NCBI GenBank assembly: GCA_937920495.1
Contig: CALEUQ010000017.1
Location: forward strand, 29,769 to 93,768
DNA: 64,000 bases
DNA from: an uncultured bacterium
Lineage (GTDB): Bacteria; Spirochaetota; UBA4802; UB4802
Direction of reading: 5' to 3'
The notes beneath the pieces were generated by a model, which had not been told where the DNA came from, made no database searches, and was given only the letters and a program-made list of their open reading frames with translations. The stretch's first letter is position 1; each line of letters starts with the position of its first letter. Both the position numbers and the translations under genes were made by a program. This document shows positions 1 through 64,000 of the stretch, piece after piece.

Positions 1-1215
1 CTGGGGCTTTCTGCAATCATTCCGGGTTTCCCTAAGATTACGCTTATTCTGCTTGCGTTAGGAATTGGTGCATTGGGGTATCTCTTAAAACAAACTGAAG
101 AAGAACAAATAGAAAAAACAAAGATTGAGCAGAAAGAAGCAGCATTAAAGACACATAAACCGGAATCGGTTATACCGCTCATTCAGGTTGATCCTCTTGA
201 AGTTGAAATTGGTTACAGTCTTATACCATTGGCTGATCCTGATCAGGGAGGGACACTGCTTGATAGGATAACCAATATACGCAGACGCAGTGCACTGGAA
301 ATGGGGCTCATAGTACCGCCAATCCGTATACGAGACAATATGGAACTTGCACCACAGGATTATTCCATTTTAATTAAGGGTGTTGAGGTTGGACATGGCA
401 GCCTGCAGGTAGGCAAGCTTATGGCAATGGATCCGGGTACTGTGGAGGAAAAAATTGAAGGTGTTGAATTTACCGAACCTGTGTTTAACCTTAAAGCAAT
501 ATGGATTGACCCTGATAACAGGGATATTGCTGAACGCAGAGGATATACTGTTGTAGATTGTCCAACCATCATTGCCACGCATCTCACTGAAATAATACGC
601 AGGCATGCGGATGAAATTCTTGGCAGGCAGGAGGTGCAACAGCTTATTGATACAATAAAGAATGACTATCCAGCTGTGGTTAACGAACTGGTAGGTGAAA
701 AGAAGCTTAGTATTGGTGAAATACAGAAAGTATTGCAGAACTTACTTCGTGAACGTGTTTCAATACGCAATATGGTTACCATTCTTGAAACGCTTGCAAG
801 CTATTCTGACTATACCAAAGATATAGGATTGTTGACTGAATACGTGCGTGTTGCATTGGCACGCCAGATATGCAGGGAATATGCTGATAAAAATAATACA
901 CTTTCAGTAATTACAGTAGATCCAGAGATAGAAACAATAATTAGATCATCAATTCATGAGGATCCGGTTGAAGGAAGAATTGTGAGCCTTGATCCGGATA
1001 CGCATAGAGAGGTGCTGGATAGTTTGCTAAGTTCATATTCAAAGGCACGGAGTGCAGGATTTGCGCCAGTGTATTTAGTTTCACCACATATTAGAAGTGT
1101 TCTGTTTACATTACTTGAAAGGGAAGTACCCGATCCGGTTGTTCTTTCATATAATGAAATTGTGCCCGAGATAAGAGTTAACGTTATAGGTACTGCGTTG
1201 TTACGGGCAGCATGA
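1..1215 (+). CDS. flhA: Flagellar export protein FlhA, C-terminal part (5' end outside window)
   Basis: The frame is open from base 1, so the ATG at 73 in the ORF track is internal. The visible 404 residues cover the last membrane segment (PGFPK followed by a hydrophobic stretch) and the whole cytoplasmic domain. FlhA is about 700 residues, so roughly 300 are missing upstream. FlhA is the large inner-membrane subunit of the flagellar type III export gate; its cytoplasmic domain docks chaperone-substrate complexes. The conserved stretch around VIPLIQVDPLEVEIGYSL and the terminal VLSYNEI segment are typical. It is followed 33 bp later by flhF, the usual order in spirochaetes. Confidence 0.95.
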   Translation: MGLSAIIPGFPKITLILLALGIGALGYLLKQTEEEQIEKTKIEQKEAALKTHKPESVIPLIQVDPLEVEIGYSLIPLADPDQGGTLLDRITNIRRRSALEMGLIVPPIRIRDNMELAPQDYSILIKGVEVGHGSLQVGKLMAMDPGTVEEKIEGVEFTEPVFNLKAIWIDPDNRDIAERRGYTVVDCPTIIATHLTEIIRRHADEILGRQEVQQLIDTIKNDYPAVVNELVGEKKLSIGEIQKVLQNLLRERVSIRNMVTILETLASYSDYTKDIGLLTEYVRVALARQICREYADKNNTLSVITVDPEIETIIRSSIHEDPVEGRIVSLDPDTHREVLDSLLSSYSKARSAGFAPVYLVSPHIRSVLFTLLEREVPDPVVLSYNEIVPEIRVNVIGTALLRAA

Positions 1216-1248
1216 TATAATAAAAATTAAAATGAGAGGTGTTTTACA

Positions 1249-2556
1249 ATGAGATACGTAAAAATTAAAGCACGCACCTATAATGAAGCAATGATGAAAC
1301 TCAAGATGGAGCATGGTGATGATGCTATACCTATCAGCCATAAAAATGTTAAAGAAGGTGGTTTCTTCAATACAGGCTTGTTTGCAAGGGATTTTGTTGA
1401 ATTAACTGCAGCCATACCTGATGTAAAGCCTGCTAAATTAAAGCCAAAGAAGAATATTGACTTAACTGTTGGAACTAATGACAATATAAACGAGCTTTTA
1501 AAGCAGGTTATAGAAAAACCTGAAAGTGAGCCTCATAAAAAACTGAATACGGGGCTGGAACAGCTTTTAACACAGAGTATATTGCAATCAAAAAAACAGG
1601 AAGATGTTAAACCTGTCACAAAGCCTGCAGAAGAACAAAAAGTTGAAACAGCTGACACTTCATACATTAAATTAGAAAAAGAATTTAATGAATTAAAAGC
1701 ATTACTTATGAATCTTGTTGAGCAAAAACAGGAAAGGTTGTCATCTAATATATGCCAGGATAGTAGCGATATATATTTTAAACCTTATAAGGAGATTCTG
1801 CGTAAAAATGATATGGACGATGAAGAATGTAACTCGCTTTTAGATGAAGTAAAACGCAATGTAAGTAGTGAAGATATGAAAGATAAGTATAAGATTGAAA
1901 AGACATTGCGTGAACTTATAAAAAGCAGGATAGTGGTGAGTGGTCCTATTGACAGGGGTAAAAGAAAGAGGGTATTGATGTTTGTAGGCCCAACAGGGGT
2001 TGGCAAAACAACAACAATGGCAAAATTAGGTGCCATACTGTCTCTGCGGCAGGGTTTGAAGGTGTCCTTTATTACAATTGATAATTATCGCATTGCAGCA
2101 ACTGAGCAGCTTAAAAAATATGCTGAAATAATGCGAATACCAATTCATGTTGTAACCGACCCGGCAGATTTTAAAGAAATAGTTGAAAATGAAAAAGCTG
2201 ACATTATAATGGTAGACACATCGGGAAGAAGTCATAGAAATGATTTAAAGATTGCCGAAATAAAAAATTTTGTTGATAACTGTACCTGTGAGATTATGAA
2301 GATACTGTGTGTAAGTGCCAACACAAAACGCAGCGACCTGGTTGATGTTTTCAAAGCGTATGATATTCTTCATATTGATAGTGTGATAATTACAAAGGTT
2401 GATGAAACATCATATATTGGTAATGTTATCTCTGTAGCCGATAAGTATAATAAGCCTATATCATATATTACCAATGGGCAGGAAGTTCCAAATGATATAG
2501 CTATTGCTGAACCCGATATGATGGTGAATATGATACTGGAATCAACTATGCGGTAA
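1249..2556 (+). CDS. flhF: Flagellar biosynthesis SRP-family GTPase FlhF
   Basis: 435 residues. The N-terminus (MRYVKIKARTYNEAM) is the typical FlhF start, followed by a low-complexity linker rich in Lys/Glu and then an SRP-type NG domain. G1 is GPTGVGKTTT near residue 247, the G3 region reads VDTSGRS where most SRP GTPases have DTAGR, and G4 is TKVDET. FlhF sets the site and number of flagella with FlhG. A GAGAGGTG Shine-Dalgarno precedes the ATG. It lies between flhA and flhG as part of the flagellar operon. Confidence 0.95.
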   Translation: MRYVKIKARTYNEAMMKLKMEHGDDAIPISHKNVKEGGFFNTGLFARDFVELTAAIPDVKPAKLKPKKNIDLTVGTNDNINELLKQVIEKPESEPHKKLNTGLEQLLTQSILQSKKQEDVKPVTKPAEEQKVETADTSYIKLEKEFNELKALLMNLVEQKQERLSSNICQDSSDIYFKPYKEILRKNDMDDEECNSLLDEVKRNVSSEDMKDKYKIEKTLRELIKSRIVVSGPIDRGKRKRVLMFVGPTGVGKTTTMAKLGAILSLRQGLKVSFITIDNYRIAATEQLKKYAEIMRIPIHVVTDPADFKEIVENEKADIIMVDTSGRSHRNDLKIAEIKNFVDNCTCEIMKILCVSANTKRSDLVDVFKAYDILHIDSVIITKVDETSYIGNVISVADKYNKPISYITNGQEVPNDIAIAEPDMMVNMILESTMR

Positions 2557-2566
2557 GGAGGGCACC

Positions 2567-3448
2567 TTGGATCAGGCTGCAAATTTACGGAGATTAGTAA
2601 TACAAAATAATGCTACTCGTAAAACCAAAACAATAGCTATTACCAGTGGCAAAGGTGGAGTTGGCAAAACAAGTGTAGCGGTTAGCCTTGCTATAGCACT
2701 TGCTAAAAGAAATTTTTCTGTTACATTGTTAGATGCTGACCTTGGGCTTGCTAATGTGAATGTTGTATTGGGTATTATACCAAAATACAATCTTTACCAT
2801 GTGATTAAAGGAAAGAAAAAATTAGAGGAGATAATTATTGATGTCCCTGAAGGGATAAAGATAATCGCCGGTGCTTCAGGATTCCATCAGCTTGCAAATT
2901 TAGATGTTAAACAGCGAGAATATTTTATCAAGTCACTATCGGAACTCAATGATGATGATTACATGATCATCGATACCGGTGCAGGTATTTCACAAAACGT
3001 GCTAAGTTTCTTGGTGGCTTCAGATGAAGTGATAGTTGTTACTACGCCAGAGCCTACGGCAATCACAGATGCATACGGTACCATTAAGGCAATTGCAGCC
3101 AATGATCCTGAGAAAACGGTTAAACTTCTGGTAAATAGGGCGCAAACGGTAACTGAGGCAAAGAAGGTGGCTCAGAGGGTAATTAATATTGCAGGGCAGT
3201 TTTTAAATATTAAAGTTGATAATTTAGGGTTTATATTTGATGATATGTATGTTGCCAAGTCGATACGGAATCAAAAACCGTTTATAGTGAGCTATCCTAA
3301 ATCAAAAGCTTCAACCTGTGTTGAAATTATCGCTGACAGGGTTGCAAATATTGAGTCAGATACCGATAGGGGCACAGGGATGCTAAGCTTCTTTAGAAGA
3401 TTTTTTGGTCACTATGAGTCTGAGAATGAGGAGGATTCACTTCAATAG
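2567..3448 (+). CDS. flhG: Flagellum number regulator FlhG (MinD-like ATPase)
   Basis: 293 residues, starting at TTG; an AAGGAGGGCACC ribosome site sits just upstream, 10 bp after the flhF stop. The deviant Walker A of the MinD/ParA class is present (SGKGGVGKT near residue 27), as are LLDADLGLANVNVVLG and the IIDTGAG Walker B region. FlhG acts with FlhF to limit flagellar number. The family usually has an N-terminal FlhF-activating segment and a C-terminal amphipathic helix; the tail here ends in an acidic stretch after FFRRFFGHY, which could be the membrane-binding helix. Confidence 0.93.
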   Translation: MDQAANLRRLVIQNNATRKTKTIAITSGKGGVGKTSVAVSLAIALAKRNFSVTLLDADLGLANVNVVLGIIPKYNLYHVIKGKKKLEEIIIDVPEGIKIIAGASGFHQLANLDVKQREYFIKSLSELNDDDYMIIDTGAGISQNVLSFLVASDEVIVVTTPEPTAITDAYGTIKAIAANDPEKTVKLLVNRAQTVTEAKKVAQRVINIAGQFLNIKVDNLGFIFDDMYVAKSIRNQKPFIVSYPKSKASTCVEIIADRVANIESDTDRGTGMLSFFRRFFGHYESENEEDSLQ

Positions 3449-3557
3449 GTACCAGTAAAAGTGTACGTTAATTATTACTTGATTTAATTAAACTAAATTA
3501 CTATTTTTGAAATAGTAAAGGTTTAATAACAAGAAATTAAAACGGATATAATAAAAA

Positions 3558-4106
3558 ATGTTATTAAATGTAAAAATGTTCAGGATTTCATTAGAAGGGA
3601 AGGTATCAATAGTTTTTGGTATACTTGCTTTTTTTGTTTCGTTGTTATTTGGCATTATAGTGGGTAACAAAATTAGCATTTTATTTAGCAGAATACTTTT
3701 TTTTACGGTTGTATATGCAGCTCTCGGATACGGTTCAATATTAATAATAAAACATCTTGTGCCTGAAGTATATGAGATATTGAAAGAGTCTTTAGAATTT
3801 TCAAAAGGAAATACAAGCCAGGAAGAATATGTAACTGTGAAACCTGATGGGACCAGCACTGTTAAGGAACAAGGAGCTACAGGTGAAGAGGTGTATACTG
3901 ATACATCTGTATCAGGACCATCAGATATGTCATATAGTGAAGCCTTTACACCACTTGAAGCAAAAGATTTTACAAATTTGAGTACTAATGATAGTAAACC
4001 AAAGAAGATGGGAAAACATATTGTACTTGACGATAAAAAGATTCAGTACGAACCAAAGATAATGGCAGAAGCTATACGAACTATGCTCAAACGTGATAAG
4101 GATTAA
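3558..4106 (+). CDS. Membrane protein of unknown function in the flagellar operon
   Basis: 182 residues with no family I recognise. Two hydrophobic segments lie at about residues 13-35 and 42-62, followed by a soluble tail rich in Ser/Thr/Glu. The tail ends in a basic segment (PKIMAEAIRTMLKRDKD), with the conserved-looking phrase KHIVLDDKKIQYEPKIMAEAIRTM. It sits between flhG and fliA, where spirochaete flagellar operons usually carry a lineage-specific small membrane protein. The start is uncertain: ATG 3558 and in-frame ATG 3576 both lack a good Shine-Dalgarno. A flagellar role is inferred from position only. Confidence 0.75.
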   Translation: MLLNVKMFRISLEGKVSIVFGILAFFVSLLFGIIVGNKISILFSRILFFTVVYAALGYGSILIIKHLVPEVYEILKESLEFSKGNTSQEEYVTVKPDGTSTVKEQGATGEEVYTDTSVSGPSDMSYSEAFTPLEAKDFTNLSTNDSKPKKMGKHIVLDDKKIQYEPKIMAEAIRTMLKRDKD

Positions 4107-4124
4107 TTTAAATAACGAGGTTGT

Positions 4125-4925
4125 ATGGCAAATAAAAAATTTCAGGAATTTGATGCAATTGATGAAGATGAACTCTGGAAACGTTATACCAAGACACATG
4201 ATCAGGCAATAAGAGACTATTTTGTAGTGAAGTATGCTCCATTAGTAAAGTATGTTGCAGGCAAAATTGCCATGGGAATGCCAAGTTCAATAGAATTTGA
4301 TGATCTTGTTTCATATGGTGTGTTTGGGCTGATTGATGCAATAACAAAATTTGATCCTGAACGGGGTATCAAATTCAAAACGTATGCTATGACCAGAATA
4401 CGGGGTTCAATTTTTGATGAACTGCGCTCTATAGACTGGATACCACGTTCAATACGTCAGAAAGCCAAACAGATAGAACAGGCAATAGCCGACCTTGAAA
4501 ACAAATTAGGAAGGACAGTTGAGGATGAAGAGATAGCAAAGGAGTTGGGAGTTACTGTTGAGGAATTCCAATCTTTGCTTAATAAACTCAGTGGAACAGC
4601 GATGTTATCATTGAATGATATATGGTATGTTGGTGATGAAAATGATGAGCTCTCAATACTGGAAACTCTTGAAGCCCCGGATACGCTAAACCCGGATGTC
4701 ATGATCGAAAAAGAAGAAATACGTGATTATATAGTTGATGCAATAAAGAAATTACCGGATAAGGAAAAAAAGGTTATTGTTCTCTATTATTATGAGGACC
4801 TAACATTAAAAGAAATAGGTGAAGTGTTAGAAGTTACTGAAAGCAGGGTGTCACAGTTGCACACAAAGGCAATCATGCGTCTTAGAGGAAGGCTGGGGAG
4901 AATTAAATCAAATATTGTTGGGTAG
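4125..4925 (+). CDS. fliA: Flagellar RNA polymerase sigma factor (sigma-28, FliA/WhiG type)
   Basis: 266 residues, full length for the family. Region 2 is clear ([17 protein letters not shown], then [18 protein letters not shown]). Region 3 follows ([14 protein letters not shown]) and region 4 carries the helix-turn-helix ([21 protein letters not shown]). It transcribes late flagellar and chemotaxis genes and is held inactive by FlgM, whose gene lies elsewhere in this window (43481-43774). The start follows AACGAGGTTGT. It sits between the unknown membrane protein and fapA in one transcriptional direction. Confidence 0.95.
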
Positions 4926-4982
4926 AATGTTATACGAAATATTTTAAAGTTTTTGTAATATGAAAGTATGGTAGTGTAGGTA

Positions 4983-6959
4983 ATGAAAAATTTAAAAGAA
5001 TTACTGAAAACAATACAGGATGATGAATCATCTGAAAATGAGATAGAAGTGTATGCTGATTCTGTAAAGCAGGCACTGGAGTTAGCAGCAGGTGAATTGG
5101 GTGTTGATATCTCAGAACTTGATTACCAGATTCTGGAAAAAGGCACATCGGGATTCCTTGGAATTGGCAGACAACCTTACCGTGTATTGATACGGCCAAT
5201 AATAACCCACAAAGAAGATGAAGAGGATTTTAGCGCCATAGAACAAAAACTTCATTCCATGCCCGAAGTTGATCTCAGAATAAAAGATGTTCCTAAAAAT
5301 GTTGATGGTTCTGCAAAAATACGTGTAACTAAAACGGGCATATGGTTAACAATCACACCACCCACAGGAAATGGTAGGCGCGTAGATTTATCTGATGTTT
5401 CAAATAAAATCTATGCATTGCGTATCCAGAATGCTGATATGACAAAGGTGGAAAAAGAGGTTCGCAAACCATCTGGTAAACCTGTTAAGATAGGTGATTG
5501 GGTACCTAATCCGGAATATGATGGTACAATGACAATTGAGATTACTGATGATGAGATGAAAGCCTTTGTACATTTTGTGCCACCTCGTTTTTGTGGAAGA
5601 CACATGGATGTTGAAGATGTGATTGAAGCGTTGAAACGTGCAGGTGTTGTGACCGGTATAAAGGAAGACAGGATTGCAGAATATTTAGAAAGAATGGATT
5701 ATAGCCAGCCGCTTCTGGCTGCAGAGGGAACTCCACCCAGGCATGGACGGGATGCCTATATTGACTATAAAGTCAGAATTGATAAGAGCGGAATTCAATT
5801 AGAAGAGGATGAAAAAGGTAGGGTTGATTTTAAGGACCTTGATTTACTGGAAAATGTTGTTGTTGGGCAGGTGCTGGCTGTAAAAGTACCTGCTGAAGAA
5901 GGTGTGCCAGGAAGAACAGTTACCAATAGAATTATTCCTGCCAGATCAGGTAAAGATGTACAGATAAAATATGGAAAGGGTACCATACTATCCCAGGATG
6001 GCACAGAGTTGACTGCTGAGATTAATGGCCAGGTAGTGTATCAAAATGGAAAACTCAGTGTTGAGCCAGTATATGTAGTTAAGGGCGATGTTTCCACAGA
6101 AACAGGTAATATTGTATTCTTAGGTTCGGTTATTGTAAGTGGTAGCGTTCAGGATAATTTTACAGTTAAGGCTGCTGGTAACATTGAGATCAAAGGTACC
6201 GTACAAAAAGCTAATCTTGAGGCGGAAGGTGACATCATTATACGACAGGGCATCATGGGACGAGAAGGGGCACGGATTGAATCTACCAGTGGTTCTGTCA
6301 TTGCCAAGTTTATACAAACAGCAACAGTTGTTGCTGAAAAAGATGTCATAGTGGCAGAAGGTATAGTTCATTCAAATGTTGACGCAGGTAACAGAATCAT
6401 CTGCAATGGAAGAAGAGCACGTATTGTTGGAGGTTTAATCAGAGCTGGTGAAGAAGTAAATTCCAAATTTGTTGGTTCAGATTCATTTACCAAAACAGTA
6501 GTCAGGGTTGGTATGAATCCAAAAGTACTACAGCAGCTTACCGAATTGGAAGAGAATAAAAGGACAATATCCGAGGAATTTGATAAGGTAAGGAAGGATG
6601 TAACAACGCTTACCGTACAAAAAAATAATTCTGGTGGACATTTGCCAAAGGATAAAGAAGAGCTATTAGGCAAACTTATTGGGCAAAAACAAAAATTGGA
6701 ACAGCGGCTTAATGAAATTAATCTGTCATTAGAAGAATTGAAAGCGTATCTGAATATGTTAGAACAAAAAGGTAAAGTCTGTGTAGAAAAAACCATATTT
6801 CCCGGTGTGGAGATCTATATCAAAGATAAACGTTTTAATGTAAAAGATCCCTACAATTATGTCAAGTTTGCGCTTGAGGGTGCTGATATACGGCTATCTG
6901 AATATGAACCACCGGATCTGGGAGAAGCACAGAAATTAATGATAAGGAGGAGGAGATAA
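4983..6959 (+). CDS. fapA: FapA (DUF342) flagellar assembly protein with Jag-N domain
   Basis: 658 residues. The N-terminal ~65 residues match the Jag-N fold (SVKQALELAAGELGV and KGTSGFLGIGRQPYRV). The DUF342/FapA body follows (VPAEEGVPGRTVTNRIIPAR near residue 300), with the repetitive beta-helix (NIEIKGTVQKANLEAEGDIII) around 390-480. A long coiled coil occupies about 515-600 and a basic tail ends in RRRR. FapA-type proteins are polymerising beta-helix scaffolds; in several bacteria they are needed for correct flagellar placement. The position directly after fliA is conserved in spirochaetes. Confidence 0.9.
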   Translation: MKNLKELLKTIQDDESSENEIEVYADSVKQALELAAGELGVDISELDYQILEKGTSGFLGIGRQPYRVLIRPIITHKEDEEDFSAIEQKLHSMPEVDLRIKDVPKNVDGSAKIRVTKTGIWLTITPPTGNGRRVDLSDVSNKIYALRIQNADMTKVEKEVRKPSGKPVKIGDWVPNPEYDGTMTIEITDDEMKAFVHFVPPRFCGRHMDVEDVIEALKRAGVVTGIKEDRIAEYLERMDYSQPLLAAEGTPPRHGRDAYIDYKVRIDKSGIQLEEDEKGRVDFKDLDLLENVVVGQVLAVKVPAEEGVPGRTVTNRIIPARSGKDVQIKYGKGTILSQDGTELTAEINGQVVYQNGKLSVEPVYVVKGDVSTETGNIVFLGSVIVSGSVQDNFTVKAAGNIEIKGTVQKANLEAEGDIIIRQGIMGREGARIESTSGSVIAKFIQTATVVAEKDVIVAEGIVHSNVDAGNRIICNGRRARIVGGLIRAGEEVNSKFVGSDSFTKTVVRVGMNPKVLQQLTELEENKRTISEEFDKVRKDVTTLTVQKNNSGGHLPKDKEELLGKLIGQKQKLEQRLNEINLSLEELKAYLNMLEQKGKVCVEKTIFPGVEIYIKDKRFNVKDPYNYVKFALEGADIRLSEYEPPDLGEAQKLMIRRRR

Positions 6960-6982
6960 AACGTTAATACCAGGAGAATACA

Positions 6983-7294
6983 ATGGCCATTAAACCAATA
7001 GATATGCAAACTAATATAGCACAGATAATAGAAGTTGCACGTGGAGAGCATGCACGTAATGCAGCTGTTATTGAGCAGCAACATATATTAAGCAAAGAGT
7101 CAAAGGAAAAAGCCAATATACAGAAGGAGAAGGTTGAGGAGAACAAAAAAGCGGAGCGAACAATAATTTTAAACGAAGAAAAGCAGTTTAAAAAAGGCAA
7201 ACAATTTAAGGAAGGTGAAAAAAAGGAAAAAAATGAACAACCTGAAGTGCTGGAAGATGTAAAAATGGGAAGAATTATTGATGTAAAAAAATAA
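6983..7294 (+). CDS. Small charged protein of unknown function in the flagellar operon
   Basis: 103 residues, 23 bp after fapA. The first ~30 residues (MAIKPIDMQTNIAQIIEVARGEHARN) look ordered. The rest is a highly charged Lys/Glu-rich helix, probably coiled coil or disordered, ending in MGRIIDVKK. The start has a CAGGAG ribosome site. No known domain is visible. Similar short charged proteins follow fapA in spirochaete operons, so a role with FapA is possible, but this rests on neighbourhood alone. Confidence 0.7.
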   Translation: MAIKPIDMQTNIAQIIEVARGEHARNAAVIEQQHILSKESKEKANIQKEKVEENKKAERTIILNEEKQFKKGKQFKEGEKKEKNEQPEVLEDVKMGRIIDVKK

Positions 7295-7311
7295 AAAAGG
7301 AAGTATGCGCA

Positions 7312-8154
7312 ATGCAACTTGTTATTCTCATAATGGTGAATATTTTAATAGCATCTATATTTTATCTGATTATTTCATTGAAATTAGAACGTTCAGCAAC
7401 AGAATTCCGATCAAAACGGTTGCGAAAAGAGATGGAAGAGCTTATAAATGAATTTAATCATACTGCTGAACGCAATTTATCCTTACTGGAATATAAAATT
7501 AATATATTAAGGGAATTATTAAAAAGGGCTGACGCATTGCCTTCTCTGGATATTACCATAAATGATGAAGTAGAAAAAACTGATTCAAAAAAAAGCAAGA
7601 GGAAAATACATAAGAAAAAAGAAGAAAAGATTTCAGTAGAACAAATAATTAACAAAGAAGATATACAAACAGTTTTCAATAGCCCATCTTTTGATATATC
7701 AAAAAAGGATAGCAACGAACTAAGTGATACTACACTGGTGTATCTTGAAAGAGAGAAATCCAAAAATTTTTATGAAAACAATTCCCGGGTACCAACTGTC
7801 ACACAACAGTTATCTGAGATAGCCAGGGTTCTTGTACATAAATTCAGTCAATATATTGAAAACAGGTTTAATAAAAAAGCAATTGATAATTTTGCTGTAC
7901 ATTCAAAAGATGTGCATCACATCGTCATTGAGGAATTGGATGAGTCTTGCGTGCAACCTGATGAAAAGAAAGTTGAAGCGGTAATCACTGCTAATGAAGA
8001 TGAACTGATAGCCATGTATAACGATGCTGATGATAAATATCTGATGATTGCAAAATTATACAGCCAGGGTTATCCTTTACAGGTACTATCTAAAATATCC
8101 GGTATTCCAATAGGGGAAATATCCCTTATTTTGAATCTTTCAATGAAAAAGTAG
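7312..8154 (+). CDS. N-terminally membrane-anchored protein with C-terminal HTH-like segment
   Basis: 280 residues. One N-terminal membrane helix (residues 1-23) is followed by a coiled-coil region, a Lys/Ser-rich linker, and a C-terminal ~45 residues (DKYLMIAKLYSQGYPLQVLSKISGIPIGEISLIL) that read as a helix-turn-helix. This layout resembles the DUF6115/DUF2802-type proteins found in flagellar operons of Gram-positives and spirochaetes, but I cannot confirm membership. ATG 7312 is chosen because AAAAAGGAAG lies about 9 bases upstream. It is the last unknown gene before cheR. Confidence 0.72.
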   Translation: MQLVILIMVNILIASIFYLIISLKLERSATEFRSKRLRKEMEELINEFNHTAERNLSLLEYKINILRELLKRADALPSLDITINDEVEKTDSKKSKRKIHKKKEEKISVEQIINKEDIQTVFNSPSFDISKKDSNELSDTTLVYLEREKSKNFYENNSRVPTVTQQLSEIARVLVHKFSQYIENRFNKKAIDNFAVHSKDVHHIVIEELDESCVQPDEKKVEAVITANEDELIAMYNDADDKYLMIAKLYSQGYPLQVLSKISGIPIGEISLILNLSMKK

Positions 8155-8198
8155 TATAATTAAAGTTGTATAATAGTTTGTGTGCCCGTTGGTGAGAT

Positions 8199-9059
8199 AT
8201 GATTGATTTTTCAAATATCAAGCGCTTAAATGAAGAAGAGTTTAAAAAATTTGCACAATTGATATATGATGAAAGTGGGATTTTTTTAAAAGAATCAAAA
8301 ATTACTCTTCTGTCAAACCGGTTGCGAAAACGGTTGAAGGCATTAAACCTTTCTGAATTTTCGGATTATTATAATTATATTACAAGCCTTAAGGATAAAA
8401 GCAAGGAGATTGAGCAATTACTGGATGTAGTGTCTACCAATGAAACATATTTTTTTAGAAATGAAAGGCAGTTTGATGCATTAAAAGATTATTGTATCCC
8501 GGAAATTGTTAAAAATAAAAAACAAAAAAGTCTTACCATCTGGAGTGCAGGATGTTCCACCGGAGAGGAGCCTTACACAATAGCTATCTGCGTTATGGAA
8601 TCGCGTTTGATCCTTACAGGATGGAATATTTCCATCATTGCTACAGATATTGCTCCCTCTGTTCTAGAGTTTGCTAAAATTGGCAGATACACCGGAAGGA
8701 GGATTGAAAAGGTGCCTCCTGAAATTTTAAAAAAATACTTTACACAAATGCCTGACAATCCTGAAGTGTATGAAGTAAAGGATGAGCTAAAAAAACTGGT
8801 ATCGTTTTCATATCTCAATCTCTTTAAGAATCCTTATCCAGAAAATGTTGATGTAATTTTTTGTCGTAATGTAATGATATATTTTGACCGTGCTCGCCAG
8901 AAAGAGCTTATAGCAAATTTTTATAAGGTTCTGAATCCATGGGGGTACCTTTTTATTGGCCATTCTGAAACTCTACATGCCCTGTCTGATAATTTTCAGT
9001 ATGTCAAGATAATGGATTCGCCGGTATATGTTCCCAAGGAGAAAGTAAATGGAATTTAA
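8199..9059 (+). CDS. cheR: Chemotaxis protein methyltransferase CheR
   Basis: 286 residues. The N-terminal all-helical CheR domain is followed by the SAM-binding methyltransferase domain with WSAGCSTGEEPYTIAI (near residue 112), DVIFCRNVMIYF and LFIGHSETL. It methylates glutamates on chemoreceptors. Its end overlaps the start of cheD by 11 bases, implying translational coupling. No cheB or receptor gene is in the window; a cheW lies at 39.8 kb. Confidence 0.95.
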   Translation: MIDFSNIKRLNEEEFKKFAQLIYDESGIFLKESKITLLSNRLRKRLKALNLSEFSDYYNYITSLKDKSKEIEQLLDVVSTNETYFFRNERQFDALKDYCIPEIVKNKKQKSLTIWSAGCSTGEEPYTIAICVMESRLILTGWNISIIATDIAPSVLEFAKIGRYTGRRIEKVPPEILKKYFTQMPDNPEVYEVKDELKKLVSFSYLNLFKNPYPENVDVIFCRNVMIYFDRARQKELIANFYKVLNPWGYLFIGHSETLHALSDNFQYVKIMDSPVYVPKEKVNGI

Positions 9060-9528
9060 ACTTATTACTGTTCCGATAGCAGATTATAAGGTTTCAAAAT
9101 CTCCTGATATATTACGCACAATCTTAGGGTCCTGTGTGGGAATATGCCTGTATGACCCTGAAAATAAAATTGGCGGGCTTGCACATATAATGTTACCGGA
9201 AAATAATGATACATCATCAAATCCTAAAAAATATGCCGATAGTGCGATAGCTCTTATGATTGATGAATTGCGTAATAATGGTGCAAATATTGAACATCTG
9301 GTTGCTAAAATTGCCGGTGGTGCTTCAATGTTCAAGATGCCAGAGAATTCATTCATTGGCTCAATAGGAATCAATAATGTTCAAAAAGTAAAAGAAGTAT
9401 TGAATCACTATCATATTACTGTTCTTGGCGAGGATGTGTATGGTGATTATGGTAGAACCGTAGATTTTTTCCTTGAAACAGGAAAGTTGAAAATCAAGTC
9501 TCTGGGACGCGAAGATAAGGAAATATAG
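9049..9528 (+). CDS. cheD: Chemoreceptor glutamine deamidase CheD
   Basis: 159 residues. The catalytic Cys lies in GSCVGICLYD (near residue 27) and the catalytic His in GGLAHIMLPE, both in the usual order, with GGASMF and GRTVDFFLETG after them. CheD deamidates receptor glutamines and in other bacteria interacts with CheC. AAGGAG lies 7 bases before the ATG, within cheR. Confidence 0.94.
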   Translation: MEFKLITVPIADYKVSKSPDILRTILGSCVGICLYDPENKIGGLAHIMLPENNDTSSNPKKYADSAIALMIDELRNNGANIEHLVAKIAGGASMFKMPENSFIGSIGINNVQKVKEVLNHYHITVLGEDVYGDYGRTVDFFLETGKLKIKSLGREDKEI

Positions 9529-9539
9529 CAGGTGTTTGT

Positions 9540-10406
9540 ATGGAAAGCATGACAGGTTATTCGTTTATAGAGAAAAGTACTGAACAGTTTACTTTTTCAA
9601 TTGAAATAAGGACTTTAAATTCAAAGTACCTGGAGGTATATACAAATATTCCCAAAATACTTAAATCTGAAGATGATACTATTACAAACATATTGAAGAA
9701 AAATTTTGAACGAGGAAAAGTAGAATGCACTATTGATATATATGATTGGGTTGAATCACGACCTGTTCATATCGATAGCAATGTGTTGCTGAAATATTAT
9801 AAGGAAGTACAAAAGTCACTTTCAAAGTTGAAAATACCTGCCAGTTTTTCTATTGATGCATTGTTGCACCTTGATGGTGTGGTACACAAGGAGAGAACAG
9901 TCCTTTCAAAAAAATCAAAAACTGATATCTACAATACACTGCAGAAATCTATTGACGCGGCACTAAAGATGCGAAAAAAGGAAGGTAAATCCATAAAAAA
10001 AGATCTTGAATTGTCTTTGAAAGTAATTGAAAACGCGTGCCATGATATACAAAAGCTGGCTCATACGGTGGTAGAATATCAGTTTAAAAGATTAAAAAAG
10101 TCATTAGAATCGTTATTACACAGTAAGGTTGACGAAAACAGGATTTATACAGAAATTGCAATTTTAGCGGATAAGCAGGATATAAATGAAGAACTGTCAC
10201 GGCTCAATGACCATATCAGTAAGTTTAAAGAAATTATGGCTCAGGAAGGGCAGATGGGAAGACAGCTTGATTTTCTTGCACAGGAAATGTTCAGAGAAAT
10301 AAATACTATAAGCTCAAAATCTAATAATACATTCATAGCGCATAAAGTTGTTGAAGTTAAAAATCATATTGATAAAATACGGGAGCAATGCAGAAACATT
10401 GTATAA
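9540..10406 (+). CDS. yicC: YicC family endoribonuclease
   Basis: 288 residues, normal length. The N-terminus MESMTGYSF is the family signature, and the C-terminal DUF1732 part contains GRQLDFLAQEMFREINTISSK. YicC-family proteins are endoribonucleases that affect RNA stability. It is followed by remA-like, gmk and rpoZ, the widely conserved yicC-remA-gmk-rpoZ order. GGTGTTTGT precedes the ATG, 11 bp after cheD, so the housekeeping block could be cotranscribed with the flagellar operon. Confidence 0.93.
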   Translation: MESMTGYSFIEKSTEQFTFSIEIRTLNSKYLEVYTNIPKILKSEDDTITNILKKNFERGKVECTIDIYDWVESRPVHIDSNVLLKYYKEVQKSLSKLKIPASFSIDALLHLDGVVHKERTVLSKKSKTDIYNTLQKSIDAALKMRKKEGKSIKKDLELSLKVIENACHDIQKLAHTVVEYQFKRLKKSLESLLHSKVDENRIYTEIAILADKQDINEELSRLNDHISKFKEIMAQEGQMGRQLDFLAQEMFREINTISSKSNNTFIAHKVVEVKNHIDKIREQCRNIV

Positions 10407-10425
10407 ATGAGGGAATCACAGAAAC

Positions 10426-10677
10426 ATGAAATCAACAACACTTATTAACATTGGATTTGGCAATGCTGTTGTAGCTGAGAGAGTTATAGCTGTTATTACC
10501 CCCATGTCAGCTTCAGGAAAACGTTTGCGCGAAGAGGCAAAAGAAAATAATATGCTGATAGATGCTACTCATGGACGCAAAACACGTGCTATAATTATAA
10601 TGGATAGCAACCATATAATATTATCTGCAATGCAGCCAGAGACTATCGCAAATAGATTAAATCAAAGTGAAGAGTAA
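10426..10677 (+). CDS. RemA-like DUF370 DNA-binding protein
   Basis: 83 residues. The full DUF370 pattern is present: [19 protein letters not shown], then [13 protein letters not shown], then [18 protein letters not shown]. In Bacillus RemA activates matrix and osmoprotection genes; in other phyla the gene persists between yicC and gmk, as here, and its role is unclear. It ends 2 bp before gmk. Confidence 0.9.
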
Positions 10678-10679
10678 AC

Positions 10680-11297
10680 ATGTTTTCAGTAATTATTTCA
10701 GCACCATCAGGAGCAGGGAAAACAACAATAATTGAAAAGTTGCTGATACAAAATCCTATTTATGAGTTTGCAATTTCAACTACTACACGATCCAGGCGCA
10801 CTGATGAAATTGAAGGGAAAAACTATTACTACGTAAATTACGATGAGTTTATGCAGATGGTTGATAGAGGTGAATTTCTGGAATGGGCCAAGGTGCACGA
10901 TAATTATTATGGTACAACAAAAAAAGAAGTTGACAGAATTAAAGCGCTTTCAAAAATACCTATCTTTGATGTGGACGTGCAGGGTGCCAGGAGCTTACGT
11001 AATAAATTACAGAATGTTATTTCAGTATTTATTATTCCACCATCTATAAAGGAACTTGAAAAAAGGTTGCGGCACCGTTCAACCGAAACAGATCATCAGA
11101 TAACGGTGAGATTAAACAATGCGCTCACAGAGCTTAAGGAATATGTAAATTATGATTATATAGTCGTGAATGATGATTTGCAAAAAGCACTGGATGATCT
11201 TAACGCCATTTTAAAAACCACTATATTGAAACGTGAATATATGGATACTATCGTTAAAAAATTACTGGAGGAAGTTCATGATTATACCATTAGATAA
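10680..11297 (+). CDS. gmk: Guanylate kinase
   Basis: 205 residues. P-loop SAPSGAGKTTI at residue 6, then TTRSRRTDEIEGKNYYYV, the GMP-binding EFLEWAKVHDNYYGT and the lid VDVQGARSL. Converts GMP to GDP using ATP. The 3' end overlaps rpoZ by 20 bases. Confidence 0.96.
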   Translation: MFSVIISAPSGAGKTTIIEKLLIQNPIYEFAISTTTRSRRTDEIEGKNYYYVNYDEFMQMVDRGEFLEWAKVHDNYYGTTKKEVDRIKALSKIPIFDVDVQGARSLRNKLQNVISVFIIPPSIKELEKRLRHRSTETDHQITVRLNNALTELKEYVNYDYIVVNDDLQKALDDLNAILKTTILKREYMDTIVKKLLEEVHDYTIR

Positions 11298-11478
11298 ATT
11301 AATAGCATTTGATGAAAATCGATATATTTTTTCGTGTGCAGCAATGAAGGTAGTTGATAAATTAGGAAATATAGAGGGATATCCGGAAAGTGATAAAAAC
11401 TGGAAGGTTGTTCCAAATATACTGAATCTGATGCTTAATAAGAGCATAAAATATGAATATAAAGAAGAAAGTAAGTAA
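11278..11478 (+). CDS. rpoZ: RNA polymerase omega subunit
   Basis: 66 residues (MIIPLDKLIAFDENRYIFS and onward). The ORF track begins at 11233, but ATG 11278 is preferred because TGGAGGAAGTTC lies directly before it and the family starts at this point. The core helix NRYIFSCAAMKVVDKL is the omega signature. It follows gmk with a 20-base overlap, the usual arrangement. The protein is short but normal for omega in this phylum. Confidence 0.85.
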   Translation: MIIPLDKLIAFDENRYIFSCAAMKVVDKLGNIEGYPESDKNWKVVPNILNLMLNKSIKYEYKEESK

Positions 11479-11568
11479 TAGTAATAGTGCGTACCAATTC
11501 TGATAGTACATCGTACTGAATGAATTGTTTATAATCCATGTGGGTTGTGTTGAGTTGGGATAGATGAT

Positions 11569-12480
11569 GTGAACAATAAAGCTGTTGTTCTTGTTGGTCC
11601 AACGGCTTCAGGTAAAACAAATGTATCACTTGAAATAGCACAGGACATATTTGAGATAATTTCAGTTGATTCGGCACAAGTGTATAAGTATATGGATATT
11701 GGTACAGGGAAAATTTCCCCGTACTATAGATCTTTGATAACACATTATTGTATAGATATTGTTAACCCTGATTGTTGGTTCACAGCAGGCGATTTTTGCC
11801 AAGAAGCTAGTAATGCAATAAAAAGCATCCATTTGCATAAAAAAATCCCCCTTTTTGTTGGTGGTACAGGGTTATATATTCATGCTTTTTTTTATGGGTT
11901 AGTGCAACTTCCAAAAATAGATTCAGTTGTAAAAACACAGCTACATATTGAATTAAAGCAAAAAGGGCTAAAAATCCTTTATGAGGAATTATCGCACAAA
12001 GACCCACAATGGGCTAAGCGAATTCATCCCAATGATACGCAGCGTATATTGCGAGGGCTTGAAGTTTTTAGAGCAACCGGTATGCCTTTATCACAGTTTT
12101 TACAATCGGGAAATACTAAGAGTAATTTAGATATTCTGATAATTGCACTGGATGTTGAGAGAGATGCATTATATAAGCGCATAGAACTCAGGGTTGAAGA
12201 AATGATCAGGCAGGGATTTTTAGATGAAGTTAAAAATTTGAGGACAATGGGGTATACCGAGGAACTCAATTCTCAAAAGGCAATAGGATATACCCAGATG
12301 CATAGGGTTTTGAAAAATGAACTATCGCTTGCTGATGCAATTGAGCAGATAAAACAGGAAACAAAACATTATGCCAAACGGCAGATTACATGGTTTAAGC
12401 GATACAAACCGTTATGGATATCACCTGATAATATTGAAAAAATCAGGAAAATAATCACCGAATGGATTGACAGGAGTTGA
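11569..12480 (+). CDS. miaA: tRNA dimethylallyltransferase MiaA
   Basis: 303 residues. P-loop GPTASGKTNVSLEIA, substrate-site ISVDSAQVYKYMDIGTGK, GGTGLYIHAF, and the DTQRILRGLEVF and KRQITWFKR motifs are all present. Adds dimethylallyl to A37 of UNN-reading tRNAs. The start codon is GTG at 11569; no better start is visible. The following hfq is a common partner of miaA, here after a 224-bp gap. One AACTATCGC word lies inside at 12320. Confidence 0.95.
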   Translation: MNNKAVVLVGPTASGKTNVSLEIAQDIFEIISVDSAQVYKYMDIGTGKISPYYRSLITHYCIDIVNPDCWFTAGDFCQEASNAIKSIHLHKKIPLFVGGTGLYIHAFFYGLVQLPKIDSVVKTQLHIELKQKGLKILYEELSHKDPQWAKRIHPNDTQRILRGLEVFRATGMPLSQFLQSGNTKSNLDILIIALDVERDALYKRIELRVEEMIRQGFLDEVKNLRTMGYTEELNSQKAIGYTQMHRVLKNELSLADAIEQIKQETKHYAKRQITWFKRYKPLWISPDNIEKIRKIITEWIDRS

Positions 12481-12704
12481 ATGTAAAAAATAAATCACTA
12501 ATTATTCCTGAACGCTACTATATGAACAAAATATTGAATAGTCTATATCTGCATCACTGTAGGTGAAGGGGGCAAATACTTTTTTTTCTAAAAATAATTT
12601 GAAAAAAATATTGATATTATAGATGTTCAATGATATCTAAGTGTAAAGTAGTAATAAATATTTAAAATAATATATAAATTTAAAATACACAAAGAGGTTG
12701 TACA

Positions 12705-12935
12705 ATGGGCAAACAAACAAAAAATTTACAGGACACTTTTCTTAATGCAGCACGCAAAGATAAAGTGGAAATTACTATCTACCTTATGAATGGCGTACCA
12801 ATCAAAGGTAAGGTAATAAGCTTTGATAACTTCACAATCCTTGTTGAGGTTGACAAAAAGCAGAATCTTATTTATAAACATGCAATATCCACAATTATGC
12901 CGTCAAAGCCTGTCCAGTATAAAGATGAAGATTAA
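12705..12935 (+). CDS. hfq: RNA chaperone Hfq
   Basis: 76 residues. Sm1 ([21 protein letters not shown]) and Sm2 with [10 protein letters not shown] are intact; the C-terminal tail is short. Forms a hexameric ring that pairs small RNAs with messages. AGAGGTTGT precedes the ATG. The 224 bp upstream of it are AT-rich and I see no clear promoter or terminator there. Confidence 0.96.
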
Positions 12936-12938
12936 TTC

Positions 12939-13823
12939 ATGGGCAAGGTACAAAAAATTATTATTGCAGCCTTTATTATTGCTGCACTGATATATGTCTT
13001 TGTACGGGCGGTTGTTTTTGTTGGTGATGGAGTCGTGGCGTTTGTTACTGATAAGGAAGGTCAGGTACTTGGGCAATTACACAAAGGTGTAAACATTGTA
13101 CCGCAGGGTATTGTAACAACTATCCATACGCGTTATGTACCTTTAAATGGCTCGTGCGATGTTGCTGTTACAATACCCGTTCCACCACTTGAAATAATAA
13201 AGAGTGAACATTATTCAATTAAGATTCCTGTTGTTATTAATTATACACTTGAGCCCGAGCAATTAACACTGGATTTACACAGGATCTATTCAGATACACA
13301 GTACCTGCAGCAGCAATTCCAGATACGATTGGTAGACAGCATTAAACAAAATATTGCCAGATATCTTTATCCATACTACCAGTACAATGTGTTGCAGGCA
13401 AATATTTATAAGGAAGTTTCTGCGGCGATAGTTAAGCTGAAAGAATCTTTTGCAAGAGAGGGCGTGCTGATACAGGATATAATTGTAGGGAGTATCTATG
13501 TACCAGACTATGCCGTGTATACAGAAGGCAGAAGATTTTTGCTTGAATTACTTACACAGGAAAAAATTAGTACTATACAGCTCAACGCGCTACAACAGCA
13601 GCTTAAGGAAGATGAACTGCGGAATGTGCAGTATCTGGAATATCTGGAAAAAATATCTAGAATTATTGCTAAAAATAGGGATATTTTGAAGTATATTTAT
13701 ATTGACAAATTAGCTGATAATGTGAAGGTGATAGTAACTTCGGATAAAAATGTTCCATTTGACCTGGCCAATGATAGTCAATCGGAATCTTTAAAGAAAG
13801 ATTTTGATAATTTTAAAAAATAG
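12939..13823 (+). CDS. SPFH/prohibitin-like membrane protein
   Basis: 294 residues, starting 3 bp after the hfq stop. One N-terminal membrane helix (IIIAAFIIAALIYVFVRAVVFV) is followed by a beta-rich domain (GVVAFVTDKEGQVLGQLHKGVNIVPQG) and a helical coiled-coil part, the layout of SPFH (stomatin/prohibitin/flotillin/HflK) proteins. The spacing after hfq recalls the hfq-hflX-hflK-hflC cluster, but the sequence is not a clear HflK or HflC. Family assignment is moderate; function unknown. Contains GCGATAGTT at 13425. Confidence 0.65.
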   Translation: MGKVQKIIIAAFIIAALIYVFVRAVVFVGDGVVAFVTDKEGQVLGQLHKGVNIVPQGIVTTIHTRYVPLNGSCDVAVTIPVPPLEIIKSEHYSIKIPVVINYTLEPEQLTLDLHRIYSDTQYLQQQFQIRLVDSIKQNIARYLYPYYQYNVLQANIYKEVSAAIVKLKESFAREGVLIQDIIVGSIYVPDYAVYTEGRRFLLELLTQEKISTIQLNALQQQLKEDELRNVQYLEYLEKISRIIAKNRDILKYIYIDKLADNVKVIVTSDKNVPFDLANDSQSESLKKDFDNFKK

Positions 13824-13858
13824 TGGTTTGGTTAATCAATTTCACAGTATATTATTAA

Positions 13859-13886
13859 TTGGATATACTTCATAAAGTCTTATAGT
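13859..13886 (+). promoter_or_regulatory. Possible sigma-70-type promoter for the small ribosomal-type gene
   Basis: TTGGAT and TATAGT with a 16-bp spacer lie 35-62 bp before the ATG at 13921. The -35 is weak (3 of 6), the -10 good (5 of 6). Supported only by sequence match and position. Confidence 0.35.
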
Positions 13887-13920
13887 GATATACTTTTTAT
13901 ATTAAGGAGAGTTAAATACT

Positions 13921-14016
13921 ATGCCCTGTGGTAGGAAGCGAAAACGCAGAAAGATTGCTAATCACAAACGAAAAAAACGAAGAAGACTTAATCGTCACAA
14001 GAAGAAATTACGATAA
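13921..14016 (+). CDS. AURKAIP1/COX24-domain small basic protein (bS22-like)
   Basis: 31 residues, below the ORF-track cutoff. The peptide begins MPCGRKRKRRKIANHKRKK and is almost entirely Arg/Lys/His, matching the short bacterial AURKAIP1/COX24 proteins, which are ribosomal small-subunit components (bS22 in mycobacteria; the mitochondrial counterpart is mS38). A strong TTAAGGAGAG ribosome site precedes the ATG and a hairpin terminator follows, so it is probably a single-gene transcript. The ribosomal role is from family knowledge. Confidence 0.85.
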   Translation: MPCGRKRKRRKIANHKRKKRRRLNRHKKKLR

Positions 14017-14028
14017 TGTAAGTAGAAG

Positions 14029-14063
14029 AGAGATTGGCATAAAGAGAAGTCAATCTCTTTTCT
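14029..14063 (+). terminator. Intrinsic terminator after the small basic protein gene
   Basis: AGAGATTG and CAATCTCT form an 8-bp stem around a 14-base loop, followed by TTTTCTATTTTTA. It begins 13 bp after the stop codon. Confidence 0.7.
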
Positions 14064-14088
14064 ATTTTTACTATGGTTGGGTTATGAA

Positions 14089-14817
14089 ATGCGTAGAAGA
14101 ATAAAAACAAAACCGGTAACTATCGCTGAAACAAAAAAGACCTACTGGAAGCGGCGACCATCCGAGATAAGGGGTTATCAGCGTGTTTTTTATTGCAATA
14201 CCGAAAATGGTGATTACATCCGCGTAGATTATAATTTTAAAGATAAGAGGGTACGCCTTTATTTAGAAGACAGCGAAGAAGGCGGAAATCCTTATTATGC
14301 GGTAATAGATAAAGGGCGTATCACAGCAGAGCGTAATGCAACATCGGGTAGACCGGTAAGTTTGCATGAAAAGTTTGAAAAGCGAGCTGAAATCATTTCC
14401 GCTATTCCCAATAAAGATGTTATAAGGCTTATAAACAAAAATTATGGAATAGGTGAAAGTGCAGAGGAAATTGCTCTTCGTAAGAAAAAAAGACAGGAAG
14501 AACTGGAAAAAACCCGTAAACGCTACTTTAAACCTGAAGAGGTTCCTTCTTTTGTTAAAAAAGAAACTGCGGTAGTCACAAAACAAAGGGTTAGAATGCG
14601 TGATATGATGGATATTGGTATTGGTGGTGTTGCTGTGGGGGGTGTGTATTTTATAAGTCTGGATTTCATTAAAGCAGGTATAATTTCTGCAGCTTTTGGT
14701 ATACTGCTGGCATTTATTGACATATTTATACGCCAGAAAGAAACACTGTTGCTAAAAACATTACTGTTTCTGGTTCTGGGAATAGGGTTATACATATACG
14801 GGTATTTTATTTTGTAA
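14089..14817 (+). CDS. Membrane protein of unknown function
   Basis: 242 residues from ATG 14089; the ORF track uses an upstream TTG at 14077 and neither has a clear ribosome site. The N-terminal ~150 residues are soluble and basic, with a charged helix KKKRQEELEKTRKRYFKPEEV. The last ~60 residues hold two to three hydrophobic segments (IGIGGVAVGGVYFI, IISAAFGILLAFIDIFI, LLFLVLGIGLYIYGYFIL). No known family recognised. It is convergent with the PAP2 gene, 5 bp apart. Confidence 0.7.
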   Translation: MRRRIKTKPVTIAETKKTYWKRRPSEIRGYQRVFYCNTENGDYIRVDYNFKDKRVRLYLEDSEEGGNPYYAVIDKGRITAERNATSGRPVSLHEKFEKRAEIISAIPNKDVIRLINKNYGIGESAEEIALRKKKRQEELEKTRKRYFKPEEVPSFVKKETAVVTKQRVRMRDMMDIGIGGVAVGGVYFISLDFIKAGIISAAFGILLAFIDIFIRQKETLLLKTLLFLVLGIGLYIYGYFIL

Positions 14818-14822
14818 TGCCG

Positions 14823-15782
14823 TTACCTTCTTCTGATTTCAGAGAGCCAATCCCACCAGTTACGCAGATAATCCATTACGGGGGTAGAAATTTCTGCACT
14901 GCCAAAGATATAAAGCCGTGCCAGTACTGGACCATAACGGAACGTAGCCAGGCCAACAAGAAAGCCTGCTACAACATCAATGACATAATGATAGCGCAGG
15001 TATACAGTGGATACAACAAGAAGCAGTGCCCACACTGTAGCAATTACACTGAATTTTTTATGAAATTTTAATGCAAGTAATACAGTCAACACTGATACCA
15101 ATGTATGGCCACTGGGGAAACAATCCCGTGTAACACCTTCAAGATATGCCAGGGTATGGTGTACCAAAGTGAAAAACATTACCCCTTCAAGAGGTTGTGT
15201 TTGCAGATGTGTGAGAGTAAACCGTGGACCTATAGCCGGGAATATATAGTAGCCAATATATGATAAATAAAATCCAAGCATTATGGTGGATGCAACTATA
15301 TGAAATTCAACTTTTCTTTCTTTAAGATATAATATCAGGCACAATGTAAATGGCAGGAAATAAAAACTTGCATACACTATTTGCAATAATTCAGTAATAA
15401 AGGGATGTAACATTTTTTCCAGTAATACTGTAGGATGATTGCCAAAAAATAGTGCATAATCAATTTTAATAAGTACTGTATCGATATCATGTGGGTTGAT
15501 AAGAGGTACCAGTTTATTATGTTCCATAAATATTGCTACTAAAAGCGGCAGGATATACCAATCTCTATAAATGGTAAATAACAGGGAAGATGTATGCCGC
15601 TGGGCATATACAGTGGCGACAATAAGCAGCATTATGATGCTATTGATGGCAAAAATAATGGGTGCAAGTGTAATATGCGAAAAAATTATAATTAATATAT
15701 TAAGGAATAAAGCCATGCCAAACGTCAGCGCTTCTTCTAAATGAATCCTTGCATCATATTCCTGTAATACTTTCTGAAGCAT
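14823..15782 (-). CDS. PAP2-superfamily phosphatase, integral membrane
   Basis: 319 residues from ATG 15782, which has GAGG 6 bases upstream; the ORF track's TTG start at 15875 adds 31 residues without membrane or domain content. Several membrane helices are visible. The PAP2 signature is in the C-terminal half: CFPSGHT (near residue 225 of this start) and YLRYHYVIDVVAG. The first motif (KxxxxxxRP) is not obvious; GPRFTLTHL may occupy its place. Such enzymes dephosphorylate lipid phosphates or transfer phospho-headgroups; this one resembles the inositol-phosphotransferase-like subgroup. Substrate unknown. Confidence 0.8.
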   Translation of the reverse strand: MLQKVLQEYDARIHLEEALTFGMALFLNILIIIFSHITLAPIIFAINSIIMLLIVATVYAQRHTSSLLFTIYRDWYILPLLVAIFMEHNKLVPLINPHDIDTVLIKIDYALFFGNHPTVLLEKMLHPFITELLQIVYASFYFLPFTLCLILYLKERKVEFHIVASTIMLGFYLSYIGYYIFPAIGPRFTLTHLQTQPLEGVMFFTLVHHTLAYLEGVTRDCFPSGHTLVSVLTVLLALKFHKKFSVIATVWALLLVVSTVYLRYHYVIDVVAGFLVGLATFRYGPVLARLYIFGSAEISTPVMDYLRNWWDWLSEIRRR

Positions 15783-16158
15783 ATCTGGCCTCTTATTCCA
15801 AAAAATGTATGTATCTATTCGATAGTTGTCAACAATCTTTAAAAATAATATATACAAACTATTATGAAATGACAATATTTTACATGCAATATTATTCTAA
15901 AAACTTGATAAATAGAATGTATCTTCCCCCGCCGTTGAAAGCGGCAAAAGTGCACACTGTTTCATAATTTCTTCATAAATCATCATTTAGAAGAAATTAG
16001 TAGATTTCAATCATTTGTCAAGAAATATTAATGATATGTAAAAAAACTGTTCCGGTAGACAGTATCTTAAGTAGATACCTTTGTAGCTCCCAAAGGAATG
16101 TGGCAATCCCATTTTATAATTTCACCACCAACCCATCTCCGTAACAGGGGGAGATGGG
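15783..16158. other. Intergenic region with a GC-rich hairpin fragment
   Basis: 376 bp without a convincing gene. Around 15927-15945 CCCCCGCCGTTGAAAGCGGC forms a short GCCG/CGGC hairpin like the centre of the ~105-bp repeats elsewhere, but the ATTCCTT ends are absent. The rest is AT-rich. The right end holds the inverted repeat at the galT-like stop. Confidence 0.5.
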
Positions 16159-16160
16159 TT
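16130..16160. terminator. Hairpin overlapping the stop of the GalT-like gene
   Basis: AACCCATCTCC and GGAGATGGGTT form an 11-bp perfect stem with a 9-base loop. One arm contains part of the minus-strand stop codon at 16159-16161. No T-run follows in the minus direction, so it may stabilise the 3' end rather than act as a classic intrinsic terminator. Confidence 0.5.
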
Positions 16161-17151
16161 ACAATTGCTCTCTGGCAAAGACGGAAAATTCTTCCGCAAT
16201 TACTTCAGGCTTGAGCAATGTGAATGAATCATTATGCAACATCTGAAGATAATTAATTTCGCTGGTTGCATATGGAGGAAATGTAACGCGTGGGCATATC
16301 CGTATATGTGGTAAAAAGGATGTGTTGTGTGCAATGCTGTAAAAAGACATGTTAAAATTATCAATTTTCTTTGAATATAAAAACTGTAGCGTTGTGCGAA
16401 TGTATGTAAGAACTGAGTCAAGTTTACCGCTACATGTGTGCAGTGGCATGGATTCATGCAATATGCCTATAATGTCAAACTGTCCCATGGGAGCATAGGC
16501 TACTACCCAGGTACTATCGCCCGGATTAGCGATGACACGTTCATTTAGATTTTTTTCAGTGGTAAGGTAATCCATGAAAAGATTGGGATTGTTGTTTAGA
16601 TTTGATAGTATATCAGAATAATAATTGGATGGCGTTGATGATGCTATGATTTGTAAATGTGGATGAACCAGAGAACTGCCGGCAACAGGCATGTAGTTCC
16701 AGTTTATTGATTGGTAGGGATACTTCTTTGAATCAACATCTGACAAAAAGAGCAGTGCACATTCAAAGGCTTCGAGCAACATCTGATGGGTAAAACCGTT
16801 AATGGGGACATAGTGCTCGGTTGTTATGGTTACCACAGCATTGTTTTCATCATAAGGGAACGCATTGGGAAAGCAGCGGGCATTGCCATAGGTGTACTGC
16901 TCTTTAAGTGGAGGAGTAAATTTTGGGGTCAGAGCATCAATGAGTCCCGGGCAAAAGGGACAGGCTCTGGCAGATTCTTCTATCATTGCAGTGCGGTCAG
17001 TGTATGCAAATTCTTTTAAGGTTAAGCCAAGCACACGGCTGCTGCGGCCTGTTAATGGGCAATATCGTATTTCATTTACACGCTGTGCTTCTTTGAATTG
17101 CTGAAATGGATCTTTAAGCATTATAGTTTTGATTTCTTTTTTTAGTTGCAT
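16159..17151 (-). CDS. Galactose-1-phosphate uridylyltransferase-like (HIT superfamily)
   Basis: 330 residues. The active-site triad motif HPHLQ (in SSLVHPHLQIIA) and an N-terminal zinc-type CPFC (ACPFCPG) are both present, along with RCFPNAFPYDENN, characteristic of GalT-like nucleotidyltransferases. The motif is HPHLQ where classical GalT has HPHGQ or HPHAQ, so the substrate may be another sugar-1-phosphate. AGGAGGG lies 10 bases before the ATG. It is divergent from ligA across a 292-bp gap. No other Leloir-pathway gene is nearby. Confidence 0.82.
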   Translation of the reverse strand: MQLKKEIKTIMLKDPFQQFKEAQRVNEIRYCPLTGRSSRVLGLTLKEFAYTDRTAMIEESARACPFCPGLIDALTPKFTPPLKEQYTYGNARCFPNAFPYDENNAVVTITTEHYVPINGFTHQMLLEAFECALLFLSDVDSKKYPYQSINWNYMPVAGSSLVHPHLQIIASSTPSNYYSDILSNLNNNPNLFMDYLTTEKNLNERVIANPGDSTWVVAYAPMGQFDIIGILHESMPLHTCSGKLDSVLTYIRTTLQFLYSKKIDNFNMSFYSIAHNTSFLPHIRICPRVTFPPYATSEINYLQMLHNDSFTLLKPEVIAEEFSVFAREQL

Positions 17152-17425
17152 TGCTATTTGCCCTCCTATCAGAATACAAACTCATTTAATTTCAATCATC
17201 ATCACTATATGATAAAAAAGTCAAGTGTGGTTTTATCTGACATCAATAATATTTTATAGTACTTAAAACTTGAAGTTTCATTTATAAAAAATTATATGCA
17301 GATAATTCTTGATTTTTTGTCATCATGTATATATATATGAAACCCTGTCGTTGAACAAAAATACTGTGCCCTGTAATGATATGGATGTAGTATTTCTTTG
17401 ATGGATAATAATTATAATGATGTAA

Positions 17426-19434
<2,009 letters not shown>

Positions 19435-19435
<1 letters not shown>

Positions 19436-21030
19436 TGAAGATTGCACAATTGCTGCGTAAGCTTGCAAGGCATTACTATGTACTTACGGTACTTTTTTTT
19501 TATGTTTCATTCTTAACACCATTAAATTTGCATGTACCACTCTTATCAGCTTTTGCATGGGTGTGCCTTGTTCCTTTGTTTCTTTACATCAATGACAGGC
19601 CGCTGAAACAGGTGTATGTAACATCATTTATCACCGGACTTTTTGGATTTGGTGTTGTCTATTACTGGATGGGCGATTTTGGTCAGGCGGTTCCTTTTGG
19701 CAGGGTAGTGATTGTTGCTCTGATAATACCGTGCATTTCAGTCTTCTTTGCCACAAAGATTTTTATTGCCGAATATGTATCCCGCGTGTTCCCGCATCTT
19801 AGATTAGCAGTATATCCATCGGTATGGATTGTATTTGATTGGGTACAGACTATTGGAACAATGGCGTTCCCTTGGAATTTTCTTGGCTACACGCAATATC
19901 CGTTTATCAATTTTATTCAGATAGCTTCAATCACAGGTATTTTTGGCATCACATTTATTATAGTGTGTGCTAATATCAGCATTGCTGCATTAATACAAGC
20001 AAAGCTATCTAACAGTAACTATCGCCCTGCAATGTATGCAACTGTGCTTGTGTGTGTTGTGGTGATAACTTCAACGGTCTACGGCTTCTTCAGGCTGCAG
20101 CAACACAATGAATATAAAAATTCACATCTGCGTGTTGCAATGGTGCAGTCATGCTTTTCACCGTGGGAAAACTGGACAAAAAACAAATACGTGTACCTGA
20201 ATATATTGCGCCAATTGACAGGGCAGGCAATGCAACATGATCCTGATGTAGTGGTGTGGTCAGAATCTGCAACGCTTGAAAATATTTCATACAGCTACTT
20301 CAATGGCAACCTGAATCATTTTGAAGAAGAGGTGCTGGCACTGGCTGCAGGCAACCGTGTACCGATTTTAACCGGTGAGATTGGCATAATTGAAGATGTG
20401 GTACGCCGAAGGTATTATCCGCAAAACAGTATGGTACTGATTAATTCTACCGGACAGGTTGTTGACACGTATGCCAAGATTCATCTGGTGCCGTTTGGCG
20501 AGTGGTTCCCGTATGGTGAACTTTTTCCTTTTGTTAGCGATGTTGTTGAAGCGTTTGGTGGTTCAAACTTTATGCCGGGTGACACCCCGCGTATTTTTAC
20601 CATTGGTTCATTCAGATGTGCGCCGCTTATATGCTATGAAAATATTTTTCACAGATTGTGTCGCAACTATGCAAAGGCAGGTATTGATTTTTTTGTAAAT
20701 ATCACAAACCTGCTATGGACAGAAAATCCAATAGGTCCCATGCAGCACTTTTACTTTTCGGTTTTCAGGGCAATTGAAAACGGTGTGTGGTTTGTAAGCG
20801 CAGGTAATTCAGGTTTAACTGCGCTCATAGATCCGTATGGTCGTGTGACACAATCGATACCGCTTATGGAAAAAACGTACTGTGTGGGAGACATTGATGT
20901 AAGTATGAATACTTCTACACTGTATAGAAGTATTGGTGATGGTATTTTATATGTATCATTTGCATTTGTATTTGTAGTATGTGCGATAGTTATCGGTGAA
21001 AAGCTTGTTGCATATAAAAGGAAACGCTGA
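19435..21030 (+). CDS. lnt: Apolipoprotein N-acyltransferase Lnt
   Basis: 531 residues. About six N-terminal membrane helices precede a carbon-nitrogen hydrolase domain with catalytic Glu in LTGEIGI, Lys in AKIHLVPFGEW and Cys in PLICYENIF; a last membrane helix closes the protein. Completes lipoprotein maturation in the periplasmic leaflet, so the organism has an outer membrane. It overlaps ligA and the next gene by one base each. AACTATCGC words occur in both orientations (20017 and 20983). Confidence 0.95.
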
Positions 21031-22709
21031 TGCGAATAATCTACTGCACCGATGTCCATGGCGCGTTTGACCGCGTAAGAGAGCTATTGTATGAAACGAT
21101 AGCCGATGTGTATATTATCTCAGGTGATTTAATTGACATCCCGTTTTACAATATGGATAGCGCCATCCGCTACTATGAGCTTCAAATGTATTTTGACAAT
21201 ATGCGAAAGCAGATGGGTAGAGATGATGTTACTGTAGAAGATTTTGTTGATGAGCTCATGGAGATGCCACATATCACCGAAGAGATGGCAGAGACAGGTG
21301 CAAAATACCAGCAGTATACCATACGTGCCAGAAGAGTAATGCAGCAAAAATACAAGGTGCTTGCAAATATTTTCAGCTTTAAACCACAGTCATATATCTT
21401 TGCTTTGCCTGGCAACTACGACATGGATTTAAAATATACATCCCTCCATGACAGGGACCTGCATCTCCACTGGTATCAGGTGGATGATCAGGTTATTGCT
21501 GGCTATGGGGGAGCAGATGTATTCACGGCAGGGATACCACAAAAGTATGTTGTGCCCTACAAAGCCGGTATTGGTATTGATGACCGCAAAAATGAGATGT
21601 ACAATTTTTTTAAAGCGGTACGCCCATCCATTATCGTAACGCATCAACCGGCGCATGGCGTACTTGACTGGCTTGCCCCTGTTGGTCCAACAGGTTCACC
21701 TGCACTACGAACATACTGCGACAACAATCCTGTTATTCTGTGTTTAACAGGTCATATCCACGGCGCCTGGGGATTGAAAGATGTTGAGCATACGTTGTAT
21801 TTAAATCCATCGCCGTTTGGTGACATCACAACCGTGCACCATGATGTGCTTGAAGGTGGATTCTTTTATCAGATTGAACTTGAAAATAGCAAAGTGGCAC
21901 AGGTGCTATACAGAAAATTATATAACGAGCGAGTGTATGATTTAGCTGAATATGTAAAAAAGGATGGAGTGTGGGCTGAAACTGTTATTGATGAGGGCCG
22001 TTTTAATGCAAAAAAGAAATTAATCAACATTGATATGAATATTCAGCAGTATTCACATATTCCAGAAATTGAGCTATTCAAAGAAATAAAAAACTTTTTT
22101 AGAATGTTTCAGACCGAAGAGTCTGAACTGCGTGTAGAAAAGATGGAGGAGATAGTTAAACGAATAGAACCAGTCATTGAAGACATTGCAATGGATGTGT
22201 TGGGTTCGGTCAATGTTGGGTTGTCTCAGCCAAGTTCTGATATTGATATGGTGCTGTATTTACGGTGTGGATTGCAGTGCCCTGATAATCTGCTATCATG
22301 CAATTGCTGCAGGGATGCTGCAGCTATGATACGGAATGCACTGCAGGATGAATATAAGTTTGAAGTGCTGGATTGTATTGATTTAAATGAGGTTGAGAAA
22401 AATATAAAAGAAAAAAATTATGAATCCGAGACGCTGCAACGGTTTGTTGCATACCGCTCAATATGCCGGCCAATAAATTACAGGGTAATTGCGCCTTTAG
22501 AAGATATGCTCAATCAGGATATAGAATTCAGAAAGGAGGTTGAGGGCAGTATCCGTTCTTATTTCAGAATATTTGTAACCACTTCCCAGCATGTACGCTC
22601 ATTTAAAAAATATGAAAACAGGCTAAAGACAATTGGTATCAGGCTTCCCGATTCAATCAGAAGAAAGATCTTGCAGTATTTGCAAAGTGAAGAAGATGAT
22701 ATACTGTAA
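21030..22709 (+). CDS. Metallophosphoesterase fused to a nucleotidyltransferase-like domain
   Basis: 559 residues. The N-terminal half is a calcineurin-like phosphoesterase: IYCTDVHGAFDR, ISGDLID, ALPGNYD, THQPAHGVLD and LTGHIHGAWG are in order. From about residue 385 a Pol-beta-type nucleotidyltransferase motif appears: LGSVNVGLSQPSSDIDMVLYL, with a Cys cluster (CGLQC and CNCC) inside it, then a helical tail. The two activities in one chain suggest nucleotide or RNA-end metabolism, but no substrate can be named. TGATG overlaps the lnt stop, so it is part of the ligA-lnt operon. Confidence 0.82.
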   Translation: MRIIYCTDVHGAFDRVRELLYETIADVYIISGDLIDIPFYNMDSAIRYYELQMYFDNMRKQMGRDDVTVEDFVDELMEMPHITEEMAETGAKYQQYTIRARRVMQQKYKVLANIFSFKPQSYIFALPGNYDMDLKYTSLHDRDLHLHWYQVDDQVIAGYGGADVFTAGIPQKYVVPYKAGIGIDDRKNEMYNFFKAVRPSIIVTHQPAHGVLDWLAPVGPTGSPALRTYCDNNPVILCLTGHIHGAWGLKDVEHTLYLNPSPFGDITTVHHDVLEGGFFYQIELENSKVAQVLYRKLYNERVYDLAEYVKKDGVWAETVIDEGRFNAKKKLINIDMNIQQYSHIPEIELFKEIKNFFRMFQTEESELRVEKMEEIVKRIEPVIEDIAMDVLGSVNVGLSQPSSDIDMVLYLRCGLQCPDNLLSCNCCRDAAAMIRNALQDEYKFEVLDCIDLNEVEKNIKEKNYESETLQRFVAYRSICRPINYRVIAPLEDMLNQDIEFRKEVEGSIRSYFRIFVTTSQHVRSFKKYENRLKTIGIRLPDSIRRKILQYLQSEEDDIL

Positions 22710-22791
22710 ATATTTTTCTCTTGTTTTTTTCAACGTTTTAGATTATTCTTAAGATTGTAAGGGTGGTTAATTATTGAGATAAGGTTGTTTT

Positions 22792-25700
22792 ATGAATGTT
22801 TCAAAAAACGGAAAAAGTGTTACCAGGAAAAAAATAACAAAAAAACAAAATAGTAGCCCGCACGCAGAATCATTACATTCTTTCCACGATCTGGACATTT
22901 TTAGCATTATTGCAAATGTCAGTGCTGATGCCATAACCATATTTGATATGAATTTTAATATCATCTATGTAAGCCCTGCCGTTGAAAAACTACGTGGGTA
23001 TTCCTTAAAAGAAGTACAAAAACAAAAACTGGAACAGATCTTGACACCTGCTTCGTTGAAAGAAGCAATGAAGGTATACAAAGAAGAATTAAAAAAAGAA
23101 AAAAAAGGAACGTACGATCCACACAGAAGCAGAATACTTGAGCTTGAGCATTACAAAAAGGATGGATCAACAATATGGCTTGAAACGCAGGTTTCATTTA
23201 TACGTGATAAAAATCAAAAACCAATAGGAATTCTTGTCATTTCACGAGATATCTCAGAAAGAAAAAAAGTTGAAAATCAATTAGTAATTTTTAAACAGCT
23301 TGTTGAAAATTCTTCGTATGCTATTGGCCTGTCAGCACCGGATGGTACGCACTATTACCAGAACAAAGCGTTTGATGATCTTTTTGGAGATATTGGCGAC
23401 AATCCACTACGGACTTTATACGTTGATAAAAAAGTAGGCAGGGAAGTGTTCAACACAATAATGTCAGGAGGTTCGTGGCACGGAAGGATAAAAATGTATG
23501 ATAAAGATAAAAACGTCAAAGATATTTATTTACGAGCTAACGCTATAAAGGACAATAAAGGAAGGATAGTAGGCCTTGTTGGTATACATGAAGATATTAC
23601 AAACTTAAATTTGATGGAAAAAATTTTAAGAGAAAATGAAGAAAAGTTCAGGGCAATATTTGAATCAACTACTGATGCGGTATTTATAATGAAAGATGAC
23701 ATTTGTATAGATTGTAACAGTGCAACGCTTAAGATGTTCAAATGTACTCGTGAGGATATTATAGGGAAACGAGCACATCAATTCCATCCAGAATTTCAAC
23801 CTGATGGGAAAAAGTCAAAGGGATTGGCGTTAGAATATATACAAAAGGCAAAACAAGGCATCCCGCAATATTTTGAATGGCAACACATAAAATTAGATGG
23901 TACACCTTTTTTTACCGAAGTGAGTTTAAATAAGCTGGTGATTGGAAAAGAGGTGTTTTTGCTGGCAATAGTGAGGGATATTACACATCGAAAAGAAATA
24001 GAAAACCGGCTTAAAAAAAGCGAGCAGTGGTACAGAGCACTATTTGAGACTTCACCTGATGTAATTGTGATTTATGATTTTAACGGGGCTATATTTGCTG
24101 CTAATCATGCAGCCCGACAGTTATATGGTGTTGGCACTACCGCTGAGCTGATGGCTGAGGTTACAAATATTCTGGATTTGCTTGATGAGGATGATAAGCG
24201 TAAAGCTATTGCAAACATGAGTAATACTCTTAAAACCGGATATGCTGAAGGCAATATTTATACCATCAAAAATAAAAAAGGCCAAAAGATAACTGTTGAA
24301 GTGCATTCATCAGTTCTTACCACCGGTGAAGGTGCGCCACAGGCGTTTATAAGCATCATAAGGGATATCTCCGATCGTTTAAAGGCAGAAAAAGAATTAA
24401 AAGAAAGCGAAGCTAAATACCGTGCTTTATTTGAGAATGCTGCAGAAACCATCATGGTGATACAGGATGGATTTATCAAATTATTCAATACGCGTGCATA
24501 TGAATTAAGTGGGTATACTCCTCAGGAGTTTATATCAAAACCATTTATTGAGTTTGTGCATCCTGATGACCGGCAAATGGTGCGTAATAATTATATGCTA
24601 AGGATGCAGGGAAAGGATGTTACAAATCGTTATGTATTCAGAGTTTTAACAAAGAATCAGGAAGTCAGGTGGGTTGAAGTAAATGTAGTCACCATTGACT
24701 GGGAAGGGAAACCTGCAACATTAAATTTTATAACCGATATCACCGAACGTAAACTGGCTGAAGATGTGATAAAAGAAAATGAAGCTAAATACCGTACTCT
24801 TTTTGAATCAGCAAATGATGCCATATTTATAATGGATAAAGAGATATTTATCGACTGTAATACAAAAACACTGGAAATGTTTGGTTGCACACGAGAGCAG
24901 ATTATAGGCGCACCACCATATCAATTTTCGCCTGAATTTCAGCCAGATGGAAGAAGATCAAAAGAAAAAGCACTGGAAAAGATTGATGCAGCACTGCAGG
25001 GCAATCCACAGTTTTTTGAATGGCAGCATTGCAGATATGACAGAACGCCATTTGATGCTGAGGTGAGCCTTAATGCATTTGAGTTGGGTGGGAAACAGTA
25101 TATTCAGGCAATAGTGCGGGATGTGACCGAAAGAAAAAGAGCCGAAAAAGCTTTAATGATGAGCCAGGAACAATATCGCATACTGGTGGAAACTGCAAAA
25201 GAAGGAATATGGAAGATTGAAAATAATATCACCACGTATGTCAACAGAGCAATGGCAGAAATGTTGGGGTATACTCAGGAGGAAATGCTGGGGAAATCTA
25301 TTTTTGATTTTATGTTTGAGGAAGATATTCCTGATGTAAAAGAAAGACTACAAAAGCGTGCTCAGGGAATTGATGAAGTATATGAAAGCAGGAGGAAAAA
25401 AAAGGATGGCAGTGAACTATGGGCGATAGTATCTGCAAAATCAATTACAGATGAAAAAGGGCAGTTTGTGGGGTCTTTTGCACTCTATACTGATATAACT
25501 GAAAGAAAAAAAGCTGAAGATGAAATAATAAACAAACAGAAGCTATTGGAAGATATTATTGCATATACTCCAGATCCTACTCTGGTGATAGATAAAAATG
25601 GTATTGTTATAGCCTGTAATAAAGCAATGGAAGAATTACTGGGCATAGAAGCTGATACATTAATTGGTAAAGGCAATTATGAATATGCCTTGCCCTTATA

Positions 25701-28700
25701 CGGGGTACGCAGGCCAATGTTAATAGATTTAGCATTACATTTTGATAAGGAAATAGTAAAAAAATATACCTATGTAAAAAAAGAAAAAGATGTTCTAATT
25801 GCAGAAACAACTATTGACAACTTCAGAGGTAAAAAAGTTTATCTGTGGGGTAAGGCTGCACCACTGTACGATAAAGATGGAAATATAATAGGAGCTATCG
25901 AAACTATCCGCGATATTACTGACCAAAAAATGAGCGAATTAGCCATACGGGAAAGTGAACAAAAATTCAAAGATATATTCAATTCAACTACTGATGCAAT
26001 AATGATTGATGAGATTACTGAAGATGGTGTTAGGATAATTGATTGCAATCAACAAACGGTAGAAATGTATGGCTATGTATCAAAGGATGAGTTGCTTGCG
26101 TGCACCATAGGTGATCTGAGTGCAAATGAATATCCCTATACAGAAGAAGAGGCTCAGAAGAAAATTTCAGAAGCATTCCAGGGTAATATCATCACATTTG
26201 ATTGGTTAGCAAAAAAGAAAAATGGTGAAAAATTCTGGGTTGAAGTCACACTTAAAAAGATAATATTAGAAGATAAAGAAAGACTGCTTGCCATCATTCG
26301 TGACATCAATGAAAGTAAAAAAAATCAGCAGAAAATTATTGAATATAGCCGGAGATTAGAAAATGTAATAGAAGCCACCACTGTAGGTACCTGGGAGTGG
26401 AATGTGCAAACTGGAGAAGTTATTTTGAATGAACGATGGGCTTCCATGCTGGGGTATACGTTACAGGAACTATCGCCCATATCATTGCACACATGGGAAA
26501 TGTTGACTCATCCAGATGACTTAAAGAAAGCCTATGAATTATTACAAAAGCACTTTAAAGGAGAACTGTCCCACTATGAGTGCGAAATACGAATGAAGCA
26601 CAAAGATGGTGATTGGATATGGATTCTTGATAAAGGTAAGGTTGTAACCTGGACGCACGATGGCAAACCGCTCATGATGTATGGCACACATATTGATATT
26701 ACACGATTAAAAGAAACTGAAGCAGCATTGCGTGAATCAAAAGAATTTATAAATAATGTACTGGATACTATTCCTGTTAGGGTATTCTGGAAAGATAGAC
26801 AGCTGCGTTATATAGGATGTAACAGGCCTTTTGCTCATGATGCTGGTTTTGAAGATCCCGGCGAACTGATTGGAAAAACGGATTATGATATGATCTGGAA
26901 AGAACAGGCGCAATTGTATCGTAGTGATGATAGGGCTGTAATGGAATCGGGTGTTCCAAAACTTGGTTATGAGGAACAACAGACAACTCCTTCAGGTGAT
27001 GTGATATGGTTGCGTACCAGCAAAGTTCCACTTAAGAATGCAAAAGGTGAAATTTTAGGTGTACTTGGAACGTATGAGGATATAACTAAAGCAAAGAAAG
27101 CCGAAAAAGAATTAAAAGAAAGTGAGGAGCGCTATCGCTCATTGGCTGAATCAACACAGGATTTGATTGCATTACATGATATGAATGGCAATATCCAGTA
27201 TGTTAATCAGGCTGTGGTGAATATATCCGGATATGCCAGCGATGAAATAATTGGAAACAACATCTTAATGTTTGTACCACGTAAATACCGGCGCAGTATT
27301 TATGAGCGGCATGCAAAACGAGTGCAGGGTTATTTAGGTATTGAACAGTATGAAACTGAATTTATAAATAAATATGGCACATTGATCCCGGTACAGGTAA
27401 CTTCAACACCAATTGTGAAGGATAATACTATAGTATCTATCATGATTGTTGCGCATGATTTAACCCAGCGAAAAATTGCTGAAGAGTTGCTTATAAAAAA
27501 TAAGGAGCGATTAGAAGCTGCAATTTCTATATTGCAATATGATGCAAAGGATTCAAAAGAATTGTTTGAGTATGTGCTTGAGCATGCGGTGAGGTTAACA
27601 GGGAGTAAAATTGGTTTTATATTGAATTATGATGGCAATGAAAAGAAATGTGTGCTTAATGCCTGGTCAAAAGAAGTGATGCATGAATGCACTATGATTG
27701 AAAAACCTGAAGAGTTTTACCTTGATAAAGCAGGTGTATGGGCTGAAGCCATACGGCAGGCACGGCCTGTTATAATCAATAATTATAAAGAACCCAATCC
27801 ATATAAAAGAGGATATCCTGAAGGACATGTTGAACTTGTACGATATCTGGGTATACCTGTTTTTAAAGGCAAAGAGATAGTTGCAACAGTTGGAGTTGCT
27901 AATAAAGAAACAGATTATACTGAAATGGATGTATTGCAGTTGACATTGCTTATGGATGCGGCGTGGAAATCCTATGAACGTATGCAAGTATTAGAAGCGT
28001 TAGCTGAAAGCGAAGCCAAATTCAGAACACTTGCTGATGCAAGCCCTACAGCTATTATGATGCATCAGGACGATAAATTTGTCTATGTCAATGAGGCGGC
28101 AGAGCGTATTTCAGGCTACAGTTTTGAAGAAGCAGTCACCATGGATTTCTGGTCTATAGTGCATCCTGAGGATGTGCAGATGATTCTTGATAAGGGGAAA
28201 AAACGGCAGCAAGGTCAGTTTGGATTAGACAGTTATGAGTTCAGAATTATTACCAGGGATGGACAGATTAAATGGGTCTTTATCACAAGTGCCACAGTGC
28301 AGTATAAGGGCAGGCCAGCGGGGCTTGTTTCAGTGCTTGATATCACTGATCGTAAAAAAGCAGAGGAAGCGTTGTTTGAAGAAAAAGAAAAATTGCGCAT
28401 CACTCTGCAAAGTATTGGTGATGGTGTCATTGCCACTGATACTGACGGCAGGGTTGTGATCATCAATGAAACAGCTCAACAGCTTACCGGATATTCACAG
28501 ACAGAAGCAGAAGGTAGAAAACTTACAGAAATTTTTAACATCATTCATGAACTATCGGGTAAACCTTTAGAAAATCCTGTTGATGCGGTGCTGCGCACAG
28601 GACATGTGTGCGAGATTTCCAATCATACTGTTCTTGTGTCAAAAGATGGGATACAGCGAATAATTGCTGACAGTGCTGCACCAATCAAAGATAAAGCGGG

Positions 28701-29874
28701 GAATATAGTTGGTGTGGTGCTTGTATTTAGAGATATGACTGAAAAGATGCAGTTAATTGAAAAGACGCAGCGAGCGCAACGTTTGGAATCATTAGGATTG
28801 CTTGCTGCTGGTATTGCCCATGATTTTAATAACATCCTTGAAGGTGTCTTTGGGTATATTGGTCTGGCAAATGCGTATGTAACTGACAGCACAGTGTCCC
28901 AGATGCTGGTCAATGCTTTGAAATCTATAGAGCGAGCAAAAGGATTAACCGGGCAGCTATTGACATTTTCAAAAGGTGGCCAGCCTGTTAAGAAAATTCA
29001 ATCTATTGTGCCGCTTCTTTTAGATACGGTACAGTTTGCCATAAGTGGTTCAAATGTAAAACCAGAATTTAAGATTTCAGAAAATCTTGCTAATGCAGAA
29101 ATTGATTATAATCAGATTGCACAGGTCATTGAAAATATTGTGATTAACGCAGTGCAGGCAATGCCAATGGGTGGAGTTATCACAATTTCCGCAGAAAATG
29201 CCACATTTGCAGGTGATGAACATCCTTTACTGGAAGGCGATTATGTAAAAATAACTATCGCCGATCAGGGTGTAGGTATTCCAAAAGAGATATTGCCAAA
29301 GATTTTTGATCCATTCTTCAGTACCAAAAGCATGGGGCAGGGATTGGGACTTGCAACCAGCTATTCTATTATTACACGACATCAGGGAACAATTGAGGTT
29401 GAATCAGAGCCCGGTAAGGGCACAACATTTTATATTTATTTGCCTGCGGTAAAAGCTCAGGTAGAAGAAATAACAAAGCCTGTGGAAAAGAAGATTCTCA
29501 AAGGTGGAAAAATACTGATACTTGATGATGAAGAGATGATGCGTCAGATTATGCTTAAATTCCTGGATCATCTTGGTTTTGAGGGAGTGGCAGTTGCCGA
29601 TGGCAAGGATGCAATTGCATTGTTTATAAAGGAAAAGGATGCAGGTAGAGCATTTGATGCATTAATTTTTGATATGACGGTCAAAGGTGGAATGGGTGGC
29701 AAAGAAGCGGTTGAAGCAATACGAAAGTATGATACCAGCGTGCCGGCATTTGTTATGAGTGGTTACAGTGAAGATCCTGTGCTTGTACATCCAGAGGAAC
29801 ATGGATTTAATGGCGGGTTGTGCAAACCTTTTACACTTGAAGAACTGGAAGCGTTGTTGTCAAAATATTTTTGA
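22792..29874 (+). CDS. Giant multi-PAS hybrid sensor histidine kinase
   Basis: 2360 residues, no membrane segment seen, so probably cytoplasmic. I count 14 PAS units (first near residue 35, last near 1860), many followed by the PAC-type phrase RDITERK. One GAF domain lies between PAS 12 and 13 (near residues 1570-1735). The kinase core follows: HisKA-like [18 protein letters not shown] box [12 protein letters not shown]1 IADQGVGIP and [13 protein letters not shown] receiver domain ends the protein (LILDDEE, acceptor Asp in LIFDMTV, LCKPF). PAS 3 and PAS 6 are close copies. It is followed 3 bp later by the iron-sulphur protein. The signal is unknown. Confidence 0.93.
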
Positions 29875-29877
29875 TAT

Positions 29878-30789
29878 ATGTATTCTGGGGAAACTTTGAA
29901 GGCTATAATCAAACCATCAACAGCCGCTGTAGTAAAAAAGCATGGATGGCGTTTTGACAGAGCCATTCATAATTATATATACTTTGTTTTCTATTATCCG
30001 TATGTTTTTATACTCTATCATATATTTAAATTCTTAACAGATTATTTTTCATGGTTTACACCATTACGATATTTTTTGAAATTTGCCTTTGATAGATATC
30101 ATGCCAAGATATTGTCTTTTGGCGACACCAGGAAAATTCTGCAACTAAACAGGGATATTTCACATATCACAGATTCTAACAGGAGTATCATCCCCTACAG
30201 GTATGCGTATAAAATCATCTTTACTGAGCCTGATTACATTGCAGTGATGGATTGTCCGTGCAAAAAAACTTTAGGCGATGAACCATGGGCCATACAATCA
30301 TGCATTGCTGTTGGCAAACCAGTAGCGGCATTCTGGCTTGAACATGGCAAAAAGTATAATGCAAGAAAAATCACACAACAGGAAGCTCTTGAATTGGTTC
30401 AAAATTTTAGAAAACACGGATATCTTACGCAGGCTTTTTTTAAGGTTGCAACTGGTGGTAGCACTGGAGTTATATGTAATTGTCATCCAAAATCGTGTGT
30501 AAGTTTAAAAGCAACACAGTTTGCAAAAAGGTTTGATAGCTCATTGTCAATGAGTGCACCTGCGGGATATGTTGTGCTTCACAACGAAGCTGCGTGTAAA
30601 CATTGCAGCGATTGTGCCCGTATATGCCCGTTTAATGCAATTCGCGTAAGCGATAGTAGCTGGGAATATAATCATCATCTGTGTGCAGGATGTGAGTTAT
30701 GTGTTGAGCATTGCCCTCACAAGGCATTAACCCTTACAATAGATGAAACCAAACCAATGCCACTTGATATTACCAGATTGCCGCTATAA
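29878..30789 (+). CDS. Iron-sulphur protein with two 4Fe-4S clusters
   Basis: 303 residues. The C-terminal third has a bis-4Fe-4S ferredoxin domain: CKHCSDCARICPF and CAGCELCVEHCPH. Upstream are extra Cys motifs: DCPCKKT near residue 124, and CNCHPKSC near 200. A hydrophobic stretch (YIYFVFYYPYVFILYHI) near residues 35-55 suggests membrane association. No named family recognised. It starts 3 bp after the giant kinase and probably shares its transcript, hinting at redox-linked signalling, but that is inference. It converges with the next gene, overlapping by 6 bp. Confidence 0.8.
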   Translation: MYSGETLKAIIKPSTAAVVKKHGWRFDRAIHNYIYFVFYYPYVFILYHIFKFLTDYFSWFTPLRYFLKFAFDRYHAKILSFGDTRKILQLNRDISHITDSNRSIIPYRYAYKIIFTEPDYIAVMDCPCKKTLGDEPWAIQSCIAVGKPVAAFWLEHGKKYNARKITQQEALELVQNFRKHGYLTQAFFKVATGGSTGVICNCHPKSCVSLKATQFAKRFDSSLSMSAPAGYVVLHNEAACKHCSDCARICPFNAIRVSDSSWEYNHHLCAGCELCVEHCPHKALTLTIDETKPMPLDITRLPL

Positions 30790-31263
30790 CACAGCAAAAC
30801 TCTGAAAAACTCTGTTGAAATATATTTCATATTTATAAAATATGGTTTCTGGTGCACTGCATTCAATGATAAAGACTGTAGAGCCACTGTTTACAATGCG
30901 TAATCTGTGAATAGAAGTCACGGTATTGCGATATGTAGTTACTATCACACCACCATCATCCGTTCTAACTCTTAACACAAAATGTGCGTTTGGGTCAATA
31001 TCCCATATCTTCCATGTCAGGGTAGTAATCATGTCGCTTTGTGTAATATCCATTTTATAAATTTTGATGTATACATTTTTTGACTGTGCACAGATAAATT
31101 GATGCATGTTATTTTGCATCATCTCTGACACATCCCATCCTGGCAAATCAACCTGAAATCCCAGTGCACTTTTGTAGGTGGAAAAACAATTAGTTACGTT
31201 ATTTGCAAACGAATGCATCGTCGTACACAGCACAATGAATACTATACTATATAATCTATTCAT
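30784..31263 (-). CDS. Secreted protein of unknown function
   Basis: 159 residues. N-terminal signal peptide (RLYSIVFIVLCTTMHSFA) with likely cleavage after SFA, then a small soluble domain with a DWDV-like YKSALGFQVDLPGWDV opening and a beta-rich body, reminiscent of PsbP/DcrB-like periplasmic proteins, as in the lipoprotein at 62.9 kb. The resemblance is weak. GAGGAT precedes the ATG. Confidence 0.7.
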   Translation of the reverse strand: MNRLYSIVFIVLCTTMHSFANNVTNCFSTYKSALGFQVDLPGWDVSEMMQNNMHQFICAQSKNVYIKIYKMDITQSDMITTLTWKIWDIDPNAHFVLRVRTDDGGVIVTTYRNTVTSIHRLRIVNSGSTVFIIECSAPETIFYKYEIYFNRVFQSFAVL

Positions 31264-31366
31264 GTAATATCCTCTTTATATTATCTTTGCTTTTGATTAA
31301 ACCTGATATGAGAATAAACGATGATGCAAAAATTTGCAATTTATTTTTGTCAAAGTTTCACCATTT

Positions 31367-31471
31367 ATTCCTTAAATAAAATTTATGAACATAATAAGCA
31401 TATTGTAGCTCCACGCCGCCCTTGGCTGCAGGGATGTACATCGTTTTATTAACAAAATATTTTAAAGGGAT
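31367..31471. repeat. ~105-bp intergenic element, copy 1
   Basis: Runs from ATTCCTTAAATAAAATTT to TTTAAAGGGAT, with imperfect terminal inverted repeats. The centre is GC-rich (CCACGCCGCCCTTGGCTGCA). It closely matches copy 2 at 33124-33227 in the same orientation and copy 3 at 56208-56307 inverted. It occupies the 433-bp gap before the SpoIIE-type gene; the remainder of that gap is AT-rich with no other visible feature. Confidence 0.85.
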
Positions 31472-31696
31472 TATGAGTATCAAAGTTTAAAACATTTAAA
31501 AGTTTAGAAAGAACATGACATTGGATGTATTGAATAGTTCGATGTAATCCAAAATTGCCAGAATTCAAAATGAGTCAAAATAAATAGTGATATTTTAACA
31601 TAAATTTTATAATAACTTTATGATTCTTCTTCAAATTACATTATCAAATTCAATTACAGCTTCTACAATACTATTACCTTTTTTGGAGTAGGAATT

Positions 31697-32878
31697 ATGT
31701 CCAGTGTAAAAATAGCAAATATTATTAAGAGATTGCCGCAGCCTGTTTGTACACAATTTACGATTAGCATGATTACTAGTTCAATTTATTATGTGTTTGA
31801 TGATACCAGGATTGATACACTTGCTGATGAGCTATCAAATAATGATGCCGTTTATGCCTTATGTGTTGTGGATGAGTCAATGCAGGTAAAAGGTGTGATT
31901 GTAAGGAAAGATCTGTTTGATATTCTTGGCAGGAGGTTTGGAAGAGAGTTGTATTATAATAGAACAGTTGTTGAATTAGCTCAACAGGTTACAGTATTTT
32001 ATTATAATATGCATGTCTTTGAATGCTCACGATTAATAAGACAGGATCTTGAAAGGGGAATACAAAACCATTATGCATTGGTTGACGAAAACGGATGTTT
32101 TAAAGGTCTTTTTTCTACAAAAGATATGCTAATATTTCTATCGCGATTGACTCAAATAGATATAGAACATGCAAAATCCGTTATTAATAGACTGCTAAAG
32201 AAAGAATTTGCCCTTAAGACAAAACGGTTGAGCATAGCAATAAAAAATGAGATGGTGCAGGATATTGGTGGTGATTCATATTTTGTAATACCATTGAAAA
32301 CGAAAAATCAGATTATACTGGGCGTATGTGATGTAGCAGGAAAAGGCATTTCAGCTTCAATGATAACAGCAATTATAAGTGGCATGGTAACTACTTATGA
32401 TTTTGAAAATAATCCCCTGGAATCATTTTTGTTGAAACTGAATAATTACATTTATTCTACGTTTGAAGGTGAAAAATTTGTAACCGCCTGCTTTATGATA
32501 ATTGACGAAGAAAGTTCCCTTTTATTGTTGTACGATTTTGGACATTCAATGACATACCTGTATCGGGATAATGTGTTTAAATTGTCTCTAAAAGAAATGC
32601 ATGTGCCAATGGGCATTCAAAGAATTGATACAGTACAATCGGGGAAATTTAAACTGGAACCTGGCGACTGTATTTATATATTAACAGATGGATGCATAGA
32701 GCAGCGTGATCATAATTGTAAAGATTACGGAATTCAACGATTTAATAAAATATTTGTAAACAATTATTCAGATGATTTGATGAAAACTCTGAATGCAATA
32801 ATGATGGACATCAAGATATTCAGAGGCTCATATCCTCAACAGGATGATATGACTGTTGCGTGCATTCGATATGAATAA
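31697..32878 (+). CDS. CBS-domain SpoIIE/RsbU-type PP2C phosphatase
   Basis: 393 residues. The N-terminal ~165 residues form a CBS pair (YALCVVDESMQVKGVIVRKDL and YALVDENGCFKGLFSTKDML). A SpoIIE-type phosphatase domain follows: GGDSYFVIPL, CDVAGKGISASM, LTDGCIEQRD and QQDDMTVACI carry the metal-binding Asp residues. Such proteins dephosphorylate anti-sigma antagonists in partner-switching pathways, and the CBS pair may sense adenosine nucleotides. No anti-sigma or antagonist gene is adjacent. GGAGTAGGAA precedes the ATG. Direct copies of the ~105-bp repeat flank it. Confidence 0.88.
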   Translation: MSSVKIANIIKRLPQPVCTQFTISMITSSIYYVFDDTRIDTLADELSNNDAVYALCVVDESMQVKGVIVRKDLFDILGRRFGRELYYNRTVVELAQQVTVFYYNMHVFECSRLIRQDLERGIQNHYALVDENGCFKGLFSTKDMLIFLSRLTQIDIEHAKSVINRLLKKEFALKTKRLSIAIKNEMVQDIGGDSYFVIPLKTKNQIILGVCDVAGKGISASMITAIISGMVTTYDFENNPLESFLLKLNNYIYSTFEGEKFVTACFMIIDEESSLLLLYDFGHSMTYLYRDNVFKLSLKEMHVPMGIQRIDTVQSGKFKLEPGDCIYILTDGCIEQRDHNCKDYGIQRFNKIFVNNYSDDLMKTLNAIMMDIKIFRGSYPQQDDMTVACIRYE

Positions 32879-33123
32879 AAAACTTGATGCTGCTCCATGC
32901 ACAATACATAATAAAAATTCATGTACCTGGTTACGATACTGACAATAAACCGTTGCTAATAAAATTAGCTTACATAATGTTTTTGCGTATAGATATGTAC
33001 GATATATCAAAAGACTGCATGGTAGAGATGGATAATTTCTAACGATAAGATAAAACGAGTGATTTGAAGAAGCAGTAAAGATAATGTCAAAAAATTAGAA
33101 AAATGTACAGCTGATCACCATTT

Positions 33124-33227
33124 ATTCCTTGAATAAAATTTGTGAACATAATAAACATATTGTAGCTTCCCCCCGCCCTCGGCTGCAGGGGCTACACCCT
33201 TTTATTAACTAAATTTTTTTAAGGAAT
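33124..33227. repeat. ~105-bp intergenic element, copy 2
   Basis: Bounded by ATTCCTT and AAGGAAT, perfect 7-bp terminal inverted repeats. The inner region has TGTAGC and GCTACA arms around CCCC and GGGG, giving a strong hairpin. Same orientation as copy 1. It lies in the 450-bp gap after the SpoIIE-type gene; no other gene is visible there. Confidence 0.88.
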
Positions 33228-33266
33228 TATGACTGCAGCTGATAAAACTATCAATTAATAAAGTAC

Positions 33267-33295
33267 TTGACTGTTGTAAAAATAATAATTATGAA
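33267..33295 (+). promoter_or_regulatory. Candidate sigma-70 promoter for the MBL-fold gene
   Basis: TTGACT and TATGAA with a 17-bp spacer, ending 33 bp before the ATG at 33329. Both hexamers match reasonably (5 and 4 of 6). Confidence 0.45.
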
Positions 33296-33328
33296 GAAGC
33301 AAAAGGTGTATAGTGTTAGGAACATGAT

Positions 33329-34099
33329 ATGGAAATACAGTGGTTTGGCACAGCGTCAATAAAAATTACTGCAGACAAACAATCTATAGTATTTGATCCA
33401 TTTATATCGATGAATGATGAAATCAGGTGTGCAACCGTTGAGGATTATACAGGCGCAACTGATATTTTTATTACCCATGGCCATTTTGATCATATTATGA
33501 ATATACCGGAAATATGGCATGTGAGCAGATGCACAATATATTGTGGAGTACAGGTTGCAGAGGTGTTATTGAGTTATGGGATAAGCCCTGATTATATTAG
33601 AGTTATACAACACGGCCATATACTTTCAATACCGCCGTTTGTTATCAAAATATATGAGAGCACGCATGTACATTTTGACATACCGTTGATTGTAAAAACT
33701 TTATTTAATAAAAGAATTATTAGCAATATTAATAATTTTAAGAAGATACTATCCTTACATAAAACTATGCCAATGGGAAATGTGTTTGCGTATGAGGTAC
33801 TGCATGATGATAAAAACATACTGCACTTTGGCAGCTTAAATGTTTCAAACAATATACAGTATCCAAACAAACCCACAATGCTCACTATACCATTTCAAGG
33901 AAGATCGGATATACATACCTACGCAATAGATTTTATTAAAAGATTTATACCACGCACAGTATTTTTGCACCATTTTGACGATACGTTTCCGCCAATATCT
34001 CAGCATGTTGGTACCGAATTATTTGTGGAAAAGATGACTGCATTATTCCCTGACATAACAATTATTATCCCCCAGTATGGTATACCGTATGCCGTGTAG
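33329..34099 (+). CDS. Metallo-beta-lactamase-fold hydrolase (UlaG-like)
   Basis: 256 residues. MEIQWFGTASIKI and FDPFIS are typical openings of the UlaG/RomA-like MBL group, and the metal site THGHFDHIMNIP is intact. The later FLHHFDDTFPP supplies another His. Substrate unknown; the group includes lactonases and N-acyl phospholipid phosphodiesterases. TAGGAAC precedes the ATG. It converges with the GH13 gene, 1 bp apart, with no terminator between. Confidence 0.82.
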   Translation: MEIQWFGTASIKITADKQSIVFDPFISMNDEIRCATVEDYTGATDIFITHGHFDHIMNIPEIWHVSRCTIYCGVQVAEVLLSYGISPDYIRVIQHGHILSIPPFVIKIYESTHVHFDIPLIVKTLFNKRIISNINNFKKILSLHKTMPMGNVFAYEVLHDDKNILHFGSLNVSNNIQYPNKPTMLTIPFQGRSDIHTYAIDFIKRFIPRTVFLHHFDDTFPPISQHVGTELFVEKMTALFPDITIIIPQYGIPYAV

Positions 34100-34100
34100 T

Positions 34101-35771
34101 TTATCGCAGATCCCCAATCTTTTGTAGTATTGTTGCTTCATACGGATAGCACTGCAATCGTAAATCGGCAAAGTGTTCAAATTTGCTACGATGAGTTGAA
34201 TACAACACTTTCCATTGTGCTTCATAGCGGTGATGCAACAACGTACTGGAGTTATTAAAATTTAAAATTATACACAATGTTTCATTGTGACTTTTACGCA
34301 TATATGCCAGGATACCTTGTTTGCCTTTAATCAGCGGTTCCCAGGTACCATGAGTGAGCGCAGAGTGTTTTTTTCGCAAATGTACTAAATCCTTAAAAAA
34401 AGAAAGCAGTGAATAGCGATCTTTCATCTGGTTTTTTACATTTATTGTGCGATAGTTACTGTCAATGGGCAGCCAGCTGCATGCATTGCTAAAACCAGCA
34501 TTTGCTTCATCTGACCATTGCATTGGAGTACGTGCACAGTCACGACCTTTATATAAAGGCCAGAATCGTTTTCCTGCAGGATCAATGATGTGGCGCAGGG
34601 GAATTGAACTGTTTTTCATACCTATTTCTTCCCCGTAATATATGAATGGTGTTCCGTGTAATGTTAAAAGCATTAACATAAGCAGCCGTTGAACTGCATC
34701 AGTATTGTCATTATTACATTTATCGGCATACCGTGGTTGATCGTGATTTGACAACACATTACATGGCCAGCAGTGTGCAGGAATAGCGTTATACCATCGC
34801 TTTATGGACTTATATATTTTTCGTGCATTAAAGGGCTGGTAAAGAAGTGAAAAGTCAAAAGACAGATGCAAGCCTTTTCCGTTACACAGGTAGCTAGCTG
34901 ATAATTCAGGATTTCCTGGAGGATAGCTGAATACTTCACCAACAAGCATTCTATCATTATAAGAATCAACAAGTTGTCGTATTTCCTGCACCAGTGAATA
35001 ATTTTCAGGTCTGTTTCTGTTATATTTTTCTATCTGTTCATTGAAAGGATTGAATGAAAAAGGGTTGTTACGCAGGCGTTTGTCCTTATAGCAGTAATTT
35101 ATAACATCTAATCTGAAACCATCTACACCCAGGTCAAGCCACCAACGCATCATAGTAAACATTGCTTCTTTAACTTCCGGGTTGTGCCAGTTGAGGTCTG
35201 GTTGTTCTTTAAGAAAAGAATGCAGGTAATACTGTTGAGTAGGTTCATGCCATTCCCATGCACTGGTTAGGTATGCTGATTTCCAGTTGTTAGGTACTCT
35301 TCTTTTTACTGGATCATGCCATATATACCAGTTTCGCTTAGGGTTATCGCGTGAAGAGGCTGATTCAATAAACCAGGGATGCAGATGTGATGTATGATTT
35401 AACACCATGTCCATTATGATCTTTATGTTATTATTATGAGCTATGGCCAATAATTCTTTAAAATCATCTATTGTGCCAAAGCATGGGTCAATATTGTAAT
35501 AATCGCTGATATCGTAACCGCAATCATACATCGGCGAAACATACATTGGCGAAAGCCATATCGCATCAATACCAAGACTTACAAGGTAGTCAAATTTTTC
35601 AATAATTCCGGGTATATCGCCTATGCCGTCATCGTTTGAGTCATAGAAGCTACGGGGATAGATTTGATAAATGATACCGTGCTTCCACCACACATAGTGT
35701 GTGTTATGCGGCTGAGTTAAGATCATTGATGAACTGTTTGATGATTGCATCAGGACTGTATTCATGAGCAC
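34101..35771 (-). CDS. GH13 alpha-glucosidase (oligo-1,6-glucosidase/trehalose hydrolase type)
   Basis: 556 residues. The GH13 regions are in order: YQIYPRSFYDSNDDGIGDI, DMVLNHTS, nucleophile Asp in DGFRLDVINY, acid Glu in LVGEVFSY and stabiliser Asp in VLSNHDQPR. The start is uncertain: the GTG at 35771 overlaps the upstream gene by 68 bases, and a later ATG (35726) still overlaps; neither has a clear ribosome site, suggesting translational coupling. It hydrolyses alpha-glucosides; the exact linkage cannot be read from sequence alone. AACTATCGC lies on its coding strand (34449-34457). Confidence 0.9.
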   Translation of the reverse strand: MLMNTVLMQSSNSSSMILTQPHNTHYVWWKHGIIYQIYPRSFYDSNDDGIGDIPGIIEKFDYLVSLGIDAIWLSPMYVSPMYDCGYDISDYYNIDPCFGTIDDFKELLAIAHNNNIKIIMDMVLNHTSHLHPWFIESASSRDNPKRNWYIWHDPVKRRVPNNWKSAYLTSAWEWHEPTQQYYLHSFLKEQPDLNWHNPEVKEAMFTMMRWWLDLGVDGFRLDVINYCYKDKRLRNNPFSFNPFNEQIEKYNRNRPENYSLVQEIRQLVDSYNDRMLVGEVFSYPPGNPELSASYLCNGKGLHLSFDFSLLYQPFNARKIYKSIKRWYNAIPAHCWPCNVLSNHDQPRYADKCNNDNTDAVQRLLMLMLLTLHGTPFIYYGEEIGMKNSSIPLRHIIDPAGKRFWPLYKGRDCARTPMQWSDEANAGFSNACSWLPIDSNYRTINVKNQMKDRYSLLSFFKDLVHLRKKHSALTHGTWEPLIKGKQGILAYMRKSHNETLCIILNFNNSSTLLHHRYEAQWKVLYSTHRSKFEHFADLRLQCYPYEATILQKIGDLR

Positions 35772-38358
35772 GTAGTAGCGATTGGTTCTTAAACAAGTTC
35801 AGAAGCAAAGGATTGTCAAAAAGTTCTGTGATCTTCTGGCCCATCTCAATTTCATTTTTGACAAGGTATCCGTTAAGACCATTGTTGATAATATCCTTTG
35901 GACCTTTTGTGTTGTAGGCCAGTACTGGCAGACCACATGATAATGCTTCAAGAACCACACAGCCAAACGTATCAAACCGTGATGGTAATACAAGAACATC
36001 AGCTGCGGAATATATCTTTGGCAGTGTAGAGTGATCCACCCATCCTAAGAAGATAGCATCTGGCAATAGCCTTTTTAATTCGGATTCTTTTGGTCCAATA
36101 CCTGCAAATGCAACCCTTGCAGTGGGATGTTTTTGCTTAACTATCTGCATAACTTTAGGTATATCCATTACACCTTTTTCTTCTGAAAGCCTGCCGGCAA
36201 AAAGTATGACAGGTGTTGTGTTGCTTACACCAAAAATTTCTTCTTTACCTATCTTATATGGTTTAAAGTTTTCTTCAACCCAATGAGCTGTTAAAAATAC
36301 CTGCGATGGATTAAAGCCCATATCCTTGCCGGTGAGCCATTTACGATGATCATTATTAAGAACAAATAATCCATCAAATCCTTTATAGAAGGTACGCAGT
36401 AAACGTCTAAAATTGTTTAAGTTTTCATCAGTTAATTTGAGCGTTTGTTCTGCAAACATCATCCAGTCAGTGTGTACATAGAAATATGCTGGAACTGAAT
36501 ATGCATATTTTAACCAGAGTGCTGCCAACCCCATTGGACCTTCGGTAGAGGCAATAATCTTGCTGTATTCCCCTTCTTTAAAAATGTTATGGATTTCCAG
36601 AATGTTTGGAATTCGCAATGGTTGCTGCTCATAAAATGGCAAGCTAAATTCTTTCAATGGGCGTATAACAATGAGGTGATCTTGTGGTTGCAGTGTGCTG
36701 CTGATTGTCAGTATATCAATTGGTAAATCGCGTTTCTGAATTTCTTTAAGCATGGACTGCAATACCATGGCAACACCATTGGAATCGGTAAATGTATCGG
36801 TCAACCACAATGTTCGTTCAGGGTGTTTCAGTGTGTTGTGTGCTTTTGCAAATTCATACAACAGTGGCCGTGCCTTATACATGACTCTTGCACTGGTAAA
36901 AAAGGCGGCTGCAATAACTGCTGAACCCAAAAATGGGAAGGATAACTCGTCAAATAATTTTGGCAAATTGACTTTTGCTGAACCGTTGCCATTGGTTTTT
37001 TCATTGTTTTCAATATATTTTCTGAAATGTGTGGGAATTTCTATATTTTTAAAGAATGATTCAAATTCTTTTGATTTAAACCTTTCATCTTTAATAAATT
37101 CATTTATATGTTTGTCGGAGCGTTTCATGAGCAGTTGTATAAGCTCTTTGTAAATTCCATAAATTGATTCTGTATAAAACGTTACGTCATCTTTTTTTCT
37201 TGTTTTTGTGTAGCGGGATAGTTTATAGGCAATATCAAAAACCTTTTTATAATCCCTGCTGACATAAAATCGCTTTGTCCTGGAAAATGTTTTACCAACC
37301 AGAGATTGGTGGAAAAGTTCTAAAAAGTTTAAGGTTGTTTTATGCCGTTTTAATTCCTGGAATGCATTGGTAATGGCAAGTGCTGCCAGCTTATCCTGAG
37401 TATCGCCTTTATGCAGCAGAATATGAGGAAGGCCGGGGTCTTTCATATTCATTCCAATCTGGCAAAAGTAATCAATGAATGAAATTGCCATCTTTTCGCT
37501 GTCATTATGTGTACCAAAAGGAGCCATTGCACCATTTTTGATTGCTTCCAACGCCAATGCTGAACGTTTCTCTGTTTTTAAGCGTTGTGCTAAATTAGGA
37601 ATGTGCAGATAGGTGCCCGTTAAGCCAGTGAATATTCCCATGTGACTATCGGAACCACCTGACATATATTTATCGTATGGTTTTGTACAATATCTGTAAG
37701 GTTTTATTTTAAATTTTTCAGATAGCTCTTCTAATCTATCTTGAGTTAATGATTCAATCCATTGCTTAACCAGCATATTCTGCCAGCTATCTCGCTGTCC
37801 GTTGATAACTTCAAATCGTTCGAATAGTAGGGCCATCTTGTCAAAGAATTCCATGGGTGGAATCCCTTTCGATTTGTAATGATACAAGGGATGTGCCCAG
37901 ATGGTTGGTATATCATTATCATGGGTATAATCTAAAAATTTATATATATCAGTGCGATATTTATTAAGCTTTACTTCCTGTTCAGGTGTAAATCCATAGG
38001 CAAGAACATGAATGCCAACTTTGTAATCAGGTACAGTGCAACTGAATTCAGCACCTACCAAAACATCCAATCCTTTATCAAGAAGCTGGTAGCATGAACG
38101 AGCATTGTTGTGGTTTGTGACGGTAAACGTATCACAGCCATGATTTTGTAATGTTGCTATTAGATTCTGTGTGGGTAGCCATGTTTCGGGAATTCCCAGT
38201 ATTCTTCCCAGCTGTTCATCAGGTACATTGCTATTGTGGTCATGGCAGTGTAGGTCAATAGTTAACACTTCATTAGATGGGAAACGCTTTTTCTGTTCAT
38301 TGACAAAAATGTTGAGCATTGATATAATTTGCTCATTAAATGTATTTTTCGATTTCAT
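35704..38358 (-). CDS. PHP-domain/GT4 glycosyltransferase fusion protein
   Basis: 884 residues. The first ~290 residues carry a PHP-type metal-dependent phosphoesterase (DLHCHDHNSN, FTVTNHNN, GAEFSC, SGGSDSHMGIF). A helical middle region with a hydrophobic stretch follows (LGSAVIAAAFFTSARV near 485). The C-terminal ~400 residues form a GT4 glycosyltransferase (LFAGRLSEEKGVMDI, YSAADVLVLPSRFDTFGCVVLEALSCGLPV). A role in storage or membrane glycoside metabolism with the adjacent GH13 is plausible. GAGGAG lies just before the ATG. Confidence 0.87.
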   Translation of the reverse strand: MKSKNTFNEQIISMLNIFVNEQKKRFPSNEVLTIDLHCHDHNSNVPDEQLGRILGIPETWLPTQNLIATLQNHGCDTFTVTNHNNARSCYQLLDKGLDVLVGAEFSCTVPDYKVGIHVLAYGFTPEQEVKLNKYRTDIYKFLDYTHDNDIPTIWAHPLYHYKSKGIPPMEFFDKMALLFERFEVINGQRDSWQNMLVKQWIESLTQDRLEELSEKFKIKPYRYCTKPYDKYMSGGSDSHMGIFTGLTGTYLHIPNLAQRLKTEKRSALALEAIKNGAMAPFGTHNDSEKMAISFIDYFCQIGMNMKDPGLPHILLHKGDTQDKLAALAITNAFQELKRHKTTLNFLELFHQSLVGKTFSRTKRFYVSRDYKKVFDIAYKLSRYTKTRKKDDVTFYTESIYGIYKELIQLLMKRSDKHINEFIKDERFKSKEFESFFKNIEIPTHFRKYIENNEKTNGNGSAKVNLPKLFDELSFPFLGSAVIAAAFFTSARVMYKARPLLYEFAKAHNTLKHPERTLWLTDTFTDSNGVAMVLQSMLKEIQKRDLPIDILTISSTLQPQDHLIVIRPLKEFSLPFYEQQPLRIPNILEIHNIFKEGEYSKIIASTEGPMGLAALWLKYAYSVPAYFYVHTDWMMFAEQTLKLTDENLNNFRRLLRTFYKGFDGLFVLNNDHRKWLTGKDMGFNPSQVFLTAHWVEENFKPYKIGKEEIFGVSNTTPVILFAGRLSEEKGVMDIPKVMQIVKQKHPTARVAFAGIGPKESELKRLLPDAIFLGWVDHSTLPKIYSAADVLVLPSRFDTFGCVVLEALSCGLPVLAYNTKGPKDIINNGLNGYLVKNEIEMGQKITELFDNPLLLNLFKNQSLLRAHEYSPDAIIKQFINDLNSAA

Positions 38359-38559
38359 AACTCCTCTGTTTTATTTGTAAATCCTTAAAACTCAATTGAA
38401 ACATGTCTCATAAGTGTAAAGATTTTATGAAGTTTATATTTAGATGTAATGAATAAATATTGACTTTTTTAAGGTTACAATGGTATTTATAACATCTTGA
38501 TGTATAATCTCTTTTTTGAGTGCTGAGAAATTAAAAAATAAATAATTGCGGGGTACATT

Positions 38560-39042
38560 ATGAATTCTGAAACAACAACATGTATTTCCATTGAGAACGA
38601 TAAGATTTTAAAAGATGTTTCCAAAAAGTATAATATATCCGTCAGCAAAATTGTTGTGTTAATGGTAAAATATGCTAATGAAAAGAATGAATTGTCAATT
38701 ACAAGTGATAGAAATGTTAAGTATAGAGATAAAAACAACTCTACGTGGAGGCGTATTCATCTACAGTTGTATCAAAATGAGTATGAGTTTTTACTGGATG
38801 TTAAGAAGATATGGAAGATGTCTGTGGCCAAGATTATTGAATATTGTATTGAAAATTTCCTTTTTGAATTGATTGAGAAGGTTTTGGAAAAAGATAAAAC
38901 CGATAACTATCTATATAACAACTATCATTTTGAAATTGGCGAAGAAGATGGTATTATATATTACCTCATATACTGGGGATTGCCGCTAAAAATACTGCAA
39001 GAACTAATACAAAAACAACCTGATACCCACATGGTAACATAG
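38560..39042 (+). CDS. Tandem ribbon-helix-helix-like protein, copy 1
   Basis: 160 residues. Two units read as strand-helix-turn-helix: TTCISIENDKILKDVSKKYN with ISVSKIVVLMVKYA (residues 6-40), and RRIHLQLYQNEYEFLLDVKK with WKMSVAKIIEYCIENF (64-101), followed by an acidic tail of ~55 residues. This looks like two RHH DNA-binding units in one chain. The gene at 51873 is a paralogue of the same length. GCGGGG precedes the ATG. It is a single gene with gaps of 201 and 226 bp around it. The RHH reading is inference; function unknown. Confidence 0.75.
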   Translation: MNSETTTCISIENDKILKDVSKKYNISVSKIVVLMVKYANEKNELSITSDRNVKYRDKNNSTWRRIHLQLYQNEYEFLLDVKKIWKMSVAKIIEYCIENFLFELIEKVLEKDKTDNYLYNNYHFEIGEEDGIIYYLIYWGLPLKILQELIQKQPDTHMVT

Positions 39043-39063
39043 CAAATCGGTACAATAGTTTAC

Positions 39064-39091
39064 TTGACATATTTTAACAGTAAAATATTAC
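39064..39091 (+). promoter_or_regulatory. Candidate promoter upstream of lapA-like gene
   Basis: Perfect TTGACA, 16-bp spacer, then TATTAC (4 of 6). It would give a leader of about 170 bases before the ATG at 39269. That leader contains a solo ATTCCTTAAAAT (39116-39127), matching one end of the ~105-bp element, and a short CGTTT/AAACG hairpin near 39159. Confidence 0.45.
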
Positions 39092-39268
39092 TAATACTCA
39101 TTGTTATCGCACATTATTCCTTAAAATAGCTTTTGTCAATAGTGAAGCACAAAACTACCACGTTTTGAGGTGAAACGCACAATAGTATATTTTGTTCATG
39201 AATTAGCGTTGATGAATATAGTTAAGCTTCAGTATCAACAAGTATAGTTAATACCATGAGGTAGGCAA

Positions 39269-39499
39269 ATGCGAGTGAAAGTAATTATCGTATCAATCAT
39301 TCTTGTGTTTTTTATGGTAATAATTTTGCAGAATACCCGGCCTGTATCATTAAGCTTTTTGTTTTGGGACATCACACTGCCATTTATAGTGATGCTTTTG
39401 TGCACACTGATAATCGGATTAGTATCAGGTATTGTGTTAAGCTCTTTTGTATCTCACAAAAAAACTAAAAGTAATATAAAATCGGAACCCAAAAAATAA
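39269..39499 (+). CDS. LapA-domain (DUF1049) membrane protein
   Basis: 76 residues. Two membrane helices with the LapA pattern ILQNTRPVSLSFLFWDITLP between them and a basic Lys-rich tail. LapA-family proteins assist lipopolysaccharide assembly in proteobacteria; in spirochaetes the role is unknown. TGAGGTAGG precedes the ATG, and the stop overlaps the next gene by one base. Confidence 0.8.
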   Translation: MRVKVIIVSIILVFFMVIILQNTRPVSLSFLFWDITLPFIVMLLCTLIIGLVSGIVLSSFVSHKKTKSNIKSEPKK

Positions 39500-39735
39500 T
39501 GAATACAGGATTATTATTAACGATAATAGCAGCAATTAGCGTTATTATTCTTGTGTATATGCTTTTAAAACGGTTAATCAAGCTTCTGGCCATTATTGCA
39601 GTTCTCTTTATAATGTTTGCAGGATATATATATGTTAAAAACGGTTCAATCCCTTCCAGTATAAAAGGATATGTTGATGAATGCAAGATAGCAATTGAAG
39701 AGTTACAGCGGTCGTATTTAAAATTAGTTAAGTGA
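39499..39735 (+). CDS. Small membrane protein of unknown function
   Basis: 78 residues. One or two N-terminal membrane segments (LLLTIIAAISVIILVYML and LLAIIAVLFIMFAGYIYV), then a short soluble tail. TAATG overlap with the LapA-like gene indicates translational coupling. No family recognised. Confidence 0.7.
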   Translation: MNTGLLLTIIAAISVIILVYMLLKRLIKLLAIIAVLFIMFAGYIYVKNGSIPSSIKGYVDECKIAIEELQRSYLKLVK

Positions 39736-39841
39736 TTCTCCATTAACTATCGCCAAAAAATAAAAAATTTTAACTTGAAAAATTGAGTTGGTATTAGTAG
39801 TATAGTGAAAATTGGTAAAATATGTCATTAAGGATTTCAGT

Positions 39842-40306
39842 ATGAAAACCCAGACCAAAGAAACCGCATTAAATAGCATGCAGATAGTGTGTTTCAATAT
39901 CGGAAAGGAAGAATATGGCATTGAGATATTAAAGGTACAGGAAATCCTTAAATTGCCAGCCGTTACTCCACTGCCAAAATCAGCTGATTATATTTTGGGG
40001 GTCATCGATTTACGCGGCAAGGTTATACCTATCATTGATTTGGGTGTACGTTTTGGCATTTCTGAAAAAAGCGCAAAAAATAAGCGGGCGATAGTTGTCG
40101 ATATAAAAGGCAAGCGTATAGGACTTGCAATAGACCAGGTAAGCCATGTAATTAAATTGGAACAAAAAGATATTGAGCCTCCTCCACCTATAGTAAAAGG
40201 TATATCAGGCAAATTTATTGTTGGCATAGGAAAAGTTGAAAATAAGTTTGTTATTATTCTTGATATTGATCAGATTTTTTCTTCAGAAGAATTGAAGCAG
40301 CTATAA
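39842..40306 (+). CDS. cheW: Chemotaxis adaptor CheW
   Basis: 154 residues from ATG 39842, which has TAAGGA about 8 bases upstream; the ORF track's TTG at 39812 adds 10 unlikely residues. The CheW core is clear: EYGIEILKVQEILKLP, YILGVIDLRGKVIPIIDLGVRF and the following KRIGLAIDQV. Couples receptors to CheA. It is isolated from other chemotaxis genes and converges with larC, overlapping it by 6 bases. GCGATAGTT lies inside at 40088. Confidence 0.93.
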   Translation: MKTQTKETALNSMQIVCFNIGKEEYGIEILKVQEILKLPAVTPLPKSADYILGVIDLRGKVIPIIDLGVRFGISEKSAKNKRAIVVDIKGKRIGLAIDQVSHVIKLEQKDIEPPPPIVKGISGKFIVGIGKVENKFVIILDIDQIFSSEELKQL

Positions 40307-41464
40307 TTGCTTTTGTTTATAGTATTCTTTCAGCGCCTCTTCCATTATATGGTATAACGGTTTCCCTGTTTTTAACGCTACCTTTTTACAATCCTCATAT
40401 TCAGGTTTTGGCGATAGTTGATTGTAACGATGACTTTGCTTTATACGGATTTCTTCACCGTAAAGTGTAATCGTTGCAAGCTCCCGTGGTAGCGAATAGC
40501 GGTTGACGGTATATGCTCTGACCCCTAATGTTGTAGTCTGCCAAAAGAGAATCTGTTTAGATTGTTCTAACGCATCAAAAGGACAGAGCACCGACACCAC
40601 CACCCCCGGGCGCCCTTTCTTCATAATTACCTGTTGCAGATACACATCAAGCGCACCTGCTTCAAATAACAGTTCTGCAACATGTGGATATATCTCGGGA
40701 TTCATATCATCGATAGTGCATTCAAGTACATATAGCACTTCATAACTTTGGGATGTATCATCACATAGCAGTACACGTGTATAACTTGGGAAACCATACT
40801 CGCGCGTGCCAAATCCGGTACCCATATTCAGCACAGCACCAGCAAATTGCGTACGCTGTGTTCCAAGCGTTACAAGAATAGCACAAGCTGTAGGAGTAGT
40901 AAGCTCCCCTTGTAACCCTGTGAATATCACATGCTTGCCTAAAGTAAGCTTTACGGTTGCTGGAGCAGGTATGGGAATGATGCCATGTTGTGTGTTGATA
41001 GTACCTGTACCACACGCAAAAGCACTGTAATATACTACATCGATGTTAAAATACTCAATGCCAATGCAAAAAGACAGTATGTCCACAATGCTGTCAATGG
41101 CACCCACTTCGTGGAAATGAACCTTTTCTTTAGGTATTCCATGCACTGCGCTTTCCGCGGAAGCTAACGTATCAAATATCTTCATTGCATTGTTTTTAAC
41201 GGTGTCAGAGCATGTGGTATGTGCAATAATATCGTATATGGCATCAAGGTTTCGGTGTGTGGTGTCAGAGTGTGCAGTAATTCCAGCCTGTGTGCCGTGT
41301 ATTCCATGACGCACTACCTTCACCGGAGCTATCGCAAAGCCATGAAGCCGTAGTGATGTAAGCTGTGCAGTAAGGATGTCAATTGGTAAACCCATATCGA
41401 TGAGTGCACCAACAAGCATATCCCCGGAAGCGCCCAGCTGTACATCACAGTAGAGTATTTTCAT
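40301..41464 (-). CDS. larC: Nickel-pincer cofactor nickel insertase LarC
   Basis: 387 residues in one uninterrupted frame; in Lactobacillus larC is split by a programmed frameshift, in many others it is one gene as here. MKILYCDVQLGASGDMLVGALIDMG is the family start and FHEVGAIDSIVDI the central motif. Inserts nickel into the pincer nucleotide made by LarB and LarE for LarA-type racemases. AGGAT precedes the ATG. It ends the flgM-ADH-larB-larC group. No larA or larE is in the window. Confidence 0.92.
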   Translation of the reverse strand: MKILYCDVQLGASGDMLVGALIDMGLPIDILTAQLTSLRLHGFAIAPVKVVRHGIHGTQAGITAHSDTTHRNLDAIYDIIAHTTCSDTVKNNAMKIFDTLASAESAVHGIPKEKVHFHEVGAIDSIVDILSFCIGIEYFNIDVVYYSAFACGTGTINTQHGIIPIPAPATVKLTLGKHVIFTGLQGELTTPTACAILVTLGTQRTQFAGAVLNMGTGFGTREYGFPSYTRVLLCDDTSQSYEVLYVLECTIDDMNPEIYPHVAELLFEAGALDVYLQQVIMKKGRPGVVVSVLCPFDALEQSKQILFWQTTTLGVRAYTVNRYSLPRELATITLYGEEIRIKQSHRYNQLSPKPEYEDCKKVALKTGKPLYHIMEEALKEYYKQKQL

Positions 41465-41473
41465 ATTACTATC

Positions 41474-42223
41474 CTACAAACTCCTGATAATACGGTAGGC
41501 GCAGTACACGGCACCAAAACCATTGTCAATATTAACAACGCTCACACCCGGTGCACATGAGTTGAGCATCCCTAATAACGCTGCTACACCATTAAAAGAA
41601 GCACCGTATCCAACTGAAGTTGGCACAGCAATAACAGGGCAGGGGACAAGCCCTCCAATGACGCTTGGCAGCGCGCCTTCCATGCCGGCTATGACGATGA
41701 TAACCGTTGCATCATGAATATGTGTCCAGTTATGAAACACGCGATGAATGCCTGCCACACCAATATCATAGATGGTTTCAACATTAAGACCCATCACGCG
41801 GGCGGTTTCTAAAGCTTCCTCAGCAACCGGAATATCGGATGTACCTGCAGTGATGATGACAAGCTTATGTGGCTTGTGCTGGGGTGTGTGCGCGCGATAC
41901 GCAATAATTTTACCAGCTTCATTGTAGTATGCTTTTTTTATGTACTGTTTTACTTTGCTAAATTGTTCTTTTGTGGCTCGTGTACCTAAAAAACTTGTTG
42001 TACGGTTAGCTAAAGCCTTAGCAATGTCGGCAACCTGCTGTGGCGTTTTGTTCTGGCAAAAAATTACTTCTGGAAAACCTAACCGTGTGTGACGATGATG
42101 GTCCAGCGTGGTATGGCCTAACTGTTCAATTGTTATGTGCGATAGTTCCTGTAAAAAATCCTCTTCGGATATCAGGCCATTTTTGAACTGTTGCAATAAA
42201 TTGTTAAGTGCAGGGTGGCTCAT
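41474..42223 (-). CDS. larB: Pincer-nucleotide carboxylase LarB
   Basis: 249 residues. The C-terminal PurE-like domain has AGTSDIPVAEEAL, GVAGIHR and IVIAGMEGALPSVIGGL. LarB carboxylates and hydrolyses nicotinic acid adenine dinucleotide in the first step of nickel-pincer cofactor synthesis. It starts 3 bp after the preceding gene's stop and ends 9 bp before larC. Its coding strand carries AACTATCGC at 42139-42147. Confidence 0.92.
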   Translation of the reverse strand: MSHPALNNLLQQFKNGLISEEDFLQELSHITIEQLGHTTLDHHRHTRLGFPEVIFCQNKTPQQVADIAKALANRTTSFLGTRATKEQFSKVKQYIKKAYYNEAGKIIAYRAHTPQHKPHKLVIITAGTSDIPVAEEALETARVMGLNVETIYDIGVAGIHRVFHNWTHIHDATVIIVIAGMEGALPSVIGGLVPCPVIAVPTSVGYGASFNGVAALLGMLNSCAPGVSVVNIDNGFGAVYCAYRIIRSL

Positions 42224-42226
42224 AGG

Positions 42227-43453
42227 CTAATAGGCAGCAATAAGAATGGTTTCAACTTCATCCCGGTTTAGCGCACGGGGAGCATTGTGTATAAATGGAT
42301 AGCTTAGCGTAATTTCAGCAACTTTTGAGAAAATAGATTTATTGATATCAAATTGCGATAGCCTTTGCGGTATGTCTACCTCAAGTGCCAGTTTCCTTAC
42401 ACCTTCAACAGCTTTAATTGCAGCCTCAATGACGGTGATGTCCCGTACGTCCTCATCCATAACTTTTGACATCTGAACGTATTTACCGGGAGCTGATGTT
42501 AAATTGTATTCCATAATGTGGGGAAGCATAACAGCCATATACGACGCAACATCAATATGTGTCAATGAAGAAAGTGCCAGTGATAATGCAAGTGAAACAG
42601 ATAGTTGTGCGCTGCTGAAAGCAATACCAGCCATAAGTGAAGCCATCAATATGTTAAGCCGTGCTGTTTCATTGTCACTTTCGTGCAGAGCCTGGGGCAA
42701 ATTTTTAAATATCAGGTCAATGGTTCTCAGTGAAAGTGTATTGGTAATATTATTAATGTTTCTTGAAATGACTGATTCTGTTGCAATAGCTAATGTTGCC
42801 ATGCTGTACCTGGCCATAGTTTCATCATCAATCCCAAAGGATAGCCCTGGATCAAGAATAACTGCTTTGGGAAAGATGTAATTGTGGAAAAACGTTTTAT
42901 GTATACCATCGTGGATATCAGTCAGTATGGTGCATGGGGTTATATCAAAACCAAACAGTGGATGAACAGGAATGCTAATAAATGGAATTGGTTCATGCAC
43001 AAAAGGGTATGTAAAAAGCTCATGTGCAAAGAAATAGTTGGGGGTTAATAGCGCAACTGCTTTTGCAGCATTTATTGAATGTATCCCGCCAAACCCAATA
43101 ATCAGGTTGCAGTGGGTTTTACGGGCAAAGTACACTGCGGTGTCAATATAATCAGTATTGTTTTCAGGAATTTCATCATATACCATGAATGGTATATTAT
43201 TGTTTTGAAGGTTACGCGCAATGGGCATAAAAAGATGGTTGTATTGGTTAAAATCTATTGAAGTAGTAATAAACAATATGCGTGAACCAAAAAGCTGAAT
43301 GATTGAAGGAAGCAGCGCTACACTGTCGGGTTGGGCATATACGGCAGTAGGAATATATAGATCTGGCCACAGTCCTTCTATAGTTTGCCCATATGTTTTA
43401 GACATAAAAAAGCGGAATCCTGATTCCGCCTTTTTGTCAATTATGCCGGCCAT
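42227..43453 (-). CDS. Iron-ADH-superfamily protein with altered metal site
   Basis: 408 residues. The dinucleotide-binding half has LIIGFGGIHSINAAKAVALL where active enzymes read GGGSxxDxAKA, and the helical half has VMLPHIMEYN where they read LLPHVMEFN. The iron ligands normally found in DALTHAIEA and HGxANA are not at their places (here ATLAIATES and SYMAV), so catalysis is doubtful. ATG 43453 has AAAGG 9-10 bases upstream; an in-frame ATG at 43405 lies just past a terminator-like hairpin within the first codons. It sits between flgM and larB on one strand. Confidence 0.7.
   Translation of the reverse strand: MAGIIDKKAESGFRFFMSKTYGQTIEGLWPDLYIPTAVYAQPDSVALLPSIIQLFGSRILFITTSIDFNQYNHLFMPIARNLQNNNIPFMVYDEIPENNTDYIDTAVYFARKTHCNLIIGFGGIHSINAAKAVALLTPNYFFAHELFTYPFVHEPIPFISIPVHPLFGFDITPCTILTDIHDGIHKTFFHNYIFPKAVILDPGLSFGIDDETMARYSMATLAIATESVISRNINNITNTLSLRTIDLIFKNLPQALHESDNETARLNILMASLMAGIAFSSAQLSVSLALSLALSSLTHIDVASYMAVMLPHIMEYNLTSAPGKYVQMSKVMDEDVRDITVIEAAIKAVEGVRKLALEVDIPQRLSQFDINKSIFSKVAEITLSYPFIHNAPRALNRDEVETILIAAY
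43406..43435 (-). terminator. Intrinsic terminator inside the start of the iron-ADH-like ORF
   Basis: On the minus strand GCGGAAT and ATTCCGC form a stem with a CAGG loop, followed directly by TTTTTT. It could end the flgM transcript; its T-run touches the internal ATG at 43405. It therefore overlaps codons 7-16 of the iron-ADH-like ORF as annotated. Confidence 0.75.
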
Positions 43454-43480
43454 GTATAATAACCTTTAAAAAGGGTGTTG

Positions 43481-43774
43481 TTATTTTCGTAAAAGCTGCA
43501 TAGCAATTTTTTCTGCAACTTTATCTATTATACGGTCATCATTGAAATCATATGTGCCATTGGCAATCTGTTCTTTAATTTCGCGGATTCTTTCTGCCCT
43601 TATATCAGGTGTTTGCTTCACAACCTGGGCAATTTTTGATTGTTCAGCCGCTTTTTTTGCTTCGCTTGAAATCTCAACCGAATCACTCTTGCCAGTGGAT
43701 CTGGTTTTCCCTACCGATTTGGTGTTTTTAGGTTCAACAATGTTCTTAATGTTCCCTATTTTATCTATAACCAT
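43481..43774 (-). CDS. flgM: Anti-sigma-28 factor FlgM
   Basis: 97 residues from ATG 43774, chosen because AGAGGG lies 8 bases upstream; the ORF track uses a GTG three codons earlier. N-terminal part is disordered and Ser/Lys-rich (SVEISSEAKKAAEQSK), C-terminal part is the sigma-binding helices (RAERIREIKEQIANGTYDFNDDRIIDKVAEKI). Binds FliA until the hook is complete. It is 38 kb from fliA. A terminator-like hairpin lies 50 bp downstream. Confidence 0.88.
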   Translation of the reverse strand: MVIDKIGNIKNIVEPKNTKSVGKTRSTGKSDSVEISSEAKKAAEQSKIAQVVKQTPDIRAERIREIKEQIANGTYDFNDDRIIDKVAEKIAMQLLRK

Positions 43775-43976
43775 CGTAATCACCCTCTTTTAATCTATAG
43801 TAACTATCGTCACTAATTTGTCAAATCTTAAATCAATTCATAATAAATATACATTAATATCGGAATTAATCAAGTAATTAAATTTGATTATAGATGTGTT
43901 ATTGGTAACTATACATTGCTGCCTACAATGAAATTTTTCCATAATATGAATATATGATGTATCAGTAACTATCGCC

Positions 43977-44375
43977 CTATAAAGTATTACACATATTTTC
44001 AAATTCATTTAAAAAATTCATATAATGAGCAAATCTTACATCTAATGTAAAATCTTCTTTTCCCTGGTAGAGCACAATGCCCTGAAGATTGGTATTCGTC
44101 CTTTGTGCAATACCTCTTGCGTATGTAAGCTTGTTAAATAACAGACAATTCCCGTATCATAAAAATATACCTTTGGCCTTTTGACAATTCGTTTTCCAAG
44201 ATTGTTATAATATGGTGAGATAGTAAATAGTATGTAACTTGCTTCAAGTACTGATATCCATGATTTGATGGTTTTAACAGTAACCCCAATATCGTTAGCC
44301 AGACGGGTCATGTTTAGCTCCTGTGCAGTTTGAGAAGCAAGAAGCGATAGTAGCCGTTGAAAATCTTTACAGATT
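43977..44375 (-). pseudogene. Remnant of an AAA-family ATPase with DUF4143 domain
   Basis: The first frame reads KDFQRLLSLLASQTAQELNM, then LANDIGVTVKTIKSWISVLEA, YNNLGKRIVK and VYFYDTGIVCYL, the DUF4143 pattern. It then shifts frame near 44100 and continues as NLQGIVLYQGKEDFTLDV to a stop at 43977. The N-terminal ATPase domain is missing (stop codon before residue ICKDFQ), and about 100 residues between YLTSLHTQE and the C-terminal piece are absent. The ORF-track 89-aa entry covers only part. Confidence 0.75.
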
Positions 44376-44414
44376 TATACTGTCAAGATAAATTTGTAAA
44401 ATTATTGCATGCCT

Positions 44415-45095
44415 TTACTTGTTGTGATTATATATCGCTACTGCAAATTCACCTTTTTGTGTCAATGTTTTGGTGATTTCATCAATTTTATCTGCCGTGC
44501 AATAAATGAATTCTTCAAAATGCTTTGTCATTTCCCTGCCAATCAGGATTTGTGCATGCGGCATCACTTCACCAATAGCATGTAATAATTTTGTGATGCG
44601 GTAAGGGGATTCATAGATAATAATAATGGCATCCAGTTGCGATAGTTCCTGTAATTGTTTTATACGCCTGCCTTCCTTTTTGCTCAAAAAGCCTGCAAAG
44701 TAAAACTGTGTTGAAGGAAATCCACATACCGAGATGATAGCCGAAACTGCTGAAGGACCCGGTACAGGGATAACGGGGATATTGTTTTCCCGTGCCAGTG
44801 CTACCAGTTGTCCACCTGGATCTGATATTGCCGGTGTGCCTGAATCAGTGAGGTACGCTATTGTTGTGCCCGATAGCAGTTGCGTAATAATGCCCTGTAG
44901 TTTGGTCTTGCTTGAATGGGTATGTAATGAACGCACGGGTACGTGTATATTGTAGTTAGTAAGAAGCTTTGCCGTTTGCCGTGTATCTTCACAATAGACT
45001 ATATCTGTTTCTTCTTTAAGTATGCGAAGTGCTCGTAACGTAATATCTTCCAGATTGCCAATAGGTGTTGCAATGATATAGAGTTTACCTGACAT
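44415..45095 (-). CDS. rsmI: 16S rRNA 2'-O-methyltransferase RsmI
   Basis: 226 residues, normal length. LYIIATPIGNLEDITLRAL at the start, CEDTRQTAKLL, LTDSGTPAISDPG and PVPGPSAVSAI are the family motifs. Methylates C1402 of 16S rRNA. AAGGACAA precedes the ATG. Coding strand carries AACTATCGC (44639-44647) reading ELSQL. Confidence 0.95.
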   Translation of the reverse strand: MSGKLYIIATPIGNLEDITLRALRILKEETDIVYCEDTRQTAKLLTNYNIHVPVRSLHTHSSKTKLQGIITQLLSGTTIAYLTDSGTPAISDPGGQLVALARENNIPVIPVPGPSAVSAIISVCGFPSTQFYFAGFLSKKEGRRIKQLQELSQLDAIIIIYESPYRITKLLHAIGEVMPHAQILIGREMTKHFEEFIYCTADKIDEITKTLTQKGEFAVAIYNHNK

Positions 45096-45291
45096 TATAA
45101 TTGTCCTTTATTTATTTGCTTGATTTTTATCACTGTATCATATCTATAGCAATTTTATCAAGTAGAATGTGTGGTTAATCAGGTTGTGTAGTATATTGAA
45201 TATCAATTGAAGCAAACTTTTTTATTAACAAAAACTGTATTGGTACACGCAATACTTTAAGCGGGTGACTCTACTAAGGGAGAACAATCGT

Positions 45292-46377
45292 ATGGCGCGC
45301 ATCTATAATTTTTCAGCGGGGCCTTCAATTTTGCCTTTACCAGCACTGGAAGAAGCACAGAGGGAGCTTGTTGAGTATAAATCAACGGGCATGTCGCTTA
45401 TTGAAATGAGCCACAGGGGCAAAATATATGATGAAGTGCATAATGAGGCAATAGCTCTTATTAAAGAGATTTTGCAGGTGCCAGATGAGTACGCTATTTT
45501 GTTCATACAGGGTGGTGCCACACTTCAATTTGGCATGATTCCCATTGCATTTCTTGGTTCTGGTAAGATTGCAGATTTTATTATCACTGGAACGTGGGCA
45601 AAGAAAGCGTATGAAGATGCAAAACTTATAGGCCAAGCACAAATAATCTGGGATGGTTCGTCAGAGAGGTATACCCGTATACCGTCACAGAGTGAATTAC
45701 GATTTTCCAGTAATGCCGAATACGTCCATATTTGTTCTAATGAAACCATAGATGGTATTCAGTGGCAGACAATGCCTGATACAGGCGGGAAGCCTTTAAT
45801 TGTTGACATGTCTTCTGATATAATGTCACGGCCAGTGGATTGGAATACAGTAAGCATGCTGTTTGCAGGTACCCAAAAAAATTTAGCTCCTGCAGGTATG
45901 GCATTGGTTATAATAAAGAAACAATTGCTGGAAAAAGCCAGAAAGGATATACCAGTATATCTGCGGTACGATGTACATGCAAAAGAAAATTCGCTGTATA
46001 ATACACCGCCAACCTTTACCGTATGGATGACAACATTAACATTGCGATGGATACAATCAATTGGAGGATTGCCTGAAATTGAAAAGCGCCGCGACCAAAA
46101 AGCTACCATGCTATACAGTGCAATTGATGCAAGCAATGGATATTACAGATGCCCCGTTGAAAAAAATAGCAGATCAAAGATGAATGTGGTATGGCGTTTG
46201 CCGGATGAAACGCTGGAAGAAAAGTTTGTAAAAGAAGCTGAAAAAGCGGGGTTAAGCGGTCTTCAAGGGCACCGTTCGGTAGGTGGACTTAGAGCATCTC
46301 TTTATAATGCAATGCCGGTTGAAGGCGTTAAAGCACTGATTGATTTTATGAATAACTTTATGCAGAGGAATGGATAG
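45292..46377 (+). CDS. serC: Phosphoserine aminotransferase SerC
   Basis: 361 residues from ATG 45292 (MARIYNFSAGPSILP), preferred over the track's GTG 45265 because TAAGGGAGAA lies just before it and the family starts here. The PLP lysine is in FAGTQKNLAPAG. Converts 3-phosphohydroxypyruvate to phosphoserine. It overlaps the following cupin gene. No serA or serB in the window. Confidence 0.94.
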   Translation: MARIYNFSAGPSILPLPALEEAQRELVEYKSTGMSLIEMSHRGKIYDEVHNEAIALIKEILQVPDEYAILFIQGGATLQFGMIPIAFLGSGKIADFIITGTWAKKAYEDAKLIGQAQIIWDGSSERYTRIPSQSELRFSSNAEYVHICSNETIDGIQWQTMPDTGGKPLIVDMSSDIMSRPVDWNTVSMLFAGTQKNLAPAGMALVIIKKQLLEKARKDIPVYLRYDVHAKENSLYNTPPTFTVWMTTLTLRWIQSIGGLPEIEKRRDQKATMLYSAIDASNGYYRCPVEKNSRSKMNVVWRLPDETLEEKFVKEAEKAGLSGLQGHRSVGGLRASLYNAMPVEGVKALIDFMNNFMQRNG

Positions 46378-46741
46378 TATGGATGAAAGAGCAATTATGT
46401 CTGAACACCGGCCCTGGGGTTTTTATGAGGTACTATCGGATACTGAAAATCACAAGGTAAAACGGATTACAGTATATCCTAACAAGCGCTTGAGCTTGCA
46501 GCGCCACAAAAAGCGAAAAGAACACTGGTTTTTTGTGTCTGGCCAGGGAGTGGTTATTCTTGATAAGAATGAAATACCGGTTACCACAGGTGTAAGTGTT
46601 GATATAGATTATAATATGATTCATAGAGTAGAAAATACTGGTACACAAAGCTTAGTGTATATTGAAGTGCAGCTGGGTGAATACTTTGGAGAAGATGACA
46701 TAGAGCGCATTGAAGATGATTATGGTAGAGTACAAAAATAA
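46370..46741 (+). CDS. Cupin of the mannose-6-phosphate isomerase (type II) family
   Basis: 123 residues. RPWGFYEVL, the metal-binding SLQRHKKRKEHWFFVSGQG and the IHRVEN motif match the C-terminal isomerase domain of type II PMI/GMP enzymes, here as a stand-alone protein. Probably interconverts mannose-6-phosphate and fructose-6-phosphate, or a related sugar phosphate. Starts at 46370 or 46379; the latter has the better spacing from GAGG. Overlaps serC. Confidence 0.85.
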   Translation: MDSMDERAIMSEHRPWGFYEVLSDTENHKVKRITVYPNKRLSLQRHKKRKEHWFFVSGQGVVILDKNEIPVTTGVSVDIDYNMIHRVENTGTQSLVYIEVQLGEYFGEDDIERIEDDYGRVQK

Positions 46742-46841
46742 TGTGTAACATTTTGCGTGATTGTTATTCTTATTCTAAAACCATGCGATTTAAATTTCAC
46801 ACATCATAAGATGCAGATAATATTTAGAATTTCATCATCTG

Positions 46842-46890
46842 CTCTTCCCATGCAACCAGAGGGAAGAGTATTGTGAAGAGTATTGTAAGG
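46842..46890. promoter_or_regulatory. Hairpin and 12-bp tandem duplication before the Gld-type ABC operon
   Basis: CTCTTCCC and GGGAAGAG form an 8-bp stem around an 11-base loop. The right arm runs into two tandem copies of GAAGAGTATTGT (46863-46886). No T-run follows, so a terminator is unlikely; a leader element is possible. Confidence 0.5.
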
Positions 46891-46922
46891 TAAAAAAATT
46901 ATTTTTTGGAGGATAGCGGTAC

Positions 46923-47849
46923 ATGATAAGCGTTCGGAATCTGGTAAAACATTATGGTGAAGTGAAGGCCGTTAACGGCATTTCATTCACAATCAGGAAA
47001 GGCGAGATAACCGGTTTGCTGGGCCCAAATGGTGCGGGCAAAACCACAACTTTGCGAATACTCACAGGCTATCTACAGCCAACCAGTGGGATAGTAAGTG
47101 TGGATGAGTTCCTTGTTGATGAAAACCCAATCGAAATAAAAAAGCGGATAGGTTATTTGCCCGAATCTGCGCCACTGTACCCTGATATGATGGTATACGA
47201 CTTTTTGCAATTTATGGCTGATATCAGGCAAATATATGATAAAGAAAAAATTAAGGATATTGCTATCCAGTGTGGAATAACTGAAGTAATGCATAAGAAT
47301 ATTAATGAGCTTTCTAAGGGGTATAAGCAGCGTGTGGGATTGGCACAGGCTATTCTGCATGATCCTGAGATACTTATCTTAGATGAACCAACCAACGGAC
47401 TTGATCCAAATCAAATTGTTGAAATTCGCGACCTTATCAAAGAGCTTGGCAAGGAAAAAACGGTGATACTATCAACACATATATTGCAGGAGGTGGAAGC
47501 TACCTGTAACAGGGTTATAATAATAGATAAGGGTGCGATAGTAGCTGATGATTCAACCAGTGAGCTTAAAAGTGCATCAGGAAAGGATATTCGTATTAAC
47601 TGTATCATTGGTGGTGTAACATTTGATGCAATACAGGATGCGTTAAAAAATCTGCAGGGGATTAAACTTGTACAGCATATACGTGATGCAGGGCAGCTAT
47701 GCCATATTCAGATTTTAACTGAAGCCAGTGTTGATTTGCGTCCTGCTGTGTTCAATTGTATAAAAGATAATGGCTGGACATTATATGAAATGACAAGAGA
47801 ATATAGAAGCCTTGAACATGTATTCCGTGAACTAACTGTAGGAGTGTAA
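46923..47849 (+). CDS. ABC transporter ATP-binding protein (GldA-like)
   Basis: 308 residues. Walker A GPNGAGKTTTLRIL, signature LSKGYKQRVGLAQAI, Walker B LILDEPTNGLD and switch His in STHILQEVE. C-terminal extension typical of the GldA/NosF-like group. TTGGAGG precedes the ATG. It heads the four-gene Gld-type operon: ATPase, permease, large substrate-domain protein, DUF4340 protein. Confidence 0.93.
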   Translation: MISVRNLVKHYGEVKAVNGISFTIRKGEITGLLGPNGAGKTTTLRILTGYLQPTSGIVSVDEFLVDENPIEIKKRIGYLPESAPLYPDMMVYDFLQFMADIRQIYDKEKIKDIAIQCGITEVMHKNINELSKGYKQRVGLAQAILHDPEILILDEPTNGLDPNQIVEIRDLIKELGKEKTVILSTHILQEVEATCNRVIIIDKGAIVADDSTSELKSASGKDIRINCIIGGVTFDAIQDALKNLQGIKLVQHIRDAGQLCHIQILTEASVDLRPAVFNCIKDNGWTLYEMTREYRSLEHVFRELTVGV

Positions 47850-47859
47850 GGAGGATGAT

Positions 47860-48585
47860 ATGGAACAATTTAAGGATATAATGAAAGGTGCAATGCTCAT
47901 TGCAAAAAAGGAACTGGCAGGATATTTTTCAACGCCAATAGGATATATTGTTATCTCTGTGTTTCTGGTTATAGCTGGATTTTTATTCTTTTCCACATTC
48001 TTTTTATATGGTCAGGCTGAACTGCGAGCATATTTTGAGTTGCTGCCGCTTCTATTTGCATTTGTGATACCAGCTATAACGATGCGTCTATTTTCTGAAG
48101 AACGCAATACCGGTTCGTTTGAGATGCTTATGACTTTGCCACTTTCCACAGTACAGGTGGTCACAGGCAAGGTAATTGCTGCTACAGTGTTTGCAAGCAT
48201 CATGGTAGCACCAACGTTAGTGTATGCTGTCTCAGTTGCATTTGTTGGTTCGCTTGATGTTGGTCCTGTTATTGGCGGCTATCTTGGTGCGGTACTTCTG
48301 GCTGCGTCGTATGCGTCGATTGGTGTATTTGCATCGTCAATGACTAAAAATCAGATTGTTGCATTTATCATAGGATTTGCTATTTGTATAGTACTATCGC
48401 TCATAACTAAGTTTTTGTACTTTATTTCCCCAAAAATAGTTTCGCTTTTTGAGTATATAAGTGCTGACTACCATTTCCAGAATATTGCCAGGGGCGTGGT
48501 GGATTCACGAAATATTATATATTTTACTTCGGTAATTGTATTAAGTTCAATGGCAAGCATATATCAGCTGGAGGTGAGGAGATAG
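47860..48585 (+). CDS. ABC transporter permease (GldF-like)
   Basis: 241 residues, six membrane helices. Opening AKKELAGYFSTPIGYIVISVF and the RLFSEERNTGSFEMLMTLPL motif are typical of GldF/ABC-2 permeases. AAGGAGG lies just before the ATG, 10 bp after the ATPase gene. Confidence 0.92.
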   Translation: MEQFKDIMKGAMLIAKKELAGYFSTPIGYIVISVFLVIAGFLFFSTFFLYGQAELRAYFELLPLLFAFVIPAITMRLFSEERNTGSFEMLMTLPLSTVQVVTGKVIAATVFASIMVAPTLVYAVSVAFVGSLDVGPVIGGYLGAVLLAASYASIGVFASSMTKNQIVAFIIGFAICIVLSLITKFLYFISPKIVSLFEYISADYHFQNIARGVVDSRNIIYFTSVIVLSSMASIYQLEVRR

Positions 48586-48587
48586 TT

Positions 48588-50732
48588 ATGGATAAAAGGA
48601 AAATTGTAGATAATGTACAAAAGCTAAAAAATCATATTAGTACACTATATACACAGACATTACAAAAACTAAAAACACAAACTAAAACAGTCGATGGTGA
48701 AAAACATAAGAGCTATTCGCATTTTATGCTCTATGGTGTGATCATTATTTTAATTAATTTGGTTGGGCTTACGTTATATTTCCGACTGGACCTGACAACA
48801 AACAGCGTCTATTCGCTATCTCCCATAAGTAAAGAAGTGGTGTCAGGGCTGGAAGAACCGTTAACTATAAAGATATTTTTTAACAAGGACCTTCCCGCAC
48901 CATACAATGCGGTGTACCGTTATCTGCAGGACCTCATGGTAGAATACGATAATGCCGGCAACAGGTATTTCAATTATGAGTTTGTTGATGTTGAAAAACA
49001 GAAGGATGCTGCTTCTGATTTTGGGATTTATCCCGTGCAGATACGGGAAATACGAAATGATCAGGTAAAATTTAGAAATGCGTTTATGGGACTTGCAATT
49101 ATCCATGGCGATCTGATAGAAAAGATAGATTCTATCACTGAACCCGAAGGACTTGAATATCGCATCACAACGTTAATCAAAAAGATGAATGGCAAGATTG
49201 ATTCATTGCTAAAATTAAAACAACCTATTACTGTTACATTATATGCAAGCAGCAATCTTCCTATACCGGGTATGCAGAATCTGAATGAACGGATATATAC
49301 TGAAGTACAGAAATGCAATATCCGCAATTACAATAAAATACAGTACCGGTATGTTGACCCGGTGCAAAACCCACAAGCTATTTCTCTGGCTCAGATGTAT
49401 GGATTGCCAATGCTTAAATGGCCACGATTTACCACAATGGAAGGGAAGACCGTTGAACCAGGCGAAGGCATGGTTGGCATTGTGGTGGAGTACAATAATA
49501 AATTTGAAACAGTGCAGATCCTTACACGCTCTATCTTTGGGCAATATGCCATTGGTGATTTAACACGACTGGAGGATACACTGAATGCGGCTATTGATAA
49601 TCTTATAAGCATTAATCCAAAGGTGGGGTATATCACTGGCCATGGTGAACGCGACATTAATGATGAACAAAATGGTGCGGCACAATTTAGAAAAATGATT
49701 AGCGATATGTATGATCTGATACCCATAGACATTACTAAAGACGAAATACCAAATGATATTGCAACCATCATTATTAATGGCCCACGTTCAATGTACAGTG
49801 AATATGAATTATTTAAGATTGACCAGTTTTTAATGAACGGCGGCAGTGCTGTTATATTGTTAGATTCATACGTGGAACAGCAAATGCAGGGAATGCAGAT
49901 GTTTCAGCGTCCGCCTCAGGCAATACCCGTATTCACAGGTCTTGAAGGGATGCTTGCGCATTATGGCGTAAGGATTGGCCGTGATATAGTGATGGACAAG
50001 CAGTGCTTCATTGCTCAGCAGCGTGGGTTAGGTGAGTTAACAATATATTTTGCGCCAATGATTTCTGAAGAAGGATTGTCAAAGGATAGCGAAATCACAA
50101 AATATTTAAAAAAGATTGTATTTTTAAAAGCTTCATCTATCTCAATTGATGAAGCAGTACTTAAAGAAAATAGAGCATCAGTACAATATATTGTTAAATC
50201 GTCACCTTATAGCTGGTTGCAACAGGGCAATGTCAGTTTTATTCCATGGGGTGCTAACCCACCACAGGATTCAGCCCTCAAGCAGTATGCTATGGCGGTT
50301 TTGGTGCAGGGAAATATCAAAAGCTATTTTGCTGACAGGGTACCACCGATTGATACAAACAAAACAAAGGGTAAGGAATTTGTACAACTGGCTACTTTAA
50401 AACAGAGTGTGAAACCGGTTAAGCTGTTTGTGGCAGGTACCTCTGAGATAACAGGGAGGAACATTATTGATGAAGAAGGAAAATCGCCCAATGCAGTGTT
50501 TATGCACAATGTGATTGATTATATGCAGGGCAACTATGCTATTCCACAGATGCGAAGTAAGGGCCTATCGTTCAATCCAATTAAAGAAACATCTGATACC
50601 ACAAAAAGTGTTATCAAGGGCATAAATATTGCCGGATTGCCTCTTTTAGTGATTCTTGCTGGTGTGCTGTATATGTGGCGCCGCAACATTCGCCGCAGGC
50701 GCATTGAAGAACAATTTTCAAGTATGAGTTAA
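48588..50732 (+). CDS. GldG-like large membrane-anchored ABC system protein
   Basis: 714 residues. A membrane helix near 46-66 (HFMLYGVIIILINLVGL) with the typical following NSVYSLSPISKEVVSGLEEPL, then a large extracytoplasmic region, and a C-terminal membrane helix (GLPLLVILAGVLYMWRR). This is the GldG/DUF7088-type partner of GldA/GldF. In Bacteroidetes GldAFG supports gliding; in other phyla the trio has unknown substrates. Starts 2 bp after the permease stop. Confidence 0.9.
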   Translation: MDKRKIVDNVQKLKNHISTLYTQTLQKLKTQTKTVDGEKHKSYSHFMLYGVIIILINLVGLTLYFRLDLTTNSVYSLSPISKEVVSGLEEPLTIKIFFNKDLPAPYNAVYRYLQDLMVEYDNAGNRYFNYEFVDVEKQKDAASDFGIYPVQIREIRNDQVKFRNAFMGLAIIHGDLIEKIDSITEPEGLEYRITTLIKKMNGKIDSLLKLKQPITVTLYASSNLPIPGMQNLNERIYTEVQKCNIRNYNKIQYRYVDPVQNPQAISLAQMYGLPMLKWPRFTTMEGKTVEPGEGMVGIVVEYNNKFETVQILTRSIFGQYAIGDLTRLEDTLNAAIDNLISINPKVGYITGHGERDINDEQNGAAQFRKMISDMYDLIPIDITKDEIPNDIATIIINGPRSMYSEYELFKIDQFLMNGGSAVILLDSYVEQQMQGMQMFQRPPQAIPVFTGLEGMLAHYGVRIGRDIVMDKQCFIAQQRGLGELTIYFAPMISEEGLSKDSEITKYLKKIVFLKASSISIDEAVLKENRASVQYIVKSSPYSWLQQGNVSFIPWGANPPQDSALKQYAMAVLVQGNIKSYFADRVPPIDTNKTKGKEFVQLATLKQSVKPVKLFVAGTSEITGRNIIDEEGKSPNAVFMHNVIDYMQGNYAIPQMRSKGLSFNPIKETSDTTKSVIKGINIAGLPLLVILAGVLYMWRRNIRRRRIEEQFSSMS

Positions 50733-50751
50733 ATTATGAAGAGGTGTGGCT

Positions 50752-51732
50752 ATGCATAGTAAGAAAAATATTGTTATAAGTATTGTGGTTATATTTATTT
50801 TGGCTGCATACCTTATCATTAATAAACTGGTGACAAAAACAGTAGTTAAGTTGCCTGAAATAAAAGGTGCCATAACAGAGCTTGTTCTTAAAAAAGGTGG
50901 AGCGATAATACTGATAAAACAGGTGGGCGATAGCTGGAAGGTAAATGAATTTGATGGCGATAAGAATATTATTGCCAATATGACAAATAAAATAAAGGAC
51001 CTAAAGATAACCGATCTGGTAAGCGACAAACCACATTATGAACGATATGAACTTGATGATGACCACGCCGTACGAGTGCAGGCAAAGTGTAATGGCCAGA
51101 TTGTTCGGGATGTGTATATAGGCAAAAAGGGAAGTACCTATCGCCACACTTATGTTCGTTTTGAAGGAGATCCTAAAGTGTACCTTGCTGAAGATACACT
51201 TGATTCATACTTCAATAAAACTGTAGATGAATTACGCAATAAGGATATTGTCCAGCTTGATATTGCTAAAATCAATCTGGTCAAATTATGGTATAAAAAT
51301 ACAGCGTTAACATTACAAAAAATTATAGTAGAAAAGAAGAAAGAAGAATCTGGTAAGGATGCCCAAAAAAATACACAGGAAAAGCCAAAAGAAGAAGTTG
51401 AAAAGGAGGAACAGTGGATATCTAAAGAATATCCTCATGTTACACTGGATAATGATAAAGTGAAAGAGATATTATTTACGTTTGATCCTTTGAAAGCGTA
51501 TTCATTCCCTGATGTTGATACAAGATCATTGACGGGTAAGATAGCTTCGGTTGTAGTATCAGTAAAAAAGGATGATGATCCACAAAGAGCAGAAGACATT
51601 ACACTTACCATACATAAAGAATATGAAAATAACAGATACTTATGTACAAGCTCAAAAAGCCAGTATGTATTTACTCTTGACGAATGGCGCGCCAAAAGGT
51701 TGTTTAAGACTTTACAAGATATTAAAAAATAA
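50752..51732 (+). CDS. DUF4340 protein
   Basis: 326 residues from ATG 50752, with GAGG 7 bases upstream; the track begins at GTG 50746. One N-terminal membrane helix (NIVISIVVIFILAAYLII) then a soluble domain (LVLKKGGAIILIKQVGDSWKV) and a Lys/Glu-rich insert around 185-225. DUF4340 commonly closes the Gld-type ABC operon. Function unknown. Confidence 0.85.
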   Translation: MHSKKNIVISIVVIFILAAYLIINKLVTKTVVKLPEIKGAITELVLKKGGAIILIKQVGDSWKVNEFDGDKNIIANMTNKIKDLKITDLVSDKPHYERYELDDDHAVRVQAKCNGQIVRDVYIGKKGSTYRHTYVRFEGDPKVYLAEDTLDSYFNKTVDELRNKDIVQLDIAKINLVKLWYKNTALTLQKIIVEKKKEESGKDAQKNTQEKPKEEVEKEEQWISKEYPHVTLDNDKVKEILFTFDPLKAYSFPDVDTRSLTGKIASVVVSVKKDDDPQRAEDITLTIHKEYENNRYLCTSSKSQYVFTLDEWRAKRLFKTLQDIKK

Positions 51733-51802
51733 TAATCGTTGTGATGTGTCATCAGGATAATGATATAAATAAAGTATAACGTGTAAGGTGAAGTAAAAAA
51801 AA

Positions 51803-51839
51803 GCATCGGTGGGTTACTTTTATGGATACCTACTGATGC
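51803..51839. promoter_or_regulatory. Hairpin before tandem-RHH copy 2
   Basis: GCATCGGTGGGT pairs with ACCTACTGATGC: 12 bp with two G-U wobbles and a 13-base loop. On the plus strand no T-run follows; on the minus strand TTTTTTTT follows, so it could terminate minus-strand transcripts. It ends 33 bp before the ATG of the tandem-RHH gene, so may instead be a leader structure. Confidence 0.5.
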
Positions 51840-51872
51840 AGTAAAATATATTTAATAGCGGAGGAAATTGCA

Positions 51873-52349
51873 ATGTATATAGAAACTACTACTTGTATTT
51901 CTTACAATCACTTATCATTAGTTAAGCTTTATGCATTAGAGCATAAAATGTCGGTTAGTTCTTTCTTGGCACATCTTATTGCATTCGCAGTGCAATGCGA
52001 GAAATTAGATATACGGTGTTTAAAACGGTTAAGGTATAGAAAGCGTAATGGTGGCAGCTGGAAACGAGTACATTTAGTCTTATTTCAAGATGAATATGAA
52101 TATTTTTTGGATGTCAGGAAATTATGGAAGATGTCGATTGCAAACGTTATTGCGTATTGTCTGGATAATGTTTTGCAAGAATTTTTAAATTTTTTGACAA
52201 GAGTTGAACAGGATGAAGATTATTATACCGATAACTATCGATTAAAAGGCTATGCTTTTGACTTTTGCATAGAAGAAGAAGTGTTTTGCATTAAATTATA
52301 TTGGGGACCTCACCCTGAAATAATAAAAAAAGCATTACTCTCTGCATAA
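51873..52349 (+). CDS. Tandem ribbon-helix-helix-like protein, copy 2
   Basis: 158 residues, aligning end to end with the protein at 38560: shared ETTTCIS, SW(K/R)R(V/I)HL, Q(D/N)EYE, LDV(R/K)K and WKMS. The second unit (KRVHLVLFQDEYEYFLDVRK, WKMSIANVIAYCLDNV) is better conserved between copies than the first, suggesting the first has diverged in specificity. GCGGAGG precedes the ATG. A single gene with gaps of 140 and 383 bp around it. The DNA-binding role is inferred. Confidence 0.75.
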   Translation: MYIETTTCISYNHLSLVKLYALEHKMSVSSFLAHLIAFAVQCEKLDIRCLKRLRYRKRNGGSWKRVHLVLFQDEYEYFLDVRKLWKMSIANVIAYCLDNVLQEFLNFLTRVEQDEDYYTDNYRLKGYAFDFCIEEEVFCIKLYWGPHPEIIKKALLSA

Positions 52350-52732
52350 AAGACACATTTTTTAATGAATTTATAAAAACCAGTTGTGAAGCCATTGCTT
52401 TTTAGGACATACGTATGTACAAACTGCTTTTATTTTATAAATGTCAAAACTGAAACCCCATTTGTAGAAGTGCCCTGAATAGATCAAAGAAAAGCTACAA
52501 AAATTTGTAATTAAATACCCCCGCCCCTTTTATAAAATATATAAAAATTAGAAATAAAAATTTGTATATGCTATATTCAATATAAATTAACAATGTTGTA
52601 TTGATAGTATCAATACATCCAACTTTATGTTGATTCAATAATGACAATGTTGTGTATTTTAAGTCTGAGTTAAGTTATAATAAACAAAACCGATGAGGCG
52701 GTACAAACACCATTCATGAAAGGAGAAATATA
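52350..52732. other. Intergenic region before the CoA-transferase gene
   Basis: 383 bp, AT-rich. It holds TACCCCCGCCCC near 52516-52527 (a fragment like the GC core of the ~105-bp repeats), the 21-bp palindrome at 52597-52617 and a perfect TATAAT at 52676-52681 that may be the -10 box. No coding sequence is supported. Confidence 0.5.
52597..52617. promoter_or_regulatory. Perfect 21-bp palindrome, probable operator
   Basis: TGTATTGATA and TATCAATACA are exact inverted arms around a single G. The size and symmetry fit a dimeric repressor site (TetR, GntR or similar). It lies 116 bp upstream of the CoA-transferase ATG and upstream of the candidate -10 TATAAT. Which protein binds is unknown. Confidence 0.6.
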
Positions 52733-54079
52733 ATGGGTGATATTGAAAAATGGGAATATGAAAAAAAGAAGATTACTGCGCAGGAAGCAGCTAATTTTGT
52801 AAAATCAGGTGACAGGATATTTTATGGCGAATTTGTGTTATTCCCTGAAGCCATTGATGAGGCATTATCAAAACGTGTTGAGGAATTGCGGAATGTAGAT
52901 GTTCGCAGTGTGTGCTATATGCGTGTACCAAAAATAGTAGAGGCAGATCCAGAGCGAAAACATTTTATTTTGAATGACTTTCATTGTGGGACTATCTCAC
53001 GGAGATTGTATGACCAGCATCTTTGTAACTATATCCCTATTACATATCATCAGGGTCCACGGGTAATAAGAAAATATCTGGATTTTGATGTTGCATTTTT
53101 GACTGTTGGTCCCATGGATCCAAGAGGCTACTTTAATTACGGTCTTGCCAATTCAGTAACATCTGCAGTTGTAACAAAAGCAAAAAAGATAGTTGTAGAA
53201 GTTAATGAGCATGTCCCATACTGTTTGGGAGGTAACCAGGAATCGATTCACATTTCACGGGTGGACCATATAGTAGAAGGAAAGAATCTGCCGTTACCTC
53301 AAATACCGGCACTGGAACCAACTGATATTGATAAACAAATAGCAAAACATTTACTAGAACAAATTGAAGATGGATCGTGCCTGCAGCTGGGCATTGGAGG
53401 ATTGCCTAATGTTGTAGGTAAAATGATTGCTGAAAGCAACCTAAAGGATCTGGGAGTCCATACCGAAATGCTGGTTGATTCTTATGTTGATTTATATCAT
53501 GCAGGTAGAGTAACGGGTGCCAAAAAGAATATTGATAAATACAAGATGAGCTATACATTTGCAATGGGTACAAATAAATTATATGACTTTCTGCATCACA
53601 ATCCCACGTGTGCATCATATCCAGTAAATTATATCAATGACCCAAGAATTATAGCCCTCAATGATAAAGTGGTTGCTGTTAATAATGCTATTGCTGTAGA
53701 TTTGTTCAGCCAGGTGTGTTCAGAATCTGTTGGGATAGCTCATAAATCCGGTACCGGCGGGCAGCTAGATTTTATATTTGGGGCATTTAGCTCACATGGT
53801 GGTAAAGGGTTTATATGTTTATCATCAACATATAAAGATAAGCAAGGCAATCTTGTTTCACGAATTGTACCTACATTAGCTCCTGGTTCTATTGTAACTG
53901 TCCCTCGTTCTATAGTTCAATATGTTGTTACAGAGTATGGCGCAGTTCAGCTGAAGGGAAAATCAACATGGGAAAGGGCAGAGGCTTTGATAAGTATTGC
54001 CCATCCAGAATTTAGAGATGAACTGGTAAAAAAAGCTGAGGAAATGAATATATGGACACAAACAAATAAAATTGAATGA
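52733..54079 (+). CDS. Acetyl-CoA hydrolase/transferase family CoA-transferase
   Basis: 448 residues. [24 protein letters not shown], and the catalytic-Glu region SQVCSESVG, followed by [12 protein letters not shown], match butyryl-CoA:acetate and 4-hydroxybutyrate CoA-transferases. Likely moves CoA between acetate or propionate and a longer acyl-CoA; exact donor cannot be read. AAAGGAGAAA precedes the ATG. It converges with propionyl-CoA synthetase across a bidirectional terminator. Confidence 0.88.
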
Positions 54080-54080
54080 A

Positions 54081-54108
54081 AAAACGCCGGTTGAACACCG
54101 GCGTTTTT
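54081..54108. terminator. Bidirectional intrinsic terminator
   Basis: AAAACGCCGG and CCGGCGTTTT form a 10-bp stem with a TTGAACA loop, with T-runs in both directions. It separates the convergent CoA-transferase and prpE genes. Confidence 0.9.
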
Positions 54109-54113
54109 ATGTG

Positions 54114-56006
54114 CTATGCGCTCACTGTAATCTTTGAGAGCGCATCTTTAATTTCATCCAAAATTGCAGGATCATCGATAGTTGATGGTGTGGTATATGG
54201 TTTCTTATCAGCAATTTTGCGCATGGTGCCTCGCAAAATTTTTCCTGAACGAGTTTTTGGCAGGCGATGAACTATCAGTGTTGTTTTGTAACAGGCAACA
54301 GCGCCAATCTGGTCACGAACCATTTGTGCCAGTTCATTCTGGATCTCTTCATGGTTTTTTGTAGTACCTTCTTTTAATACAACAAAACCAACAGGTAATT
54401 GTCCTTTAAAGCTATCTTCCACGCCTATGACTGCACACTCAGCAACATCAGGATGTTTTGCAATAACTTCTTCCATGGCACCTGTTGAAAGCCTGTGCCC
54501 GGCAACGTTGATTACATCATCAATCCGCCCCATTATATAAAGGTATCCGTCTTCATCATAATATCCACCATCGCCTGTAAAGTAATATCCATCATAAATA
54601 TCCAGATAGGACTCACGGAACTTATCGTCGTTCTGCCATAATGTTGGCAATGTGCCTGGTGGGAGGGGAAGCTTTATAACTACAATACCTTCAGTTCCAT
54701 TTGGAAGCTGTTTCCCTTCATCGTTGATGATATGTACCTGATATCCAGGAACTGGTTTGGTTGGGGATCCTGCTTTAATAGGCAATAATTCAATGCCTAC
54801 ACAGTTTGCAGCAATAGGCCAACCGGTTTCAGTTTGCCACCAGTGATCAATAACTGGTTTTTTAAGTAAATCTGTTGCCCAGTAATATGTATCAGGATCA
54901 AGACGCTCTCCAGCCAGGAATAAATATTTAAATTGTGACAAATCATATTTTTTAAAATATTCGCCGCTGGAATCTTCTTTTTTTATTGCTCTGAAAGCAG
55001 TAGGAGCTGTGAATAATGCTTTAACCTTATGCTGTGAAATAACACGCCAGAACGCACCAGCATCAGGTGTCCCTACAGGCTTTCCTTCATATAGAATAGT
55101 TGTTGCACCATACATAAGTGGCCCGTAAACGATGTAGGAATGGCCAACAACCCATCCAACATCTGAAGCAGCCCACCATACATCACCAGGTTCAATCCCA
55201 TAAATATTTTTCATACTCCAGTGTAACGCAACAGCATGTCCGCCATTATCCCGTACCACACCTTTAGGAATTCCAGTTGTACCTGACGTATAAAGGATAT
55301 ACAAAGGATCAGTTGCTTCCACCGGTTCGCATTCAGCAGGTTTTACACCGCTCACAGCATCATCCCAGTCTATATCTCTTCCTGCAATAAGGGGAGCTTT
55401 CACCTGTGAACGCTGGAATATGATACAATGTTCTGGCTTATGGCTGGCTATCTCTATGGCTTTATCAAGCAAAGGTTTATATTCTATTACTTTTTTCCCT
55501 TCAATGCCACATGATGCTGATACAATAAGCTTTGGTTTGGCATCGTCGATACGTATGGCAAGCTCATTAGGTGCAAATCCACCAAAAACCACAGAATGAA
55601 TGGCACCTATTCTAGCACAGGCAAGCATTGCAACAGGTGCTTCAGGTATCATAGGCATATAGATGATGACCCGGTCGCCTTTTTTAATACCATATTTCTG
55701 CAATGCACCTGCAAATACTGAAACCTTATCCAGCATTTCCTTGTAAGTAAATGTGGCGATAGTATCTGTAACAGGACTGTCATATATAAGGGCAACCTGA
55801 TTTGCCCTGCCACTTTCCACATGGCGGTCAAGTGCGTTATAGCATGTATTGAGCTTTCCACCCACAAACCACCTATAAAATGGTTTGCGGGAATCATCAA
55901 GTACTTTGGTATATGGTTTATACCAGTGAATTGCTTTGGCAGCCTGGTCCCAGAATTTTTCAGGATTCTTAATAGATTCATCATACACTTTTTGATACAA
56001 ACTCAT
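54114..56006 (-). CDS. prpE: Propionyl-CoA synthetase (PrpE-type acyl-CoA synthetase)
   Basis: 630 residues. AMP-binding motif YTSGTTGIPKGVVRD, WWQTETGWPI, YYFTGDGGYYDEDGY and the C-terminal lysine loop RSGKILRGTMRKI are in order. WVVGHSYIVYGPL and the overall length fit PrpE rather than classical Acs. Makes propionyl-CoA (or acetyl-CoA) from acid, CoA and ATP. GGAAG precedes the ATG. With the neighbouring CoA-transferase it suggests short-chain acid exchange. Confidence 0.87.
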   Translation of the reverse strand: MSLYQKVYDESIKNPEKFWDQAAKAIHWYKPYTKVLDDSRKPFYRWFVGGKLNTCYNALDRHVESGRANQVALIYDSPVTDTIATFTYKEMLDKVSVFAGALQKYGIKKGDRVIIYMPMIPEAPVAMLACARIGAIHSVVFGGFAPNELAIRIDDAKPKLIVSASCGIEGKKVIEYKPLLDKAIEIASHKPEHCIIFQRSQVKAPLIAGRDIDWDDAVSGVKPAECEPVEATDPLYILYTSGTTGIPKGVVRDNGGHAVALHWSMKNIYGIEPGDVWWAASDVGWVVGHSYIVYGPLMYGATTILYEGKPVGTPDAGAFWRVISQHKVKALFTAPTAFRAIKKEDSSGEYFKKYDLSQFKYLFLAGERLDPDTYYWATDLLKKPVIDHWWQTETGWPIAANCVGIELLPIKAGSPTKPVPGYQVHIINDEGKQLPNGTEGIVVIKLPLPPGTLPTLWQNDDKFRESYLDIYDGYYFTGDGGYYDEDGYLYIMGRIDDVINVAGHRLSTGAMEEVIAKHPDVAECAVIGVEDSFKGQLPVGFVVLKEGTTKNHEEIQNELAQMVRDQIGAVACYKTTLIVHRLPKTRSGKILRGTMRKIADKKPYTTPSTIDDPAILDEIKDALSKITVSA

Positions 56007-56052
56007 AGACTTCCAATCCCCCTTTCTATGGATTCAATATTATGTGTGTAAT

Positions 56053-56082
56053 TTTTTCCCCGCCGCAACCTTTGGCTGGGAA
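56053..56082. repeat. GC-core fragment of the intergenic repeat family
   Basis: TTTCCC and GGGAAA bracket CGCCGCAACCTTTGGCT, like the centre of the ~105-bp elements but without their ATTCCTT ends. It lies in the 666-bp gap between prpE and the ferritin-like gene, which contains only repeats. Confidence 0.5.
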
Positions 56083-56207
56083 ATAAATTGATTGGCATCC
56101 AAATTATTTCTCTAAAAATATTTGTCAATGATAAATATATGTAGTATTACAAAAAAAAAGGAGCTTATCATGGAGTTTTAGGGAAAATGAACTAAAAAAA
56201 AGTAATA

Positions 56208-56307
56208 ATTCCTTAAAAATATTGTGTTAAAAAAGTATACCCCCGCCGCCGAAGGCGTCGGGGCTGTACAATATGTTTATTATGTTCACAAATTTTATTT
56301 AAGGAAT
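56208..56307. repeat. ~100-bp intergenic element, copy 3 (inverted)
   Basis: ATTCCTTAAAAAT to ATTTAAGGAAT, perfect 7-bp terminal inverted repeats. Read on the minus strand it matches copies 1 and 2 (TGTGAACATAATAAACATATT). The centre is a strong GC hairpin with a CGCC-TTC-GGCG loop on the minus strand. Confidence 0.88.
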
Positions 56308-56334
56308 AAATCATGTAAAAAGGTGATAAAAAGT

Positions 56335-56510
56335 CATTCCAAACTTGATTTGGAATCTATTCTTAGCCAGGGGCCTGTTCCGATGTAAATCCCGATTAGC
56401 ATCGGGATTAAGGATGAGACAATGTGATAAAGATCCTGAATCGAGTTCAGGATGACCCGGTATTAAATATAGCCTGTAACGACGTAAGTTGGGATACAGG
56501 ATGACATATT
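56335..56510. repeat. Cluster of short palindromic repeats (RPE-like)
   Basis: Three palindromes follow one another: ATTCCAAA/TTTGGAAT (56335-56356), AATCCCGAT/ATCGGGATT (56388-56409) and ATCCTGAA/TTCAGGAT (56433-56453), with GGATGAC-like phrases between them. The TCCTGAA...TTCAGGATGAC unit is a widespread interspersed palindrome, also known from Rickettsia palindromic elements. The track's 68-aa minus ORF here (with PGHPELDSGS) is translated repeat, not a gene. Confidence 0.75.
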
Positions 56511-56672
56511 GTCCCAATCAAAGATGTGGTCATTACGGACTTTACACAGAAACTATTCCTTGACAGAGCTTTGCAACCGTGATTTGAAAGGATGTTATGC
56601 AGGATACTTAAAAACGTGATATTGTAATAACAAAGCTACATGTAAATAATGCTTATTCCCTCATAATTAGTG

Positions 56673-57146
56673 CTACATACTCAACTTCTCTTTCAAATCT
56701 AATAGGGTTAAGACATGCTTGCGTTCTTCGTTAATCAGGCGTTCTAATAGATCCTTTGCTTTATTATCATTGCGGTATACTTCTTTCAATTCGGAATACC
56801 AGATGATTGAATCGCGTTCGGCTTCCATTGCAATTTTGATTATATCCAGTGGTTGATGTAGTGTTGGAGCAATCGTATCAATGTGATCTTTATTTGCAAA
56901 TACTCGTGTACTTCCAATTGCTTTAAGATATGAATAATATTCTTCAGTAAACAAGCCATCATTTTCTTTTAATTCTTTGAGCATCCCTGCAAATATATCC
57001 TTATGGCGTAATTCCTCGTCTGCAAGAAATTGAAATATCTGTTTAAATGCTTCATCTTTAAGTTTATTTTTGAAAGTGGAATAAAAATAAAATCCTGTTT
57101 CTTCAATTCCGATGGCTATATCTATCAATTCTTTTGTTGAATACAT
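56673..57146 (-). CDS. Ferritin-like (rubrerythrin-type) diiron protein
   Basis: 157 residues. Helical bundle with Glu/His motifs: IEETGFYFYSTF, FLADEELRHKDIF (EELRH), AERDSIIWYSEL and NEERKHVLTL (EERKH), the two half-sites of a rubrerythrin-like diiron centre. It lacks a rubredoxin Cys4 domain. May detoxify peroxide or store iron. GGAGG precedes the ATG. A single gene. Confidence 0.85.
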   Translation of the reverse strand: MYSTKELIDIAIGIEETGFYFYSTFKNKLKDEAFKQIFQFLADEELRHKDIFAGMLKELKENDGLFTEEYYSYLKAIGSTRVFANKDHIDTIAPTLHQPLDIIKIAMEAERDSIIWYSELKEVYRNDNKAKDLLERLINEERKHVLTLLDLKEKLSM

Positions 57147-57258
57147 ATAGTTTCCTCCAGTTTAAAATATTATTGTGTATAAAACTTAATTGCTTGTATT
57201 GTAAGGATTTCATGACAATTCCTTCCGTTAAAATGACATAACAAATCCGCACATATCA

Positions 57259-58722
57259 TTACAAAGCCATACTCTTTGCAAATTCATATAATAATCGCAC
57301 GCCAAAGCCAGTTGCATTTTTTGGATTATATCCGCGTTTTTTTGAATACCACGATGTGCCAGCTATATCAATATGAGCCCAGGGAGTATGTTCAATAAAA
57401 TTCTTTAAAAAAGTGGCACCAATAATTGTTCCTGCATTTCGCACAGCAGGTACATTTACCATATCAGCTATATCTGATTTAATCTCTTCGTTGTATTCCA
57501 TATATAACGGCATTCGCCATATCTTTTCACCGGTTATTTGTGAAGCGTTAAAAAGTGTAGTGGACAATGATTCATCGTTAGTTAAATATGCAGCCACTAT
57601 CTCACCAAAACTTACAATGCACGCACCGGTTAACGTGGCAATATCAACAATTGCTTTAGGCTTTAATTTTTTTTCAGTAAACGCCAGTGCATCAGCCAAT
57701 ATCAGGCGCCCTTCAGCATCTGTGTTGCCAATCTCAACGGTTTTGCCATTATATGCGGTATACACATCCCCGGGTTTATACGCTGTGTGCGAAATCATAT
57801 TCTCTGCAAGTGGTATAACCGCATACACATTCACCGGCAGCTTCATCTGTGCAATAGCCTGTAATGTATAGATACATGCTGCCGCGCCAGCCATATCTGT
57901 GCGCATTGTCTCAATGTGCCCCGAAGGCTTAAGGTTTATGCCACCCGTGTCAAAGGTAATGCCTTTACCAACAAAGGCAATAGCATCTTTTTTTGATGCA
58001 CCCATATAGCGCATAACAACAAGATGTGGCGGATACATACTCCCTCGGCTCACAGCCAGAAGCAGTCCCATTTTCATCTTTTCAATGTCTTTTTTTGTGT
58101 ATACAGTGCATTGTATCTTTGATTGTGCTGCAATCTTTTTTGCAAGTTTGGCGATAGTTACCGGATTAGCATTCTCAGTTGTTTCATTTACTAAATCGCG
58201 GCACATCAACGTGTTGCTGCATACAATTTCTACTTCCTTTAATATGTGCGATAGTTGTCCGGGATTATTGCATACAAGTATAGCTTTTTCCAATAATGGG
58301 CTGGTTTCCTCTTTTTGTGTTTTATAACGATTGAATGCATAATTTGATAAATACACCCCTTCAGCGATATACCGTGCAGCATCGTTACAGGAAAAAAGCT
58401 CAGGGATGACAATATGAACAGCGGACACAGATTTATCCAGACAGGCACCCACTATCACACTTGCAGCATTGCGCAGAGTTTCAGGTGTAATGTCTTTGTT
58501 GCTGCCAAGACCAATCAGCAAAATTGATGGTCTGTCATTGAGCGCTGCAAAGAAATAGGTATTTGGCTTTGCTTTGAAGGTTTTTGTGTTAATAATTGCA
58601 CACACATCAGATAATTGCTGTGGAATAAATGAGTTTTGTGCAAGCTGTTCCTGCGTACAAAAAAGTGCAATAGTATCCAGCTGTGATACTGTATCAAATT
58701 TCTTTGCCTGTAATGTGAGCAT
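57259..58722 (-). CDS. pepA: Leucyl aminopeptidase PepA (M17)
   Basis: 487 residues. Metal and catalytic motifs GKGITFDTGGINLKPS, RTDMAGAAA and NTDAEGRLILADAL are intact. Zinc/manganese exopeptidase of the cytosol. AGGTGA precedes the ATG, 11 bp after the rnr stop, so likely cotranscribed with rnr. Coding strand carries AACTATCGC twice (58151 and 58248), in VTIAK and QLSHI readings. Confidence 0.95.
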   Translation of the reverse strand: MLTLQAKKFDTVSQLDTIALFCTQEQLAQNSFIPQQLSDVCAIINTKTFKAKPNTYFFAALNDRPSILLIGLGSNKDITPETLRNAASVIVGACLDKSVSAVHIVIPELFSCNDAARYIAEGVYLSNYAFNRYKTQKEETSPLLEKAILVCNNPGQLSHILKEVEIVCSNTLMCRDLVNETTENANPVTIAKLAKKIAAQSKIQCTVYTKKDIEKMKMGLLLAVSRGSMYPPHLVVMRYMGASKKDAIAFVGKGITFDTGGINLKPSGHIETMRTDMAGAAACIYTLQAIAQMKLPVNVYAVIPLAENMISHTAYKPGDVYTAYNGKTVEIGNTDAEGRLILADALAFTEKKLKPKAIVDIATLTGACIVSFGEIVAAYLTNDESLSTTLFNASQITGEKIWRMPLYMEYNEEIKSDIADMVNVPAVRNAGTIIGATFLKNFIEHTPWAHIDIAGTSWYSKKRGYNPKNATGFGVRLLYEFAKSMAL

Positions 58723-58733
58723 ATCATCACCTG

Positions 58734-60824
58734 TTATACTACATCAAAATCAATGCGCATAAAGTCAATGTCAACATTTTTAAGGCTAACTTTTACAATG
58801 TCGCCAAGCCTGAAGCGCCTTCCCAGACGTCTGCCAATTACCGTATAATCATCTTCGTTAACCAGGTAGTAATCGTCGGTCAGGAACTTTAACGGAACCA
58901 TACCTTCTATTGGTTTGTCAAGCAAACTAACATAAAAACCAAATCGTGTTACACCGCTAATGATGCCTTGAAATTCTTCACCGATTTTGTTTTGGAGCAA
59001 TCTGCATGATTTGAGTTTCAAAAGGTCACGCTCAGCTGATTGTGCTATACGCTCCAATTTTGACGATTGCTCGCCTATTGCTGTCAGTTCATCTTGTGAG
59101 TAGGGGGGCTTCTCTTTGTCGATCAATGATTTTATACATCTGTGCACAATTAGGTCCGGATATCTTCGTATGGGCGAAGTAAAATGTGTATAATCCTTAA
59201 AACCCAATCCAAAATGCCCCAGAGGTGTTGGTCCGTAATATGCCTGCATTAAAGATTTTAGCACAATGAAGTTTACCACCTGCTCATACTCCTTTTGAGC
59301 CACTGAATCAATAACCCGTTGAAGTGCAAGCCCTGCATTGTCTTCTTCTTTAAGAGTAATACCCAATGTTTTCAGGAAGTTCTGCAATGCAATAAATTTT
59401 TCTTCAGCGATAGGTTCGTGAATGCGGTACAATGCTGGCACATTATTCTCCCGTAATACACGCGATACAACTTCATTGGCACTGAGCATGAACTCTTCAA
59501 TTATCATGTGGCTATCAAGCCGTGTGGCAAACGCAATATCAGCAATTGATGCATTGTTATCAAATATCATCCGGGCATCGGCCAGGTTAAGGTCCACTCT
59601 TCCGTTTGATAATCGTTTTGCTTTAAGTTTTTGGGCCAGGTCTTTAGCATGCGTAAGCATTGTTTTGATTTTGCTTCGTTTTTTTGAATTCAATATCTCC
59701 TGCGCCAGGTTATACGTTAAACGCTGGTCAACGTTAATAATACCACGATGAATTGCATGTGTGCGATAGTTACCGTGAGAATCAAACTGCAGCATAACCG
59801 AAAGCGTTAACCGGTCAACACCGGCCTTGAGCGAGCACAGGTCATTAGAAAGCCTTTCAGGAAGCATTGGTATCACAGCATTGCCCAGATAGTAACTTGT
59901 GCCACGGTTATATGCTTCTTTGTCTATTGCGTCATCTTTATATACATACGCCGAAACATCGGCAATATGGACATATAATGTGTATATGCCATTTTTATAT
60001 TCCAGCGAGATGGCATCATCAAAATCCTTTGCTGTTTCACCATCGATGGTTACTGTCAAAAGCTTGCGAAAATCTTTACGGTTTTTGAGTTCGTGTGGTT
60101 GCACGTGGTCTTCAATGTGTGCAAGGTGTTCATATTCAGGATGTGCGCCAGGTAGCGAGTACTTGTTTACAACGCGCTCTACATCGTATTGTTCTTCGTG
60201 TTCTATTACAGCATTGATGCTGCATTCCTGATAATTTTGTATGAATGTGTTTTTCACAGTAACTATCGCCAGATAACCTGGTTTTATGTTTTCTTTTGTA
60301 ATGACCTGAATGTTACCCGGAACATCAAGAAGCGTAAGGATGCGCAATTTGCCGTTTGGCTTTATACAGCGGGCAAAGAACATCTGCTTGTTGGCAGTCA
60401 CAATTGATGTAATTCTGCCAAATAGAATCCCGCGGCATATATCAGTGAGCTGTACCTGTACAATATCCTTGTTGCGCGCATGATTGACATCTTCACGGTA
60501 AATGTGTACTTCAATGTCGTCCTGTACATTCACCACACCGTCGCCTTTTTTACTGTGGATAAATGTTCCAGTGAAACAGAAAGGCTGAGCCACTTTGAAT
60601 TTGCCATTTTGTTTAGTCAGAAAGCCATACTGATACAAAGTGGTGACTGCATTATGTACGCGATGTAATGTTTGCTGAGCCTGACGCTGTGATACTTTTG
60701 TGCCTTTCTTTGATTTTTTTGCTTTTGATGTTGGAAGCAGTACTGCTGACACAATATCGTGTGGAGTAAAAAAACCTTTTTGTTTTTCAATTGTTTGTAG
60801 AATGCGTAAAGATGTATTAGACAT
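58734..60824 (-). CDS. rnr: Ribonuclease R
   Basis: 696 residues. N-terminal winged-helix part, cold-shock domains, the RNB catalytic domain (TIDGETAKDFDDAISLEYKN and HFTSPIRRYPDLIVHR) and a C-terminal S1 domain (GVTRFGFYVSLLDKPIEGMV). Degrades structured RNA from the 3' end. The ribosome site is weak. It overlaps neither neighbour but sits 15 bp after the coiled-coil gene. Two AACTATCGC words, in opposite orientations. Confidence 0.94.
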   Translation of the reverse strand: MSNTSLRILQTIEKQKGFFTPHDIVSAVLLPTSKAKKSKKGTKVSQRQAQQTLHRVHNAVTTLYQYGFLTKQNGKFKVAQPFCFTGTFIHSKKGDGVVNVQDDIEVHIYREDVNHARNKDIVQVQLTDICRGILFGRITSIVTANKQMFFARCIKPNGKLRILTLLDVPGNIQVITKENIKPGYLAIVTVKNTFIQNYQECSINAVIEHEEQYDVERVVNKYSLPGAHPEYEHLAHIEDHVQPHELKNRKDFRKLLTVTIDGETAKDFDDAISLEYKNGIYTLYVHIADVSAYVYKDDAIDKEAYNRGTSYYLGNAVIPMLPERLSNDLCSLKAGVDRLTLSVMLQFDSHGNYRTHAIHRGIINVDQRLTYNLAQEILNSKKRSKIKTMLTHAKDLAQKLKAKRLSNGRVDLNLADARMIFDNNASIADIAFATRLDSHMIIEEFMLSANEVVSRVLRENNVPALYRIHEPIAEEKFIALQNFLKTLGITLKEEDNAGLALQRVIDSVAQKEYEQVVNFIVLKSLMQAYYGPTPLGHFGLGFKDYTHFTSPIRRYPDLIVHRCIKSLIDKEKPPYSQDELTAIGEQSSKLERIAQSAERDLLKLKSCRLLQNKIGEEFQGIISGVTRFGFYVSLLDKPIEGMVPLKFLTDDYYLVNEDDYTVIGRRLGRRFRLGDIVKVSLKNVDIDFMRIDFDVV

Positions 60825-60839
60825 AGTGTATGTTAGCTT

Positions 60840-61157
60840 TCAATATCGATGATGTTTGGATTCATAGCGTTGTTTGATATTTTCAATTTCGTTCTGTTTT
60901 TCCTGAATTTTTGCTTTATGTTCATTTATCGTGGCGATAGCTCCTGTAATAAAATCATCCGTGTTTGAAATAGATTTGCCATCCATTACCTGGTCATACA
61001 CAAACCTTCCAATACTCAAGTATATCTCTTTAATAGAATGTTCCAATTTTTTTATTTCCATTGTAATGCGTGCTATCTGAGCAAGCTCTTCTGTTTTATC
61101 TAAAAAACGTTCACTGAAATTTAATAGTGATTCACCGGCATCTTTGAGAAGTCCCAT
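60840..61157 (-). CDS. Small coiled-coil protein of unknown function
   Basis: 105 residues from ATG 61157 (TGAGG 6 bases upstream); the track uses a TTG four codons earlier. Nearly all helical: FSERFLDKTEELAQIARITMEIKKLEHSIKEIYLSIGRFVYD, then a second coiled coil. Similar proteins occur as uncharacterised helical proteins next to rnr in some bacteria. Function unknown. Confidence 0.7.
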   Translation of the reverse strand: MGLLKDAGESLLNFSERFLDKTEELAQIARITMEIKKLEHSIKEIYLSIGRFVYDQVMDGKSISNTDDFITGAIATINEHKAKIQEKQNEIENIKQRYESKHHRY

Positions 61158-61487
61158 ACAATACCTCAATACTATACATTAATATAAAGCAAAAATATAT
61201 ACAGCATCTGCAATAAAGTCAATATATAACTATTATTTTTTTTACCATAGCAAACCTCCTGTTGATATAGATATATGTATATGTTGAAGAAAATGTAATA
61301 TAATTTGAAGTTAAATTCTAATAAAAATGTTAATTTAATATTATGAAAAAAAGTGGCAATAATTGTTAATGGATAATTCATATAAGTTAAGAGTGATTAG
61401 TACTGCTGTATGAAATACGCTTTCAATTACATTTATACACACTATATAACTGGAAATGCAAAATGGAATATTTAGTGTAAAAATATG

Positions 61488-61564
61488 TTGACAAAATACG
61501 AGTAGTAAAAATAATCAGAAAAATCAGAATAGTCAAAATTATCAGAATAATCAAAAAATCAGAA
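61488..61564 (+). promoter_or_regulatory. Promoter and six-fold 9-bp operator array for the arsM regulator
   Basis: TTGACA (61488-61493), 16-bp spacer and AATAAT (61510-61515) form a good promoter. Starting at the -10, TCAGAA or TCAAAA recurs at 61515, 61524, 61533, 61542, 61551 and 61559: spacing 9, 9, 9, 9, 8. The array covers the transcription start and ends shortly before the ribosome site AGAGG. This is typical of an operator, possibly for the AbrB-like protein encoded next. It lies in the 426-bp gap upstream of the gene; the rest of the gap is AT-rich with nothing else visible. Confidence 0.7.
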
Positions 61565-61583
61565 ATAAAAGAAGAGGTTCATT

Positions 61584-61838
61584 ATGCATACATCTCAATG
61601 TTGTAATTCATCTATATGTTCAATTGAGGCGATAGTTACTGTGGATGAACGCGGACAGGTAGTATTACCAAAAGAGTTGCGAGATAAATTTGGGGTCAGA
61701 GCAGGGGATAAATTTATAGTGGCAACCCTGGGGAGAGAAAAATCGTTATGTTGTATTGCCTTTGTGAGGGCTGAGTCATTAAACTCAGTTATTGTTGAGC
61801 AGATAGCTCCGGCGTTTGGTGATCTGCGGAAATGCTAA
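61584..61838 (+). CDS. Cys-rich AbrB/SpoVT-family regulator (HgcAB-associated type)
   Basis: 84 residues. AbrB-type swapped-hairpin core: AIVTVDERGQVVLPKELRDKFGVRAGDKFIV. Extra cysteines: CCNSSIC before the core, CC in SLCCIAFV and a C-terminal Cys, suitable for metal or arsenite binding. The protein resembles the AbrB-like proteins annotated next to hgcAB and arsM. No hgcAB is in the window. It is followed 38 bp later by arsM and preceded by a repeat operator array, so it is probably an autoregulating metal(loid) sensor; that role is inferred. Confidence 0.8.
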   Translation: MHTSQCCNSSICSIEAIVTVDERGQVVLPKELRDKFGVRAGDKFIVATLGREKSLCCIAFVRAESLNSVIVEQIAPAFGDLRKC

Positions 61839-61876
61839 ATGCATACACACTAAAACTTAACCTGTGAGGGAATACG

Positions 61877-62668
61877 ATGGAATCAAAAGTAAAAATTAAA
61901 GAGATAGTTAAACAGAATTACGGCACCATTGCATTATCCAAAAATTCCTGTTGTGCTGCCGGCATCTGCTGTGCTCCTGCTGATATTGCCATCAAAATTG
62001 GATATTCAAAAGATGAAATAGCCAACCTTGATACCGCTAATCTGGGATTGGGATGTGGTAATCCCAATGCGTTAGCATCTCTCAAAGAAGGTGATGTGGT
62101 ACTTGATTTGGGAAGTGGTGCTGGTATAGATTGCTTTTTGGCAGCCAAAAAGGTGGGGCCACATGGCAAAGTAATTGGTATTGATATGACACATGAGATG
62201 ATTGCATTGGCAAAAGAAAATGCAGAAAAATTACAGGTAAGAAATGTTGAATTTATTCTGGGTGATATTGAACATTTACCTGTTGATGATAATTCAGTTG
62301 ATGTGGTAATTTCAAATTGTGTGATAAATTTAGCACCTGATAAAGGACAGGTATTTAAAGAGGCGTACAGAGTATTAAAAAGTGGGGGTAGAATGGCTGT
62401 ATCCGATATAGTTTTAAAGGGGACATTGCCACTGCAAATTAAAAAATCTATTGATGCATATGTGAGTTGCATTGCAGGTGCTATTCAAAAAGCTAAGTAT
62501 ATTGATTTACTTTATAAAGCTGGTTTTAAGAATGTAGAAATTGTAAAGGAATATAGTTATGCCAGCATATTTGAAAGCAACAATTGGAATTTAGATGGCA
62601 ATGCTCTTATAGATTCTGAGCAATATAAAGATGTTGTGAACAGTATAAGTCTTATTGCGCGAAAATAA
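61877..62668 (+). CDS. arsM: Arsenite S-adenosylmethionine methyltransferase ArsM
   Basis: 263 residues. SAM-binding motif VLDLGSGAGIDCFLA near residue 76. The three family cysteines align: Cys60 (GLGCGNP), Cys148 (ISNCVINL) and Cys198 (SCIAGA). An extra N-terminal CCAAGICC may also bind arsenic. Methylates arsenite to volatile or excretable forms. TGAGGGAA precedes the ATG. Part of a two-gene arsenic unit with the AbrB-like regulator; no arsR, arsB or arsC is seen. Confidence 0.92.
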   Translation: MESKVKIKEIVKQNYGTIALSKNSCCAAGICCAPADIAIKIGYSKDEIANLDTANLGLGCGNPNALASLKEGDVVLDLGSGAGIDCFLAAKKVGPHGKVIGIDMTHEMIALAKENAEKLQVRNVEFILGDIEHLPVDDNSVDVVISNCVINLAPDKGQVFKEAYRVLKSGGRMAVSDIVLKGTLPLQIKKSIDAYVSCIAGAIQKAKYIDLLYKAGFKNVEIVKEYSYASIFESNNWNLDGNALIDSEQYKDVVNSISLIARK

Positions 62669-62735
62669 AAAATAGTAAAATCCTTGATTTTTATATATCG
62701 TTTTAATTAAATACCTATCAGCATCGTATACATAT

Positions 62736-62900
62736 ATGAAGTCTGCAATTTCTGCTATTCGTTATATGATGGCATTTGCACCTGGATTTTGCTTTTTAGT
62801 TTTGGTAGATTTTGTTTCAATACTTCCTATTACACGCCAGGGATTTGATGAGATAAAGAAGGTACTTGAACAAAGGAAGAGCAATACAAATTTGAGGTAA
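62736..62900 (+). CDS. Possible 54-residue membrane peptide
   Basis: Too short for the ORF track. ATG 62736 to TAA 62900. A hydrophobic segment (FAPGFCFLVLVDFVSILPI) is followed by a charged tail (FDEIKKVLEQRKSN). No ribosome site upstream. The end contains TTGAGGTAA, which serves as the ribosome site of the next gene. Could be a real small protein or chance. Confidence 0.3.
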   Translation: MKSAISAIRYMMAFAPGFCFLVLVDFVSILPITRQGFDEIKKVLEQRKSNTNLR

Positions 62901-62904
62901 TTAT

Positions 62905-63432
62905 ATGAAATATAAAATTTTATTAATATTAATGATTCTTTTACATGTAGCCATTATAACCAGTTGTGCCCGTAAAGAAAAAGGGCGATTTTACAGTGAT
63001 GAGTATGGCTTTTCCATAGTGTTCCCTAAATACTGGGAAATACAGCAACAGGAGATGGGTGCTGTGGTTATTGCATTGAGCCCTGAGGAGGGAAGCAGGG
63101 ATGATTTCAGGGAAAATATTGCAATAACAGTTGAAGATGTGGCAGATGACACAACCTTAGAAAATTATTTTGAACTATCGCAAAAGAATTTAAAAAATTA
63201 TTCTAAGGATTATCGATTATTGTATAAAAACAATACCTGGCTTTCAAAAAAACCTGCAATGATTCTGGGTTTTACCTACACTATGAGTGGGTTGAAGCTA
63301 AAAGTGTTACAGTATTATTGCCTCAACAAAAATAAAGTATATGTAATAACATGTACTGCATTGCCCCATACGTTTGACCGTTATGAAGCAAAATTCCTGA
63401 AGATCGTACGGTCATTTCGTTTTGAGAATTAA
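62905..63432 (+). CDS. Lipoprotein, PsbP/DcrB-like
   Basis: 175 residues. Lipobox ITSC at residue 21 (Cys is the likely acylation site), then YSDEYGFSIVFPKYWEI and a beta-rich domain ending LKIVRSFRFEN, like the DUF1795/PsbP/DcrB family of periplasmic proteins. GAGGTAATT precedes the ATG. Function unknown. Carries AACTATCGC at 63173. Confidence 0.75.
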   Translation: MKYKILLILMILLHVAIITSCARKEKGRFYSDEYGFSIVFPKYWEIQQQEMGAVVIALSPEEGSRDDFRENIAITVEDVADDTTLENYFELSQKNLKNYSKDYRLLYKNNTWLSKKPAMILGFTYTMSGLKLKVLQYYCLNKNKVYVITCTALPHTFDRYEAKFLKIVRSFRFEN

Positions 63433-64000
63433 ACGTAAGTGAATGTAATATCATTTATTTGTTAATAATTGTTGCATTGCACAGGTGTTGTAATTAAATA
63501 TAAACTATATATTGAATTGATGGTTACTGCTTCAGAATGCTTTTTGTATTTCAGCACATACTAATGAAAAACTTTAGTTATGTTGTGACAGTAATCATAG
63601 TAATTAATATACCTCTTCCCGTATTTTTTGGAAATAAGATTATTAATCAAAATGAATTTCATATTTGAGTTAATTCCTTATGCATAAAAAACTTGTCTGG
63701 TAATTGTCTGGCAATAATAGTATTGCATAAAAAGATTGTTTCAATAAAAAACCCGCATTACGGGTGCTATTTCTATCGCACAATATATGTATTCCGAAAA
63801 ACAAAAAACACAGATAGTAACATTGTTATTAAAAAAATCAATGCAATTTGATAATAAGCATGCAGCAATCAATCACAAGTTTGTAATCCAATTCTTATAA
63901 AGTGCTGCTTCACGTTATAAGTGCAACAGTATATTCTATTACAACTATCCCTTTGCCCCCGGCTTGTGTTCTGTATGAATTCATTATTCCACGGCGGGCG
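63433..64000. other. Non-coding right end of the window
   Basis: 568 bp of AT-rich sequence with no supported gene. It contains the minus-strand terminator near 63747-63766. The last bases (GCCCCCGGCTTGTG and CACGGCGGGCG) may begin another GC-rich repeat that continues beyond the window. Confidence 0.5.
63747..63766 (-). terminator. Minus-strand intrinsic terminator
   Basis: ACCCG and CGGGT form a 5-bp stem around CATTA; in the minus direction the stem is followed by TTTTTT. It implies a minus-strand transcript arriving from beyond 63766, probably a gene outside the window. Confidence 0.6.

Follow-up and report, generated by a model that had tools for sequence, protein, structure and literature searches.

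How hgcAB is controlled, and what its native role is, are matters still debated in mercury biogeochemistry. In 112 genomes, the gene right before hgcAB encodes a putative regulator (McDaniel 2020, PMC7438021), and an AbrB/PrlF-like gene was described upstream of archaeal hgcA (Zhang 2023, PMC10349881). We infer that these two and the curated NCBIfam family NF040962 (HgcC, "HgcAB-associated protein") represent one and the same family. For Pseudodesulfovibrio mercurii ND132, an ArsR-like repressor of hgcAB is cited in PMC10349881. That arsenic genes occur near hgcAB is furthermore already known. Among regulators that read repeated sites, MraZ has the AbrB fold. As an octamer, MraZ occupies a series of direct repeats in the promoter of its own gene, the Mollicutes site being (AAAGTGKN3)3 with a 10-bp step (PMC5282649).

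The papers searched (few of them subscription ones) describe no operator, signal or pairing with arsM for the HgcC family. The regulator upstream of hgcAB is thus already published, and the arsM branch and a shared 9-bp operator are new within the literature searched. Both are described here, starting from a stretch of 64,000 nucleotides (the window) of an uncultured spirochaete, the closest database relative of which is Spirochaetia bacterium UBA2205.

An hgcC-like gene in front of arsM

The locus comprises the following features, all on the forward strand:

61488-61493, forward strand: -35 box TTGACA of a presumed promoter (11 of 12 consensus matches jointly with AATAAT, 16-nt spacer)
61510-61515, forward strand: best -10 box, AATAAT, with a one-base overlap with the first repeat
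61515-61564, forward strand: putative operator array of six units, from the repeat positions, with steps of 9, 9, 9, 9 and 8
61584-61838, forward strand: hgcC-like gene for an 84-aa putative regulator of AbrB/MazE fold (NF040962 and PF04014 matches)
61877-62668, forward strand: arsM, predicted arsenite S-adenosylmethionine methyltransferase, 263 aa (NF008823)

The 84-aa protein scores 86.9 bits against NF040962 (cut-off 70) and is also matched by Pfam PF04014 (MazE_antitoxin; 35.6 bits, cut-off 24.7) and TIGR01439 (42.8 bits, cut-off 28.3). An earlier note on this DNA had likened it to the AbrB proteins found by hgcAB, and it indeed passes the cut-off of that exact family; the cysteine motifs listed there (CCNSSIC, CC and a terminal C) are likewise all present, as CC at residues 6-7, C12, CC at residues 56-57 and C84. 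Only AbrB-type models match the protein, and none for the winged-helix HTH of ArsR/SmtB; it has one AbrB-domain stretch, where MraZ has two and belongs to the division/cell-wall cluster, and the MraZ model gives 20.2 vs 162 bits. As the next gene is arsM instead of hgcAB, and hgcA found no match in the window genome or its four same-genus genomes, the sequence makes the protein a homologue of HgcC, whereas its gene context is not "HgcAB-associated". AlphaFold2 (three sequences) yielded a weak monomer (pLDDT 62), and a fold search with that model returned no significant match, so that no conclusion is based on it.

Across 19 family sequences one cysteine is invariant and the adjacent position is cysteine in 17, the arsM-linked protein of G142 having TC in place of CC. 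N-terminal cysteines occur in nearly all of them at varying positions, and the terminal cysteine of the window protein is not conserved among relatives. The other AbrB-domain genes of the window genome (L001 and L003, on contigs C62 and C61) are each followed, as judged by eye, by a PIN-like toxin ORF. In this they resemble ordinary toxin-antitoxin pairs and differ from the hgcC-like gene.

The arsM gene starts 38 bp past the hgcC stop and its product scores 341 bits against NF008823 (cut-off 263). In alignments with solved ArsM structures, C60, C148 and C198 of the predicted ArsM coincide with the conserved cysteines, and the protein also contains CCAAGICC, in agreement with the earlier description of an arsM with all three catalytic cysteines plus this motif. 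Further downstream, a 54-aa ORF (window 62736-62900) resembles, on visual comparison, the C-terminus of an MFS_2 sugar/cation symporter, the gene for which is intact at the same place in a relative (L004, 1986-3350); since the remainder of the symporter gene is missing from the window genome, this ORF looks like a deletion remnant. In the relative UBA2205 (L004, 1459-1842), a SnoaL-like gene that is absent in the window species directly follows arsM.

The array consists of TCAGAA units at 61515, 61524, 61542 and 61559 and TCAAAA units at 61533 and 61551. The six repeats at 9-bp steps of the earlier note hold for the first four steps, the final one being 8 bp, and of the overlap with the -10 and start region that it had pointed out, the -10 part is base 61515, which the first TCAGAA shares with AATAAT. 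From there, the array covers some 50 bp of the presumed leader, within AT-rich sequence of low complexity. A search of the 64-kb window for four consecutive TCARAA units at 9-bp steps (up to two mismatches) gave three matches, which overlap one another at the array; when the whole window was shuffled 100 times with dinucleotides preserved, no such four-unit run arose. No ArsR-like gene is present among the neighbouring ORFs checked, so that the reported absence of ArsR-type control holds for these ORFs.

The gene pair in two phyla

HgcC loci were gathered by protein family, without use of the motif, from Spirochaetota and Hydrogenedentota, which provided 19 independent readable HgcC promoters from the two phyla. 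The gene following hgcC is arsM at 16 of these 19 loci and hgcA, itself followed by an hgcB-like ORF, at the other three (G046, G113 and G216); a toxin gene adjoins hgcC at none of the 19. Genus g5 is split in this respect, with the HgcC-family protein encoded before hgcA in G046 and before arsM in G184 and G213, and these last two genomes have weak, distant HgcA matches only. In G216 (L062, L063), hgcC is divided between two contig ends that agree at 208 of 209 overlapping bases, on the strength of which the locus was joined across an assembly break inside the operon. The distance from hgcC to the start of arsM amounts to 100-250 bp in G003 and G427. In a tree of the HgcC proteins the hgcAB-linked ones do not form a single clade; as support is low, no evolutionary direction is claimed. 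A plasmid search using the HgcC-like protein gave no match, and viral contigs yielded nothing with either an hgcC protein or the operator as query. Among 399 Clostridia-side genomes no hgcC was found at a strict threshold, which, as nothing matched there, is not proof of absence.

A 9-bp operator shared by arsM and hgcAB operons

For each of the 19 promoters, TCAG/CTGA cores were counted over the 110 bp that end at the start codon, and the counts were compared with 300 shuffles. The promoters contain 60 cores (15.8 in shuffles), and the centre-to-centre distances fall almost exclusively on multiples of nine, with 29 pairs at 9 bp, 17 at 18 bp, 8 at 27 bp and 3 at 36 bp, as compared to never more than one pair at each of the remaining distances up to 40 bp. 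Shuffled sequences gave a mean of 0.14 pairs at 9 bp and a maximum of 3 in the 300 trials. The earlier note had staked its reading on the repeats recurring upstream of orthologous loci, and 18 of the 19 family promoters do carry two or more cores at a 9-bp distance, ten of them three in a row; the three hgcAB-linked promoters (G046, G113, G216) all have three cores at 9-bp steps. The exception is G393 (TCTGTAATTTCCGTATATACTGA), in which the frame is kept around a single exact core and the neighbouring cores are mutated or degenerate. In a control set of 17 promoters that belong to other AbrB-domain genes, 23 cores were counted, no two of them 9 bp apart. Since TCAGA and its reverse complement TCTGA are both present in the same phase, the core can be written as TCWGA, which is its own reverse complement. 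Neighbouring cores are separated by four bases of AT-rich sequence, with a GC content of 7% as against 34% in the flanks.

At most family loci, a TTGAC-like -35 box, a 17-bp spacer and a TATACT/TATAAT-like -10 box form a sigma-70-like promoter, with cores that overlap the -10 box, at -13, -4 and +5 or at -2, +7 and +16 relative to its first base. In the genus of the window, the array starts at or near the -10 box and continues downstream; the arrays of Hydrogenedentota lie within the promoter, whereas the window array is mostly downstream of the -10 box. A protein bound in either layout would obstruct RNA polymerase, and this speaks for repression. Each 9-bp step lacks about 51 degrees of a complete helical turn, which would distribute bound units over more than one face of the DNA. 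The wrapping or oligomeric binder suggested in the earlier note agrees with this and is reasonable in view of the fixed 9-bp phase.

In a search of 10 spirochaete genomes, the three-core pattern gave 1-7 matches each, at least one of them at hgcC in six of the ten. One of the further matches in the window genome is identical in three species and looks coding, and we make no claim of a wider regulon beyond the hgcC loci from these genome-wide matches. G142 has a second three-core 9-bp array between hgcC and arsM, beside a TTGACG box (L064, about 4785), which suggests that arsM has a second controlled promoter of its own there. Scattered over two Hydrogenedentota genomes, G425 and G428 (L070, L073), are dozens of 9-bp tandem repeats that are rich in GC and of the TCWGACCGR type; these TCWGACC-type repeats were left aside here, being probably unrelated dispersed repeats.

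Proposed mechanism and alternatives

We consider it probable that hgcC and arsM form an autoregulated operon in which an oligomeric HgcC repressor occupies the 9-bp array and leaves it upon binding a soft metal(loid), As(III) being the likeliest. HgcC dimers side by side, or a larger oligomer, would sit on TCWGA cores exactly 9 bp apart and cover the -10 region and the transcription start, thereby blocking RNA polymerase and repressing both hgcC itself and arsM. Binding of As(III) or methylated trivalent arsenic by the conserved cysteines (the CC pair of the last strand together with the N-terminal cysteines) would cause HgcC to leave the DNA, so that ArsM would be produced when needed. In related bacteria, the same protein family and 9-bp operator stand in front of hgcAB. 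As(III) is favoured as ligand because arsM is the commonest partner gene; arsenic sensing by HgcC is plausible, and the conserved cysteines fit a thiophilic ligand without singling out As(III). Some features weigh against this mechanism as a whole, namely the one exact core of G393 and the final 8-bp step of the window array, the position of this array mostly downstream of the -10 box, unlike in Hydrogenedentota, the 100-250 bp in front of arsM in G003 and G427, the TC of G142, and the sampling of two phyla with a poorly resolved protein tree.

The signal could also differ from the one proposed, with HgcC and its operator working as described but responding to Hg(II), thiol/redox or sulfide stress, and with arsM and hgcAB as two outputs of a single soft-metal response. 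This reading, which we hold to be possible though rather doubtful, gains from the fact that HgcC family and operator also precede hgcAB, that the extra cysteines differ in position between members, and that vicinal cysteines bind Hg(II) and oxidants besides As(III). Most members in both phyla, however, pair with arsM, most of the arsM-paired genomes tested have no hgcA match over the cut-off, and a different regulator of hgcAB, the ArsR-like one of P. mercurii ND132, is arsenic-responsive as cited in PMC10349881. It is unlikely that the array is bound by another regulator with HgcC as an accessory or structural protein: although the binding of HgcC to the array is deduced from sequence, the array tracks hgcC in two phyla whichever operon comes next, it is missing upstream of other AbrB-domain genes, and AbrB-fold proteins bind DNA.

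Most of the window array lies downstream of the -10 box and would be transcribed, which is in line with repeats that act in the RNA, as an element of the 5' untranslated leader. Such a role is nevertheless very improbable, given that the cores of Hydrogenedentota and G113 are found in the -35/-10 spacer, where they would escape transcription, and that TCAGA and TCTGA in the same phase are expected for duplex DNA sites. We give hardly any credence to a functionless AT-rich simple-sequence repeat: the window region is AT-rich and of low complexity, yet the exact 9-bp phasing recurs in the promoters of GC-rich genomes, and this view is contradicted by the conservation across phyla as well as by the 29 pairs, a number that none of the 300 shuffles approached with their maximum of 3. 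Equally little speaks for the AbrB gene as the antitoxin of a toxin-antitoxin pair, as was suggested for relatives upstream of archaeal hgcA (PMC10349881). The Pfam name MazE_antitoxin would suit this idea, but a toxin partner is missing, with arsM or hgcA next at 19 of 19 loci, and it is the other AbrB-domain genes of the window genome that do adjoin a PIN-like toxin ORF (by eye).

To return to the preferred reading of a metalloid-released HgcC repressor, the finding that the HgcC family precedes arsM in bacteria where hgcA is not detectable, and that the two operon types have one sharply delimited operator in common, suggests a single, testable switch for arsenic and mercury methylation. It provides a defined DNA probe, a protein and a candidate ligand, and may account, via a regulator unrelated to ArsR, for earlier reports that connect arsenic genes with mercury methylation. 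More tentatively, and with somewhat less than even confidence, HgcC may be regarded as the founder of a metalloid-sensor class built on the AbrB fold, which would read DNA as a 9-bp TCWGA lattice and control arsenic and mercury methylation. If so, mercury methylation would have taken over, or would share, an arsenic-response switch, and arsenic would induce hgcAB expression in these organisms.

Comparison with known systems

The solved ArsM relatives (5evj, 4fr0/4fs8) have the catalytic domain and the three aligned cysteines in common with the window ArsM, which is shorter than these proteins and ordinary in other respects. With the HgcC of hgcAB operons, the window protein shares the family, by curated cut-off, and the position as first gene of the operon, and the same 9-bp operator is found at the three hgcAB loci examined; the window locus differs in its partner, arsM, and in that no hgcA was detected in the genome. 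The proposed logic of cysteine-based metalloid sensing, repression and release resembles that of the ArsR/SmtB repressors of ars operons and of the ArsR-like protein of ND132. The winged helix of the latter and the AbrB fold of HgcC are, however, not homologous, and the type of operator differs too. MraZ, in turn, offers a precedent for proteins of HgcC's kind that read repeats in their own promoter. HgcC is set apart from it by the 9-bp step, the TCWGA core, a single AbrB domain in about 84 aa and the conserved cysteines, and the strict 9-bp phasing poses a testable puzzle of protein-DNA recognition.
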